Source: Mycobacterium sp. | GTDB taxonomy: Bacteria; Actinomycetota; Actinomycetes; Mycobacteriales; Mycobacteriaceae | Assembly (NCBI GenBank): GCA_025963385.1 | Contig: JAOPUT010000299.1 | Coordinates: 1 to 64,000, forward strand | Length of the DNA stretch: 64,000 bases | Direction: 5' to 3' | Part shown: positions 1 through 64,000 of the stretch, piece by piece | How the letters are laid out: every line of letters starts with the position of its first letter | How positions within the stretch are numbered: position 1 is the first letter of the stretch | Translations under genes and position numbers: made by a program | The notes under the pieces: model-generated | Databases searched by the model: none | What the model was told of the DNA's origin: nothing | Seen by the model: only the letters and a program-made list of their open reading frames with translations

Positions 1-1
1 C

Positions 2-283
2 CGTGTCGGCGTCGCGGGCGCCAAGGGCATGCGCAACCGTGTCACCTGGACGGTTCAAGAGTATGACCCGCCCCAGCTGATCGGCATCACCGGCGACGGC
101 ATCGGTGGCACCAGGTACGCGTTGCGCATGACGGTCAAGCCGCAGTCCAAGGGCTGCGAGTTCCGGGTGAAGGTCGACCTCGGCGGTGCGCCACTGTTCG
201 GCCCGATCGGCATGGCCGCCGCCCGCGCCGTCAAGGGCGACATCGAGAAGTCGATCAAGAGGTTCGAGGAGCTCTACGGCTAG
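2..283 (+). CDS. SRPBCC-family protein, C-terminal part (truncated by window start)
   Basis: Open frame from window edge; ORF sequence TWTVQEYDPPQLIGITGDGIGGTRYALRMTV...GDIEKSIKRFEELYG typical of SRPBCC/polyketide cyclase-like C-terminus. Confidence 0.6.
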   Translation, partial: RVGVAGAKGMRNRVTWTVQEYDPPQLIGITGDGIGGTRYALRMTVKPQSKGCEFRVKVDLGGAPLFGPIGMAAARAVKGDIEKSIKRFEELYG

Positions 284-723
284 CGAATGGCTTCCCCGTA
301 CACCTTCTCGACCGTGAGCGTCATCAGCACCCGGCGGTCCGACACCATCACCGACCGGTACTCGTCCCAGTCGGGGTGCTCCCCCGCCGCGCTGCGGTAG
401 TAGTCGACGAGCGCCTCGACCTCGGGGCTCTGCGGATCGGCACCCGGCCCGGTCAGCGTCACCGTGCCCTCGGCCGTCGCCCACGACCAGCCGTCGGCAC
501 TGGTGACCTCGAGCGCCGCCCGAGGGTCGCGCCGCAGGTTGGCGGTCTTCGCACGGCCCTCCGTCATCGACACGTAGACGACGTCGGCGGCCCGGTCGTA
601 GTAGGGCGTCACGGGTGACAGTTGCGGGATGCCGTTGGCCTTGATGGTGGCCAGCACGCCGAGTCGCGCGTCGGCCAGCAGGGTGCGCGGGTTGAATGAG
701 GAAGCGGTCATGTCCAAGGCCAA
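280..723 (-). CDS. PPOX-class F420-dependent / pyridoxamine 5'-phosphate oxidase family protein
   Basis: LGVLATIKANGIPQLSPVTPYYD...GRAKTANLRRDPRAALEVTS motif pattern. Confidence 0.8.
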   Translation of the reverse strand: MALDMTASSFNPRTLLADARLGVLATIKANGIPQLSPVTPYYDRAADVVYVSMTEGRAKTANLRRDPRAALEVTSADGWSWATAEGTVTLTGPGADPQSPEVEALVDYYRSAAGEHPDWDEYRSVMVSDRRVLMTLTVEKVYGEAIR

Positions 724-760
724 CCAGTGACCGCGCTCACGCTATTCCAGAAAGGGCGAC

Positions 761-2311
761 ATGCCGACTGACGAACCGCTGCGCGACGACCTGGTGGAGT
801 TGCGCAGACGCCGGGCGCTGACCGAGGACGCCGCCCGCCCCGAGGCAGTCGAGCGCAGGCATGCCGGGGGCGGACGGACGGCGCGGGAGAACATCGCCGA
901 CCTCGTCGACCCTGGCTCGTTCGTCGAGTACGGCAGGTACGCGATCGCCGCGCAGCGATTCCGGCGCGGTCTCGATGACCTGATCGAGCGCACGCCCGCG
1001 GACGGGATGGTGGCGGGCACCGCGCGGGTCGACGGCGCCGCGTGTGCGGTGCTCGCCTACGACTACACGGTGCTGGCGGGCACGCAGGGCGCCCTCGGGC
1101 ACCGTAAGAAGGACCGGCTGTTCGACGTCATCGCACGGTTGCGGCTGCCCACGGTGTTCTTTGCCGAGGGCGGTGGTGGTCGCCCAGGCGACACCGACTA
1201 TCCGGTCGTGTCGTCTCTCGACGTCCCCGCGTTCAAGCTGTGGGCCGCACTGTCGGGTCTGGTGCCGCGGATCGCAATCGTCAAGGGTCGCTGTTTCGCA
1301 GGCAACGCGGTGATCGCCGGCTGCTCGGACCTGATCGTCGCCACCGAGGACGCGTCCATCGGCATGGGCGGCCCGGCGATGATCGCGGGCGGCGGCCTCG
1401 GCAACGTCGCGCCCGACGACGTGGGTCCGATCTCCGTGCAGGCCCCCAACGGCGTGGTCGACGTCGTCGTCGCCGACGAGGCGGCGGCCGTTGCTGCGAC
1501 CAGGAAACTCCTCGGCTACTTTCGCGGCCACACTGAATCCGGTGCCGCCTATGATCAAACCGCCTTGCGCACAATGGTTCCCGAGCGTGAGCGGCGTGCG
1601 TATCAGGTCGGTCCGATCATCGAGACCATCGCCGACGTGAACTCCGTGACGTTTCTGCGTGAACGGTTCGCACCGGAGATGGTGACGGCACTCGCGCGTA
1701 TCGACGGCCGCCCGGTCGGGGTGCTGGCCAACAACACCCGCGTGATGGCAGGCGCGATCACCGCGGGTGCGTCCGACAAGGCGGCCCGGTTCCTGCAACT
1801 CTGCGATGCGTACGGTCTGCCCGTGGTGTCCCTGGTGGACTGCCCCGGCTACATGGTCGGTCAGGCCGCCGAAGCCGAGGCGCTGGTGCGGCGCGGTTCG
1901 CGGATGCTGGTCGCCGGCGCATCTCTGCGAGTGCCCCTGGTGGCGGTGGTGCTGCGCCGCGGTTACGGCCTTGGCGCGCAGGCGATGTGCGGTGGCGGCC
2001 TGCACGAACCGCTGCTGACGGTGGCCTGGCCCGGCGCCCATCTCGGCCCGATGGGGCTGGAGGGTGCAGTACGCCTCGGCCTGCGCAAGGAACTCGAGGC
2101 GATCGCCGACGACGACGAACGCGAGGAGCGCGTCCGCCAGGCCACCGCCGCTGCGCAGGACAACGCCAGGGCACTGAATGCCGCGCAGCTGTTCGAGATA
2201 GACGACGTGATCGACCCGGCGGACACCCGACGACTGATCGCCGCGACTCTGGCCGCCGCCGCGGAGCACCCGAACGATGCGCCACGGCCGCGGTTCGTCG
2301 ACACCTGGTAG
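761..2311 (+). CDS. Acyl-CoA carboxylase beta (carboxyltransferase) subunit
   Basis: 516 aa; GGRTARENIADLVDPGSFVEYG, VDCPGYMVGQAAEAEALVRRGSRMLVAGA, GLGAQAMCGG motifs. Confidence 0.88.
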   Translation: MPTDEPLRDDLVELRRRRALTEDAARPEAVERRHAGGGRTARENIADLVDPGSFVEYGRYAIAAQRFRRGLDDLIERTPADGMVAGTARVDGAACAVLAYDYTVLAGTQGALGHRKKDRLFDVIARLRLPTVFFAEGGGGRPGDTDYPVVSSLDVPAFKLWAALSGLVPRIAIVKGRCFAGNAVIAGCSDLIVATEDASIGMGGPAMIAGGGLGNVAPDDVGPISVQAPNGVVDVVVADEAAAVAATRKLLGYFRGHTESGAAYDQTALRTMVPERERRAYQVGPIIETIADVNSVTFLRERFAPEMVTALARIDGRPVGVLANNTRVMAGAITAGASDKAARFLQLCDAYGLPVVSLVDCPGYMVGQAAEAEALVRRGSRMLVAGASLRVPLVAVVLRRGYGLGAQAMCGGGLHEPLLTVAWPGAHLGPMGLEGAVRLGLRKELEAIADDDEREERVRQATAAAQDNARALNAAQLFEIDDVIDPADTRRLIAATLAAAAEHPNDAPRPRFVDTW

Positions 2312-2373
2312 CGGTCAATATCGAATGCTGCCCTGCAGCAGCGGCGGGTAGACGCCGAACGACTGCGCGCCGG

Positions 2374-2739
2374 TCAGCCCGCCATGAACTGGTCGTAGGC
2401 CGACGCCAGGTCCGGCGGCAGCACGGTCACGTTGCACTGGCGCTGGGTGTCACCGATCGGCGACAGGATGCCGCGCAGCTCGTAGTACTCCTGCGGGTTG
2501 GCCGTGAAGTACGTCCGGATGTTCGCCGCCGCGTCGCTACGCGGTTGGTTGCGCGCCGCGGAGACCACCTGATCCGCACCCGGGTGGGCGCGCAGGTAGT
2601 CACTGGCCGAGCCCGTCACGGTCCTGACGGTGTTGGCCACGCCCTGCGAGCTGCAGTCGGGTGCCGCCGACGCCACCGGAGCGGCGATCGTGGCGGCGGC
2701 GACGCCGGTGAACAGCATGGCGATACCAGTGAATTTCAT
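2374..2739 (-). CDS. Exported hemophore-related (Rv0203-like heme-binding) protein
   Basis: Signal peptide MKFTGIAMLFTGVAAATIAAPVASAA then helical domain ending LASAYDQFMAG; start moved to internal ATG at 2739. Confidence 0.6.
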   Translation of the reverse strand: MKFTGIAMLFTGVAAATIAAPVASAAPDCSSQGVANTVRTVTGSASDYLRAHPGADQVVSAARNQPRSDAAANIRTYFTANPQEYYELRGILSPIGDTQRQCNVTVLPPDLASAYDQFMAG

Positions 2740-3046
2740 ATTCGATTTCCCCTCGGGAGTCTCGTGTGGATTCTTCGTTTCCCGACCCGAATCCCACGGT
2801 ACGCAGGGACGCGGAACTCCCCGGCGACGCCAAGGATTCCCCTCGCGCGCCTCCTGCCAGGCGTTACGGGTTCGCGGCGTGAAGTGCGCAACAATCTGAC
2901 CCGTTTTCGGTGAGCGTTCGGACAATTTCTTCAGAGTTGGGGCCGAACCCTTAATTGATCGTGATGCTGAACCCCGAATTGTGTGACCGAATCGTTACCC
3001 GCACACGCTCGCTCGACGCTCGTGAAGGCCTCTGAAGGCAGGCGGT

Positions 3047-4150
3047 CTAGTCGCGGATCCCCTTGTAGATGCCCTTGCGGACGATGAGGGGCAGCAGGAT
3101 CCGCTCGATCGACCACGCCGGGAACCGGAACGCGCGGCCGTTGGGTGCGAAGACCTCCAGCCCGTTCGGCTGGGGTCCGAGTACCGACCCCCAGCGCCGC
3201 TTGGGCGCTCGGAAGCTGCGCAGCGGTTTACCGTCCAACTCGGCACGGACGTTGTGGGCCACCAGAGCGTCGCCCATGTTGCGCGCCGAACTGCGGAGCG
3301 GGTCGGTGGCAGCGACGTCGCCTACCGCGAACACGCCTGCGTGTCCCGGCACCCGGAGTTCGGGCGTGACACGGACGAAACCGTTGTCGTCCAACACCTC
3401 TGACGGCAGCCAGTCGGTGTTGGGCGTCACGCGTCCGATCGCCCACAGCACGGCGTCCGCTGCGGCGGGGGCCTGCCCGGTGCTCCACTGCACGGGCCCT
3501 TCGGTGATCTCGTCGCAGGCGAAGCCCTCCGGCACCACCGCGCGGTGCCCGTCGTGCAGCCCGACGCCGAGGTCGCCGAGCCTGCGCCGGATCCGACCCC
3601 AGATGCGGGGATGGTGCGTGGGCAGCGGGCGCTCACCGGGGAAGTACAGGTCGACGCGCTTGCCCGGCCACGTGCTCGCGAGGTTGGCGGCACTGCTGAC
3701 GGCCGCTGCGCCGCCGCCGACGACGACGATGGACCGGGCCTTGGCCAGGCGGTCGTGCGGACCGCGCAAATCGGCACCGACGTCGTCGGCGGTCTGCAGC
3801 GCGGGCCGACGCCAGAATCCGTTGGCCACACCCGTCGAGATCACCAGCGCGTCATAGGCTTCGGTGTGGACGGCGCCTTCGGCATCCTCGACGGTGACCG
3901 TCCGAGCCGACAGGTCGGCCCCTGCGAGCCTGCCGTGCACGGTGCGCACCCGGTCGAGTCCGCGGAACCTCTCGAAGGCGATCCAGTGCTCGCGCGCCCA
4001 CTCGTCGGGTCGGCTGAGCCGTTGCCCCAGTTCCTGACCACTGACCAGCGCGGCCTTGGTCGAGATGCCCGTCACGTCGGCGTGGCGGGCGAGTCGCATC
4101 GCGGTGAGCAGGCCGCTGTCGCCGAGACCGGCGATGACGACGCGTTTCAC
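3047..4150 (-). CDS. NAD(P)/FAD-dependent oxidoreductase (NDH-2/AIF-like)
   Basis: MKRVVIAGLGDSGLLTA N-terminal Rossmann; SIVVVGGGAAAVSSA second Rossmann; GVFAVGDVAA FAD motif; GTGA overlap with upstream gene. Confidence 0.82.
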   Translation of the reverse strand: MKRVVIAGLGDSGLLTAMRLARHADVTGISTKAALVSGQELGQRLSRPDEWAREHWIAFERFRGLDRVRTVHGRLAGADLSARTVTVEDAEGAVHTEAYDALVISTGVANGFWRRPALQTADDVGADLRGPHDRLAKARSIVVVGGGAAAVSSAANLASTWPGKRVDLYFPGERPLPTHHPRIWGRIRRRLGDLGVGLHDGHRAVVPEGFACDEITEGPVQWSTGQAPAAADAVLWAIGRVTPNTDWLPSEVLDDNGFVRVTPELRVPGHAGVFAVGDVAATDPLRSSARNMGDALVAHNVRAELDGKPLRSFRAPKRRWGSVLGPQPNGLEVFAPNGRAFRFPAWSIERILLPLIVRKGIYKGIRD

Positions 4151-5025
4151 GACACGGCCCTCGGCGGGCGCGGCACGAAGCGCGACACCCGGTCAACGAC
4201 GTCCTGATAGGCGGGCCGTCGCTCCAGACTGCGCTTCTCCATCATGGGGATGCTGGCGCCGAGGAACATCGCCAGGATGGCGACGGCGCCGATGACGAGC
4301 CACCACGCGTCGGCAGGTGCCGTCGACACACCGAACAGCGCGAGGGCGAACCAGAAACCGAACTCCCCGAAGTAGTTTGGATGCCGCGACCAATTCCAGA
4401 GTCCGCGGTCCATCACATCCCCCGGTTCACGGTTCCTGACGAATCGGTGCATCTGGACGTCGGCGACCAGTTCGAGTGCGACGGCGGCCAGCCCCATGAC
4501 GAACGCCACCCAGCCCAGCCACTCGACGCCCTGGCCCGGTCGGGTCACCGTGACGTAGACCGGCACCATGCCGAGGAAGACCTGGCACGTCGGGATGAGA
4601 TGGATCGCGACCAGGTCCGCGCCGAACTCCCAGCGGCCCGCCTGCTCCTTGAACATCGGGTAGCGCCAGTCCTCGTGGTGCAGGCCGGGGAACGCGTAGA
4701 CCCAGTTGGCCGTCAGCCGGATCGCCCAGAGCAGCACCACGATCGCGACCAGCCAGCAGCGCACTTGGTCGACGCCGGGAGGAGCCTGGCTCCACCAGTA
4801 GAAGAGCAGCAGCGGCGGAATCACGCTCCAGTACGCGTCGTAGAAGCTCGAATTCCGGTACACGCGGCTGAAGACGAAGATGACGACGGTGGCGAGCAGG
4901 TCGGCGACGAAGGTGTCGAGCCAGAGCAGCCCGGTGTCGGGACCCCACCACAGCCAGGCGGCAGCCACGCCAACGGCGATGACGTAGGCGACGGTGACGA
5001 TGGCCAGTGACCGGGTCTTACTCAT
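4147..5025 (-). CDS. DUF1295 family membrane protein (steroid 5-alpha-reductase-like)
   Basis: Multi-TM; NWVYAFPGLHHEDWRYPMFKEQ and WSRHPNYFGEFGFWFALALFG motifs. Confidence 0.8.
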   Translation of the reverse strand: MSKTRSLAIVTVAYVIAVGVAAAWLWWGPDTGLLWLDTFVADLLATVVIFVFSRVYRNSSFYDAYWSVIPPLLLFYWWSQAPPGVDQVRCWLVAIVVLLWAIRLTANWVYAFPGLHHEDWRYPMFKEQAGRWEFGADLVAIHLIPTCQVFLGMVPVYVTVTRPGQGVEWLGWVAFVMGLAAVALELVADVQMHRFVRNREPGDVMDRGLWNWSRHPNYFGEFGFWFALALFGVSTAPADAWWLVIGAVAILAMFLGASIPMMEKRSLERRPAYQDVVDRVSRFVPRPPRAVS

Positions 5026-5054
5026 CAGCTCCTCGAGGTCCGCGGCGGCCAAAA

Positions 5055-5068
5055 TGTAACACGTTCTA
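5055..5068. promoter_or_regulatory. KstR-like operator (TGTAACACGTTCTA)
   Basis: Exact match to recalled KstR consensus TnnAACnnGTTnnA, 30 bp upstream of the DUF1295 start. Confidence 0.6.
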
Positions 5069-5118
5069 GTTGTGCTGCGGTGGACATCGCTGCGCCGCGG
5101 CGGAGACGCGCGTAGCGG

Positions 5119-5550
5119 TCAGCGTGCGCGCCGCCACACCAACACGTGCGTCGACGAAACCCCCTTGCGCGACGTCACTTCCGCGCTGAGGGTGAGCGTG
5201 CCGCCCTCGAGGCGTCCCTGGCGCACCTGCACTCCGCCGACCCAATTCGGCAGCAGCGACACCTCGACGTGGTGGTGCAGCACGTCGGCCGCCTCGTCGA
5301 GGGTGAACGGTCCGCTGTAGCAGAGGTATCCGCTGGCGGCGGCCGTCATCTGCTCGGGGCTGCCGCCACCGGTGATGGCCCTGTCGTAGTGGGGCCTGTC
5401 GCGGCGCATCAGCTGAGCGGACATGTAGCCGTCCGGCGTGTACATGATGATGCCGACCGGGTCGGGGCCGAGGGGTTCGCTGACGTCGCCTTCCGACTCG
5501 GCGGTATAGGAAGCCAGCTGCCACGCGCCGATGAGGTCGTTGCGGATCAT
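5119..5550 (-). CDS. Lipocalin-like domain protein
   Basis: MIRNDLIGAWQLASYTAESEG...GIIMYTPDGYMSAQLMRRDRP. Confidence 0.75.
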   Translation of the reverse strand: MIRNDLIGAWQLASYTAESEGDVSEPLGPDPVGIIMYTPDGYMSAQLMRRDRPHYDRAITGGGSPEQMTAAASGYLCYSGPFTLDEAADVLHHHVEVSLLPNWVGGVQVRQGRLEGGTLTLSAEVTSRKGVSSTHVLVWRRAR

Positions 5551-5746
5551 GCTCGCGACAGTAACCGGACCCATCCTCTGTTCATGGAAGGGAACCGCAG
5601 GCCATCCGCGTTGATCACAGGGGCGTGCCCTTCCCGCTGTGAGTTCCGGCGCGTCGTCGTTTCGGCCAACCGAGCGTCGGGTAGGCGGAAGGAGAGGCGC
5701 CTAGCCCCGCGCGCCGATCTTCTTCACCAACAGAACGGGTTGGCCC

Positions 5747-6316
5747 ATGACGAAGCGTGACTCCATCTCCACCAACCAGGACGTCGTGGACTTCCTGACC
5801 GACCAGCACCAGGCGATCCGGCGCCTCTTCGTCGAGACGCTCGACGCGCCGGACGCCGCGGCACAGGAGAAGTCGTTCGACGCACTGCGCACGATGCTCG
5901 CCGTGCACGAGACCGCCGAGGAGATGATGGTTCACCCCCGGGTGCGCAGGAAGATCACCGGCGGACGGGAGATCGTGGAGGCCCGCCTGGCCGAGGAGCA
6001 CGACTCCAAGGTCGCGCTCGCCGAGATCGAGAAGCTCGAGTTCGGCACGGCCGAGTTCAGCAAGGCCGTCATCCACCTGCAGGCCGCCGTCCTCCGGCAC
6101 GCGGAGCTCGAGGAGACCGAGGAGTTCACTCGCCTCGAAGAGGAGTTGGACGCCGACGAGCTCAAGAAGCTGACCGCCGCGGTGCAGGTCGCCGAGCGGA
6201 TCGCCCCGACGCATCCGCACGCCGGGGTGGAAACGGGCGCCGCCAACTTCGTCGCGGGACCCTTCGCCTCGCTACTGGACCGGGCCCGCGACGCACTCAA
6301 GCGCATCGCGGCCTGA
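5747..6316 (+). CDS. Hemerythrin (HHE) domain protein
   Basis: VDFLTDQHQAIRRLF...LAVHETAEEMMVHPRV...LAEEHDSKVAL...HAELEETEEF. Confidence 0.85.
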   Translation: MTKRDSISTNQDVVDFLTDQHQAIRRLFVETLDAPDAAAQEKSFDALRTMLAVHETAEEMMVHPRVRRKITGGREIVEARLAEEHDSKVALAEIEKLEFGTAEFSKAVIHLQAAVLRHAELEETEEFTRLEEELDADELKKLTAAVQVAERIAPTHPHAGVETGAANFVAGPFASLLDRARDALKRIAA

Positions 6317-6370
6317 CCCCGTACCGGCCCCCGGTGTCGGTTGACAGGTGTCGACTTCTATCGTGGCTGA

Positions 6371-7567
6371 ATGAGCAACGTTGCTGATTCCGACCGGGTC
6401 GCCGACCTGGCGAGAACGGTCGTCGAAGATCACGACCCGAGGTCCGTGCCGATCCAGGAGTTCCTCGGCGCTTGCTACGACGCCGGGTTGTCCTGGGTGC
6501 ACTTCCCAGAAGGCCTTGGTGGCCTTGGTGTTTCGCGTGGAAACCAGGCGGTCGCAGACCGCATCCTCCAGGGCGCAGGCGGACCCGTTCCACTCGGGTT
6601 GAACCCGATGGGCTACGGCATGGCCGCGCCGACGATTCGTGAGCACGCCCAGTCCGACGACGTCAAGAAGTCGTGGTTGCGGCCGCTGGCCACCACCGAG
6701 GACATCTGGTGTCAGCTGTTCTCCGAACCGGGCGCCGGATCGGATCTGGCCGGCCTGGCCACCTCGGCCGTCAAGGACGGTGACGACTGGGTGATCAACG
6801 GGCAGAAGGTGTGGACGAGCCTCGCGCATCGGGCGCGGTGGGGCCTGCTGCTGGCCCGCACCAACCCGGACGTGCCCAAGCACAAGGGCCTGACCTACTT
6901 CGTGATCGACATGCACTCGCCCGGTGTCGAGACGCGGCCGCTGCGCCAGCTCACGGGGCAGGCCGAGTTCAACGAGGTGTACTTCACCGATGCGCGTATC
7001 CCCGACGCGCACCGCCTCGGCGAGGTCGGAAACGGCTGGGCCGTCGCGATGACCACGCTCATGAACGAGCGCAGCGCGCTCGGCGGCAGCGGCAGCAGGC
7101 GGGGCGCGGGCACGATCTCCGAGGCCGTCGCGCTGTGGGCGGCCAGACCCGAGCGGCAGACCCCCGTGCTGCGCGATCGGCTGGCCCAGTTGTGGCTGCG
7201 GTCGGAGGCACAGCGCCTCACCTCCGAGCGGTCGCGGGCCAAGGCCACCGTCGGCGGACCGGGGCCCGAAGGCTCGATCGGCAAGCTGGTGGGCGCGGAG
7301 CTGAACCAACACATCTACCAGTTCTGCATGGATTTGCTTGGGCCGGAAGGGATTCTGTACCACGGCTACGCAAAACCCGAGGGCGATCGCGAGGAGGCGG
7401 ACTGGCGAGGTCCGATCCAGCAGAGATTCTTGCGCAGCCGCGCGAACACCATCGAGGGCGGCACCTCCGACGTGATGCGCAACATTCTCGGCGAGCGGGT
7501 CCTCGGCCTGCCCGGTGACCTGCGTGCCGATGCCGGCATGCCGTGGAAGGAGATTCCTCGTGGCTGA
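6371..7567 (+). CDS. Acyl-CoA dehydrogenase family protein
   Basis: WCQLFSEPGAGSDLAGLATSAVKDGDDWVINGQKVWTS; TIEGGTSDVMRNILGERVLGLPGD. Confidence 0.9.
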   Translation: MSNVADSDRVADLARTVVEDHDPRSVPIQEFLGACYDAGLSWVHFPEGLGGLGVSRGNQAVADRILQGAGGPVPLGLNPMGYGMAAPTIREHAQSDDVKKSWLRPLATTEDIWCQLFSEPGAGSDLAGLATSAVKDGDDWVINGQKVWTSLAHRARWGLLLARTNPDVPKHKGLTYFVIDMHSPGVETRPLRQLTGQAEFNEVYFTDARIPDAHRLGEVGNGWAVAMTTLMNERSALGGSGSRRGAGTISEAVALWAARPERQTPVLRDRLAQLWLRSEAQRLTSERSRAKATVGGPGPEGSIGKLVGAELNQHIYQFCMDLLGPEGILYHGYAKPEGDREEADWRGPIQQRFLRSRANTIEGGTSDVMRNILGERVLGLPGDLRADAGMPWKEIPRG

Positions 7568-8765
7568 GAAGCTTGCGGATCAGCAAGACCCCGTGGCTGA
7601 GAAGCTTGCGGAGTACGTGTTCACCGACGAGCAGGAGCAGCTCCGGAAAGCGGTGCGCCGCTTCAGTTCCGAGAACTTCGACGAGCAGGCGGTGCGCCGC
7701 CTGATGGAGTCCGACCCGCCCTTCGATCCGAAGGCGTGGAACCGGCTCGGCTCGGAGCTCGGCGTGCTGGGGCTCTCCGTGCCCCAGGCTGACGGTGGCG
7801 TGGGTGGCACGCTCGTCGACCAGGCCGTTGCGGTCGAGGAACTCGGTGCGGCACTTGCCTGTGGGCCGTCGTTCGGCACGGTGTACCTCGCCATCCCCGC
7901 ACTGGTGGCCGCCTCGGCGGGACCCGTGCGGGACGAGGTCCTTGCCGAACTCGTCGAGGGCCGCCGCACGGCGGCGTTCGCGGTCACCGATGTGGCGGGA
8001 GCGTTCGATGCGTCCGCGGTCGCGGTCACCGCGTCGGGGTCGGGCGATTCCGTGACCCTGAGCGGCACCGTGGAGCGGGTGTCCGACGCGGGCGCCGCCG
8101 ACGACCTGCTGGTCGCCGCGACCGCCGCCGACGGAGTGAGCCTGTATGTGGTCGACGCCGCGGGTCCGGGCGTGGAGCGCACACCGCTCCTCACCGTGGA
8201 CCTGACGCGGCCGCAGGCCGACGTCACGCTGACCGACGCACCCGCCCGCCTGGTGGCCGGACCGGACGACGCGGGGCGAGTGATCGCCCACGCACTTCAG
8301 GTCGGCTCGGCGCTGCTGGCGGTGGAACAGGTCGGCGCGGGGCAGCACATGCTCGACGTCGCGGTGCAGTACGCCAAGGACCGGTTGCAGTTCGGCAGGC
8401 CGATCGGGTCGTTCCAGGCCGTCAAGCATCGGCTGGCCGACATGCTCGTCGACCTCGAACACGCCCGTTCAACGGCGTACCACGCGGTGTGGGCGCTGAC
8501 GGACGGCTCGGACGATCCCGCGCTGGCGACCAGCATCGCGCAGGCGACGTGTTCGGCGGCCTTCAGCCGCATCGCCACCGACGCCATCCAGACCCTCGGC
8601 GGCATCGGCTTCACGTGGGAACACCAGGCGCACTTGTACTTCAAGCGCGCAGCCACCGATGCGGCCCTGCTCGGCACTGCTGAGCAGCACCGCTCCCGCG
8701 TCGCCGAACTGGTCCTCGACACCGCGACGGGAGACAAACCCCCGCGCGTCGCCGACGGCCACTGA
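7560..8765 (+). CDS. Acyl-CoA dehydrogenase family protein
   Basis: VQYAKDRLQFGRPIGSFQAVKHRLADM, TLGGIGFTWEHQAHLYFKRA; GTG start overlaps upstream stop (alternative GTG at 7593). Confidence 0.88.
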   Translation: MAEKLADQQDPVAEKLAEYVFTDEQEQLRKAVRRFSSENFDEQAVRRLMESDPPFDPKAWNRLGSELGVLGLSVPQADGGVGGTLVDQAVAVEELGAALACGPSFGTVYLAIPALVAASAGPVRDEVLAELVEGRRTAAFAVTDVAGAFDASAVAVTASGSGDSVTLSGTVERVSDAGAADDLLVAATAADGVSLYVVDAAGPGVERTPLLTVDLTRPQADVTLTDAPARLVAGPDDAGRVIAHALQVGSALLAVEQVGAGQHMLDVAVQYAKDRLQFGRPIGSFQAVKHRLADMLVDLEHARSTAYHAVWALTDGSDDPALATSIAQATCSAAFSRIATDAIQTLGGIGFTWEHQAHLYFKRAATDAALLGTAEQHRSRVAELVLDTATGDKPPRVADGH

Positions 8766-8831
8766 CACCTGTCTTTCGGCTCGCTGCGCTTTTATCTGTC
8801 CATTCCGCGGCCGGCGTGCTGCAATCGCGGC

Positions 8832-9197
8832 ATGAGTGGATACCACCCCGGAATGCAGAAGGCCCGTTTCGCCGACATCGAGAGCGACGTGCACGGCCTC
8901 ATCTCGAAGAAGACGGCCGACCTCGACGGCGTCTCGGTCACGCAGGTGACCTTCGGCAAGGGCGCGCGATGGTCCAACGACCTCAAGGACTACGCCGGCA
9001 CGGCGCTGTGCGAACTGCCGCACGTGGCGGTGGTCGTCAGCGGCTCGCTCGGCGTCCAGATGGCCGACGGGTCCGAGGAGGTCTTCTCCGAGGGTGACGT
9101 GATGCTGCTTCCGCCCGGCCACGACGCGTGGAGCGTCGGCGACGAGGCCTGCACGTTCGTCGAGTTCTCCCGCGGCGGCGACTACTACGCGTCCTAG
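8832..9197 (+). CDS. Cupin domain protein
   Basis: Cupin-like beta-strand repeats: VAVVVSGSLGVQMADGSEEVFSEGDVMLLPPGHDAW. Confidence 0.75.
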   Translation: MSGYHPGMQKARFADIESDVHGLISKKTADLDGVSVTQVTFGKGARWSNDLKDYAGTALCELPHVAVVVSGSLGVQMADGSEEVFSEGDVMLLPPGHDAWSVGDEACTFVEFSRGGDYYAS

Positions 9198-9214
9198 CGC
9201 GTCACGCCGAGATC

Positions 9215-9257
9215 TGCGCCAGGGTCGCGGTCGAGTGAAATCTGCTGCCCTGGCGCA
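9215..9257. repeat. Inverted repeat with 10-bp perfect arms (TGCGCCAGGG ... CCCTGGCGCA)
   Basis: Arms 9215-9224 and 9248-9257, 23-bp spacer, between convergent genes. Confidence 0.7.
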
Positions 9258-9275
9258 GGAGTCGCGAAGAACCTC

Positions 9276-9959
9276 TCACCAGAGTGCGCGGTAGTTCAGC
9301 AGCGCACCGATGACGAGCACGATTCCGACACCCAGGAACAGGATTCGCACGGTGACGGGCCCGTAGCGGGTGGTCACCCGAACGATGTTGCGCTGCACAC
9401 GTCTGGCCCGGATCGTCCGCTGCGTCGACAACGCCAGCACCAGCAGCGACGGCAGCAGGGCCACCGCGCAGTAGACGAGGATCACCACCGGCCACAGTGC
9501 CGGCAGCGGGTTGCGCGCGGACACCATCGTCAGCGTCGTCAGGTATGGAACCGACGTCGCCGCCTGGCCGAATCCGATGACGACCCCGACGACCGCGAAC
9601 AGCCACGGATTACGTCTGGTCAGGTTCAGCGCCCAGATGGGCGGCGCAGGCCGTGCGGACGCCGAGAAGCTCGCGACGGCGATCAGCACCAGGCCGAGGA
9701 TCAACTGGCCCCAGTAGCGGACCGTCGGGGTCACGTCGAACTCGACGCGATCGGTCAGGAAGTTGATGCCTAAGACGGTGAGCAGACCGAACGTGGTGGT
9801 GGCCGCGAACACGCCTGCCACGAAGCTGAGCCCACCTGGCAGTGCCGACCTTCGGCCCAGCCTGCTGTCGTAGACCACCGCTGACGTCACTCCCAGGTTC
9901 AGAACGTTCAGCGAGTCGAGGAACGCGAAGCCCAGGAGCGGCAGCAGAAGTCCCAACAT
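9276..9959 (-). CDS. GAP-family multi-TM membrane protein
   Basis: MLGLLLPLLGFAFLDSLNVLNLGVTSAVVYDSRLGRRSALPGGLSFVAGVF; about six TM segments. Confidence 0.6.
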   Translation of the reverse strand: MLGLLLPLLGFAFLDSLNVLNLGVTSAVVYDSRLGRRSALPGGLSFVAGVFAATTTFGLLTVLGINFLTDRVEFDVTPTVRYWGQLILGLVLIAVASFSASARPAPPIWALNLTRRNPWLFAVVGVVIGFGQAATSVPYLTTLTMVSARNPLPALWPVVILVYCAVALLPSLLVLALSTQRTIRARRVQRNIVRVTTRYGPVTVRILFLGVGIVLVIGALLNYRALW

Positions 9960-10027
9960 GACGTCACCGAACCTACGGGAGTAACCGTCGGACGGCGCAT
10001 TCGTCGGGTCCCAACTACCCTCGACGC

Positions 10028-10672
10028 GTGGCTTCGGTGCTGACGGTGAACCGTGCTCAGGGCGTGGGGCTCAAGACCGGAATCGACAAGCGCCCGACGG
10101 ACGAACGCGTGGAGGTTCGGGCGCCCGGCCCGTTGCGCGGCGGCCTCGGCAGCGGCATCGTCGGCGACGTCATCGGCAACAAGAAGCTGCACGGCGGCGA
10201 CGACCAGGCCGTGTACGCGTACGCTCGCGAGGACCTCGACGCGTGGGAACGCACGCTCGCTCGCGATCTCAGCAATGGCCTCTTCGGCGAGAACATCACG
10301 ACGACCGGCATCGACCTCACCGGTGCCGTCATCGGTGAGCGGTGGCGGGTCGGGTCGGACAACCTCCTGCTCGAGGTGTCGCAACCGAGGATTCCCTGCC
10401 AGACGTTCACCAGGCGACTGGGCATCAAGGGGTGGGTCAAGACGTTCACCGCCGCTGCCGTCCCCGGCGCCTATACGCGGGTCGTCGAACCCGGCTCGAT
10501 GGGCAGCGGTGACTCCATCGAAGTGGTTGCGCGCCCCGACCACGGGGTCACGATTGGCCTCGTGTTCCGGGCCATCACGCTCGAACCCGAGCTGCTGCCA
10601 AGGCTTCTCGACGTTCACGCACTTCCCGACGAGATCAAGCAGCTCGCCCGTCGCAGGGCTGTCTCCGAATAG
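10028..10672 (+). CDS. MOSC domain protein
   Basis: DVIGNKKLHGGDDQAVYAYAREDLDAWE; LFGENITTTGIDLTGAVIGERWRVG; QPRIPCQTF. Confidence 0.85.
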   Translation: MASVLTVNRAQGVGLKTGIDKRPTDERVEVRAPGPLRGGLGSGIVGDVIGNKKLHGGDDQAVYAYAREDLDAWERTLARDLSNGLFGENITTTGIDLTGAVIGERWRVGSDNLLLEVSQPRIPCQTFTRRLGIKGWVKTFTAAAVPGAYTRVVEPGSMGSGDSIEVVARPDHGVTIGLVFRAITLEPELLPRLLDVHALPDEIKQLARRRAVSE

Positions 10673-10675
10673 CAG

Positions 10676-10708
10676 AAGGGGCACCCGGATCACGGGTGCC
10701 CCTCCCTT
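10676..10708. terminator. Intrinsic terminator-like hairpin (GGGGCACCCG gatca CGGGTGCCCC)
   Basis: Strong GC stem between convergent genes. Confidence 0.7.
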
Positions 10709-10721
10709 GGTTGATCGCCAA

Positions 10722-10925
10722 TCAGCGACCGTTGCCCACGATGGGCCTCGGCGGCGTCTTCACCTGCTGCTGAATGTCGTTGATCCACTGGTGATGGTCG
10801 ATCCCGGTGGAGACATTGATCGATGCCGGGGCCGCGGGGGTGGCGGCGACTGCAGGGGCTGCCAGGCCGACGAGGGCGGCGCCCAACGCGCTGGCGGCGA
10901 TGGTGGCAAATCCGAACTTCTTCAT
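10722..10925 (-). CDS. Small secreted peptide (67 aa) with DHHxWINDIxQ motif
   Basis: Signal peptide MKKFGFATIAASALGAALVGLAAPAVAA; paralog of 12472-12648. Confidence 0.65.
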   Translation of the reverse strand: MKKFGFATIAASALGAALVGLAAPAVAATPAAPASINVSTGIDHHQWINDIQQQVKTPPRPIVGNGR

Positions 10926-11145
10926 TGTCGAACCCTTCTTCCTTCATCCTCTTTGGAGTTCTGACGGCTTCAACGCGCACGTCAGGGATGTCATTCCATT
11001 GGCAGAAAATGGCTGTTCGATGGCAGAAACCAGTCGCGCACAAGGATCGCTAGCCTAGCTAGCAAACCAACGCCTCAGTGCACGAGCCGATCTCGATGTC
11101 ACCGTTGCTCGAGATGGCCGAGATGCCGTCGCGCATCATTGGCGC

Positions 11146-12021
11146 ATGAGCACACGACTCGGAGTGATCTTCCGCCCCGACTTCCACCCCGACACCCTGC
11201 GACGGATCGCGTCAGAGGCGGAGGCGGTGGGCGTCGACGAACTGTGGTTCTGGGAGGACTGCTTCCAGCAGGGCGGCATCGCTCAGGTCGCCGTCGCGCT
11301 CGCCTCGACGGAGCGGCTGAGCATCGGCGTGGGGTTGGTGCCCGCGCCGCTGCGCAACGTCGCCGCGACTGCCATGGAGTTCGCCACCCTGGAGGCGATG
11401 TTCCCAGGCCGCATACAGATCGCCGTCGGACACGGCGTGCAGAGCTGGATGCGGCAGGCAGGCGCGGCGGTGGCGTCACCGCTGACATTGCTGCGTGAAT
11501 ACGTGACCGCGCTGCGGTCCCTGCTGTCCGGAGACGTCGTCGACGTCGAGGGCCGTTACGTCCGATTGTCCGGCGTTCGGCTGGAGTTTGCGCCCGCGCG
11601 CCCGCTTCCGATCCTCATCGGTGGCACCGGACCAAAGACGCTGCGACTCGCCGGTGAGATCGCCGACGGGGTCCTGGTCGACAGCCGGTATTCGACGACC
11701 ACGGTGCACGACGCGCTCGGCCACGTCGCCGAGGGCCGTGCCGAGGGCCGTGCGAGCGGGCGGCCCTTCACCACCGTGCTGTTCCTGGTCTGCGCGCCCG
11801 GGGACGACGCGGGACGGCTGTTGGCAGAGGAGGCGGTTCGCCAGGAGGTACCCGAGGGCGGCGTGTTCGGCGTGGGCGGGACCGCTGAGCAGATCGCCGA
11901 CGGGCTCGCGCCCTACCGAGAGGCCGGCGTGGACGCAATCGCGCTACAGCCGTTGGGCCCGCCGGAGGGCATGACCGAGTTCATCGCGACGGCGGGACGC
12001 GTTCACCAGTGGTTGCGGTGA
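11146..12021 (+). CDS. LLM-class F420-dependent oxidoreductase
   Basis: MSTRLGVIFRPDFHPDTLRRIASEAEAVGVDELWFWEDCF; GRIQIAVGHGVQSWM; PILIGGTGPKTLRLAGEIADGVLVDS. Confidence 0.85.
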   Translation: MSTRLGVIFRPDFHPDTLRRIASEAEAVGVDELWFWEDCFQQGGIAQVAVALASTERLSIGVGLVPAPLRNVAATAMEFATLEAMFPGRIQIAVGHGVQSWMRQAGAAVASPLTLLREYVTALRSLLSGDVVDVEGRYVRLSGVRLEFAPARPLPILIGGTGPKTLRLAGEIADGVLVDSRYSTTTVHDALGHVAEGRAEGRASGRPFTTVLFLVCAPGDDAGRLLAEEAVRQEVPEGGVFGVGGTAEQIADGLAPYREAGVDAIALQPLGPPEGMTEFIATAGRVHQWLR

Positions 12022-12221
12022 ATGATGATGATCTGAGGCTGCTGTTGCACCGGCGGCGTGTTCGCGGTGATCTGGCTGTTGCCCGGTGACCCGCACTGTG
12101 TGGCGTTTCCGACGTCGGTGCAGGTGAGCGGGGAGGCCGTGGCCATCGGTGCCGCGACGATGGCGGCAGCGGCTCCTCCGGCCAGGACCAGTGGGGTCAG
12201 ATGACGGGCTGTGAAGCGCAT
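12003..12221 (-). CDS. Small exported hypothetical protein (72 aa)
   Basis: Signal peptide; LTCTDVGNATQCGSPGNSQIT resembles a mycobacterial small exported family; 19-nt tail-to-tail overlap with LLM gene. Confidence 0.5.
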   Translation of the reverse strand: MRFTARHLTPLVLAGGAAAAIVAAPMATASPLTCTDVGNATQCGSPGNSQITANTPPVQQQPQIIIIHRNHW

Positions 12222-12471
12222 GAGTCAAGTCCTTCGAGTGCGTTATCGCGTCAATGAGCTATTGGCGGTACCCAAGGGTCAGCACTCAAGGGGCGCAGCC
12301 TATTCCGCGCGGGGGCCGCGACGTGTGGCACCGGACACACCCGGAATGAATCCACGCCGAAGCTGGTTCTACTAGACAGACCGGCACGAGGAGACTTCTC
12401 ACCGGATAGAACGTCCGAACCGCAGCAGAACCGCCCGGGTCGAACACGTTCGAGATGAAGGGATGAACATC

Positions 12472-12648
12472 ATGAAGAACATCAAGAAGATTGGCTTTGC
12501 CACGATTATCGCCGGTGGACTCGCCGCCAGCGCCCTCGGTTTCTCGGGTGCCGCGCAGGCCGACATCGACCACCACGCGTTCATCAACGACATTACGCAG
12601 AACGTCTACGTGCCTCACGTGGACACCACGGTCCATCAGAGCCGCTGA
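12472..12648 (+). CDS. Small secreted peptide with IDHHAFINDITQ motif
   Basis: MKNIKKIGFATIIAGGLAASALGFSGAAQADIDHHAFINDITQNVYVPHVDTTVHQSR. Confidence 0.6.
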   Translation: MKNIKKIGFATIIAGGLAASALGFSGAAQADIDHHAFINDITQNVYVPHVDTTVHQSR

Positions 12649-12661
12649 CCCCGACTCATCG

Positions 12662-12692
12662 AAAGGGGCACCCGCACAGCGGGTGCCCCTTT
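12662..12692. terminator. Intrinsic terminator-like hairpin (GGGGCACCCG cacag CGGGTGCCCC TTT)
   Basis: Same stem as 10676-10708, flanked by A and T tracts. Confidence 0.75.
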
Positions 12693-12708
12693 CGCGTGTC
12701 GACTGCTG

Positions 12709-15700
12709 CTATGACCCGGTGAGGGCGTCGATCGCGCGATGGATGCGCTGCTCGCTCACCGGTCTCGCCGTTCCCAGCTGCTGAGCCCACAGGCTCACCC
12801 GGAATTCCTCGATCAGCCGCGCGACGTCACGGACGTCGTCCGCCGCGGCGCGCGACGGCGAAAGTGCTTGTACCGATTCGTCATACGCATCCTGCAGCAC
12901 GTGCACGCGTTGCATGCGCTCCCGGTCCGCCGTCAGTCCCTGCGGTAACCGGTCGAGCCGTCTGCCGATCGCCGTCAGGTACCGCGCCAGATCCAGGAGG
13001 TGCGTGGCTCCGGTGACGGTGACGAAGCCCGCGGGCAGCAGATCTGCGAGCTGTGCGCGGATGTCGGCGATGGCGTCGGCGTGGGCAGGCGGCGGCGTGG
13101 CGGGCAGCGCCACCTCGACCTCGTGCAGCGCCGCGAGTACGCGTTCCACCCGCTTGAGGATGTCGCGCGCCGTCGGAGCCAGTGCGGCCGCCACCCGGTC
13201 CCGCATGGCGGTGAACTCCGCCCGGGTCCAGGCTGGCTTGGGCGCCAGCGCGGCCACTGCGGCGTCGGCGCAGTCGTCCAGCAGGGCTGCCAGCGAGCCG
13301 TCCGGATTGCTGGCGAGGGTGAGCCGAGTGCGGGTATCCAGTTGTCTTTCAAGGGTTTTCGTCGGCGAGGGCACGGAGAGCCGAAGCAGACGTCGGGTCC
13401 CCTGCACCATCGCCGCGGCCTGTTCGGTGGGGACCGCGAATACCCGGACGTCGACACTCCCCCCGGCGTCGACGAGCGCGGGGTAGCCGCGCACGGCACG
13501 CCCGCCGCCCGTGCTCTCGACGACGCGCGGCAGCTCGTCAAGGTCAGTTGGCCACGTGCGCAAGCCCTTTCGTTCGAGCTCGTCGGCGAAGGCCTCCGCG
13601 ACGGCATTGCGTACCGGAGCGGCGAGCCGCTCCTGGAGGGCCTCGAGATCCTTTCCGCGCGCCAGCTCGGTGCCGTCGTCGGCCTCGACGGCGAACGTGA
13701 CGCGAAGGTGGTCGGGCAGCTTTCCGAGGTCGAAGGCATCGACCGGGACCAGTACGCCGGTGCGACGCTTCAGCTCGCGCTGCAACTCCTCGAGGAGTGA
13801 TCCGGCGGCGGGGTCGATGGCACCGACGACCGCGCGCGCCGTGTCCGGTGCCGGCACGAAGTTGCGCCGCAGGTCCTTGGGGAGCGACCTGATGAGCGCG
13901 GTGATCAGCTCCTCGCGCAACGCGGGTACGTGCCAGGCGAACTCGTCGCCGCCGAGACGTGCGAGCACCTGGACGGGGATGTGCACCGTGACACCGTCAT
14001 CCGCCACACCCGGCTCGAAGCGGTACGTCAGCGGCAGCGAGAGGTCGTCGGCCTCCCAGGTGTCCGGCTGATCGGCGTCGTCGTCATGTCGCAGGAGTTC
14101 GTCGCGCGTGAAGGTCAACAGGTCCGGGGTACGGTGGCGCTGCTTCTTCCACCACCCGTCGAAGTGCCTCGCCGACACCACCTCCGGCGGTACCCGGGCG
14201 TCGTATAGCGCGAAGATGTCATCGTCGTCGACGAGCAGGTCGCGGCGGCGCGCACGCTCTTCGAGTTCGGTGAGTTCCTCACGCAGCCTGGCGTTGTCGC
14301 GGAAGAAGTGGTGGCGGGTCTGCCAGTCCCCCTCGACAAGGGCGTGCCTGATGAATAGCTCCCTGGCCACGACGGGGTCCACCTGCGCATAGCCGATGCG
14401 ACGGTGCGCCACCAGCGTGAGGCCGTATAGGGTCACCCGCTCGTAGCCCATGACCGCGCCGCGCTTGGCGTCCCAGTGCGGCTCACTGTAGGTACGTTGG
14501 ACGAGGTCGCCCGCGACGCGTTCGACCATCTCCGGCTCGATGCGCGCCGCGATCCGCCCGAACAGCCGACTGGTCTCGACGAGTTCGGCGACGACCACCC
14601 ACCGCGGGGGGCGCTTGGTCAGCACCGAACCGGGCGCGAGGACGAACTTGGAGTTGCGCGCCCCCGCATAGTCCCGACCATCTCCTTCGCGTACACCGAC
14701 GTGCGACAACAACCCAGCGAGCAGTGCCGCATGTACCCGGGCCGGATCGGCGGGCTCGGCATCGTCGCTCTCACGGATGCCGAGATCGCGGGCGATGCTG
14801 CGCAGCTGACCGGTCAGGTCCTGCCATTCCCTGATGCGCAGGTAGTGCAGGAACTCGGTGCGACACATGCGACGGAAGGCGCTGCCCGACAACGCTCTTC
14901 GCTGCTCGCCGAGGTACCGCCACAGGTTGAGGTAGGAGTTGAAGTCGGAGAATTCGTCGGCGAATCTCGCGTGCTTCTGGCGCGCCGCCTCCTCGTGGTC
15001 ACTGGGCCGCTCGCGTGGATCGGGGATCGACAGGGCGGCTGCCAGCACCAGCACCTCGCGCACGCAGTTCTCGGCTTCGGCCGCCAGGATCATCCGACCG
15101 ATGCGCGGGTCGAGCGGCAGCTTCGCGAGGCGGCGCCCCAACTCGGTGATCGCCCCGCTGTCGTCGAACGCACCCAGTTCGCGCAGCAGTTGCACACCAT
15201 CGCGGACGCTCCGCGCGTCCGGCGGATCGAGGAACGGAAAGTTCTCGATGTCGCCGAGGCCGAGCGCCGCCATCTGGAGGATCACGGCAGCGAGGTTGGT
15301 CCGCAGGATCTCGGGATCGGTGTAGCGGGGCCGTGATTCGAAGTCGGGTTCCGAGTACAGCCGGATGCACACGCCGGGCGCCGTACGTCCCGACCGACCG
15401 GCTCGCTGCGCTGCCGAGGCCTGAGAGATCGGTTCGATCGGCAGCCGCTGCACCTTGGTCCTGCGGCTGTACCGCGAGATCCTTGCCGTGCCGGGGTCGA
15501 CGACGTAGCGGATGCCAGGCACCGTCAGCGACGTCTCGGCGACGTTGGTGGCGAGCACCACCCGTCGGCCCGCGTGCGGCGCGAAGACCTTCTGTTGTTC
15601 GGCGGTGGGCAGCCGCGCGTACAGGGGGAGCACCTCCGTGAAGCTCAGCGCGTCGCGCAAAGCCTCTGCGGTGTCACGGATCTCGCGTTCACCGGACAGG

Positions 15701-16674
15701 AACACCAGCACGTCGCCTGCCGGTTCGGCCTCCAGTTCGCGCACCGCGTCGATGATGGCGTCGGTCTGGTCGCGGACCTCGGTGCGGACGATCTCGTGGT
15801 CGGGATCGTCGGGATCGTCGGATGAGCGCGTGCGCGAAGACCCGGCTGCAGCGCCGTCGTCCCGATCGATCGGCACCTCCAGCGGCCGGTACCGGATCTC
15901 GACGGGATACGTCCGCCCCGACACCTCGACGATCGGCGCACCAGAGCCAGATCCATGTTCGGCACCGCCGAAGTGCGCCGCGAAGCGCTCCGGCTCGATC
16001 GTCGCCGACGTCACGATGACCTTCAGATCGGGCCTTCGCGGCAGCAGCTCGCGCAGATACCCGAGCAGGAAGTCGATGTTCAGGCTGCGTTCGTGTGCCT
16101 CGTCCAGGATCAGTGTGTCGTAGCGGAGCAGGCGGCGGTCGCGCTGAATCTCCGCGAGCAGGATGCCGTCGGTCATCAACTTGACCAGCGTGCGGTCGCT
16201 GGCATGGTCGTTGAACCGCACGGTGTAGCCGACGGCCTCGCCGAGCGGGACGTGCAGCTCGTCGGCGATGCGCTGGCCGACCGTGCGGGCGGCGAGCCTG
16301 CGCGGCTGGGTGTGGCCGATCGTGCCACGGATGCCACGGCCCAGCTCGAGGCAGATCTTCGGCAGCTGAGTGGTCTTGCCCGATCCGGTCTCGCCCGCGA
16401 CGACGACCACCTGGTGCTCCTCGATGGCCGCGGCGAGTTCGTGTCGCATCGCGCTCACCGGGAGATCGGGATAGGTGATCTCGGGAACGGCGGCGAGGCG
16501 GCTGGCGACGAGCGCCTCCGCCGCGGCGAACTGCCCAGCGACCTTCTCCAGCGCGGCGGGATCGTTCGCGCGCAGACCCCGCAGGCGGCGGCGCAGCCGG
16601 TCGGCGTCGCGGATCGTCAGCCCATCGAGGCGCTCGCGGAGCAGGCGCAGGTCGCTGCCGGACGGTTCGGACAC
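12709..16674 (-). CDS. hrpA: ATP-dependent RNA helicase HrpA
   Basis: VVVAGETGSGKTTQLPKICLELG, DEAHERSLNIDFLLGYL, QRAGRSGRTAPGVCIRLYSE and DUF3418-like C-terminus; start trimmed to GTG at 16674. Confidence 0.9.
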   Translation of the reverse strand: MSEPSGSDLRLLRERLDGLTIRDADRLRRRLRGLRANDPAALEKVAGQFAAAEALVASRLAAVPEITYPDLPVSAMRHELAAAIEEHQVVVVAGETGSGKTTQLPKICLELGRGIRGTIGHTQPRRLAARTVGQRIADELHVPLGEAVGYTVRFNDHASDRTLVKLMTDGILLAEIQRDRRLLRYDTLILDEAHERSLNIDFLLGYLRELLPRRPDLKVIVTSATIEPERFAAHFGGAEHGSGSGAPIVEVSGRTYPVEIRYRPLEVPIDRDDGAAAGSSRTRSSDDPDDPDHEIVRTEVRDQTDAIIDAVRELEAEPAGDVLVFLSGEREIRDTAEALRDALSFTEVLPLYARLPTAEQQKVFAPHAGRRVVLATNVAETSLTVPGIRYVVDPGTARISRYSRRTKVQRLPIEPISQASAAQRAGRSGRTAPGVCIRLYSEPDFESRPRYTDPEILRTNLAAVILQMAALGLGDIENFPFLDPPDARSVRDGVQLLRELGAFDDSGAITELGRRLAKLPLDPRIGRMILAAEAENCVREVLVLAAALSIPDPRERPSDHEEAARQKHARFADEFSDFNSYLNLWRYLGEQRRALSGSAFRRMCRTEFLHYLRIREWQDLTGQLRSIARDLGIRESDDAEPADPARVHAALLAGLLSHVGVREGDGRDYAGARNSKFVLAPGSVLTKRPPRWVVVAELVETSRLFGRIAARIEPEMVERVAGDLVQRTYSEPHWDAKRGAVMGYERVTLYGLTLVAHRRIGYAQVDPVVARELFIRHALVEGDWQTRHHFFRDNARLREELTELEERARRRDLLVDDDDIFALYDARVPPEVVSARHFDGWWKKQRHRTPDLLTFTRDELLRHDDDADQPDTWEADDLSLPLTYRFEPGVADDGVTVHIPVQVLARLGGDEFAWHVPALREELITALIRSLPKDLRRNFVPAPDTARAVVGAIDPAAGSLLEELQRELKRRTGVLVPVDAFDLGKLPDHLRVTFAVEADDGTELARGKDLEALQERLAAPVRNAVAEAFADELERKGLRTWPTDLDELPRVVESTGGGRAVRGYPALVDAGGSVDVRVFAVPTEQAAAMVQGTRRLLRLSVPSPTKTLERQLDTRTRLTLASNPDGSLAALLDDCADAAVAALAPKPAWTRAEFTAMRDRVAAALAPTARDILKRVERVLAALHEVEVALPATPPPAHADAIADIRAQLADLLPAGFVTVTGATHLLDLARYLTAIGRRLDRLPQGLTADRERMQRVHVLQDAYDESVQALSPSRAAADDVRDVARLIEEFRVSLWAQQLGTARPVSEQRIHRAIDALTGS

Positions 16675-16696
16675 CCGGTTGACGATAGGCGTTGGA

Positions 16697-17521
16697 TCAG
16701 CGGCGCCAGAAGTCGTATTCGTCGCGCCCAGGCCGGAAGCCCGCCGCCTCCACGATGTCGACCGCCAGCTCGAACTTGTCCCCGACCCGAAGCGGCTGGT
16801 GGGCGTCGCTCCCGAAGGACACCGCGCCACCGCCCTCCTCGTACCACCACCGCATCAGGCCCGCGGATGCCAGCGGACTTGCGGTGTTGAGCTCCAGCGG
16901 CCGGTCCGAGGTGGCCAGCGCACGGAACACCGTGCGGTATTCGTCCTCGAAGTCCGCCTCGCGGTAGTCCCCCTCGCGCCGGGCGGGCCAGTACCGACGC
17001 GGATAGTCGCAGTGCGCGAGCACCTGGAACACGTCGGAGCCCTCGACGAGTCGCAGCAATTCGGCGAAGTAGGCCCGTACGACGGTGTGCGCAGGCAGCG
17101 ACCCGAACACGTCGTTGGCGTACACCAGGCGTCCATCGTGCACGATCGAGTGCAGCGAGCCGAGCACGCGGTCGAAGGTGCCAGATCGCAGTACGGCAGC
17201 GACGCTGCCCGCGAAGTGGTGTGGTTCGCCCGCCTCGATGCCGGACAGGATGCGCAGTGCGGGGAACTGCTGACGGCACTTCTCGACGCTCTCCAGGTAG
17301 CCGTCGACGTCCAGGGCGTGCACGCGGCGGCGGGTACCGATGCCGGCCCCGTCGGGCGGGTTGTCCTCGTCGCCCCATTCGGTGAAGTCGACGTGCTCGG
17401 TGAACGCGACCGCGGGAAGGCCCACCTCGACCGCCCGGCTGCAGGTGTCCTCCATCGACGCGACTGCGCCGGTGTCCCAGGAGAACTGTGAGTGCACGTG
17501 GTTGTCGGCGGGAAGCGTCAC
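16697..17521 (-). CDS. PHP-domain phosphoesterase (histidinol-phosphatase-like)
   Basis: DNHVHSQFSWD, AFTEHVDFTEWG, VLAHCDYPRRYWP, SFGSDAHQP motifs; start trimmed to GTG. Confidence 0.85.
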   Translation of the reverse strand: MTLPADNHVHSQFSWDTGAVASMEDTCSRAVEVGLPAVAFTEHVDFTEWGDEDNPPDGAGIGTRRRVHALDVDGYLESVEKCRQQFPALRILSGIEAGEPHHFAGSVAAVLRSGTFDRVLGSLHSIVHDGRLVYANDVFGSLPAHTVVRAYFAELLRLVEGSDVFQVLAHCDYPRRYWPARREGDYREADFEDEYRTVFRALATSDRPLELNTASPLASAGLMRWWYEEGGGAVSFGSDAHQPLRVGDKFELAVDIVEAAGFRPGRDEYDFWRR

Positions 17522-17566
17522 GAAGCCCACAGTGGCACGGTTCGCGGTCCCGGGTATGAACGGGTG

Positions 17567-18475
17567 ATGGCCTCGACCCGAATCCGCAGGACCGTGGCCA
17601 GCGCGCTGATCGCGGCGTCGGCAGCTACGGCCTGTGTCGACGTCCCGCGCACGCCAGGCACGGTGCCCGCCCCGACGCAGTCCACGGCACCGGTGTGGTC
17701 GCCGGGTGGCGGTCCCAGATACGTGGCGATGGGCGACTCGGCGGCGGCCGCGCCGCTGGTCCCCGATCAGGCTCAGCCCACCGGCTGTCTCAAGTCGACC
17801 AACGACTATCCCTCGGTGCTCGCCCGCAGCATCGAGGCGGCGTCGTTCGCCGACGTGACGTGCAGCGGCGCCAGGACCGAGGACCTCGTCTCCCGCACCC
17901 AACCAACCCGCACCGGTGAGGTGCCCCCGCAGCTGGACGCCGTCGCGGCCGACACCCAACTGGTGACCGTCACCATCGGTGGCAACGACATCGACCTTCC
18001 TAAGATCGCGGCGCAGTGCAGGCGCACCACGCTGGACGAGCCGCCGTGCTCGCCGGACCTCGTCGTGGACGGGGTCGACGGCATCTCACAGGCCATTGAC
18101 GCGGATGCCGACGACTGGTCCGACCTCATCGCCGCCATCCGGACCAAGGCGCCCGACGCACGGGTGATCGTGGTCGGCTACGGCACCTACGTGCGGCCCG
18201 AGGGCTGTTTCCCCACCCAGCCGATCAACCCCGTCGACGCCGTCTACTTCCAGTCGAAGATCGACGAACTCGATGGTCGCCTGAAGCAGGTGGCGGAATC
18301 GCAGGGCGCCGAGTTCTTCGACACGCGACCGCTGGGCATCGGTCACGACATGTGCGCCGCACCGGAGGACCGCTACATCGAGGGCTTCACCCCTGACCGG
18401 CCCGCAGCACCTCTGCATCCCAACGGCGCAGGGGCCGCCGCGGTGGGGACCGCTCTCGCCGGCTACCTCGCCTAG
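17567..18475 (+). CDS. SGNH/GDSL-type hydrolase lipoprotein
   Basis: Lipobox-like SAATAC; AMGDSAAAAPLV, VTIGGNDIDLPKI, LHPNGAGAAAVG. Confidence 0.8.
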   Translation: MASTRIRRTVASALIAASAATACVDVPRTPGTVPAPTQSTAPVWSPGGGPRYVAMGDSAAAAPLVPDQAQPTGCLKSTNDYPSVLARSIEAASFADVTCSGARTEDLVSRTQPTRTGEVPPQLDAVAADTQLVTVTIGGNDIDLPKIAAQCRRTTLDEPPCSPDLVVDGVDGISQAIDADADDWSDLIAAIRTKAPDARVIVVGYGTYVRPEGCFPTQPINPVDAVYFQSKIDELDGRLKQVAESQGAEFFDTRPLGIGHDMCAAPEDRYIEGFTPDRPAAPLHPNGAGAAAVGTALAGYLA

Positions 18476-19362
18476 CGGTCTGGCGCCCAGTAGTCGAGCA
18501 TCTCGGCGAACGTCTCGAAGGCAGGCCGGGAGACGCCGTAGGTGGCTTCGAAGTGGACGCTCAGCGGGAAGCCGAGGCCACCGATGCCGTCGATGACGCG
18601 CTTGTAGAGGTCGATCATCTGCTTGCGCTTGTCCGCGGGGTCCGCGGCCGCCAACTCCTTGACGAAGGCCTGCTCGGCGGCCACGGCCGCGTTGCCCGGG
18701 TCCTGGATCAGCCAGTTGATGAGCCCGACGTTGGTCTCCATCTTCGGCACGAAGCCGAAGGACACCAGGATCTCCGGCCGGTGCTCGGTGGTCCTCGCGA
18801 ACTCGGTCAGGAAGTCGACGATCGTGTCCGAGTACAGCAACTGCGTCATCCCGTAGGTGGCACCCTGGTCACACTTGAAGTTGAACCGGCCCTGCTCCCC
18901 GTCGCGGGTGGGAATCAGGATTGCTCCGCGGTTCGGCACGACGCCCTCGTAGATCGACAGGGCGTCGGTCGGTGCGACGCCCGCGCCCTCACCGTCGGCC
19001 ATCGTGCGAGGAACCCCCACGAACGCGATGCCGTCGAAACCAGCGTCCTGCAGATCGGCGAGTCGTTTGCTCAGCGCAGGCTGATCGAGGAACGACGTCA
19101 CCTGCGTGCAGAGGCCGTTCATCCCCTGCAGCTCCGGCTTGATGATCGACCAGTAGTCGAGGACGTCGAGCTTGGGCTTCATCTCGATGGGACGGTCGTC
19201 GTCCTCGTCGATCATTCCCGGGATCATGACGTGCCGGATCCGACCCTCGATGCCCGCCTCGGCGGAGAGCTGTAGCACCTTGTGCGCCTCTTCGACGGCG
19301 TACGCCGCACCACGGTCGACATTGGGCGGGACGAGTTCCAGCGCGATGGTGTTGAGGGCCAA
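18472..19362 (-). CDS. Methylenetetrahydrofolate reductase-like protein (mycobacterial type)
   Basis: MALNTIALELVPPNVDRG...GFDGIAFVGVPRTMADGEG...LVSFGFVPKMETNVGLINWLI resembles mycobacterial MTHFR candidates. Confidence 0.6.
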   Translation of the reverse strand: MALNTIALELVPPNVDRGAAYAVEEAHKVLQLSAEAGIEGRIRHVMIPGMIDEDDDRPIEMKPKLDVLDYWSIIKPELQGMNGLCTQVTSFLDQPALSKRLADLQDAGFDGIAFVGVPRTMADGEGAGVAPTDALSIYEGVVPNRGAILIPTRDGEQGRFNFKCDQGATYGMTQLLYSDTIVDFLTEFARTTEHRPEILVSFGFVPKMETNVGLINWLIQDPGNAAVAAEQAFVKELAAADPADKRKQMIDLYKRVIDGIGGLGFPLSVHFEATYGVSRPAFETFAEMLDYWAPDR

Positions 19363-19538
19363 GAGACTGCTCCTATTTCACATCATCGAGTGACATGCAC
19401 CGAACGGCTGGCGCGCCATTGCGCAGGACCCGAATTTCGCGGGCCGACGGGACGACACCCTACCGATTCGTCCTGAGATCAGCGTGCGGGGCGAGGCTGC
19501 GACCAGCCAGCCAAGGAAGATGACCCAACGAAGTTAGG

Positions 19539-19557
19539 TAATGTTAGCCTAACAAAA
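19539..19557. promoter_or_regulatory. IdeR (iron box)-like site taatGTTAGCCTAACaaaa
   Basis: About 15/19 match to recalled consensus TTAGGTTAGSCTAACCTAA; abuts the ATG of the siderophore-binding lipoprotein. Confidence 0.75.
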
Positions 19558-20561
19558 TGCCTGTGAACGGACTGTCCAAACCCACGAATCGAGCCCTCGC
19601 CGCCGTCGCTGCGGTCTTCCTCGGGTTCGCGCTGCTCGCCGGATGTGGTGGCTCCGCAACGCCTGCCGCCGAGTCGACTGCCGCGGCCGCCGACACCGTC
19701 ACCATCGCCCACAAGTTCGGCGAGACCAAGATCCCCTCCAACCCGCAGCGCGTCGTCACGGCGGGTTGGATCGACCAGGACTTCGTGCTGCCGCTGGGCG
19801 TCGTTCCCGTCGGCACCCGCGGTGGCTACTTCGAGAACTACAACGACTTCCCCTGGGTGAAGAAGGCGACCGACGGCAAGGGGGTGCCCGCCATCGAAGG
19901 CGACACCATCAACTTCGAGGGCATCGCCGCCGCCAAGCCCGACGTCATCCTCGCGATCAACGAGACCATCGACCGAAAGACCTACGACCGGCTCTCACAG
20001 ATCGCCCCCACCGTCGTCCAGTCCGCCGACTACCCGGACGAGGAGACTCCCTGGAACGTGCAGCTGCTGACCACCGGCAAGGCGCTTGGCAAGGAGGAGC
20101 AGGCGCAGAAGCTCGTCGACCAGGTCAACGCCAAGCTCACCGAGGCCAAGTCCGCGCATCCCGAGTTCGCGGCCAAGACGCTCGTCTCCGACTTCACGTC
20201 GGAAGCCAATGCGCACTACGTGATCGGCAGGGGTGACCCTCGCAACGCGATCTTCGACGGGCTCGGGCTCGACACCTTGGACACCGTCGGCGACGTCTCC
20301 GAGGAGAAGCTGGACGTGCTCGACGGCAACGCGCTGTTCGTCAACGGTCTCACCAAGGAGCAGATGGCCGCGGTGCCCGCGTTCCAGCGGCTGAACGTGG
20401 TCAAGGACGGCCGCACCCTCTACGCGGGCTCGGACTCCACCCTGAGCGGTGCGATCGCCTTCGGCGGACCCGACGCGATGCTGTACGCGATCGACCTGCT
20501 CGTCCCCCAGCTCGGCAATGCGCTGACGGGTAAGCCGGTCGAGGACCTCTCCAACGCCTGA
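19557..20561 (+). CDS. Fe(III)-siderophore ABC transporter substrate-binding lipoprotein
   Basis: Lipobox LLAGC; HKFGETKIPSNPQRVVTAGWIDQDFVLPLGVVPVG; KPDVILAINETID; upstream IdeR-like box. Confidence 0.9.
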   Translation: MPVNGLSKPTNRALAAVAAVFLGFALLAGCGGSATPAAESTAAAADTVTIAHKFGETKIPSNPQRVVTAGWIDQDFVLPLGVVPVGTRGGYFENYNDFPWVKKATDGKGVPAIEGDTINFEGIAAAKPDVILAINETIDRKTYDRLSQIAPTVVQSADYPDEETPWNVQLLTTGKALGKEEQAQKLVDQVNAKLTEAKSAHPEFAAKTLVSDFTSEANAHYVIGRGDPRNAIFDGLGLDTLDTVGDVSEEKLDVLDGNALFVNGLTKEQMAAVPAFQRLNVVKDGRTLYAGSDSTLSGAIAFGGPDAMLYAIDLLVPQLGNALTGKPVEDLSNA

Positions 20562-20592
20562 CGCCCCCTTTCGCGTCTGTTCGTGCGGGGGT

Positions 20593-23500
20593 TCAGTCGG
20601 TGAGTTCGGCCGCGAGGAGCGGGCCCCACCGAACGAGCACGTCCGAGTCCATCAGCTCGGAGTGACGGCAGTCGAGGCTGACGACCCGCAGCTCGCCCCC
20701 GACGTGATCGCGCCAACCCTCTGACGCCACCCCCACCAGGTCCATCTCCAGCGTCGTCGCATCGACGAAGAAGACGTCGCCGTCGTAGCGGCCATAGTCG
20801 GCGTCGGCGGTCAATCGCTCTGCGGCGACGTAGTTCTCGATGACCTGCGCGATCTGCGTGTCGTCGAGGATCGCGATCGCATCGCCGCTGCTGCGCACCA
20901 GCGCCACGGCCTCGTCCGTCGTCATCCTGGCGCCGGGGTCGACCGGGAATCCCATTTCGCGCAGCAGCCCGGCGAGCACGGCGGCGGGGTCGAACTCCAC
21001 GTCGGCGACGACGTCGGTGCGAGCGTCCAGCATGCCGACGAACGTCACGTCGCGTTCGCGCCTGGTGAGCTCCTCCGCGACGAGCAGTGCCATCGAACCG
21101 CCGAACGACCAACCGAGCAGCCGAAGCGGGCCGGTCGGTGCGACCGACTCGACCGTGTCGGCGTAGTCGGACGCCAAGGTGGCGATGTCATCGGGCAGGG
21201 TACCACCGGAGAACAGCGGGGCCTGCAATCCATAGATCGGAATCGATTGCGGTAGATGGCGTTTCAGGCCAGCGAACTGCCAGCTGAGCCCGCTGGCCGG
21301 GTGCAGGCAGAACAGCGGCGGTTCGGTGCCCGTCGCCCGCAGCGCCAGTACCGGCGCCAGGCTCTCGGCCAGCTGGCTCGCCCCCTCGAGCAGCCGGGCG
21401 GCGACCTCGGCGACGGTCGGGGCCACCATCAGATTCGCCACCGGCACGTCGAGGTCGAACTCCCGCCGGATGGCCGCCGCGAGCCGGACCAGGAGCAGCG
21501 AATGGCCGCCGAGGGCGAAGAAGTCATCGTCGATGCTCGTCACGGCCACGCCGAGCACCTTGGAGAACAGCTTGCATAGCCGCTCCTGGTGCGGCGTGAC
21601 GGCGGGGCGGCCGCCTGCCGCCACCAGCTCGGGTTCGGGAAGGGCCCTGCGGTCCAACTTTCCGCTGGGCGTCAGCGGGAACGCGGTCAGTTCTACGTAC
21701 GCGGAGGGGACCATGTGAAGCGGCAACGCCGACAACGCATGTCGGCGCAATGCATCGGCGGGTACGCCATCCTTTCCTCGTGCAGGCAGGTAGTACGCCA
21801 CCAGCCGATCGGCGCGCACGACCACCCGGGCCGACGCCACCGAAGGATGGGTCGCCAGCACCGTCTCGATCTCGCCGGGCTCGATCCGCACACCGCGCAG
21901 CTTGATCTGATCGTCGGTCCTGCCGAGGTACTCGAGCTGCCCGTCGCGCCGCCACCGCACCACGTCTCCCGTGCGGTACATCCGCGCCCCCGCCTCGAAG
22001 GGGTTGGCGACGAAGGCCTGCGATGTCAGGCCGTACCGGTGCAGATAGCCGTCGGCCAACTGCACGCCCGCCAGATACAGCTCACCCGGCGCACCCAGCG
22101 GCACGGGGTTGAGATAACCGTCGAGGACGTGGACCCGGACGTTCCAGCCAGGCACGCCGAGAGCCACCGGTCCGCCGTCCGCGGTCCAGCCGAGGACGTC
22201 CACCGCCGCCTCGGTCGGACCGTACAGGTTGTGCAGAGGCACGCCGAGGTTGGTCGAGAACCTGGTCGCCACCTCCGTGGACAACGCCTCACCGCCGACC
22301 GTGACCCTGGTCAGCGACGTGCACTGCACCGATCGTGGGTCGTCCAGGAAGAGTTCCAGCATCGACGGCACGAAGTCCACCGCGGTGACACGCTGGGAAA
22401 CAATGGTTTCGGCGAGATAACCCGGGTCGCGATGTCCGCCTGGACGGGCCACCACCAAGGTCGCCCCCACGCTCAGCGGCCAGAACACCTCCCACACGGA
22501 CGTGTCGAAACTGATCGGTGTCTTGACGAGCATCCGGTCGTCGACCGTCAGCGGGTAGGCGTGCTGCAGCCACGCGATCCGGTTGGCGATGCCCGCGTGA
22601 GAGACCGCCACGCCCTTCGGCCGCCCCGTCGAACCCGAGGTGTAGAGCACGTACGCCCGCGTCGCAGCATCGACGACGGCGAACGCCTCCGGGGCCGGCG
22701 CCGTACGGGTGGCCCGGATCGCCGACTCGTCGTCGAGCACCACGGCGGGCCGCGCATCGGCGGTCATGTACTCGAGGCGGTCCGGCGGATAGTCCGGATC
22801 GAGTGGCAGGAACGCCGCCCCCGACTTCGCGACGGCGAGCAGGGCGACGACGAGCTCCACCGACCGCGGAAGTGACACCCCGACGATCGACCCCGGATGG
22901 GCGCCACCGGAGATGAGTTCAGCGGCCAGCCGATCCGACCACGCGTCCAGCTCGGCGTAGCTCAGCTCCTCGTCGTCGAACACGACCGCCGTCGCCGCGG
23001 GAGTCCGTCGTGCCTGCCGAGTCACCAAGGCGGCCAACCCAACCCGGGCGACGTCGTGCGCCGTGTCGTTGAGCTCCTTTACCAGCGTGTCGAGCTCGCC
23101 GTCGAGGAGCACGTCGACGGCGCCGATCGCGGTGCCGGTGTCGACGGCCACGCGACCGAGCAAGGACACCAGACGCTGCGTCAACGACACCACCGTCGAC
23201 TCGTCGAAAAGGTCGTCGGCGTACTCGGCCATGATCGCCGCACCGCCATCGGCACCCTCATCGATCAGCGTGAAGCCGAGGTCGAACATCGCTGCCGCCG
23301 TTTCCGGTTCGCTCCACGTCGTCGGCAGGCCGAACATGTCGGCGTCCTGTCCGTCGCGCCGGGTGTAGCCGATGAACACCCCGAACAACGGGTTCCTACC
23401 GGCGACGCGCGGTGGGTTCAGCTCCTCGACGAGCCGATCGAACGGCAGATCCTGGTGCGCGAAGGCGGCGAGGTCGGCGCCGCGAACCCGCGTCAGCAAC

Positions 23501-24420
23501 TCGTCGAACGACGGGTTGCCCGACGCGTCGACCCGCAGCACGACGGTGTTGACGAAGAACCCGATCAGATCGTTCAGGGCGGCATCGTCGCGGCCTGCGA
23601 CCGGCGTGCCGACGACGATGTCGTCCCCCGCGCCTACGCGATGCAGCAGCGTAGCGACCCCGGCATGCAGCAGCATCAGCATGCTGACCTGTCGATCAGC
23701 GGCCAGATCACGAAGCGCCGCCGCCGTTTCCGGTGGAATCGTCACCGTCGTGGTCCCGCCCGAGCCGCTGGGTCGATTCGGTCTAGCCCGGTCGGCGGGA
23801 AGGGTGAGTTCGTCGGGGGCGCCGGCGAGCGCGTCACGCCAGAACTCGAGCTGATGCGCACCGATCCCGGCCAGCACCCTGCGCTGCCACACCGCGTAGT
23901 CCGCGTACTGCACTGGCAACTCGGGCAGTGACGGGACCGCACCCGCGACCCTGGCCTCGTACGCCGTGTTGAGGTCGTTGATGAATGGTGTGTCGGACCA
24001 CTCGTCGGTGGCGATGTGGTGCAGGGTCATCGCGACCACGTGGTCGTCGGGACCGACGCGAAGGACGTTGAGCCGCAGCGGAATCTCCGAGCCGAGGTCG
24101 AACCGGTGCCGGGCAGCGGCTGCGGTCAGTGCGGAGACGTCCGCCTCGGCGCAGTCGACCACCTGCATCGGCGCGCGGGTTCCGACGGGCAGAATCCGCT
24201 GGAACGGCACGCCATCGTGCTCGCCAAACACGGTGCGGAGCGACTCGTGGCGGTCGACGAGGTCACCCACGGCGCCGCGGAGAGCGTCCACGTCCAGCGG
24301 TCCGCGCAGTCGGAACACCAGCGGATAGTTGTACGCCGCGCCGGTGTCGCCGAGTCGCTCGAGGATCAGAAGGCGCTCCTGCGCCTGCGACGTGGGCACG
24401 CGCTCAGGCCTCGGCGCGGC
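20593..24420 (-). other. NRPS module 6 (C-A-T-TE); substrate unassigned (approximate bounds)
   Basis: A code read as D-T-W-D-T-G-L-V-D; terminal GWSFGG thioesterase. Confidence 0.75.
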
Positions 24421-27400
24421 GATCAGCTCGGGCCGAGGCGTCGACTCCGCGGTCGGTTGCGCGACGAGGTGGGCGGCGAGTCCGGCGACGGTGGGGGCGT
24501 CGAACACGTCCCTGATCGACATCTCCACGCCGAGCGCCGAACGGACCAGTCCGATCAGGCGGATGCTGAGCAGCGAATGCCCCCCGAGATCGAAGAAGTC
24601 GTCATCGACACCGATGTCTCTGCTCCCCAACACTTCTTCGAAGATCCGGCAGAGGACTTCCTCGGCGGGGGTCTGCGGCGGCCTGCCTGCGGTGCGCTGG
24701 CCGACGGGGTCGACGTCGGGAAGGGCACGAACGTTCAGCTTGCCGTTGTCGGTCAGTGGCAGCCGGTCGAGGATCGCGATCGCGGACGGCACCATGTAGG
24801 CGGGCAGTGCGGCCTTGAGGTGTGTGCGCAGCTCAGCGGTCAGCTCGTCGGCGGCCTCGTCCGCGACGACGTAGCCGATCAGTCGTTGCGAACCGGAGGT
24901 GGTCGGATCGGGGCGGGCGATCACCGCCGCCTGCATCACGCGCGGGTGCGCGACGAGCGCGGCCTCGATGTCGCCGAGTTCCACCCGGTACCCGCGGATC
25001 TTGACCTGATCGTCGGTGCGGCCCAGGAAGTCGAGATTGCCGTCGGCGCGACGGAGCACCAGATCACCCGTCCGGTACATCCGCCCGCCGAGCTCGAACG
25101 GGTTCGCGACGAAACGGCCTGCGCTCATGGCGGGTTGGCGCAGGTAGCCGCGAGCCAGCCCGGCGCCCGCGATGTACAGCTCACCGGCGACGCCGTCGGG
25201 CACCGGCCGCAGCCATGCGTCGAGAACGTGCGCCCGGGTGTTCCAGATCGGTCGTCCCACGGTCGAGGTGACACTGTCATCGGTGCCGCCACCGAGGGTG
25301 TTGATGGTGTACTCGGTGGGGCCGTACAGGTTGTATCCGTAGCTGGTCTCGCTGTCGCGCAGGCGATCCCACACGGCTGCCGAGACCGCCTCGCCACCGA
25401 GCAGTACCAGTACCGGCGGGTGGCCCCCAGGGGCGAGCGCAGCGACGGGGGAAGACTCAGGGGCGAGCGCAGCGACGGGGGAAGTCCCAGGGGCGAGCGC
25501 AGCGACGGGGGAGGACTCAGGGGCGAGCAGTCCCTGGTCGAACAGCAGTTGCGCGTAGCTGGGTGTCACGTTGACGACGTCGATCTGGTGCCGGTGGCAG
25601 TAGGCGACCAGCGCGGTCGCATCCCTGCGCAGGTCTTCGTCGCAGATGTGCACCTCGTGGCCTTCGATGAGCCACAGCAGCTCCTCCCACGACATGTCGA
25701 AGGAGAACGACACCGTGTGGGCGATCCGCAGCCGACGTCCCCCTGCCTTCGCGATCGCGGGCGCGAAGATCGCCTCGCGGTGGTTGAGGTGCATGTTGGT
25801 CAGGCCGCGGTGCGGGGTGACGACGCCCTTCGGCGTGCCCGTCGACCCCGAGGTGTAGATGACGTAGGCCGGCTCGTCGAGATTCGGTGAATAGCCGTCC
25901 CAATCCGGCCGCGCCGCAGCCTGTTCGGCCCGTGCCTTCCTGCCGTCGAGTTCGATGACCGAACACGACTCGGGCACCAGAGCGCCCATTCGCATCGTGA
26001 CGGTGGACGTCGTCAGCAGGCAGACCGGTCCGGCGTCGGCGAGCATCACCGCCAGCCGCTCGTCCGGATAGTCCAGCTCGAGCGGCAGGTACGCGGCGCC
26101 TGCCCGTAGTACGGCGAACAGCGCGACGACGGCATCGATCGAGCGTGGAATGGCCAGTGCCACGGTGTGTTCGGGGCCGATGCCACGGTCGCGCAACACC
26201 CACGCCAGTCTGTTGACGCGCGCGTCCAACAGTCCGTAGTCGATGCGCTCCCCGCCGCACACCAGCGCGGTGGCCTCCGCCGACCGGACGCTCCGCTCGG
26301 CCAGCAGGTCCATCACGGTCGCGTCCGGCAGCTCGTGCCGGGTCTCCTCGGCCTGCGCGACCAGTTCGGCGTCTTCGGCAGACAGCAGCACCGGGACGGC
26401 AGCCAGGGGTTCGGCGTGCTCACTGATCTGCAGGATCACGTGGCGCAACCGGTCCAGTAGTCGCTGCGCGTAGGCGCGGTCCACCACGTCGGGCCGGTAC
26501 TCGAGCTTCACCCACAGCCTGTGGCCGGGGGACGCCACCCAGGTCAGCGGGTAGTGCGACGCGTCGATCGAATCGTGGCCGACGATGCCGTACTCGGTCT
26601 CCATGTCGGTGAACGTGTCGTCGTCGAGGAAGTTCTGGAGTACGTAGAGGTTGTCGAAGAGCGGGCCACCGCCGGCGAGTGCGCCGTTCTCGCCGCCACG
26701 CGCCGCCACCGCACGCTGGATGTCCCCGAGGCCGAGGTACTCGTGGTCCATCACCTCGAGGCGGTCGGCCTGGACCGCGCGCATGGTCTCCGCGGCCGAG
26801 CGCCCTGGGCGGAGCCGCACCCGGGTCGGCACGGTGTTGACGAACAACCCGATGACCGTGTCGATGCCGTCGAGGTCGGTCGGCCGCCCTGCCACGGTCG
26901 AGCCGAATACGACGTCGTCGCTGCCGGTTTCATACGCCAGCACCATCGCCAGCGCGGTGCCGATCAGAGCGTTCAGCGTGACGCCCGCGTCGCGTGCGGT
27001 GTCGACCAGTCGAGCGGACTGCACTTCGGTCAGGGTGAAGTCCAGTCGAAGCGCGAGGGCGGGTTCGGTGCCCACGGCGGCGGGCACCAGCAGGGTCGGT
27101 GCGGCAAGGTCGGCCAGGGTCGTGGCCCACTGCTCCGCCGATGCCGAGCGGTCCCGTTCGGCGAGCCACCGCAGATAGTCGGTGAACCGGGCCGTCGGCT
27201 CGGGCAGGTCGGCTGCGGTGCCCCGGGTGGCCGCAGCGTACTCGGCGAAGAGTTCACGCAGCAGTTGCTCGCGAGACCAACCGTCGAGAAGCAGGAAGTG
27301 GTAGCTGAAGATCAGCCGGTCACGGTCCGCGGTGCGGACGATCGTCAGCCGGGCCAGCGGCGGGTCGTCGAGGTCGAACGTCCGGAGCCGATCGGCTGCG

Positions 27401-30400
27401 GTGAGCTCGGCCACCCGCTCGTCGAGTTGGGCGGGGTCGGTTCGGGTCAGGTCGATCAGTTCGGGCTCGCACACTGGGTCGATCGCGATGGCGGCCACGG
27501 GGTGAGGCAGGCCATCGGCCAGGAAGCCCGACCTGAGCACCGGGTTGCGCCTCATCACGGCCGAATACGCGGTGCGCAACGCGACGACGTCGACGGGCTC
27601 GGCGAAGTCGAAGACGTTCTGGACGATGTAGACGGCGGCCCGCGCGTAGCGGGCCTGGAAGTAGACGCCCTCCTGCAGTGGGGAGAGCGGCCAGATGTCC
27701 TCGATCGCAGGCTCGATCGCCGCCGTCACGTCATCGATCTGAGCTTGGGACAGCGCGACGAGCGGCAGGTCCGACGGCGTCAGTGAGGGGCTCGCACTGC
27801 CACCGTCGACCAACCGGCCGAGCTCTCGCATCACGGCCAGCCAGTGGTCGGCCAGGTCGGCGACGGAGTCGGCCGCCATCTCGCCGTCGGCGTACGTGAG
27901 GGTGGCGCGCAGCACGGGCCCGTCGACGGTCTCGTCGCAGATCGCGTTGATCTCCAACAGGTATGGGGTGCCGAGGTCGGGATCCGGTCCGGCGCGGAGC
28001 GCATCCACCTCCGGCGCGGAGTCCCAGTCGTCCGTCCCATCGGCGGCCCACCTGCCGAGGTAGTTGAACAGGAGCTGTGGGGTGGGTAGGCGCCCCAGCG
28101 CTGCCGCGGTCCGCGGGTTGCAGTACCGCAGTTGGCCGAACCCGAGACCGCTGTCCGCCACGCCGCGCAGACGCTCCTTGACCACCTTGAGCGCGGCGAC
28201 GAGGTCGCCGTCCCCGAGGCCGGGCAGCCGGACCGGGGCGATGGCGGTGAACCACCCCACGGTGCGTGACAGGTCGAGGTCGTCGCCCCATCCGTCACGA
28301 CCGTGCCGTTCCAGGTCGAGGACCAGCGGCGTGTCAGCAACGCCGCCGCGCGCGTGACGCCACCGCCCGATCGCGAGATGTAGTGCGGTGAGCAGTGTTT
28401 CGGTGACGTCGGCGTTGGCCATCGCGGGCACGGTGGTCAGCAGCGGCACCGTCTCGTCAACGCTGAGCCGCACCTCGTGGTCGCGGGTGGCTCCGACGGT
28501 CAGGTCGACCGTCGTTGCGTCCGGGTCGAGCTCGCCGCCGGCCGCCAGGGTCGACGTCCAGTGTTCGAACTCCGCGAGACGTGCTGCCTGCTGCGCACTT
28601 TCGTTGACCGTCCTCGCGTACGACCGGATCGACGTCGGCACCGGAGGCAGGACGGGTGGTTCGCCGTCCCGCACCTGGCGGAAGGCCTCACTCAGGTCGT
28701 CGATCAGGATCCGCCACGAGACACCGTCGACGGCGAGGTGGTGGACGGTGACGAGCAACCGGCCCTGCCGCCCGCGACCGCGGTCGAACCAGACCGCCGC
28801 CACCACGACCCCGGACCCGGGATCCAGTCGCCCTGCGGCGGCGTCGGACTCGACGCCGATCGCCTCCCGCAGCTGGTCATCGGTGTACGTGGTGACGTCG
28901 ACGCGCCGCACGGACACGTGCGACGCCGCAACGGTTTCCAACGACCACAGCATCGGCGCCGGCCGGTGCAGCCGGAGCCCGAACGCGTCGTGACGTCGCA
29001 CCACCGCGTTGATCGCTGCCTCCAGTTGATCCTTGGTGGCATCGACCGGAGCGAGCAGCAGATCGGTCTGGTTGAGTCTGTCGACGGAGCCGCCGAGTTC
29101 GGCCAGCCTCTGCACGATCGGCGTCAGCATCACCTCGCCGAGGTCGGATCCAGAATCGCCGGGTGCCGCGGCGGCCGCGACACTCCGACCCGCGGCGTCG
29201 GCGAGCGCGGCGGGCGTACGGCAGACGAACACCTGCTGCGGGGTGATGCGCACGCCTTGGCGGCGGGCACGGTTCACCAGCTGGATGGCGACGATGCTGT
29301 CGCCGCCCATCGTGAAGAAGTCGTCGTCGACACCGACGGATGCGGTGAGGATCTCCGAGCACAGGGCGGCGATCAGTTCAGCCGTGGTGCCTTCCCCACG
29401 GTCGGCGACTTCCAGTGCGCTCGAGGGCTTCTCGGCGGGTGCGGGCAGAGCGGCGCGGTCCAGCTTCCCGTTGACGGTCAACGGCAGCGCGTCGAGCTCG
29501 ACCAGCGCCGAAGGCACCATGTAGTCCGGCAGCCGCTCCGCGAGCCGAGCGCGGACGTCGGCGACGTCGATGGCTTGGCGGCCGACGAGGTAGCCGACGA
29601 GACGGCTCCTGCCGGTGTCGTCCTGCCGGACCGCCGCGGCGGCGGTGACGACGTCGGGCAGCGCGGCCAAGGCCGACTCCACCTCGCCGAGCTCGATGCG
29701 GTAGCCGCGGACCTTGACCTGTTGGTCGGAGCGGCCGACGTAGACCAGGTCTCCGCTCTCGGTCCACATCGCGGTGTCACCGCTGCGGTACAGCCGCTCA
29801 CCGGACGCATCGAACGGGTTCGCGACGAAACGGCTGGCCGTCAACCCGGCCCTGCCCACGTAGCCGCGGGCGACCTGACCGCCTGCGATGTACAGCTCGC
29901 CGACCACGCCGATGGGCACCGGCTGCAGGGCACCGTCCAGAAGATGGATCTGCAGCCCGGGGATCGGTCCGCCGATCACGCTCTCGGCGTCGGCGGATTC
30001 GAGTGGGCGGTGCGAGACGTGCACGCAGGTCTCGGTGATGCCGTACATGTTGACCAACTGCGGCATGGACGCCTCGCGGTCCCGATACCACGCCGCGAGC
30101 CGACCGGCGTCCAGCGCCTCGCCACCGAAGATGATGTACCGCAGCGACAGTGGCGAGCGCGTGCGCCGGTCCGCCTCGATCAGCGGGTAGAAGGCCGACG
30201 GTGTCTGGTTGAGCACCGTCACGCGCTCGGTGGCCAGCAGCTCGACGAATCGATCCGGGTCCCTGGCAACCGCCTGCTCGACGATGACGAGGCGGCCACC
30301 GTGCAGCAGCGGTCCCCACAGTTCCCAGACCGAGAAGTCGAAGGCCGCGGAGTGGAACATCGTCCAGACGTCGTCCGGCCCGAAGTCGAACAGCGTCGAA

Positions 30401-33400
30401 GTGCCCTCGAACAGCGCAGCCACGTTCCGGTGGGTGACGGCAACGCCCTTGGGAACGCCGGTCGAGCCGGAGGTGTAGATGACGTAGGCGGCATTGTCGG
30501 CGGTGAGATCGCCTGGGGCGAGGCCACCCTCGGGTCGAGAGCGCACGGCATCGGCCAGGGTGATGGTCGGCGTCGCGACGGGCGATATGTCGGACGGCAG
30601 CCGGTCGGCCCGGTCGACGAGCGCGCAGACCGGGGCCGAGTCGGTGACGATGTGCTGCAGGCGCGCCACCGGCGAGTCGATGTCCAGCGGGACGTACGTT
30701 CCGCCTGCCTTGATCACGGCGAGTAGCCCGACGACGAGGTCCACCGATCGGGGTAGCGCCACGGCCACCCTGGATTCGGGCCGCACACCGAGGTCGATCA
30801 GGGCGGCGGCGACTGCCGTTGTGCGCTCGTCGAGTTCGGCGTACGTCAGGCGGTCGGACCCGCACGTGACGGCGACGTCGTCGGCGTGCGCGCGTACCGC
30901 CGCGGTGAACGACTCGACGAGGGTACGGTCCGGACCGCGGCGCGTCCCGGCGCAGGCAGTGAGTTCACGCTCGTCCGCCGTCCGCAGATCGATGGCACCG
31001 ACGGGACCGTCGGGTTGCTCGGCGAACGACGTCAGGATGCGTTCGACGCGTTCACCGAGTCGCGCGGCCTGCGCGGCGGTGACCTTGCCTGCGTCGTATT
31101 TGATCTCGATGGTCAGCCGGTCGTCGAGGTAGGCCACGAACGACACCGGGTAGTGCGGCGCATCCGTTCCCGTGAACCCGCGGAACGACACGGCGCGCGG
31201 ACCGTCCTGGTCGCCGGTCTCCACGGTCGGGAAGTTCTCGACGACCACCATGGTGTCGAAGAAGTCGCGGACACCGGCGAGTCGCGCCAACTCGGTCAGG
31301 CCCAGATGCTGCGCGTCCAGGACGGCGCTCTGCCGCTCCTGAAGGTCGGCGAACGCGGCCGCGATAGTCGTCCGGTGTTCCCATGACATCGGGACGGGAA
31401 TGGTGTTGATCAACAGACCGACGATCGATTCGGTGCCGGGCAGTTCGCCGCCGCGCCCGGAGACCGTGGAGCCGAACACGACGCGCGTCCGGTCGAGCAG
31501 TCTGCCGAGAAGCAGGCCCCATGCGCCGTGCAGCGCCGTGCTCAGCGTGACACCGCGCTCGCGGGCCGTCCCGACCAACGCCGCGGTGGCCTCCGGCGAG
31601 AGCCGTCGCACGGAACTGCGGTGTTCGCCAACGCTCTTCGCGTCCTCACCCGAATCCGTGGCGGGGAACAGCGTGGTGGGCTCGACTCCGGCCAGCGCCG
31701 TCGACCACGCGTCACGGGCCGACAGCTGATCGCCGCCGAGGACGGCCTCCACGTGATCGCGCAACGTGACCGTCACCGGGCCGGGGCCGGTGGCGATTTC
31801 GAGTGCCGCGTCGTAGTGCGCGACCACGTCACCGAAGATCACCGGATACGACCATCCGTCCGCGACGATGTGGTGCATCGTCTGGACGAGCCGGTGATCG
31901 TCCGCGGTCAACGACACCAGCAGGTAGCGCACCAGCGGTGCCTGCGCGAGGTCAAACGGACGTGAAAGCTGTTCGTGGGAGAGCTCTTCTAGCCTCCGTC
32001 GGGATTGCGCGGGTTCCCACGAGCTCAGGTCGAGGGTGTCGAACTCGACGGGCACGTCGGCCCAGATGACCTGGGCGATGCGACCATCCCGCAGCTCGCG
32101 GAAACTGGCGCGCAGCGCCTGGTGCCGCTGCACCACGGCGATCACACTCGCACGTAGGGTCGCGGCGTCGACCGTGCCTGAGAGTTCGGCGATCTGCTGC
32201 ACATGGTAGGTGTCGGTGTAATCGTCGAGCCCTTCACCGAACGCGCCGTGGAAGTACATGCCCTGTTGCAGGGGCAGCAGAGGCAGGACGTCGTCGACGC
32301 GGCCGGTGTGCTCCCACCCGTCGAGATCCGCCTGGGTGACGTCGACGAGCGGAAAGTCCGACGGAGTGTGGCCTTCCAGCGCGTCGCATCGGGTCAGCGC
32401 TGTCAAGGCCTCGGACCACAGCCCGGACAGGGCCTCGACGTCGGCGGAGTCCAGCAGCCCGCCGGGCCAGGCCAGCGTGATCGACAGGACGGTGCCCGTC
32501 GGACCGTCCTCGGCGAGCGCGTTGATCTCCAGTGCCGATGCGGGATTGGTGGGGTCGACCCCTTCCCGGAGAGCGCCGATCTGGGCCACCGGCTCCCAGT
32601 CCCGCCCACTTCCACCCGCGAAGCGGCCGAGGTAGTTGAACAGGATCTGCGGCGCCGCACCGCGCAGCGGTCGCGACTCGGCCACGTGCCGCAGCACCCC
32701 GTAGCCGAGCCCACGGCTCGGCACGGCGCGCAGTTGTTCCTTCACGGACTTCGCGGCCGACGCAAGCGCTGGTCCGGCGGCAAGCACGTCGGCCCAGTCC
32801 AGCCTGCCCGGGTCGAGTCGGGCCGGGTAGATCGCGGTGAACCAGCCGACCGTGCGGGACAGGTCGAGGTTCCCAGGCAACAGATCGGCCTCGCGGCCAT
32901 GCCCCTCCAGGTTCACGATCGCGGCGGTGCCCTCGGCGCTGCCCCGCCCGGCCCGCCACTGCGCCAGGGCCAGCGCGAGCGCCGTGAGCAGGACGTCGTT
33001 GACGCCGCCGTAGATGGCCGCGGGGACCGAGGACAACAGCGCCGAACTCACGTCACCGGACAGCGAGAACGTCTGACTGCGAACGGTGCTCGCCACGTCG
33101 ACGGCCGGGTCGATGGGCCGACGGCCGAGGTCGGGATCGGGGGTAGACAGAATCTGGTTCCAGTATTCGATTTCGGTGTCGAACCGCGCGGCGGCGATGG
33201 TGTCCGACCACGTCCGGAACGAGGTGGGGACGGCGTCGAGCTTCGGCGGCTCCTGCGCGTCGAGAAGGCCTCGCACCTCGGCCCACGCCCTGGCGAGGTC
33301 GTCGGTCAGGATGCGCCAGGACACGCCGTCGATCACCAGGTGGTGGATCACCAGCAGCAATTGGCCTGCGGCCGACGGATTGTCGTACCAGACGGCGCGA

Positions 33401-36400
33401 ACCATGACACCGTCCTCCGGTGCCAGTTGCGCCGCCGCGGCGGCAGTGACGTCGCCGACGTCGGATGGCGAGAGGGCGCCGGTCCTCGTGGTCAGCACGG
33501 TCGTGGCGGCGGCAGCCGCGGCGGGCACCGAGAGGGTCCATCCAGTGAGCCGGGCGCTCAGCATGCCGTGCGCGTCGAGCACCGACTGCAGGACGAGTTC
33601 CATTTCACGACGCGTGATTTCGGCCGGGGTCGCCAGCACCATCGACTGGTAGAAGTTGGCGAGCGGGGTCTGCGCCCCTGCGGTCTCGGCCAGCATCGGC
33701 GTCGGCGCGATGACGCCGACGCCGCTGTCGGGTTCGACGTCAACAGTGGCCTGGGGCGCAGTGCCGGTCGCGGCCGCAAGGGCCGCGACGGTCCGCCGTC
33801 GGAACACGTCACGCGGCGTGATGTGCAGGCCAGACTTGCGCGCCTTCCCCGACACGGCGATGGAGGAGATGCTGTCTCCACCGAGGGTGAAGAAGTCGTC
33901 GTCGATGCCGACGTGCGGCAGGCCGAGTACGTCGCCGAAGATGCCGGCCAGCAACACTTCTCGAGCATCGCGAGGGTCGCGTGACTCGCCCGCGGCGGGC
34001 ACCACCGGCTCCGGGAGGGCACGGACGTCGAGCTTCCCGTTGACCGTCAGCGGAATCTCGTCGACGACGCCGTACAGGGCGGGCACCATGTAGTCGGGCA
34101 GCGTCCGCGCCAGCGCGGCGCGCAGTTCGGCTGCGAACGCGGCCGGATCGTCGACGCGGCTCTCGGGCAGCACGTAGGCGACCAGTTGCTTCACCGACGT
34201 GGCAGGCCCGGGCCGTGCGATGGTGACGGCCTGCCGGACGTCGGGTAGTCCCGTCAGTGCCGCCGCCACCTCACCGAGTTCGACTCGGTAGCCGCGGATC
34301 TTGACCTGGTCGTCGCTGCGGCCGAAGAAGTCCAACGTGCCGCTCGAGTCGTTCCTGCGGGCGACCAGATCGCCCGTCCGGTACATGCGTCCGCCCGACG
34401 TGAACGGATCGGCGAGGAACCGGTCGGACGTCAGTCCCGGCCGCTCCAGGTAACCGCGCGCCAGCCCGGTCCCCGCGATGTAGAGCTCGCCGACCACACC
34501 GTCACCGACGGGCCGCAGCCACGAATCCAGCACGTAGGCGCGGGTATTCCAGATCGGGTGACCGATCGCCGGGGTGGTGCTGTCGTCGGTTCCGGCCCCC
34601 AGGGTGTTGATCGTGTACTCGGTGGGGCCGTACAGGTTGTAGCCGGTGCCGTCGGGCAGCTCGCGCAGGCGTCGCCACACCTCGTCGGAGACCGCCTCAC
34701 CGCCGAGCAGGACCAGCGTCGGCGCGTGACCGCCTGCGTCCAGCAGGCCCTGTTCGAACAGGTGGTGTGCATAGCTCGGGGTGACGTTGATGACGTCGAT
34801 GTGATGCGCCCGGCAGTACGACACCAACGCGGTGGCGTCCCTGCGCAATTCCTCGTCGCAGACGTGCACTTCGTGCCCCTCGACGAGCCACAGCAGCTCC
34901 TCCCACGACATGTCGAACGAGAACGACACGGTGTGCGCCACCCGCAGCCGCCTTCCGCCCGCCTTGGCGATCGCCGGTTCGAAGATCGCGGCGCGGTGAT
35001 TGAGTTGCATGTTGGTCAGCCCGCGATACGGCGTCACCACGCCCTTCGGGCGGCCGGTGGAACCGGACGTGAAGATGACGTACGCCGGGAACTCCAGTCG
35101 GTCGGGCCCGCCGCTCCTGGCGAAGTCGCCGAGTTCGTCGTCGGACAGAGCCTCAGCCGCTGTCCGCGAGAGATTTTCGATCACGGCGGGGTCGTCCAGC
35201 CAGACGACGTCGCGACCGGCTCGCAGCTGGTGGTCCGCCAGTTCGGCACTGGCGGCGTGGCACACCAGCAGCACCGGCCGGGCGTCGTCCACCATGCCGG
35301 TCAGTCTCGCCAGCGGGTAGTCGCGTTCCAGTGGTAGATACGCGGCGCCCGTGCGGAGCACCGCGAACAGCGCCACCACCATGTCGATCGAACGGGGTAG
35401 TGCCAGTGCGACCACCCGTTCAGGGCCTGCGCCCCTGGCCAGTAGCTCGCGTGCGAGTCGATTGATGCGACCGTCGAGCTCGGCGTACGTCAGCCGGGTG
35501 GCGCCGAACACCAGCGCCGTGTCGTCGGGGCATGCGCGGGCGCGGTCGCCGAGGAGGTCTGCGATGGTGTCGTCGCCGATGTCGTGCTCGGCGGCACGCC
35601 ACTGCCGGGTGAGTGCCACGCGTTCGGCGTCGAGGGTGAGGTCCAGGTCGCCGACCGGGGTATCCGGCTGTGCCAGTACCGATTCCACCGCGAGGCAGAA
35701 CCGCTGCACCATCGCGGCCGCTGCGGCACCGTCCACGACGTCTGGCCGGTACTCCAGCTTGATCGCCAGCTTCTCGCCGGGCGTCAGCACCCAGGTGAGC
35801 GGGTAGTGCGTGGTGTCGACGAAGTCCACACCGACGATGCCGTGTTCGCGCTCGAACTCGGTGAAGGTGTCGTCGTCGAGGAAGTTCTGCAGGACGTACA
35901 GCGCGTCGAACAACGGCTGGTACCCGGCACTGCGGGTGATGTCTCCGAGCCCGACGTAGTCGTGCGCCATCAGGTTCAGCCGGAAGTCCTCGACACGACT
36001 GAGAAGTTCGGTCACCGTCAGCTGGGGCGCTGCCTCGACGCGGGCAGGCACGGTGTTGAGGAACTGGCCGATCACGTTCTCGATGCCGGGGAGTTCCGGT
36101 GGTCGGCCCGCCACGGTGGTGCCGAAGACGACGTCGGTGTTTCCGGTCTCGTAGCCGAGTACCAGGCCGAGTGCCGTCGTGAGGACGGTGTTGGCGGTGG
36201 TCCGCTCGACGCGCGTGTGCTCGTTGAGCCGCGCCGTCGTCTCTGGCGACAGTTCGCCGTAGACCCGCTCGGGGAGCCCGGGCTCACGGCCCACCGCGTC
36301 CGGGGCCACCAGGGTCGCCTCGGGAAGACCTGCCAACGCGTCGGCCCAGGCCCGTGTCGACTCGGCGTGATCCCGGCCGTCCACCCACCTCAGGTAGTCG

Positions 36401-39400
36401 ACGTAGCCGGTCTGTGCGGCAGGCAGTGCGCCCCTGATACCGCCGGAGCTGTACAGCGCGAACAACTCTCGCAGGACGAGCTCCCTCGACCAGCCGTCCC
36501 AGAGCAGGAAGTGACAGGTCAGCAGCAGCCGGTCGCCCCTCTCGGGCAGTCGGATCACCGTGAGCCGGACCAAGGGCGGCATGCGCAGATCGAAGGGCCG
36601 CTCACCGTCTTCGCGCATCACGTCGGCAAGTCGCGTGGCGGCGGCCTCGGCCGTCAGGTCGGCCAGATCGACGACGGTGACGACGGCAGGAACGAATCGC
36701 CCGACGTACTGGACGGGTCGGGTGAGGTCCTCGCTGGTGAAACCGGTGCGGAGGTTGTCGTGCCGCGACAGCAGCGCACCGAATGCGGTGCGCATCGCAT
36801 CGACGTCGAGATGACGGTCGAAGTCGAACACGTTCTGCGCCAGATAGGTGTTGACGTCGTCGGTGTAGGTCGACTGGTAGTAGACGCCCGCCTGCAGCGG
36901 CGACAGCGGCCAGACGTCCTGGACCTCGACCGGGCACGCGGCGACGAGTCGCGTCAGATCGTCACCGGACAGACCGTGCCACGCCGGTGTCACGTCGACG
37001 GCCTTGGCCGGAACATGCTCCGTCAGTGCACCTTCCAGTGCCCGTGGGGTGCGCAGCTGGAACAACTCGCGGGTCTGCAGCGACACGCCGGACCCGGCGA
37101 GCCGGTTGACCACTCGCAGCGCGAGCAGGCTGTCGCCCCCGAGGGCGAAGAAGTCGTCGTCGATTCCGATCCCCGAGTCGAGGCCGAGGACCGCCTCGAA
37201 CGTGCGGCAGACCAGGGCCTCGCGATCGGTGCGTGCCGACGTCTTCGATAAGGAGAGCACCGGTTCCGGGAGTGCGCCACGGTCTCGTTTCCCGTTGGGC
37301 AGCAATGGGATTTCGGCGAGGATCGTGACCGTCGCGGGAACCAGGTGTGCCGGCAGGCGGTCGGCGAGAGCGGCGCGCACCGCGGCAGGGTCGAGTTCCG
37401 TCGCATCTCTGGCGACTACGTACGAGTCCAGCCGCGCGGCACCCTGAGCACCGTGGTGAACTGTGACGACTGCCTCGGTCACGCCGGGATGATCCGCTAG
37501 TGCGGTCTCGATCTCACCGAGCTCGACCCGGAATCCGTTGATCTTGATTTGGTCGTCGGCACGCCCCACGAACTCGACCGTCCAGTCCGATGTCCAGCGC
37601 GCGAGATCCCCGGTCCGGTAGAGCCTTTCACCATGCGGTCCGGACGGGTCGGCGACGAATCGTGCCGCGGTGGCGCCAGCCTGCCCCAGATAACCGCGGG
37701 CGAGTTGGACGCCACCGACGTAGATCTCACCGATCGCACCGGGCGGTACCGGTTGCAGGTCGGTGCCGAGCAGTTGGATGCGGGTGCCCGGTACGGGGTG
37801 GCCCAGGGACACCCGGCCGGATGCGTCGACGGGCCCGGCCAGGACGTCGCCCGCGATCTCCGACGAACCGTACGAGTTCACGATCTGGGCATCGGGCGAC
37901 ACCCGGTGCAGCGCGGCGACGGTGGCGGCGTCGAGGGGTTCACCGCTGCAGATCCAACGCCGGATCGAGCCGAGGTGCATCGGCGCTGCCTCGGCCATCG
38001 CCGCAGCAAGGCTAGGCACGACGAGCAGTTGTGCGGCCGATACGTCACCACTCAGAGCACCGAGGGCAGCTCCGTCGCGCGCGGTGTCCTCGTCGGCGAT
38101 CACCGCGGTGGCACCCGCGACGAGCGCGCCGAGGAGTTCGGTGGTTCCATCGATGAAGCTCATCGAACTCTTCACGACCCTGACGTCATCACCGTCGTGC
38201 GACCACTCCCGCGCCGCCCACTGCAGCCGGTTCGCCAGGGCGCCATGGGTTCCGACGGTTCCCTTCGGCGTGCCGGTGCTGCCGGACGTGTACACGACCA
38301 AGGCGGCGTCGTCCGGTCCGACGAGGTCATCCTGTCGAGGGCGCCACGGTTCGGTGCCGGAACCGACGTGCACCGTTGGGATGGCGTGCGGTGGCAGCGG
38401 CTGGTCGTCGGTGACGATCACGCGCGGCTGGGCGTCGTCCAACACGAGGGTGATGCGGGCAGCCGGATACCGGGGGTCCACGGGCAGGTAGGCCGCACCC
38501 GACCGCAGGACTGCGAGCAGGGCGACCGCCATGTCGGTGGTGCGCCCGGTGGCAACGGCCACCACGTCACCTCGCCGCACGCCGGCATCGACGAGTGCAC
38601 CCGCCAGCCTCGCCGCGCTGTCGTCGAGTTCACGGTACGTCAGTCGAGTGCCGCCGCCGACGAGGGCCACGGCGGTCGGAGTGGCTTCGATCCGCTGGTC
38701 GAGGAGTTCGACCACGGTCCCGTACCAGCCGGGTGCGGCCGTTCCGGCCTCGGTCAGGAGGCCCTGCTCCTCGGGCGCGAGTACTTCGAGCTCCCCGCAA
38801 CGTGTTTCACTGTCCGCGACGATCGTCGTGAGGATCCGCTCGTACAGCGAGAGGATCCGTTCGGCCGTCGCGGTGTCGCACGCCGCCTGGTCGTGTGTGA
38901 TGGCGGCGCTGAACGGAGCGGTCGGTTTCACCAGCAGCGTGACGGGATAGTGCGGTGCCTCCACGACGTCCATCGACTCGACCTGGATCGTGCTTGCGGG
39001 ATCGCTCGCCGCGGGCTGGTTCTCGATGACCAGGAGGGTGTCGAAGAGTTCGGGTGCGCCCACGGCGTGTTGGATGTCGGCGAGTGCCACGTGATGATGT
39101 TCGAAGAGCGTCGACTGCGCCTCCGCGAACCGCCGCACGATCGATTCGATCGGCTCATCGGGGCTCCAGCGGATGCGGGCCGGGATCGTGTTGATCAGCA
39201 GGCCGACCATGTCGCCGATTCCCGCGACGTCGATGCCGCGGCCCGACACCGTGGAACCGAAGACGACGTCGGTCCGTCCCGTCAGTCGACCGACCGCGAT
39301 GCCCCATGCCGCGCCGAGGACCGCGCCGGTGGTGACTCCCCGCCGACCCGACCACTCCACGAGTCCGGCAGCGACGTCAGCGGGCAGTTCGGCGGCGGCC

Positions 39401-42400
39401 CTGCCGAAGTCAACGCGACCGGATCGGCTCGGGGACAGGGCATCCGCCAGCCGGGTGGGCTCGTCGACGCCGTCCAACTCCGCTCGCCATGCCTCGATGG
39501 ACGTCTCGACGGGCGCGTCGGCGAGCCACTCCAGATAGTCGCGGTATCGCGCCGGAGCGGGCAGTGCCGCGCCGGGATCGTCGTGCAGTGTGGCGAGTTC
39601 CCGCAGGACGATCGGGACCGACCAGCCGTCGGCGATGATGTGGTGCACCGTCTGGATCAGCACGTGCCGGTCGGTCTCGAGGCGCACCAGCGCATACCGC
39701 ATCAGGGGTGGCTCGGCCAGATCGAATGGTCGGCTGCGCTGCTCCTCGGCAATGACGTCGACGCGCCGAACTGCGATCTGGGCGTCCGTCCCGCTGGCGT
39801 CCTCGTAGAGCCACGGCACCTCGACGCCACGGCCGATCACCGAGACGATGCTGCCGTCGCCGATGGCGCGGAAGGCGGCCCCGAGGTGGCGGTGGCGAAG
39901 GAGGACAGCATTGGCCGCCGAGCGGAGTCGGTCGGGGTCCAGCGGTCCGAACAGTTCGACGAGCTGTTGCACCACATAGGGATCGACGTCGGAGTACGTC
40001 GAATGGAAGTAGATCCCGGCCTGCAGCGGCGACGGGGGCAACACGTCGGCGGCCCCGGCGAGGTCACGATCGAGGTCTGCCTGCTCGAGGGTGACGAGGG
40101 GGAAGTCCGACGGTGTCGGGCCGCTGACGGCCTCGCTGGTCGCGATGGCGGCCAGAGCGCGGCGCCACAGATCGGCGAGCCTGCGGACCGCGTCGTGGTC
40201 CAGCACTCCGGACGGCCAGCTGAAGGTGGCCTCCAGCCGCGCCGTCCCCGCCGACTCGACGGTGATGGCGTTGACCTCGACGGCCCGGGGAAGGGGCATC
40301 CGGGGATCGCGGTCCTCGGCGACTGCGGCGTCGGCGAGGGTCCATGGCTCGCTGCTCGAACCGGAGAACCGGCCGAGGTAGTTGAACAGGACCTGCGGCT
40401 CGACCGCGATGCCGGGGCGCGCGCCAGCTGAAAGGTATCGCAGGGCACCATAACTCAGCCCGTTTCGCGGTATCGACCGCAGCTGCTCCTTGACCGCCTT
40501 GACGGCGGCGCCGAGTTCGTGGCCACCGTCCATCACCTCCTCCCATGCGGCGCCGGGGTCGACGCGGACCGGGTACAGCGTCGTGAACCAGCCGACGGTG
40601 CGCGACAGGTGCAGACGTTCGCCTACCGCACCGAGGTGCTGGGCCTCACGGCCGTGCCCCTCGAGTTCGAGTAGGCAGCCCGAGTGACCGTCTCCCCGCC
40701 ACTTCGCCAGGGCCAGCGCCAGTCCCGCGACCAGGACGTCGTTCACCCCGCCACGGATGGCAGCGGGCACCGGGCCGAGCAGGCGGGCCGTGAGGTGTTC
40801 GTCGAGGCGCACGACGAGCCTCGCCTCGGTCGCGACGACGTCGATCGCCGGATCCAGTGGCCGGCTTCCCAACGGCGTGTCCCGATCGGCGCCGACGACG
40901 CCCGACCAGTAGTCCTCGTCCGCCGCGAACTCGCCCCGGCGAGTGGCAGAACGCAACTCGTCGGACCACTGTCGGAAGGCGCAGTCCGCCTTGGCAAGTG
41001 ATACCGGGCGTCCCTCCTGGACGTCGGACCACGCCGACTGGAGGTCCTCGGCCAACAGCCGAAGTGACACCCCGTCGACGACCACGTGGTGCACCACCAG
41101 CAGCAGTCGGCCAGCCCGACCTGGTCCCGCATCCAGCCAGACCGCGTCGAACATCCGGCCTGCGCGAGGGTCGAGCCGGTCCACTGCCCGGGATCGCTCG
41201 ACGACGGTGACGTCATCCATGTCGTCGCCATCGACGGTCACCCGGCTCAGTACCGAACGGGCGCTGACCGAGCCAACCGCGGGCACGGTCAACCCCGCGG
41301 GATCGGAGTCGCTGATTCGGGCCCGGAGCATGTCGTGGCAGTCGAGCAGTGCGTCGATCATCACCGACAGCGGCGCCATCGCCAGGTCGGCGGGAGTGTG
41401 CAGCGTGACGGACTGGAAGAAGCCATCCAGTCCACTGTCGCCACCGTCGATTCCGTTGAGCCACGCGAGGATCGGGGTGGCCGCAACCTCTCCGGTCGGG
41501 TCGACGGCCACGGTGTCCGCCGCGTACGTCTCGGTGTCCTCCGCCACGCGGGCCAACGCGGCGGGGGTGCGCATGGTGAAGACGTCACGCGGGCGCAGTC
41601 GCATTCCCAGCTTGCGGGCGCGGGTGATCAGTCCCATCGCCACGATGCTGTCGCCGCCGAGCGAGAAGAAGTCGCCGTCGGCCCCGACCCGCGCGACGCC
41701 GAGCAACTCGGCGAAGATCTCGCAGATCGATTGCACCCGGGGGTCGGTCGGCACCGGCGCGTCCGGCACGTCCGCCGTCGGCGGGGCGGGCAGCGCCCGC
41801 CGGTCGAGCTTGCCGTTCGCGGTGACCGGAAACTCGTCGAGCACCAGAATCACGCTCGGCACCATGTGTTCTGGCAGTTTGGCTGCGCACCAGGCCAGCA
41901 GTTCGCCTTGGTCGAGGTCGGCGTTGGAGACCACGTAGCCGGTCAGTTGCACGCCACCGGAGGGTCCGTGACGGAGCACGACCGCGGAGTGGCGGACCGT
42001 CGGATGGGCCGCCAGCGCGACCTCGATCTCTTCGAGTTCCACGCGCATCCCGCGGATCTTGACCTGGTTGTCGGCGCGGCCCAGGAATTCGAGCACCCCG
42101 TCGGTGGTCCATCTCGCGAGATCGCCGGTGCGGTACATCCGCGATCCGTCGTCGTCGAACGGGTTGGCGACGAAGCGCGATCCCGTCAGCCCGGGGGCGT
42201 GGATGTAGCCGCGCCCCAACAGGAATCCCGCCGCGTAGAGTTCGCCGCCGACACCGACGGGCACCGGACCGAGGTCATCGTCGAGCACGTAGAGCTGGGT
42301 GTGCGGGTTCGGCCGCCCGATCGACGTCTCGATCCGCTCGGCGCTGTCGCGGTAGACGACGTGCGAGACGCCGATCGTCGCCTCCGCGGGGCCGTAGCCG

Positions 42401-43356
42401 TGATACAGCGTGGTGCTCAGCTGTGCACGGAACCGCTCGAACAGCGCGGGCGTCAGGACCTCGCCGCCGCACCACACGTGTTTGAGCCCTGCCAGCAGGG
42501 TGGTGCCCTCCGAGAGATCCAGGAGCACGTCGAGCATCGACGACACCAGGTACACGAAGGTGACCTTCTCGGTGGCGATCAGGTCGAGCAGGTACTGCGG
42601 ATCGCGCTCTCCACCCGCGTCGGCCACCACCACGTAGCCGCCCGAGACCAGCGGAAGCAGGATCTCGTTGATCGAGATGTCGAAGGACAGTGGCGCCTTG
42701 AACAGGGAGGCGTCCCCGAGGCCGAAGCCCAGGATGTCGGCGACCTGCCAGTTGAGGCGTTCACATATCGCCTCGTGCCGGATCATCGCTCCCTTGGGCT
42801 TGCCGGTCGATCCCGAGGTGAAGATGACGTACGCCAACTGGCTGCCGTCGATGTCGGCCTGCGGCGCGTTCGCGGGCAGATCGCCGAGTGTCCATGCGGC
42901 GAGGGACAGTTCGATGGGGTTGGGGTCGCCGGACCGGGCCGAACCGGGCGAGGCGATCACCGCGGTGGCCCTGGTGTCGGCGAGCACCTGGCGGCGGCGC
43001 TCGTCCGGCCACTGCGGGTCGACCGGCACGAAGGCCCCACCCGCGGCGAGGATGGCGACGATGGCGACCACCATCTCGGCCGACCGCGGCAACGCGATCG
43101 CGACCATCTCTTCGTGGCGGACCCCGTGGCCGCGAAGATGATGCGCGAGTTGATTCGCCAGGGTCGCTAGCTCGCGGTACGTCAGCCGGGTCTCCCCCGC
43201 CACCACCGCCAGCGCGTCGGGAGTCAGCAGGACCTGCCTGCCGAACGCCTCGGGGATCGTCGTCGTCGATGCAGGCCAACCCTCGTTGTTCCACTGCCGC
43301 AACAGGTTCAGCCGGTCACCGGGGGTCAGGCCGTCGTCGATCTCGGTCGTCGTCAC
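20593..43356 (-). CDS. Giant six-module siderophore NRPS (exochelin synthetase-like, equivalent to fused FxbB+FxbC)
   Basis: Read from translation: A-T-E / C-A-T / C-A-T-E / C-A-T-E / C-A-T / C-A-T-TE; start moved to GTG 43356 forming GTGA overlap with exporter stop. Confidence 0.92.
24420..27760 (-). other. NRPS module 5 (C-A-T); predicted L-N5-hydroxyornithine (approximate bounds)
   Basis: A code D-M-E-N-L-G-L-I-N; carrier LGGHSLLS; no E domain. Confidence 0.8.
25429..25530 (-). repeat. 30-bp tandem repeat, about 3.4 copies, inside adenylation domain 5
   Basis: aggggcgagcgcagcgacgggggaagactc x3 plus 12-nt partial; encodes ([11 protein letters not shown])n. Confidence 0.95.
27760..32345 (-). 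other. NRPS module 4 (C-A-T-E); predicted threonine, epimerised (approximate bounds)
   Basis: A code D-F-W-N-I-G-M-V-H. Confidence 0.82.
32345..36990 (-). other. NRPS module 3 (C-A-T-E); predicted N5-hydroxyornithine, epimerised (approximate bounds)
   Basis: A code D-M-E-N-L-G-L-I-N. Confidence 0.8.
36990..40080 (-). other. NRPS module 2 (C-A-T); predicted beta-alanine (approximate bounds)
   Basis: A code I-D-T-L-I-S-S-G-D; Asp235 lost and Asp236 gained, as in beta-Ala domains; no E domain. Confidence 0.78.
40080..43356 (-). other. NRPS module 1 (A-T-E); predicted N5-formyl-N5-hydroxyornithine, epimerised (approximate bounds)
   Basis: A code read by alignment [19 protein letters not shown] carrier; HHVVVDGVS epimerase. 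Confidence 0.8.
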
Positions 43357-45134
43357 GTGCGCGTCTCCATTGGATGTGAGTGGCGCGCCGCCCACGCGCG
43401 CCAGAGCTGGGCATAACGGCCGCCGGCCGACACCAGGTCGTGGTGGGTGCCCTCCTCCACGACCTCCCCGTGGGCCATCACCACGATGCGGTCGGCCGAC
43501 GCGGCCTGGGTCAGACGGTGCGCGATGACGAGGGTGGTGCGGCCCGCGGTCGCCGCATCGGCAGCCCGCTCCAGCTCCCTCGCTCCCTGGCTGCCCGCCT
43601 CAGCGGTGGCTTCGTCGAGGACGGCGACCGACGGATTCACCAGCACCAGCCGGGCCAGCGCAAGTTGTTGCGCCTGAGCGGAAGTCAGTTCGTGGCCGCC
43701 TTCACCGACGACGGTGTCGACGCCGTCGGCGAGCGCCGCCACCCAGTCCTCCGCACCCACCGTCCGCAGCGCGTCGTGTACCTCGGCGTCCGTTGCGTGT
43801 GCGTTGGCCAGCCGCAGATCGTCGATGAGGGGTCCCGCGAAGACGTGCACCTCCTGGCTGACGATCGCAATGTGCCTGCGGCGCTGCTCCGCGGTCATGT
43901 CCACCAGCGCGACGCCACCGATCGCGGCCGAGCCCCGCTGCGGCGTCAACGCTCCCGCGGCGATGCCTGCCACCGTCGACTTGCCTGCGCCGGTCGATCC
44001 GACCAACGCGACCCGCTGCCCCGGTTCCACTCGGACACTGACACCGCGCACCACCGAGTGCTCTCCGTCGTAACTGAAGTCGAGGTTCTCGAGATGCAGT
44101 GCGGTGTCGCGTGGTTCGACAGGCGACGTAGGGATCGGCGCAGGCTCCCCCGTCAGCCTCACCAGACCGACGAGCCTGGCCAGGCTGGCGCCCGCGTCCT
44201 GGGCTTCGTCGAAGGTGAAGAGCAGCGTGCTGATCGGGCTGAACAGCCGGTGGAACAGCAGCGCCGCGGCGGTGGTCTGACCGACCGACACCTCACCCTG
44301 CTGGACGAGCACGAAGCCCGTCACCAAGATCACCGACAGGCCGATGAATTCGGCTCGGTTGATGCGGCCGACGAAGCGGGTGAAGAGCGTGAACACGCCG
44401 ATCGAGATGTCGCGAACCTTGGCCGAGGCGACCTCGATCGCGCTCTGGTGCGCGCCGTGCATGTCATAGGCGTGCACGGTCGCCGAGCCGATCATGCTCT
44501 CCATCAGGACCTGCGACCGCTCGGCGATGGCACGTCGCTCTTCGGCGTAACGCGGCGCCGACCGCGGCAGGTACCAGCGCAGCGCGAGCACGTAGAAGGG
44601 CACCGCGACGGCTCCCGCCAGCCCGAGTCGCCAGTCCAGCCCCAGCATCGCGACCAGTGACAGCAAGCCGAGCAGTATCGACGCGAACATCGTGGGGATG
44701 ACGTCGGACACGGCCTTGGCGATCGTGGCCACGTCGGTGCTGACGCGGGAGAGCAAGTCTCCGCGGCCAACTCGCTCGACGGTGGTCGTCGGCAACGACA
44801 GTGCCCGCGCCACGCCCCCCTCCCGCAGGTCCGCCAGGGCGACGGCGCCGAGGCGGCCGATCAGGTAGTTGGACACACCGAGGGCAAGTCCGCCGAGCAG
44901 CGCCGACACCGTCACGACGATGCCGACCGTCACGATGACCGACGACGGGGAGCGGTCGATGATCCGGTCCACGAGGACACCGAGCACGTACACGGGCAGC
45001 ACCGACATCGCCGCCGCGATCAATCCGACGCCGACCGTCAGCACGACGGAGCCTGCCCTGCAACGCAGTTCACGTCTCAACCAGGACCACGTCTCGCGGC
45101 CGGTGGCGACGGGAAGGATGACTGGTTCGCTCAT
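43353..45134 (-). CDS. ABC exporter half-transporter, siderophore export (ExiT-like), canonical Walker A/B
   Basis: N-terminal [12 protein letters not shown] Walker A, VAVLDEAT Walker B, degenerate signature [12 protein letters not shown]-coupled to upstream ABC gene. Confidence 0.88.
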
Positions 45135-46858
45135 CGCAACACCGCCGACTGGTAATCGCTGCGTTCCAGCAGTTCCTCGTGGACACCGGTCGCGACGACG
45201 CGGCCGTCGTGGAGTAGGACGACGCGGTCGGTCGCCGCCAGCAGCGCGGGACTGCAGGTCACGATCACGGTGGTGAAACTGCGGGCGGATCCTCCGTGGC
45301 GCTGTCCTGTGATCCCCTTGGCGATCGCACTTTCGGTGACCGCGTCCACCGCGGTGGTCGGTTCGTGCAGCACCAGCACTGGCGGGCGGCGCAGCAGGGC
45401 ACGGGCCAGGGTCAGGCGTTGACGCTGGCCACCCGAGAGGCTTGCGCCGCGTTCGGTGACCGCGTGGTCGAGTCCGTCGTGATGGGCGTCGACGACGTCG
45501 ATCGCGCAGGACGACCGCAGCGCCTCGTCGATCGACCGCGCGTCGACGGCGGCGGCGCCCGCCGTCAGATTCGTGCGCAGTGAGCCGGTGAAGAGGTCGG
45601 TCCTGTGCGGCTCGACCAGCAGGGCCCGGTGGGCCTCGGCGAGATCGAGGTCCTCGAGCGGTACCCCGCCGACCGCCACCTTCCCGGTGTACTCGTCGGT
45701 GGTCAGCTGGCCAGACAACACCCGGACGAGGGCATCGGCGTCGGCCGCGCGCGTGGCCACCACGCCGACCAGATCGCCGGCTCCGACGGAGATGGTGGCG
45801 CCGTCGAGGGTGCCGTGTTTCACGTCGATGAGTTCGATTGCGTGCGGGCCCATGTCGAGCCCGGCGCTCCCCGGGAACAGGGCCGTCGGCGCGTCCTCCA
45901 CCCAGCCGACGCGTTCGGCCGACGCGCGGGCCTCCGCGATCCAGCTGGGCACCTCTGCCATCGTGCTGAACGGTTCGAGCAGGAACTGCGCAAGGCCGAT
46001 GACGGTGATCAGCTCACCGACCGAGATCTGCCCGCGGAGCGCGAACCATCCTGCGGTGACGGCGATTCCCACCGCCAACAACGCACTCGCGGCATTGGAG
46101 AAGCCGATGAAGATGCTCTGGGAGCGGGTGGCCCGGATGGTGGCGGCCAGCGCGTCCCTGCTGACGGCGCGATAGCGATCCGATGCGGCGTCCTCGGCGC
46201 CGATGCCGCGCAGGGGCCGGAGTCCAGCGATCAGGTCTGCCGACATCGCCGTCGCCCGACCCGCGAGCTCCTGTTGATCGGCCACACGGCGGGTGATGAC
46301 CGGGCCGCCGAACTGCAGTCCGAAGAGGATCAGTGGGGTACCGATCAGCACGACCAGGCCCAGCGGCACGTCGATCGTCAGCAGTACGCCGGCGCACACG
46401 ACGATGGCTGTCACCGAACCGGCGATCCGCGGCACGTAGTCCAACAGGTACGACGTGTCGTCGGCATCGGTACTCGCGATGGAGAGCAGTTCGCCGCTGC
46501 GCAGCCGGGTCCGCAGCCGCCACGGATGCAGGATCTTGACCGAGAGGTCGACCCGCAGCTGATGTCCCTCGGTGGCGATCGCCTTCATCAATTGTCGTGC
46601 GCCGAACCGATAGCAGAGGTTGAGCGCGACGAACAGCACCGCAAGAGCGGCGACCCAGATCGCCAGCTGGCCCGCATCGCCGGTCTCGACCGCGCGACCG
46701 ATGACGACGCCGATCATCACGGGCACCATCGCCTCGCACAGCTGATGGCCGCAGATCAGCAAGGATCCGACCGTCAGGAGCCGCGCGTTCCTGGTGACGG
46801 TGCGCCGCAGGATTGACGCCCCCGTGCGTGATCTCTCGGTGTCGGGCGACGACACCAC
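45131..46858 (-). CDS. ABC exporter half-transporter, siderophore export (ExiT-like), degenerate Walker A/B
   Basis: N-terminal TMD, canonical signature LSGGQRQR, but Walker A region reads VVATRAADADALV and Walker B VLVLHEPT. Confidence 0.85.
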   Translation of the reverse strand: MVSSPDTERSRTGASILRRTVTRNARLLTVGSLLICGHQLCEAMVPVMIGVVIGRAVETGDAGQLAIWVAALAVLFVALNLCYRFGARQLMKAIATEGHQLRVDLSVKILHPWRLRTRLRSGELLSIASTDADDTSYLLDYVPRIAGSVTAIVVCAGVLLTIDVPLGLVVLIGTPLILFGLQFGGPVITRRVADQQELAGRATAMSADLIAGLRPLRGIGAEDAASDRYRAVSRDALAATIRATRSQSIFIGFSNAASALLAVGIAVTAGWFALRGQISVGELITVIGLAQFLLEPFSTMAEVPSWIAEARASAERVGWVEDAPTALFPGSAGLDMGPHAIELIDVKHGTLDGATISVGAGDLVGVVATRAADADALVRVLSGQLTTDEYTGKVAVGGVPLEDLDLAEAHRALLVEPHRTDLFTGSLRTNLTAGAAAVDARSIDEALRSSCAIDVVDAHHDGLDHAVTERGASLSGGQRQRLTLARALLRRPPVLVLHEPTTAVDAVTESAIAKGITGQRHGGSARSFTTVIVTCSPALLAATDRVVLLHDGRVVATGVHEELLERSDYQSAVLR

Positions 46859-46881
46859 CTCGGTGGCGTCGATGTCGGTGG

Positions 46882-47133
46882 CTACGATGTCCCGTCAACC
46901 CCTGACGAACAATGGGCCGCCATGCGGTCCCGAAGGCTCTTGGGCCGCATGTCCGTCCAGCTCTCCTCGACGTAGTCGAGACAGGCCTGCCTCGTGGCCT
47001 GACCGTCGGCGCCGAACACGATCGTCCAGCCGCCTGGGACCTGCTTGAACGTCGGCCACAGCGAGTGTTGCTCCTCACCGTTGACCAGAACGTAGAAGCT
47101 GGCCGATTCATCGTCGAATGGGTTGCCCGACAT
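46882..47133 (-). CDS. MbtH-family NRPS accessory protein
   Basis: NPFDDESASFYVLVNGEEQHSLWPTFKQVPGGWTIVFG...CLDYVEESWTDMRPKSL hallmark motifs. Confidence 0.95.
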   Translation of the reverse strand: MSGNPFDDESASFYVLVNGEEQHSLWPTFKQVPGGWTIVFGADGQATRQACLDYVEESWTDMRPKSLRDRMAAHCSSGVDGTS

Positions 47134-47217
47134 GCGCTCTCCTCAACACCGACTCGGATACCGTCGTCGCCCCGCGGGGCGCACTTGGCACGCCCGCCTG
47201 AACCAGGCAACACTATC

Positions 47218-47236
47218 AAAGGTTAGGCTAACCAAA
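47218..47236. promoter_or_regulatory. IdeR-like box AAAGGTTAGGCTAACCAAA in divergent promoter region
   Basis: About 16/19 match to recalled consensus; between mbtH/exporter/NRPS operon (-) and formyltransferase (+). Confidence 0.85.
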
Positions 47237-47260
47237 TAACGGCACATACCGGAGGTGGAG

Positions 47261-48205
47261 ATGCGGGTAGCGACATTCGGGTACCAGACCTGGGGACACA
47301 AGACCTTGGAAGCACTCATCAAGTCACACCACGACGTGGTGTTGGCGGTGACCCATCCGCCGAGTGACCAACCGTACGAATCGATTTGGGCCGATTCCGT
47401 CGAGGAGCTCGCACGCGGCCACGGTATTCCCGTGCACCTCGCCCAGCGCCCCGACGACGACCTGATCGCCAGGGTCGGGAGCGCCGCACCCGACATCATC
47501 GTCGCCAACAACTGGCGCACCTGGCTGCCGCGGGAGATGTTCGACCTTCCGCCGCACGGCACGCTCAACCTGCATGACTCGCTGCTGCCCAAGTTCACCG
47601 GGTTCTCCCCGGTGATCTGGGCAATGATCAGTGGCGCAACGGAAGTCGGCTTGACGGCGCACCGCATGGACGACGAACTCGACACTGGCGACATCGTGCT
47701 GCAACGGTCGATTCCCATCGGGCCGCGCGATACCGGCACGTCCCTGGTGCGAGCCACCATCGACCTCATTCCCGACGTTCTCATCGAATCCCTTGACCTC
47801 ATCGAGCGGGGCACCGCCACGTGGACGCCGCAGAACCTCGACGAGCGCACCTTCTTCCACAAGCGGTCCGCCCGCGACAGCATCATGGACTGGCGTTGGA
47901 GTGCAACGGATCTGGAGCGCTTCGTGCGGGCGCTGTCCGACCCGTACCCGAACGCCGTGACGTATTACCGCGGTCAGCGGATCCGCGTGCTGCGCGCGTC
48001 GGTGTCGCGCTGCCGCTACGGCGGCACACCGGGAAGGGTGTTCATCGCCGAGGGTGACGGGATGGTGATCGTGGCAGGGCCGCAGGCCCACCGAGGTGAC
48101 GGACCAGGTCTCGTCATCGAGTCCGTGCGCCTCGACGACGGCACGGAGTTGCCCGCGCTGGAGTTCTTCGGCCGCGGCGGTGGGTACCTCACCGACCAGC
48201 CCTAG
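47261..48205 (+). CDS. fxbA: Hydroxyornithine formyltransferase (FxbA-like)
   Basis: MRVATFGYQTWGHKTLEALIKSHHDVVLAVTHPPSD; LNLHDSLLPKFTGFSPVIWAM; GGAGG just upstream of ATG 47261. Confidence 0.88.
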   Translation: MRVATFGYQTWGHKTLEALIKSHHDVVLAVTHPPSDQPYESIWADSVEELARGHGIPVHLAQRPDDDLIARVGSAAPDIIVANNWRTWLPREMFDLPPHGTLNLHDSLLPKFTGFSPVIWAMISGATEVGLTAHRMDDELDTGDIVLQRSIPIGPRDTGTSLVRATIDLIPDVLIESLDLIERGTATWTPQNLDERTFFHKRSARDSIMDWRWSATDLERFVRALSDPYPNAVTYYRGQRIRVLRASVSRCRYGGTPGRVFIAEGDGMVIVAGPQAHRGDGPGLVIESVRLDDGTELPALEFFGRGGGYLTDQP

Positions 48206-49542
48206 CGTGCCGTGCGGCCGCCGACGACCTCGGCGGCCGCGCTGCCGAATTCGGCGTCGCCGACGATGGATTCGATGATCTCGCCGCACCGCACCGCGAT
48301 GTTCGAGATCAGCGACGAGCTCAGCCCATGGGTGTGCTCGGTGCCACCCTGGAGGTAGATGGCGCCCGCCACCTGCCGCGCCGTCCTCAGCCGGTAGTCA
48401 CGCTCCACCTCGGGCCCGTCGGCGGCATACACCGTGGGATCACACAGATCGCCCAGGATGTCGGGGAGGGACATCGGCGCGAAGCCGGTGGCGTAGACCA
48501 CCGCATCGCAGTCGAGCGTCTCGACCGACTTGGTCGGGTGATGCTCGATGACCACTCGCACGCCGCCGTCGTCCTCGGTGGCCGACTGCACACCCGACGC
48601 CCCGTGGAAGAACAGCCTGCGCTCGCCAGCCACCCGTTCGGCGTACTCGCGCGCATACAGCGCCTCGATCAGCGGTAGGTCGACGCACGAGTAGTTGGTG
48701 GCGCGGTGGTAGTCCAGCAGCCGCTGGCGAACCATCGGCTCCGCGGAGTAGAAGTCGTCGACCGCAGCGGGGTCGAAAACCCGGTTGGCGTAAGGGCTGT
48801 CGTCAGCGGGGCTGTATCCGTACTTGGCGAAGACTCCGTGCACCTCCGCATCCGGGTACGTGGTGTGGAGGTAGTCGGTGACCTCGGCGGCACTCTGACC
48901 CGCGCCGACGACGACGAATCGCCGGTGCGTGATCGACGGCAGCTTCGGTAGCTTGTCGAGCAGTTCGTGGTTGTGGAACTGGCGTGGCGTCTCGACGACT
49001 CCGCCGGGCAACTGGGGCTGCAACCCGCCTGCGAGCACCACCGCTCTGGCGCGCAGCGTTCCCGTGGATGCGCCTTCCAGATCGATGGCGAGGCAGTCAC
49101 CCTCGTCGCGGACGGCGACCGCCCGCGTGCCGTAGTGCACCTTGGCGTCCACCCTGGCCGCCGCCCACTCCAGGTAGTCGTGGAACTCCAGCCTGGTCGG
49201 GAAGAACGTCTGGTGATTGATGAATTCGTTCAGCCTGCCGCGGTCGGTCAGGTAGTTCAGGAACGTGTACCGACTCCGGACGTTACGCTGACTCGCCAGA
49301 TCCTTGAGGAACGAGATCTGCATCGTCGTCCCGGGAATCAACATGCCGGTGTGCCACCCGAATTCCGGCTTGGCCTCGATGAATTCGGCGGTGATGGCGG
49401 GTCCGCCGCCACGTGCCTCGTTGTGTTCCTCGATGGCGATGGCCAAGCCGAGGTTGGACGGGCCGAACCCGACTCCCACCACCCCGAGCACGTCATCGCC
49501 GGTACGAGGTCGCCCGTTGCCGTTCATCGTCGTCGACGTCAT
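48202..49542 (-). CDS. L-ornithine N5-monooxygenase (siderophore hydroxylase)
   Basis: [72 protein letters not shown] overlap with panD-like stop. Confidence 0.92.
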
Positions 49543-49946
49543 CGGCTCGCCCACTGATCGATGGCACCCGGTACCGGCTGAGCAGGGTCGACACCGAGGG
49601 CGACGATGCGGTTCCGATCGTCGACGTGCACCACGCGCGGAACATAGTCCGCGATCTCGCGCTCGTCGAACATACGGAACGACATGACGATGACGAGGTC
49701 ACCGGGCTGGATCAAATGCGCGGCAGCACCGTTGATTCCGATCACTCCCGAGCCTGCCGCCCCGGTGATCGCGTAGGTGGTCAGACGTGCACCGTTGGTG
49801 ATGTCGACGACGTCGACCTGCTCGCCCTCCAGGATGTCGGCCGCCCGCATCAGGTCCTGGTCGATGGTGATCGACCCCACGTAGTGCAGGTCGGCCTGGG
49901 TGACGGTGGCGCGATGCACCTTGCCGCCCAGCATCGTTCGGAGCAT
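49539..49946 (-). CDS. panD: Aspartate 1-decarboxylase (PanD)
   Basis: [31 protein letters not shown]...[11 protein letters not shown]...[19 protein letters not shown]9, Y22, G24-S25, R54 and Y58 at positions recalled from E. coli PanD. Confidence 0.95.
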
Positions 49947-50003
49947 TTCGTGCCCTCCAGCGTTGTCGACGTCGTGGCAACCGAGAGCCCGCAGTCGGTT
50001 AGT

Positions 50004-50022
50004 GGAGGTTATCCTAACCTTA
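50004..50022. promoter_or_regulatory. IdeR-like box ggAGGTTAtCCTAACCTtA upstream of panD-monooxygenase operon
   Basis: About 15/19 match to recalled consensus. Confidence 0.75.
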
Positions 50023-50160
50023 CAACGCTCACAGTTGGGGGCTACCTCCCAGGTTGGCGCGCGTGAGCGGCCGACGGCTGGGCGAGCAAAGGTGCCGAAT
50101 CGCCAGTTCGCTCGGATTCCGTGTGTTTACGTGGCCTGGGTGGCCACTCGGCAACCCCGT

Positions 50161-50991
50161 TCACGACGACGGCGAACCTGCGTGTTTCCTGGCACGCAAC
50201 CGGTTCGACGCCCGTGGGATCACCAGCGGCGTGCCCGTCTCGGGGTCGTCGATGACCTGACACTGCAGCCCGTAGACTTCCTCGACGAGGCCGGCGGTGA
50301 TGACCTCGGATGGATCGCCCTGAGCCACAATCGATCCAGCCTTCATGGCGATGATCTGGTCGGCGAACCGGCAGGCATGGTTGAGATCGTGCAGGACCGC
50401 CACGATGGTGCGACCCTGCTCCGCGTTCAGTTCGGCGAACAGTTCCAGCAGTTCGATCTGGTGAGCGATGTCAAGGAACGTGGTGGGTTCGTCGAGCAGG
50501 ATCAGGGGTGTCTGCTGTGCCAGCACCATCGCAATCCAGACGCGCTGGCGTTGACCCCCCGACAGTTCGTCGACGGGCCGTCCCGCGAGCGTGCTGACCC
50601 CGGTGGCGGCCATCGCGTCGAGGACGGCCTGCTGGTCGCCGCGGGAGTACTGCCGCAGCATCGTCTGATGCGGGAAGCGTCCCCGCGTCACCAGGTCGGC
50701 GACCGTGATGCCCTCGGGAGCGATCGACGACTGCGGCAGCAGGCCCAGTCTGCGCGCGACGTCCTTGGTGCGAAGGCGGGTGATGTCGGTGCCGTCGAGG
50801 ATCACCTGTCCCGCAGCCGGACTCAGCAGACGCGCGAGACCGCGCAGGAGCGTCGACTTGCCACAGGCGTTGGGTCCGACGATCGCGCTCACGGCACCGG
50901 CCGCGATGTCGACGGTCAGACCGTCGACGATCGGCGTCGCGCCGTAGCCGAGCGAGAGCTCACGGGCGCCGAGACGCACATCGTCAGACAT
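50161..50991 (-). CDS. Fe-siderophore ABC importer ATPase (FepC/FecE-like)
   Basis: IVGPNACGKSTLL Walker A, ELSGGQRQRVWIAMVLAQ signature, LLDEPTTFLDIAHQIELL. Confidence 0.92.
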   Translation of the reverse strand: MSDDVRLGARELSLGYGATPIVDGLTVDIAAGAVSAIVGPNACGKSTLLRGLARLLSPAAGQVILDGTDITRLRTKDVARRLGLLPQSSIAPEGITVADLVTRGRFPHQTMLRQYSRGDQQAVLDAMAATGVSTLAGRPVDELSGGQRQRVWIAMVLAQQTPLILLDEPTTFLDIAHQIELLELFAELNAEQGRTIVAVLHDLNHACRFADQIIAMKAGSIVAQGDPSEVITAGLVEEVYGLQCQVIDDPETGTPLVIPRASNRLRARKHAGSPSS

Positions 50992-51003
50992 TCGACCTTC
51001 CCT

Positions 51004-52062
51004 CTACCGACGCCGGGCCTGGATCACGAGCAGATACACCAGATACAGCCCGCCCAGGGTCACGGTGACCGCGCCGACCGGCAGCTCGGCGGGCGCAAAG
51101 ATCCTCAAGGCGATCAGGTCGCTGAAGAGGAGGAGGAACGCCCCCATGACGGCTCCCGACGTCAGACCGACGCCCGGTGCGCCCGTCAGCCGCCGAGCGA
51201 GCTGGGGTGCGGCCAGCGCCACGAAGGAGATCGGGCCCGCCGCCGCTGCCGCGACCGCGATGAGGAGCACACCGATCCCGAAGTACGCCAACCGCACCCG
51301 CTCTGGGCGGATGCCGAGCGCACCCGCCGCGTCGTCACCCATCTGGAGGATCGGAAGCTGCGGCCCCACGGTCAGCAGCATGGCGGCGGCGACCACCAGC
51401 CCCGCTGCCACCGGGAAGACCTGTGCCCACTCCAGGCCGCTCAGTGACCCCTGCTGCCAGATGGACGCCGTAATGGCCTGATGCAGTTTGATCTTGAGGA
51501 TGATCCACTGGCAGACCGAGCTCAGCACCGCACTGACCGCGATGCCGACGACGATCAGCCGGAAGCCGGCGAGGCCGCTGCGGTACGACAGCAGGTAGAC
51601 GACGACCGCGGTGACGAGACCGCCGATCACCGCGCTGACGGCGGTCGCGTAGTAACCGCCACCGAGCACGGCGATGGCGAACAGTGCTCCGGTGTAGGCG
51701 CCGAAGTCGAAGCCGATCACGTCCGGACTGCCCAGCGGGTTGCGCGTCAGCGCCTGGAAGATCGCGCCGGATGTTCCAAGCGCGGCACCGATCAACAGGG
51801 CCAACAGGATTCGCGGCATGCGCCACTCGAGTACCAGCGTGGCGGCGAAGGACTGGTCCCTGCCGAGAAGGATGGCGACCACCTGCGCGGGCGACACCGG
51901 GTACTCCCCCACTCCCAAGGCCAGCACCGCCATGACGAGTGCGAGCGCACCGAGTATCGACAGCACCGTGATGCTGCGCCATGATGCCCGCAACGCCACC
52001 ACGGGTTCGCGGCGCACGATCAACTGTCGATGGCCGAAGTCGATGGTCTCGAGCGGGCTCAC
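51004..52062 (-). CDS. FecCD-type Fe-siderophore permease (FxuB/FxuC-like)
   Basis: GALGTSGAIFQALTRNPLGSPDVIGFDFGAYTGALFAI; GPISFVALAAPQLARRL. Confidence 0.9.
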   Translation of the reverse strand: MSPLETIDFGHRQLIVRREPVVALRASWRSITVLSILGALALVMAVLALGVGEYPVSPAQVVAILLGRDQSFAATLVLEWRMPRILLALLIGAALGTSGAIFQALTRNPLGSPDVIGFDFGAYTGALFAIAVLGGGYYATAVSAVIGGLVTAVVVYLLSYRSGLAGFRLIVVGIAVSAVLSSVCQWIILKIKLHQAITASIWQQGSLSGLEWAQVFPVAAGLVVAAAMLLTVGPQLPILQMGDDAAGALGIRPERVRLAYFGIGVLLIAVAAAAAGPISFVALAAPQLARRLTGAPGVGLTSGAVMGAFLLLFSDLIALRIFAPAELPVGAVTVTLGGLYLVYLLVIQARRR

Positions 52063-53114
52063 AGCGCGGCCGCGTTTCTGCGCCGCACCAGCCAGATCAA
52101 CACCGGCGCCCCGACGAATGCCGTCACGATTCCGGCGGGGAGCTCACCGGGTCTCACCACGACCCGGCCGACGACGTCGGCGGCAAGGAGCAGCGCGGGC
52201 GCGGTGAAGACGCAGTACGCGCAGATCCACCGCCAGTCGGGACCGGTGAACCAGCGGACCGCGTGGGGGATCATCAGGCCGACGAAGCCGATCGGTCCCG
52301 CACCTGCGGTCGCCGCTCCGGCCAGCAGCGTGACCGCGATGAGGCCGACCACGCGTGTGCGAACGACGTTGCCGCCCATGGCAACCGCGAGCTCATCGCC
52401 GAGGGCCACGGCATTCAGGCCGCGGCTGACGTAGAGGCAGAGAAGCGCGCCGACGACGACGAAGGGCGCCACTACGCCGACGACGGACAGGGAGTGACCG
52501 TCGAGCGCGCCGGCGTCCCAGTACCGCATCGAGTCGAAGGCCCGGGGATTGCGCAGTCGAATGGCGTAGGAGACGCCTTCCATCACGGCGCCGGCGGCAA
52601 CACCGGCAAGGAGCATGCGTACCGGCGTGGCGACCGCGCGTCCGGTCATCCCGATCAGGTACACCAGCACCATGGCGACGAACGCTCCGAGGAACGCGAA
52701 CCAGATGTAGGACCACACCGAGCGCAGTCCCAGGAAGCTGATCGCCGCGACGACGAAGAGCCCCGCACCGGAGTTGATGCCGAGGATTTGCGCGTCGGCC
52801 AACGGGTTTCGTGACACGCCCTGAATTAGAGCTCCGCTCAACCCCAACGCGATGCCGACAGCGATCCCGAGAAGCGTGCGGGGGATCCGGAGCTCGTGCA
52901 CGATCCACTGGTTGCCGGTGTCGGTGTAGTCGGTGACCGCCTGCCACACCGTCGACAGGGCGACGTTCTCCGTGCCCACCGCCAGGCTGAGGGCACAGAC
53001 GAGCGCGAAACCGGCCACCGCCACGATCAGGCCGACGACGCGGCGCCTGCCGTGCGGCGCGTGGGATGACGGCGCGAGGTCGGCGCATGCCCCCTGGGTC
53101 GTGGCGACGTCCAA
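52059..53114 (-). CDS. FecCD-type Fe-siderophore permease (FxuA-like)
   Basis: GIALGLSGALIQGVSRNPLADAQILGINSGAGLFVV; GPIGFVGLMIPHAVRWF; TTG start as given, start uncertain. Confidence 0.9.
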   Translation of the reverse strand: MDVATTQGACADLAPSSHAPHGRRRVVGLIVAVAGFALVCALSLAVGTENVALSTVWQAVTDYTDTGNQWIVHELRIPRTLLGIAVGIALGLSGALIQGVSRNPLADAQILGINSGAGLFVVAAISFLGLRSVWSYIWFAFLGAFVAMVLVYLIGMTGRAVATPVRMLLAGVAAGAVMEGVSYAIRLRNPRAFDSMRYWDAGALDGHSLSVVGVVAPFVVVGALLCLYVSRGLNAVALGDELAVAMGGNVVRTRVVGLIAVTLLAGAATAGAGPIGFVGLMIPHAVRWFTGPDWRWICAYCVFTAPALLLAADVVGRVVVRPGELPAGIVTAFVGAPVLIWLVRRRNAAAL

Positions 53115-53117
53115 CGT

Positions 53118-53927
53118 CTAGAGCCCGACGCTTTCGAGCGCGAGGTCGAACTCCTCGGCGGCGAGTTTGTCGCCCTTGCCGTCCGCAAGCGCTCGCTCGT
53201 AGACGGCCACCATCTCCTCGCTCACGGCCTCGAACTTGCGGTCCCACGTCTCCGAGTCGAACCGCCAGTAGCCGACGATGTCGTACTGGTCGGCCACCCA
53301 GCCGTGGTCGGTACGCAGATGTTTGCGAACCTCCCGCGTCGCCTGCGCCTCGCCGGCGAACCAGCAGTATCCACGGCCGTCGGCATGAGCGTGAGCACGC
53401 ACCAGATCGGTGAGAGCGCTTGGCGCGTGCCCATTTCCGGTGCCGATCGTGGTGACCACCGAGAGTCCGGGCCGCGCGGGCAGGTACTCGAGGTCGGCCG
53501 CGTCGGCGACTTCGACGATCACCGTGGCGACGGTGCCCGCGGGGAGTTCGTCGAGGATGCGGGCCAGCGCGGGCAGCCCGGACAGGTCCGCGATCAGGAG
53601 CTGCCAGCGGGTGGTGGGCCCGGGCCGGTACCAGCTGCGGGCGTGATCGAGCACCACCTGATCGCCGACCGTCGCACGGCGCGCCCAGTCACTGGCGACC
53701 CCGCGCTGGTGCAGGACGAAGTCGCAGGTGATCTGGTTCTCCGCGGGACCGCGATGCCGGACGCTGTAGTTGCGGCCCTCGGGTTCGTCGGGAAAGTAGA
53801 TGCCGAGGGCCTCGTCACCGGCACCCGGCAGATTCAGCTCGGCCAGCGTCGGCACGTCGAACACCACGCGCCGCATCCGCGGGCCCTCGTCGCGCACCTC
53901 GGCGACGGAGCCCTTCACAGTCACCAT
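53118..53927 (-). CDS. Siderophore-interacting protein (FAD/NAD(P)H ferric-siderophore reductase, ViuB-like)
   Basis: RRVVFDVPTLAEL...NYSVRHRGPAENQITCDFVLHQRGVASDWARRATVGDQVVL; YCWFAGEAQATREVRKHLRTDHG. Confidence 0.92.
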   Translation of the reverse strand: MVTVKGSVAEVRDEGPRMRRVVFDVPTLAELNLPGAGDEALGIYFPDEPEGRNYSVRHRGPAENQITCDFVLHQRGVASDWARRATVGDQVVLDHARSWYRPGPTTRWQLLIADLSGLPALARILDELPAGTVATVIVEVADAADLEYLPARPGLSVVTTIGTGNGHAPSALTDLVRAHAHADGRGYCWFAGEAQATREVRKHLRTDHGWVADQYDIVGYWRFDSETWDRKFEAVSEEMVAVYERALADGKGDKLAAEEFDLALESVGL

Positions 53928-53946
53928 GAAGTGCAGGCTAACCTAA
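53928..53946. promoter_or_regulatory. IdeR-like box (strong half site GGCTAACCTAA) abutting the SIP start codon
   Basis: About 14/19 match to recalled consensus; right half perfect. Confidence 0.6.
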
Positions 53947-54086
53947 TTACTCAGTCCAGCGGCACCTGCGTCGGTCGTCCCGCCGTCCGTGTGTGCAGCA
54001 GCACCAGATTCCCGGCACCGGGTCGGCGCCTCTCGGCGTTGGCCTGGCCGACCCTGCTCAGCGACGCCACCGATTGGGATTCGGAC

Positions 54087-55022
54087 TCAGATTCCGTTGG
54101 GAGTGAACATCTCCCGGTGTTCGGCGACGAACTGCTCGACCGTCTGCCCCTGCCGACCCGTCACCACCGCGACGTCGTCGGTGGACCTGTCGTATCTGCC
54201 GGCACGATGGAGTTCGGCCATGGTCGCGATGTGCTTCTGGGTGTGTTCCGGCAGGCCAAGTGGCACCAGCACGCGCGAGTACCAGTCGTCGAAGTCGATG
54301 TCGGCCCCCGTCACCGCCTGCCCCAGCGCCCGGGCATACCGTTCGGCCAGGCCGTCGATGGTCAGCACCTCCGGACCGGTCAGCTCGTAGACGTGTCGGG
54401 TGTGCGCCTCGGGATGCAGGAGGAGTTGTACGACCACCCGGCCCACGTCGGACGCGGCGATCGGCGACGTCCGTCCCTCGCCGAACGGCAGCGCCAGCAC
54501 GCTTCGCTCGCGCACCGACGCGGCTGCCAGGAAGGTGAACAGCGGATTGTCCAGGAACACAGTCGGTCTCACGTGCGTCACCGGGAGTCCGCTCCAGTCC
54601 ATCACGTGCTCGGCGAGCCAGTGCAGGCGCTGCTGGGTGGATTCCTCGGTGCTGAGGAGCGTCATCTGCGACACCGTCATCTGCGACATGTTCACGATCG
54701 TCTCGATCGCCCCGTGGTCACGGGCCACCGCGCAGACGATCGCAGCCGCCTCCAGGTAGGACGGCGAAACGCTCATGTTGAAGAACACCCGACGCACGCC
54801 TCGCATCGCGGTGACGACGTCGCGGGGCTCGGTGAGGTCGCCGACGACGACGTCCGCCCCCAGCTCGCGCAGCGCGTCGGCCCGCTCGTCCTCACGATGC
54901 ACCATGGCCCTGACGGAGGCTCCCCCAGCGAGGAGCCCGGCGACGACGGACCGGCTCACCCCGCCGATGCCGCCGCCGGCACCGGTCACCAGATGCTCGG
55001 CGGCCTCAGTCATCGTGCCCAA
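54087..55022 (-). CDS. NmrA/NAD(P)H-binding atypical SDR
   Basis: LVTGAGGGIGGVSRSVVAGLLAGGASVRAMVHRED; LGADVVVGDLTEPRDV. Confidence 0.85.
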   Translation of the reverse strand: MGTMTEAAEHLVTGAGGGIGGVSRSVVAGLLAGGASVRAMVHREDERADALRELGADVVVGDLTEPRDVVTAMRGVRRVFFNMSVSPSYLEAAAIVCAVARDHGAIETIVNMSQMTVSQMTLLSTEESTQQRLHWLAEHVMDWSGLPVTHVRPTVFLDNPLFTFLAAASVRERSVLALPFGEGRTSPIAASDVGRVVVQLLLHPEAHTRHVYELTGPEVLTIDGLAERYARALGQAVTGADIDFDDWYSRVLVPLGLPEHTQKHIATMAELHRAGRYDRSTDDVAVVTGRQGQTVEQFVAEHREMFTPNGI

Positions 55023-55029
55023 ATTCTGA

Positions 55030-55044
55030 ACCGAACGGTTCGGT
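55030..55044. promoter_or_regulatory. Palindromic operator ACCGAACgGTTCGGT (candidate TetR site)
   Basis: Perfect 7-1-7 inverted repeat in divergent intergenic region. Confidence 0.75.
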
Positions 55045-55072
55045 AAGTCAACACGGGCGCTAACATCGCAAG

Positions 55073-55648
55073 ATGGGGCGCCGCAAGGAGTTCGACGACG
55101 AGACCGTCGTCCGGGCGGCCCGTGCCGTGTTCTGGGAGCGCGGCTACGCCTCCACCTCGCTCGCCGATCTTCAGACGGCGACCGGTCTGAGCCGCTCCAG
55201 CCTGTACGAGACCTACGGCAGTAAGCGGGGACTCTTCGACCGGGTCGCCAGAAGCTATCTCGACGAGATCGTCGGGCCGTTGCTCGAGCCGATGGAATCC
55301 GACGGCGCGGGCCGCACCGAGATCGTGGCGTACTTCCATGCGCTGTCGCACTTCCTGCGCGACTCGCCCCGCAGCGTGGCGACCCGCGGATGTCTGATGC
55401 TCAACACCGCGATGGAGTTGAACATCCTCGACCGCGACGCTGCCCGCGTGGTGCGCGGATACCGTGCGCGGGTCCGTGCCGCGATTCACCACGCGCTCGG
55501 CGGCATGGCCGACGCCGTCGTCGACCGCGACGCCAAGGCCGACATCCTGACGGCGGGCCAGATGGGCCTGATGACGACGTCACGGATCGACCCGATTCAG
55601 GCGGCGGAGTTGGCGGAGACCATCGCCGCCGACATCGACACGTGGTAG
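55073..55648 (+). CDS. TetR/AcrR-family transcriptional regulator
   Basis: MGRRKEFDDETVVRAARAVFWERGYASTSLADLQTATGLSRSSLYETYGSKRGLFD. Confidence 0.92.
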   Translation: MGRRKEFDDETVVRAARAVFWERGYASTSLADLQTATGLSRSSLYETYGSKRGLFDRVARSYLDEIVGPLLEPMESDGAGRTEIVAYFHALSHFLRDSPRSVATRGCLMLNTAMELNILDRDAARVVRGYRARVRAAIHHALGGMADAVVDRDAKADILTAGQMGLMTTSRIDPIQAAELAETIAADIDTW

Positions 55649-55719
55649 ACCCCTGGTAGCTGTACCGCCAATCGAGACAACTCACCGCCGGCGGCCCCGC
55701 CGCAGTCCACCATGGGAGC

Positions 55720-56901
55720 ATGACCGAACGCGTGATCGACCGGCTGACCGACGTGGCCGACCAGCTTCGAGAACAGGCCGTGGAGGCCGAGCGACTGGGC
55801 CGCCTGCCCGACGAGACCGCGAAACTGCTCAAGTCGCTCGGCAACATCCGGCTGCTGCAGCCCGAGACCTACGGCGGCTACGAGGTGCATCCGCGGGAGT
55901 TCGCCGAGACGGTCATGGCGACCGCCGCGCTCGATCCCGCCAGCGGCTGGATCAACGGCGTCGTCGGGGTACATCCCTATCAGCTTGCGTACGCCGATCC
56001 CCAAGTGCAGGAAGAGATCTGGGGTTCGGACCGCGACACCTGGATCGCGTCGCCGTACGCACCGCAAGGCATCGCCCGTCCCGTCGACGGTGGCTACGTC
56101 TTCAACGGCAGGTGGCAGTTCAGTTCGGGCACGGACCATTGCGACTGGATCTTCCTCGGCGGCATGCTCGGCGACGACGGCGGCAGGCCCGTGATGCCAC
56201 CGACCATGTTCCACCTGATCCTGCCGCGCAGCGACTACGAGATCGTCGAGGACTCGTGGGACGTGGTGGGGTTGCGTGGCACCGGCTCCAAGGACGTCAT
56301 CGTCCGCGACGCGTTCGTCCCGGACTACCGGGTCATGAACGCCACCGAGGTGATGGACGGCACCACCCAGCGGGAGTCGGGCCTGACGCAGACGCTCTAC
56401 CGGATGCCGTGGTCGACGATGTTCCCGCTGGGCATCACGTCAGCGGTGATCGGCATCGCCGAAGGTGCGCTCGCCGCGCATCTCGACTATCAGCGCCACC
56501 GCGTCACGGCCGCCCGCACGGCGATCAAGGACGATCCCTACGTGCTGTACGCCATCGGCGAGGCCGCCGCCGACATCAACGCCGCCAGGCAGGAACTCCT
56601 CGCGAACGTCGACAAGATCTGGGACATCGTCGATTCCGGCGCCGAGGTGTCGTTCGAGGACAAGGCGGCAGGCCGGCGCACCCAGATCCGCGCGGCGTGG
56701 CGGGCGGTGATGGCCGTCGACCAGATCTTCTCCCGCTCGGGCGGTAACGCAATGCGGATGGACAACCCGCTGCAGCGGTACTGGCGCGACGCCCACACCG
56801 GTCTTGCGCACGCGATCCACGTCCCGGGTAGCACGTTCCACGCCGCGGCGCTGAGCTCGTTCGGCGTCGACCCGGCGGGGTCTCTGCGAGCGATGATCTA
56901 G
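55720..56901 (+). CDS. Acyl-CoA dehydrogenase-fold flavin hydroxylase/oxidoreductase (HsaA-like)
   Basis: GYEVHPREFAETVMATAALDPASGWINGVVGVHPYQL; FNGRWQFSSGTDHCDWIFLGG. Confidence 0.75.
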   Translation: MTERVIDRLTDVADQLREQAVEAERLGRLPDETAKLLKSLGNIRLLQPETYGGYEVHPREFAETVMATAALDPASGWINGVVGVHPYQLAYADPQVQEEIWGSDRDTWIASPYAPQGIARPVDGGYVFNGRWQFSSGTDHCDWIFLGGMLGDDGGRPVMPPTMFHLILPRSDYEIVEDSWDVVGLRGTGSKDVIVRDAFVPDYRVMNATEVMDGTTQRESGLTQTLYRMPWSTMFPLGITSAVIGIAEGALAAHLDYQRHRVTAARTAIKDDPYVLYAIGEAAADINAARQELLANVDKIWDIVDSGAEVSFEDKAAGRRTQIRAAWRAVMAVDQIFSRSGGNAMRMDNPLQRYWRDAHTGLAHAIHVPGSTFHAAALSSFGVDPAGSLRAMI

Positions 56902-57836
56902 TGCCCGTGCATCCCCAGATATCGCTGCAGCTAAGGACTTTCACCACCGACCCGGACCACGACTGGTCGAACACGCTCGGACTTGCCACGGCGATGGACG
57001 ACGCGGGGATCGACCGGGTGGTGGTGTCGGACCACGTCGTGTTCGGCGAGACGCTGCAGGCGTACGCGAAGCCCGAACTCGGTGGCGTGGCGGGCGGGCG
57101 CCAACCCACCGGACCGGACGGGCAGTGGCTGGAGCCGCTGACCGTGCTGACGGCGATCTCGTCGACCACGACGCGAATCCGCCTCGGCACCGCAGTCCTG
57201 CTGGCGGCGCTGCGCAGGCCCGCGGTACTGGCGAAGGAGGTGGCGACGCTCGACGTGTTGTCCGGCGGGCGCGTCGATCTCGGCGTCGGCGTCGGCTGGC
57301 AGCGGGAGGAGTACGAGGCGGTGGGCTTGGAATTCGAGCGTCGCGGCCGGGCCCTGGATCACACGCTCGAGGTGTGCCAGACCCTCTGGAGACAGCAGCG
57401 AGCGAGTTACTCCTCTCCCGAGTTGTCGTTCGACGGTATCCACCAGATGCCCAAACCGCTTCAGCCGGGCGGTGTTCCGATCTGGGTGAGCGGCACCGTC
57501 AACACCGCCGTCGCCCGCCGGATCAGCCGGTTCGGCTCCGGCTGGATTCCATGGGGAACCGCTCGCGACGACCCGGCCGCCGCGATCTCCGCGATGAAGG
57601 ACGCGATCGCCGACGCTGGCGGTGATGCCAGCGGACTGCAGGTGCAGGGCAATGCGGTCACCGTCAAGCGGGCGGGCGGCTCCGTGGACGTCGAGGCGAC
57701 GGCGGCTTCGGCGCCCCCGCTCGTCGAGGCCGGGGTCACCGATGTGCGGTTCACCCTGTCGGTCCCCAGGGATCGACAGCATGCAGTCGATCTGCTGTCC
57801 CGACTCGTCGGCGCCTTCCACGCCGTCACCCGTTGA
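56901..57836 (+). CDS. LLM-class F420-dependent oxidoreductase
   Basis: RVVVSDHVVFGE; TRIRLGTAVLLAALRRPAVLAKEVATLDVLSGGRVDLGVGVGWQREEYEAVG. Confidence 0.9.
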   Translation: MPVHPQISLQLRTFTTDPDHDWSNTLGLATAMDDAGIDRVVVSDHVVFGETLQAYAKPELGGVAGGRQPTGPDGQWLEPLTVLTAISSTTTRIRLGTAVLLAALRRPAVLAKEVATLDVLSGGRVDLGVGVGWQREEYEAVGLEFERRGRALDHTLEVCQTLWRQQRASYSSPELSFDGIHQMPKPLQPGGVPIWVSGTVNTAVARRISRFGSGWIPWGTARDDPAAAISAMKDAIADAGGDASGLQVQGNAVTVKRAGGSVDVEATAASAPPLVEAGVTDVRFTLSVPRDRQHAVDLLSRLVGAFHAVTR

Positions 57837-57894
57837 TCGACCGACATGTGACGGTGCGGTTTACCGGCCCACGACCTCCGGGTACGCGCATCTG

Positions 57895-58812
57895 ATGGTC
57901 AAAGCATTCGGATACCAGAGCAACGGCGGCCCCGAGGTCCAGGAATTCCTCGATCTCGACATGCCGACGCCCATGCCAGGCGAACTGTTGGTGGAGGTGC
58001 GGTCGGCAGGCGTGAACCCGGTGGACTGGAAGATTCGCGCGGGTCTTTTCGGCGGCGCGAGCGAGAGCGACTTCCCCGGCGTCCTCGGCAGCGAGGTGTC
58101 CGGCGTGGTCCGCGAGGTCGGCAAGGACGTCGACGGCTTCGCCGAGAATGACGAGATCTTCGGATCGGTGGCGCCGGGATCCGGCGGTTACACCGAGTAC
58201 ACGCTGGTCACCGCCAGCGCCGCCGCCCACAAACCGCCGCAGGTGTCGTTCCACGATGCCGCGACGCTCCCCGTCGCCGCGGCCACCGCCTACGACGGCG
58301 TGACGCAACTCGATCTCAAGGAAGGCCAGACGCTGCTGATCAACGGCATCGGCGGCGGTGTCGGGGTCGCGGCCGCGCAGATCGCCAGGGACCTCGGTGT
58401 CAACGTCATCGGTACCGCCAGCGAGGACAAGCGCGCCCTGGTCGAGACGCTCGGCGCCACCCTGGTCGCCTCGGGCGACGGCGTCGCCGATCGGATCAGG
58501 CAGATCCTGCCCGACGGCGTCGACGCCATCCTCGATCTCGCCGGGGGTGATGCGCTCAAGGCGGTGGCCGGTCTGGTCACCGATCGCACCAAGCTGATCA
58601 GCGCCGGCGACCCGAGCGTCGAGGAACTCGGCGGCCACATGATCGAGCGCGACCGCACCAGCAGGGTGCTCGAGATCGTTGGCGCGTTGGTGGCCGACGG
58701 CAAGCTCGATCCCCACGTCGAGGACGTCCGGCCGCTCGACGAGGCGGCGGACGCCGTCGCAGCCGTCGAGATCGGCCACGCGCGAGGCAAGGTCGTTATC
58801 GAAGTCAGCTGA
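57895..58812 (+). CDS. NADP-dependent zinc-less alcohol dehydrogenase/quinone oxidoreductase-like protein
   Basis: MVKAFGYQSNGGPEVQEFLDL; LINGIGGGVGVAAAQIARDLGVNVIGTAS; start trimmed to ATG 57895. Confidence 0.88.
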   Translation: MVKAFGYQSNGGPEVQEFLDLDMPTPMPGELLVEVRSAGVNPVDWKIRAGLFGGASESDFPGVLGSEVSGVVREVGKDVDGFAENDEIFGSVAPGSGGYTEYTLVTASAAAHKPPQVSFHDAATLPVAAATAYDGVTQLDLKEGQTLLINGIGGGVGVAAAQIARDLGVNVIGTASEDKRALVETLGATLVASGDGVADRIRQILPDGVDAILDLAGGDALKAVAGLVTDRTKLISAGDPSVEELGGHMIERDRTSRVLEIVGALVADGKLDPHVEDVRPLDEAADAVAAVEIGHARGKVVIEVS

Positions 58813-58884
58813 CCACTGAACGCAGCGTTCTCGTCAGCAAGCTACCTCCAGGGGACGGGGCAGCGGTCAGGCTGGCGCTCTGAC

Positions 58885-59949
58885 TCACCCGCGCGGCAGT
58901 CCGAGGATGCGCTCGGCGATCACGTTCAACTGGATTTCGACCGTTCCGCCGCCGATCAGGAAGGCGGGCACGAACATCTCGTTGGACACCACGTCGGCAG
59001 GCGCCTGTCGCAGGCTGGCCTCGGGACCGATCAGGTCCAGCGAGATGCCCGCCGTCAAGCGGCTCAATTCGGCTGAGGCGACCTTCACCACCGATGCCCC
59101 AGGACTCAACAGGTCCCCGTGCAGCTGGCGGACGGACTCGCGATAGTTCAGTGCCGCAACGCCCGTCGTCTCGGCGACGATCTGGCCGAGAGCTTCGATG
59201 GCGTCGCTGCGGTCACCGGAATACAGGCCGCCGGCGATGATGCCGCGGACCCTGTCGTCGTCACCGAGGGTCAGCATCGAGCTGATCGTCGTGCGCTCGT
59301 TCAGCAGCGTGGTCATGGTCAGCGCCCAGCCCTGGCCCCGCTCCCCCAGCAGCTGGTCGTCGGGAACGAAGACGTCGTCGAGGAACACCTCGTTGAAGTG
59401 TGAGTCACCGCTGGGCTGCTTGAGCGGACGCACGGTGACACCCGGCGCGTGCATGTCGACCAGGAAGTAACTCAACCCGCGGTGCTTCTTCGCGGCGTCC
59501 GGCTCGGTGCGGGCCAGGCAGATCCCCCAGTGCGCATGGTGCGCGTCGGAGGTCCACACCTTCTGTCCCGTGAGTGACCAACCTCCATCGACCTTGTCCG
59601 CCTTGGTCTTCAGACTCGCCAGGTCGGACCCCGCCTGCGGCTCGCTGAACAGCTGGCACCAGACGATGTCACCGTGCAGAGTGGGCCTGGCGAACCGCTC
59701 CTTCTGTGCGTCGGTGCCGTGGGCGAGGATCGTCGGCACCGCCCAGTCGCCGATGAGCACATTGGGTGGCGTGAGGTCTCGCTTCGCGTACTCCTCGGCG
59801 AGGATGACCTGCTGTGCGACCGTCGCCCCGACGCCCCACGGTTTCGGCCAATGCGCCGCCACCAGACCGGATTTCGCGAGGAAGTCGCGACGCGCTCCCC
59901 TGGTGTAGACCTTCGTCGGGTCGTCGGTGCTCGGTTCGTCGGCGGGCAT
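58885..59949 (-). CDS. Acyl-CoA dehydrogenase family protein
   Basis: WCQLFSEPQAGSDLASLKTKADKVDGGWSLTGQKVWTSDAHHAHWG; start trimmed to ATG 59949. Confidence 0.9.
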   Translation of the reverse strand: MPADEPSTDDPTKVYTRGARRDFLAKSGLVAAHWPKPWGVGATVAQQVILAEEYAKRDLTPPNVLIGDWAVPTILAHGTDAQKERFARPTLHGDIVWCQLFSEPQAGSDLASLKTKADKVDGGWSLTGQKVWTSDAHHAHWGICLARTEPDAAKKHRGLSYFLVDMHAPGVTVRPLKQPSGDSHFNEVFLDDVFVPDDQLLGERGQGWALTMTTLLNERTTISSMLTLGDDDRVRGIIAGGLYSGDRSDAIEALGQIVAETTGVAALNYRESVRQLHGDLLSPGASVVKVASAELSRLTAGISLDLIGPEASLRQAPADVVSNEMFVPAFLIGGGTVEIQLNVIAERILGLPRG

Positions 59950-59951
59950 GG

Positions 59952-61112
59952 TCAGCGCCTGGTCAGCACGCCTGCCACCCACCCCCGGAACTCGGGGTCG
60001 CCTGTCTCGCTGGCGGAGATGGTGAAGTCCCGCTTGACATTCAGCGCGACCTCACCGAGCCGGCGCAGGGCCGTTCGCACCGAACCAGCTTGTGCCGCAA
60101 CACTTATCGCTCGTCGCCAGTACAGGTGCAGGTCGTGTTCCCAGGTGACGGCGATACCGCCGTGGATCGTGGTCGCCTCCATCACCGCGTCGACGGCCCT
60201 GCCGATGCCGATGACGACGGCCGTCTCGGCGGCGATCCGCTGTTGATCTGCGTCCTGGTCCAGGCTCCGGATGGCGTCGGCCGCGACCGCGGACGCCAAC
60301 TCCTCCGCGATGAACAACCGTGCCGCCTTGTGCTTGACGGCCTGAAACATCCCGATGACCTGGCCGAACTGCTCGCGCACCCTGGCGTACTCGACCGAAG
60401 CCCGCAGGGACCACTGCATGACCCCCGCCGCGTCGGCGGCCAGCAGTCCGATCACGACGGTGTGGGCCGCGGTGGCGTCCAGGCCGACGATCTCGTCGGC
60501 CGCTGCCACGTGGACGCCGTCGAGCGTCAGCCGGCCGACGTCGCGCGTCAGGTCGGTGCCCTCCAACACCTCCCTGGTGACACCTGGCCCGTCGAGATCG
60601 ACCGGCAGCCAGACGATGCCGTCCGGGTGGTGGGCACCGACGATGACGACGGTGGCGGAGGGCAGTCCGAGCACGGGCAGGCTCGAACCGGAAAGCGACC
60701 AACCGTCGCCGTCGCGGCTGGCGGACATCCCGTGCGACGGCGGGACGACGGCTCCGGTGGCGCCCGAGGCGAACTCCCGAAGCAGGGCGGAACGCTTGGA
60801 CCCGTCCTCGGCCAGCGTCACCACGGCGCTGGCCGTCACCGTCGGCAGCAGCGGGCCGGGCAGTAACGCCGCGCCTGCCGCTTCGACGACGACCGCCAGG
60901 TCTTCGAGGCCGCCGCCCTGCCCGCCGAAGTCCTCGGGGATGTGGACTGCGTGCAGGGCCTGCTGGACGAGCTCGGCCCAGTGCGGCTGTTCGACACCTG
61001 CCGCGAGTTGATCGAAGGCCAGTCGGGTGGCAGCGACGGGCGTGTGCCGCGCCGCGAACCCGGTGACGGTGTCGGCCAGCGCCTGGTGCTCGTCGGTGAG
61101 AGCGATCGCCAT
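59952..61112 (-). CDS. Acyl-CoA dehydrogenase family protein
   Basis: YARVREQFGQVIGMFQAVKHKAARLF; TIHGGIAVTWEHDLHLYWRRA; start trimmed to ATG 61112. Confidence 0.88.
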   Translation of the reverse strand: MAIALTDEHQALADTVTGFAARHTPVAATRLAFDQLAAGVEQPHWAELVQQALHAVHIPEDFGGQGGGLEDLAVVVEAAGAALLPGPLLPTVTASAVVTLAEDGSKRSALLREFASGATGAVVPPSHGMSASRDGDGWSLSGSSLPVLGLPSATVVIVGAHHPDGIVWLPVDLDGPGVTREVLEGTDLTRDVGRLTLDGVHVAAADEIVGLDATAAHTVVIGLLAADAAGVMQWSLRASVEYARVREQFGQVIGMFQAVKHKAARLFIAEELASAVAADAIRSLDQDADQQRIAAETAVVIGIGRAVDAVMEATTIHGGIAVTWEHDLHLYWRRAISVAAQAGSVRTALRRLGEVALNVKRDFTISASETGDPEFRGWVAGVLTRR

Positions 61113-61122
61113 TGCAGGCACT

Positions 61123-62307
61123 CTAGAGCGAGAAGTGGTCGTCGATGATGCCGAGCCACACCTGGGCCGAGTCGATCGCGACCTTCTCGCTGATGAACGC
61201 ATGCTGGGTGCCGGTGTAGATGTCGCGGAACGCCCTCTCCAGGCGGCTGCCCTCGCGGATCGAGGTGGTGCCCGCCAACAGGTGTGCCCACTGCGCGCAT
61301 TCGCGCGCCACGTCGGTGGCGTAGACGGCGGCGACCCGCATGTCGACCCGCAGCGTCGGCGTCAACTCGTCCCCCGCCGCGACCGCCGCTTCGGCCGTGG
61401 TGAACGCCTCGAGCACCAGCAGCCTGGCCGCCCGCCACGCCGCGACGTGGTGTGCCAGCCCCTTCTGAAAGGTGGGTCGGCTGGCCAACGATTCCATGTC
61501 GCTCATCCGGTACTTCGTCGCCGCGAGTTCCTGGACGTCGTCGAGCATGCTCTTGGCGACGCCCAGCGCCCACGCCGCATGGCCGGCCGCCGTCACCGGC
61601 ATCATGCCCATCCGCCCGGCGGGCGACGTGCCGCGTACCGGCTCCGTGGTGAACAGCCGGAAGGTGCGGCGCTCCGGCACGAAGACGTCGGCGAGATTGT
61701 AGTCGTAGGATCCGGTTCCCTTGAGCCCCTGCACGTTCCAGCCGTCGGTGAAGTCGACCTCGGCGCGTGGCACCAGTGCCACCATCAGCTCCGGGATGCC
61801 CTCGCTGATCCAGCGCATCTCGCCGTCCTGCATCGGGATGAAACCCGCTGCGACGTACTGCGAGTGCCCGGTGCCGGAACCGAAACTCCACGCGCCGGTC
61901 AGTCGGTAGCCACCGTCGGTGACGATGCCCTGCCCGTTGGGCGCGAACTGTCCGCCCATGGTGACCCGGTTGTCGTTGGCGGTGAACACCTCGTCGAAGC
62001 CCGACTCGGGAAGATACGACGCGGCCGCGAACGACGACGGCAGATTCGCGATCCCGATCCACCCGAATGACCCGTCCTGCCAGGCCATCTCGATCCAGGT
62101 CTCGATCATCTCGGCCAACGACGGTTCCACCCCGCCTGCCTGCGCCGGGTTCAGCGCCCCCATCAGCCCGCTGGCCCACATCGCCTCGACGATGGGCGCC
62201 GACAGCGTGCGCAACCGCTCCGACTCGGCGGCCTCGCCACGGACCAGGTCCCGCATCCCCTTCGCCATCGCCACTACCCGGTCCCGCGGTTCCGCCAGCG
62301 ACGTCAT
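61123..62307 (-). CDS. Acyl-CoA dehydrogenase-fold flavin hydroxylase (HsaA-like)
   Basis: MIETWIEMAWQDGSFGWIGIANLPSSFAAASYLPE; LTGAWSFGSGTGHSQYVAAGFI. Confidence 0.75.
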   Translation of the reverse strand: MTSLAEPRDRVVAMAKGMRDLVRGEAAESERLRTLSAPIVEAMWASGLMGALNPAQAGGVEPSLAEMIETWIEMAWQDGSFGWIGIANLPSSFAAASYLPESGFDEVFTANDNRVTMGGQFAPNGQGIVTDGGYRLTGAWSFGSGTGHSQYVAAGFIPMQDGEMRWISEGIPELMVALVPRAEVDFTDGWNVQGLKGTGSYDYNLADVFVPERRTFRLFTTEPVRGTSPAGRMGMMPVTAAGHAAWALGVAKSMLDDVQELAATKYRMSDMESLASRPTFQKGLAHHVAAWRAARLLVLEAFTTAEAAVAAGDELTPTLRVDMRVAAVYATDVARECAQWAHLLAGTTSIREGSRLERAFRDIYTGTQHAFISEKVAIDSAQVWLGIIDDHFSL

Positions 62308-62382
62308 CGTCGTCCTCTCGTGGTGGTTGCGTCGTCACGTTACCGTCGCCACCGGAGCGAGTTGACAGATTCTCGAAGTTGT

Positions 62383-62715
62383 TTACCTCTCGTCGAGCAG
62401 GCGCAGTTCGGACGGCTCGCGCAGCAGCCCCTCCAATATCTCGTTGCCTTCGACGTTGTACGGCGCGAGCATGTGCTCGTCCCACGCGGCACGTGAGCGG
62501 AACATCTCGAGCATCACCCAGGAATCGGGATCGTCCTGCGGTTGGGTGAGGTGCATGAACACACACCCCGGCTCCTGCAGCGTGTTGTGGCGCATCGACT
62601 GCAACTGTGCCTCCGCCTCGGCAAGCCGGTCGAGGCGGGGCCTGATCGTGACGACCAGGAACAACGGCCCGTCTGGACCGGCGGGCGCGTGCGGGTCGAC
62701 CCCATGGTGCGTCAT
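62383..62715 (-). CDS. Antibiotic biosynthesis monooxygenase (ABM)-domain protein
   Basis: PLFLVVTIRPRLDRLAEAEAQLQSMRHNTLQEPGCVFMHLTQ; ATGA overlap with upstream gene. Confidence 0.8.
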   Translation of the reverse strand: MTHHGVDPHAPAGPDGPLFLVVTIRPRLDRLAEAEAQLQSMRHNTLQEPGCVFMHLTQPQDDPDSWVMLEMFRSRAAWDEHMLAPYNVEGNEILEGLLREPSELRLLDER

Positions 62716-63980
62716 CGGCCCGGAATCGGGACCGTGATCGAGTTCTGCAGGGTGTCGATGAACGAGTTCACGTTCTTGCTCTGCACGAAGGTGGCAACGG
62801 CGTCGTACATGGCCTGCTGGAAGCTGGACGGCATCAGCTCGCCGTGGGTGATCGACAGAAGGATCTTGTCCCCCCACAACGACTTCGACGCCTGCCGCTG
62901 GTATGGGGGCAGTGACGACACGTCGACGTCGCTGCGGATCGGCACCGATCCCTTGACCTTGTTGAACGCCAGCGAGGTCGCGGGATCGGCGACGGTCTCC
63001 AGGAACTTCATGGCGTTCGCACCGTCCTTGGCGTCGGCCGAGACGACGAAGGTATCGACGATCGCGAGATATGAGCCATCGGTCCCCGGGTATGCGACGT
63101 ACCCGAAGTCCTTGCCCTCGACCGCCTTGTTGGCCACGAGTTCGCCGTACACGGAGTCGTTCATGGACAGGAAGGCGCATCCGCCGGTCGCCAGTTTCTT
63201 CGCGGCCTGGTCCCAGGTGAGCCCACCGGCACTGGGATCGGCCTGCGACACGATCTGTCCGAACCGCGCCAGAGCTTCCTTGACCTGTGCTCCGCGCCAG
63301 TCGAACTCGTCATCCCTGATGGCGTTCCAGCCGCCGGAGCCGACGACTCCGAGGAGCGTGTTCTCGAAGAGCTCGTCGGCGGTGAACCGGTCCTTGCCGC
63401 CGAGGCACAGCGCCGGGGTGCCGCTCGCCGCCACCTTGGTCAGATCATTGGCGAACGCCTCGGCCGTGTAGCCGGGGCCAGGGACCGCGACACCGGCCTT
63501 ACCGAGCACGTTCTCGTTGAACCACAACACGTTCCCGCGATGTGATCCGGTGGGCACACCCCACTGCTTGCCCTTGTCGGTCGCGGCATCCAGCAGGGTC
63601 GGCGGCAGCACGGGCGCCAACTTCGTGCGGTCGTAGACGGACGTGGCATCCGCCAGCCTGCCCGCGTCGACCCACGCACGCAGCGAACTGCCGAGGAACG
63701 TCTGCCAGACGTCTGGTGGGTCACCGGCCTGCAGGCGGGCGGCCAGTGCCACCTGGACGTTGCTGCCACCACCGCCGGCGATCGATCCATCGGTGACGGT
63801 CACGCCGGGGTTCTTGGCCTTGAAGGCGTCGAGCAGAACCTCGAAGGCCGGGTGTTCCGACGGCGACACCCACCACGACACGACGTCGAGCTTGTCGGTC
63901 GGTTCGGAGAAGTTCGCCTTCTGACCACCGCCGCAGGCCGCGAGGACCAGCGCCAGCGCGACGATCGCATGGCGTTTCAT
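62712..63980 (-). CDS. ABC transporter carbohydrate substrate-binding lipoprotein
   Basis: Lipobox LAAC; LDVVSWWVSPSEHPAFEVLLDAFKAKNPGVTV; VWFNENVLGKAGV-type family-1 SBP layout. Confidence 0.85.
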   Translation of the reverse strand: MKRHAIVALALVLAACGGGQKANFSEPTDKLDVVSWWVSPSEHPAFEVLLDAFKAKNPGVTVTDGSIAGGGGSNVQVALAARLQAGDPPDVWQTFLGSSLRAWVDAGRLADATSVYDRTKLAPVLPPTLLDAATDKGKQWGVPTGSHRGNVLWFNENVLGKAGVAVPGPGYTAEAFANDLTKVAASGTPALCLGGKDRFTADELFENTLLGVVGSGGWNAIRDDEFDWRGAQVKEALARFGQIVSQADPSAGGLTWDQAAKKLATGGCAFLSMNDSVYGELVANKAVEGKDFGYVAYPGTDGSYLAIVDTFVVSADAKDGANAMKFLETVADPATSLAFNKVKGSVPIRSDVDVSSLPPYQRQASKSLWGDKILLSITHGELMPSSFQQAMYDAVATFVQSKNVNSFIDTLQNSITVPIPGR

Positions 63981-64000
63981 GCCGATTCTCCTGTCTTCTG

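Follow-up and report, generated by a model that had tools for sequence, protein, structure and literature searches.

P1 and P2, two small genes in a 64,000-nucleotide stretch of mycobacterial DNA (the window), are confirmed by sequence comparison as real, conserved genes under purifying selection; the family to which they belong is unnamed, multi-copy and, judging from the genomes searched, found in fast-growing mycobacteria. Our best reading, held with a probability of about 0.6, is that its members belong to an activator-controlled regulon of a SigH-type ECF sigma factor, producing Sec-exported short peptides that would act in the envelope or outside the cell. By its sequence, each gene stands on its own: a conserved promoter of the stress type precedes a single exported peptide (about 28 residues), and a matching hairpin behind it is the presumed terminator. 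Two odd ORFs become in this way a testable regulon with a predicted regulator behind its promoter, and the analysis yields a bait sequence, a collection of peptides that fall into three subtypes, and stress of the SigH type as the predicted inducer. About 40% of the sampled species of the genus have the 55-bp composite promoter as a mark of small exported peptides; in this host group, secreted small proteins are mostly unannotated.

The P1 and P2 genes and their surroundings

P1 (10722..10925, minus strand) encodes a 67-aa exported peptide precursor of the GNGR subtype, and P2 (12472..12648, plus strand) a 58-aa precursor of the HQSR subtype; both were read directly from the DNA and are under purifying selection. 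The translated P1 precursor is composed of the signal peptide MKKFGFATIAASALGAALVGLAAPAVA (10845..10925, minus strand) and the mature part ATPAAPASINVSTGIDHHQWINDIQQQVKTPPRPIVGNGR, the core of which, GIDHHQWINDIQQQVKTPPRPIVGNGR, occupies positions 10725-10805 (minus strand). In P2, the signal peptide MKNIKKIGFATIIAGGLAASALGFSGAAQA (12472..12561, plus strand) is followed by a mature peptide, DIDHHAFINDITQNVYVPHVDTTVHQSR (12562..12645, plus strand), predicted from the family alignment. Both signal peptides carry the family-conserved KK and AxA elements, the latter marking the presumed cleavage site. An alternative in-frame ATG of P2 occurs at position 12463; the start at 12472 is preferred, since the ribosome site AAGGG (12458-12462) is correctly spaced only for the latter. 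An earlier, sequence-only reading of the window had drawn attention to two tiny ORFs with a common start, a common mature motif and a hairpin each, and had proposed that they encode tiny exported peptides. The KKxGFATI start, the IDHHxxINDI motif and both hairpins are present in the window, export is supported by the conserved, AxA-bearing signal peptide, and the resemblance of the pair is far beyond chance, with five family members in the genome.

The same reading had described cloned terminators, and the same hairpin stem indeed follows both peptides and is family-specific in the genome. The P1 hairpin (AGGGGCACCCG-loop-CGGGTGCCCCT; 10677..10703, minus strand) lies between P1 and a convergent MOSC gene, and the P2 hairpin (GAAAGGGGCACCCGC-ACA-GCGGGTGCCCCTTTC) is found at 12661..12693 (plus strand). 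The exact pattern GGGCACCCG-N2-8-CGGGTGCCC is found at four places in the 6.4-Mb genome, each directly after a family ORF (reversed control, 0), and the hairpin of the fifth copy differs by one wobble change. A looser hairpin pattern gives six occurrences in the genome, five after family ORFs and the sixth beside an unrelated gene. Across the family, 75 of 96 members have a fully paired 7-bp stem in the same register; it lies 13-30 nt behind the stop codon and shows compensatory changes at positions 5-7 (A-U/G-C, C-G/G-C/U-A/A-U). Of the features of an intrinsic terminator, the stem and its covariation are present, and the U tract is weak. The MOSC gene (10028-10672, plus strand) ends 5 nt before the P1 hairpin, which is probably a bidirectional terminator for the convergent MOSC and P1 genes; since each of the two hairpins in the window lies between convergent genes, both may serve both directions.

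The block formed by the MOSC gene, P1, an LLM oxidoreductase gene, a small secreted ORF, P2 and a HrpA-like helicase gene is conserved at loci L043, L044, L045 and L178. In M. hodleri P1 is missing, and its place is taken by an ORF that looks acyltransferase-like by its sequence. The small ORF between P1 and P2 (MRFTARHLTPLVLAGG...IIIIHRNHW; 12003-12221, minus strand) is another predicted exported product; it overlaps the 3' end of the LLM oxidoreductase gene and is kept in the orthologous blocks, with 72-81% identity over its full length in three of them. Of all pairs among the five paralogues, P1 and P2 have diverged most, and they fall into different clades of the tree. The pair is therefore not a recent inverted duplication, and a local inverted duplication is rejected on account of this divergence, the separate clades and the synteny of the block across species; what was described as an inverted duplicated cassette stands only as ancient paralogy. 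Clustering of the genes around the copies revealed no recurring partner gene of any kind, the neighbours being unrelated and locus-specific. At the copy on contig C177, a sensor histidine kinase gene (L002, 1-1320) ends about 180 bp upstream of the peptide gene.

Distribution of the family and features of its peptides

The source genome (Mycolicibacterium-type, 418 contigs, 6.4 Mb) was surveyed by pattern searches and protein searches, from which all genome-wide statistics derive. It contains five paralogues: P1 and P2 in the window and one copy each on contigs C177, C275 and C33. Profile matches were obtained in 79 of 149 genomes of the same genus, many with several full-length copies and some with the signal peptide only, and among 401 genomes of the wider taxonomic family, matches were limited to this genus and one weak case in another genus. 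The named hosts are rapid-growing environmental or opportunistic species (M. hodleri, M. moriokaense, M. wolinskyi, M. brisbanense, M. peregrinum and M. senegalense), alongside MAGs; the cassette also occurs in a MAG labelled only Actinomycetota. A tblastn search of plasmid and phage sequences revealed no family copy. Searches of Pfam, NCBIfam, PHROGs and PDB, with single proteins and with alignments, returned nothing meaningful; P1, P2 and the tested homologues gave no hit over the curated cut-offs of Pfam and NCBIfam and no significant PHROGs match, which bears out the earlier remark that no named family is known. In the literature searched, nothing specific was found on the operator, on the peptide strings or on mycobacterial small secreted peptides.

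In all, 96 family members were parsed; the figures for the signal peptide (consensus MKKFGFATIIASGLAAAVLGLAAPAQA) come from 55 non-redundant members and those for the mature core from 87 members. The signal peptide is more conserved than the core (3.3 vs 2.6 bits per column). The alignment displays a basic n-region, a hydrophobic core and small residues at positions -3 and -1, with Ala at -1 in 55/55 and at -3 in 52/55 members; a lipobox Cys and a twin Arg are both absent from the alignments. These features suggest export of the precursors by Sec and cleavage by signal peptidase I after AxA. In syntenic orthologues, pooled pN/pS lies at 0.24-0.25 over the signal peptide, compared with 0.31-0.41 over the mature part. 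At codons 5-6 there is a preference for GGA and TTT, both of them rare in the source genome, and the low GC content at the gene start would be consistent with strong translation.

In 80 of the 87 members, the mature part closes with a core that is 27-29 residues long; a variable spacer stands before it in some members, P1 among them. The main constants of the core are His4 (84/87) and Trp7 (82/87); His5, which completes an HH pair, occurs in 56. The number of His residues per mature peptide ranges from 1 to 6, with a mean of 2.7 in the GNGR type; net charge is mostly negative, and no member has a Cys in its mature part. Three C-terminal types (GNGR, HQSR-like and HSGR) track the tree, GNGR and HSGR forming one group each. 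AlphaFold models one helix that spans the signal peptide together with the HHxF/W segment, followed by an extended tail (pLDDT 76); with a pTM of 0.31, the mature peptide has no confident fold.

A composite promoter common to several exported products

Most members share the upstream arrangement CTGCCA-N15-CTGCCA-NN-GGAAT-N18-GTT, for which the consensus TTnCTGCCAaCCGnCGaTCAATTnCTGCCAnCGGAATTAAnCCnCTGACCTGCnGGTT was written by hand from the aligned sites. The CTGCCA direct repeats are 21 bp apart and directly precede the -35 box. In P1, the composite promoter (10972..11026, minus strand) consists of CTGCCA at 11026-11021 and 11005-11000, GGAAT at 10997-10993 and GTT at 10974-10972; it has no mismatch to the pattern and is one of three such sites in the genome. 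GGAAT-N17-19-GTT is found in 72 of 96 upstream regions (0.5% in shuffles), the looser GGAA-N17-20-GTT in 87 (3.4% in shuffles) and CTGCCA-N15-CYGCCA in 64. Written as a 55-mer with 21 fixed bases, the pattern matches three places in its own genome (up to 3 mismatches), all of them family members, and occurs in 59 of 148 genomes of the genus (up to 2 mismatches), where the control has no match. The sequence-only reading had registered neither this promoter, nor the genome- and genus-wide family, nor the use of the same promoter and signal peptide for other peptides.

The CTGCCA repeats are missing from P2 and from several subfamilies. P2 has the ECF-type core GGAAT-N18-GTT by sequence match (12343..12368, plus strand); directly upstream of the -35 box, the repeats are replaced by the palindrome GTGTGGCACCGGACACAC (12323..12340, plus strand), of the form GTGTG-N8-CACAC, and related sequences are found in the P2 orthologues L043, L044 and L178. 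Since P2 keeps the core and has a palindrome in place of CTGCCA, the operator is the variable part and the sigma core the more constant one. A third operator type is seen in a subfamily of six loci (L055, L058, L071, L077, L079 and L083), in which a GTGAnCACnGTCACGG-like sequence upstream of GGAAT replaces the repeats.

The SigH consensus of Corynebacterium is GGAAT-N18-19-GTT, SigE preferring GGAAC, and similar rules apply in M. tuberculosis, where T also prevails at that SigH position (PMC10012870). The source genome encodes SigH (TIGR02947, over the cut-off) and two weaker paralogues, and SigH was present in 32 of 32 genomes checked. SigH-type paralogues average 3.3 in promoter-bearing and 1.25 in promoter-less genomes (16 each), a comparison confounded by lineage and genome size. 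Such paralogues are seemingly not required, since two promoter-bearing genomes have just a single SigH-type factor at the cut-off applied. The sigH locus of the source genome has no obvious matching autoregulatory site. Taken together, the promoter points to control by a SigH-type ECF factor, not pinned to SigH itself because similar promoters are also recognised by its paralogues and by other ECF factors, and the CTGCCA repeats appear to be a dedicated operator for a putative activator.

Three further mature peptides, unrelated to those of the family, are encoded behind the same promoter and a closely similar signal peptide: type (b), with PHYSVDNHDxxNTTNGFVDLPF; type (c), a mature part of about 70 residues with LxxQGYxVxVNRxGxxPLxxAxVVxVRxG; and type (d), with DSLGYTVxxDKLGTIDVIQRD. 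Wherever loci fetched by the promoter alone could be read, a small exported protein lies downstream; in 16 genomes searched with the operator alone, about 46 of 49 parsed matches precede small exported proteins. The 150 distinct promoter 55-mers from all loci collected include no readable one that precedes anything else, in a set partly biased by the many loci that were fetched by protein similarity. With a constant promoter and signal-peptide part that serves at least three further mature peptides, the genes would make up a single regulon. The type (c) proteins (L128-L157, L259-L307) are about 100 aa long, read 'QGYxVxVNRxGxxPLxxAxVV..VYVDVK', occur in several copies per genome and have no significant Pfam match. 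In two copies, L300 and L275 (G028:C143), the frame is seemingly interrupted by a duplicated 5' stretch or reads as N, possibly through recombination or assembly error between near-identical copies.

Role of the peptides and relation to known systems

According to the reading that we prefer, each copy would be a stand-alone, monocistronic, stress-type cassette for a Sec-exported short peptide. A SigH/SigR-type ECF sigma factor would recognise GGAAT-N18-GTT, and a putative DNA-binding protein would occupy the two CTGCCA repeats in P1 and most members, the operator of P2 being different. Sec would export the precursor, signal peptidase I would cleave it behind AxA, and the released peptide would end in the fixed 27-29-residue core, predicted to consist of an HxxW helix and, after it, a conserved C-terminal tail in extended form; the family-specific hairpin would stop transcription. 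Most likely, such peptides would be short linear ligands that act in the envelope or extracellularly during envelope or thiol stress. More tentatively, the genes may represent a previously undescribed regulon, in which an ECF sigma factor and a new direct-repeat-binding regulator govern a constant promoter and signal-peptide cassette, and interchangeable peptides act as intercellular or envelope signals.

The His pair and the other His residues had also suggested a His-rich, metal-binding product, that is, secreted peptides that chelate or buffer Cu, Zn or Ni outside the membrane. The peptides are small and exported, and the HH pair and the range of one to six His residues would agree with such a role, but in place of several conserved Cys or His ligands there is one near-invariant His, about equalled in conservation by Trp, and no Cys; the low mean His content of the GNGR type and the lack of a recurring neighbour gene also speak against it. 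Zur and CsoR operators are palindromic, and the operator of this family is a direct repeat. Metal binding thus appears rather unlikely. The possibility that several types of exported linear peptide are signals (pheromones), sensed by the same or neighbouring cells, is a doubtful one: the fixed core length, the conservation up to the last residue and the maintenance of GNGR, HQSR and HSGR as lineages would fit, but genes for a receptor, a protease or a transporter do not recur next to the copies, and a histidine kinase gene adjoins only the C177 copy.

Bacteriocins or other antimicrobial peptides could equally be small, exported, multi-copy and diversified. We consider this role improbable, given the mostly negative net charge, the lack of Cys and of Pfam or NCBIfam matches, and the neighbouring genes, among which no immunity or modification gene recurs; the modification, transport and immunity genes of a RiPP or bacteriocin cluster were not found beside the precursors. 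It is more improbable still that the promoter and terminator were spread by transposition with the peptide as a passenger. Such a mobile or repeat-driven cassette would account for a promoter, signal peptide and hairpin that are more uniform than the mature peptide, but the block in the window is syntenic across species, the peptide core is under purifying selection, the hairpins covary, and no copies were found in plasmids or phages.

Like the SigH/SigR (ECF) regulon, the regulon proposed here has GGAAT at -35, a spacer of 18-19 and GTT at -10 (PMC10012870), in a genome that encodes SigH. Unlike its known targets, which are mainly redox, heat and DNA-repair genes (PMC10012870), the present genes encode tiny exported peptides and possess a long conserved CTGCCA-repeat operator upstream. 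The hairpins resemble intrinsic terminators in their GC-rich stem at 13-30 nt after the stop codon and in its compensatory changes, and differ in their weak U tract and in a stem sequence that is family-specific in the genome. Bufferins and other MNIO-modified copper-binding peptides are small peptides proposed to bind metal (PMC12452194); the present peptides are likewise small and were proposed as metal binders, but they contain no Cys and are accompanied by no recurring neighbour gene. The type (c) exported proteins share their promoter and signal peptide with the P1/P2 family, and differ from it in an unrelated mature part of about 70 residues.
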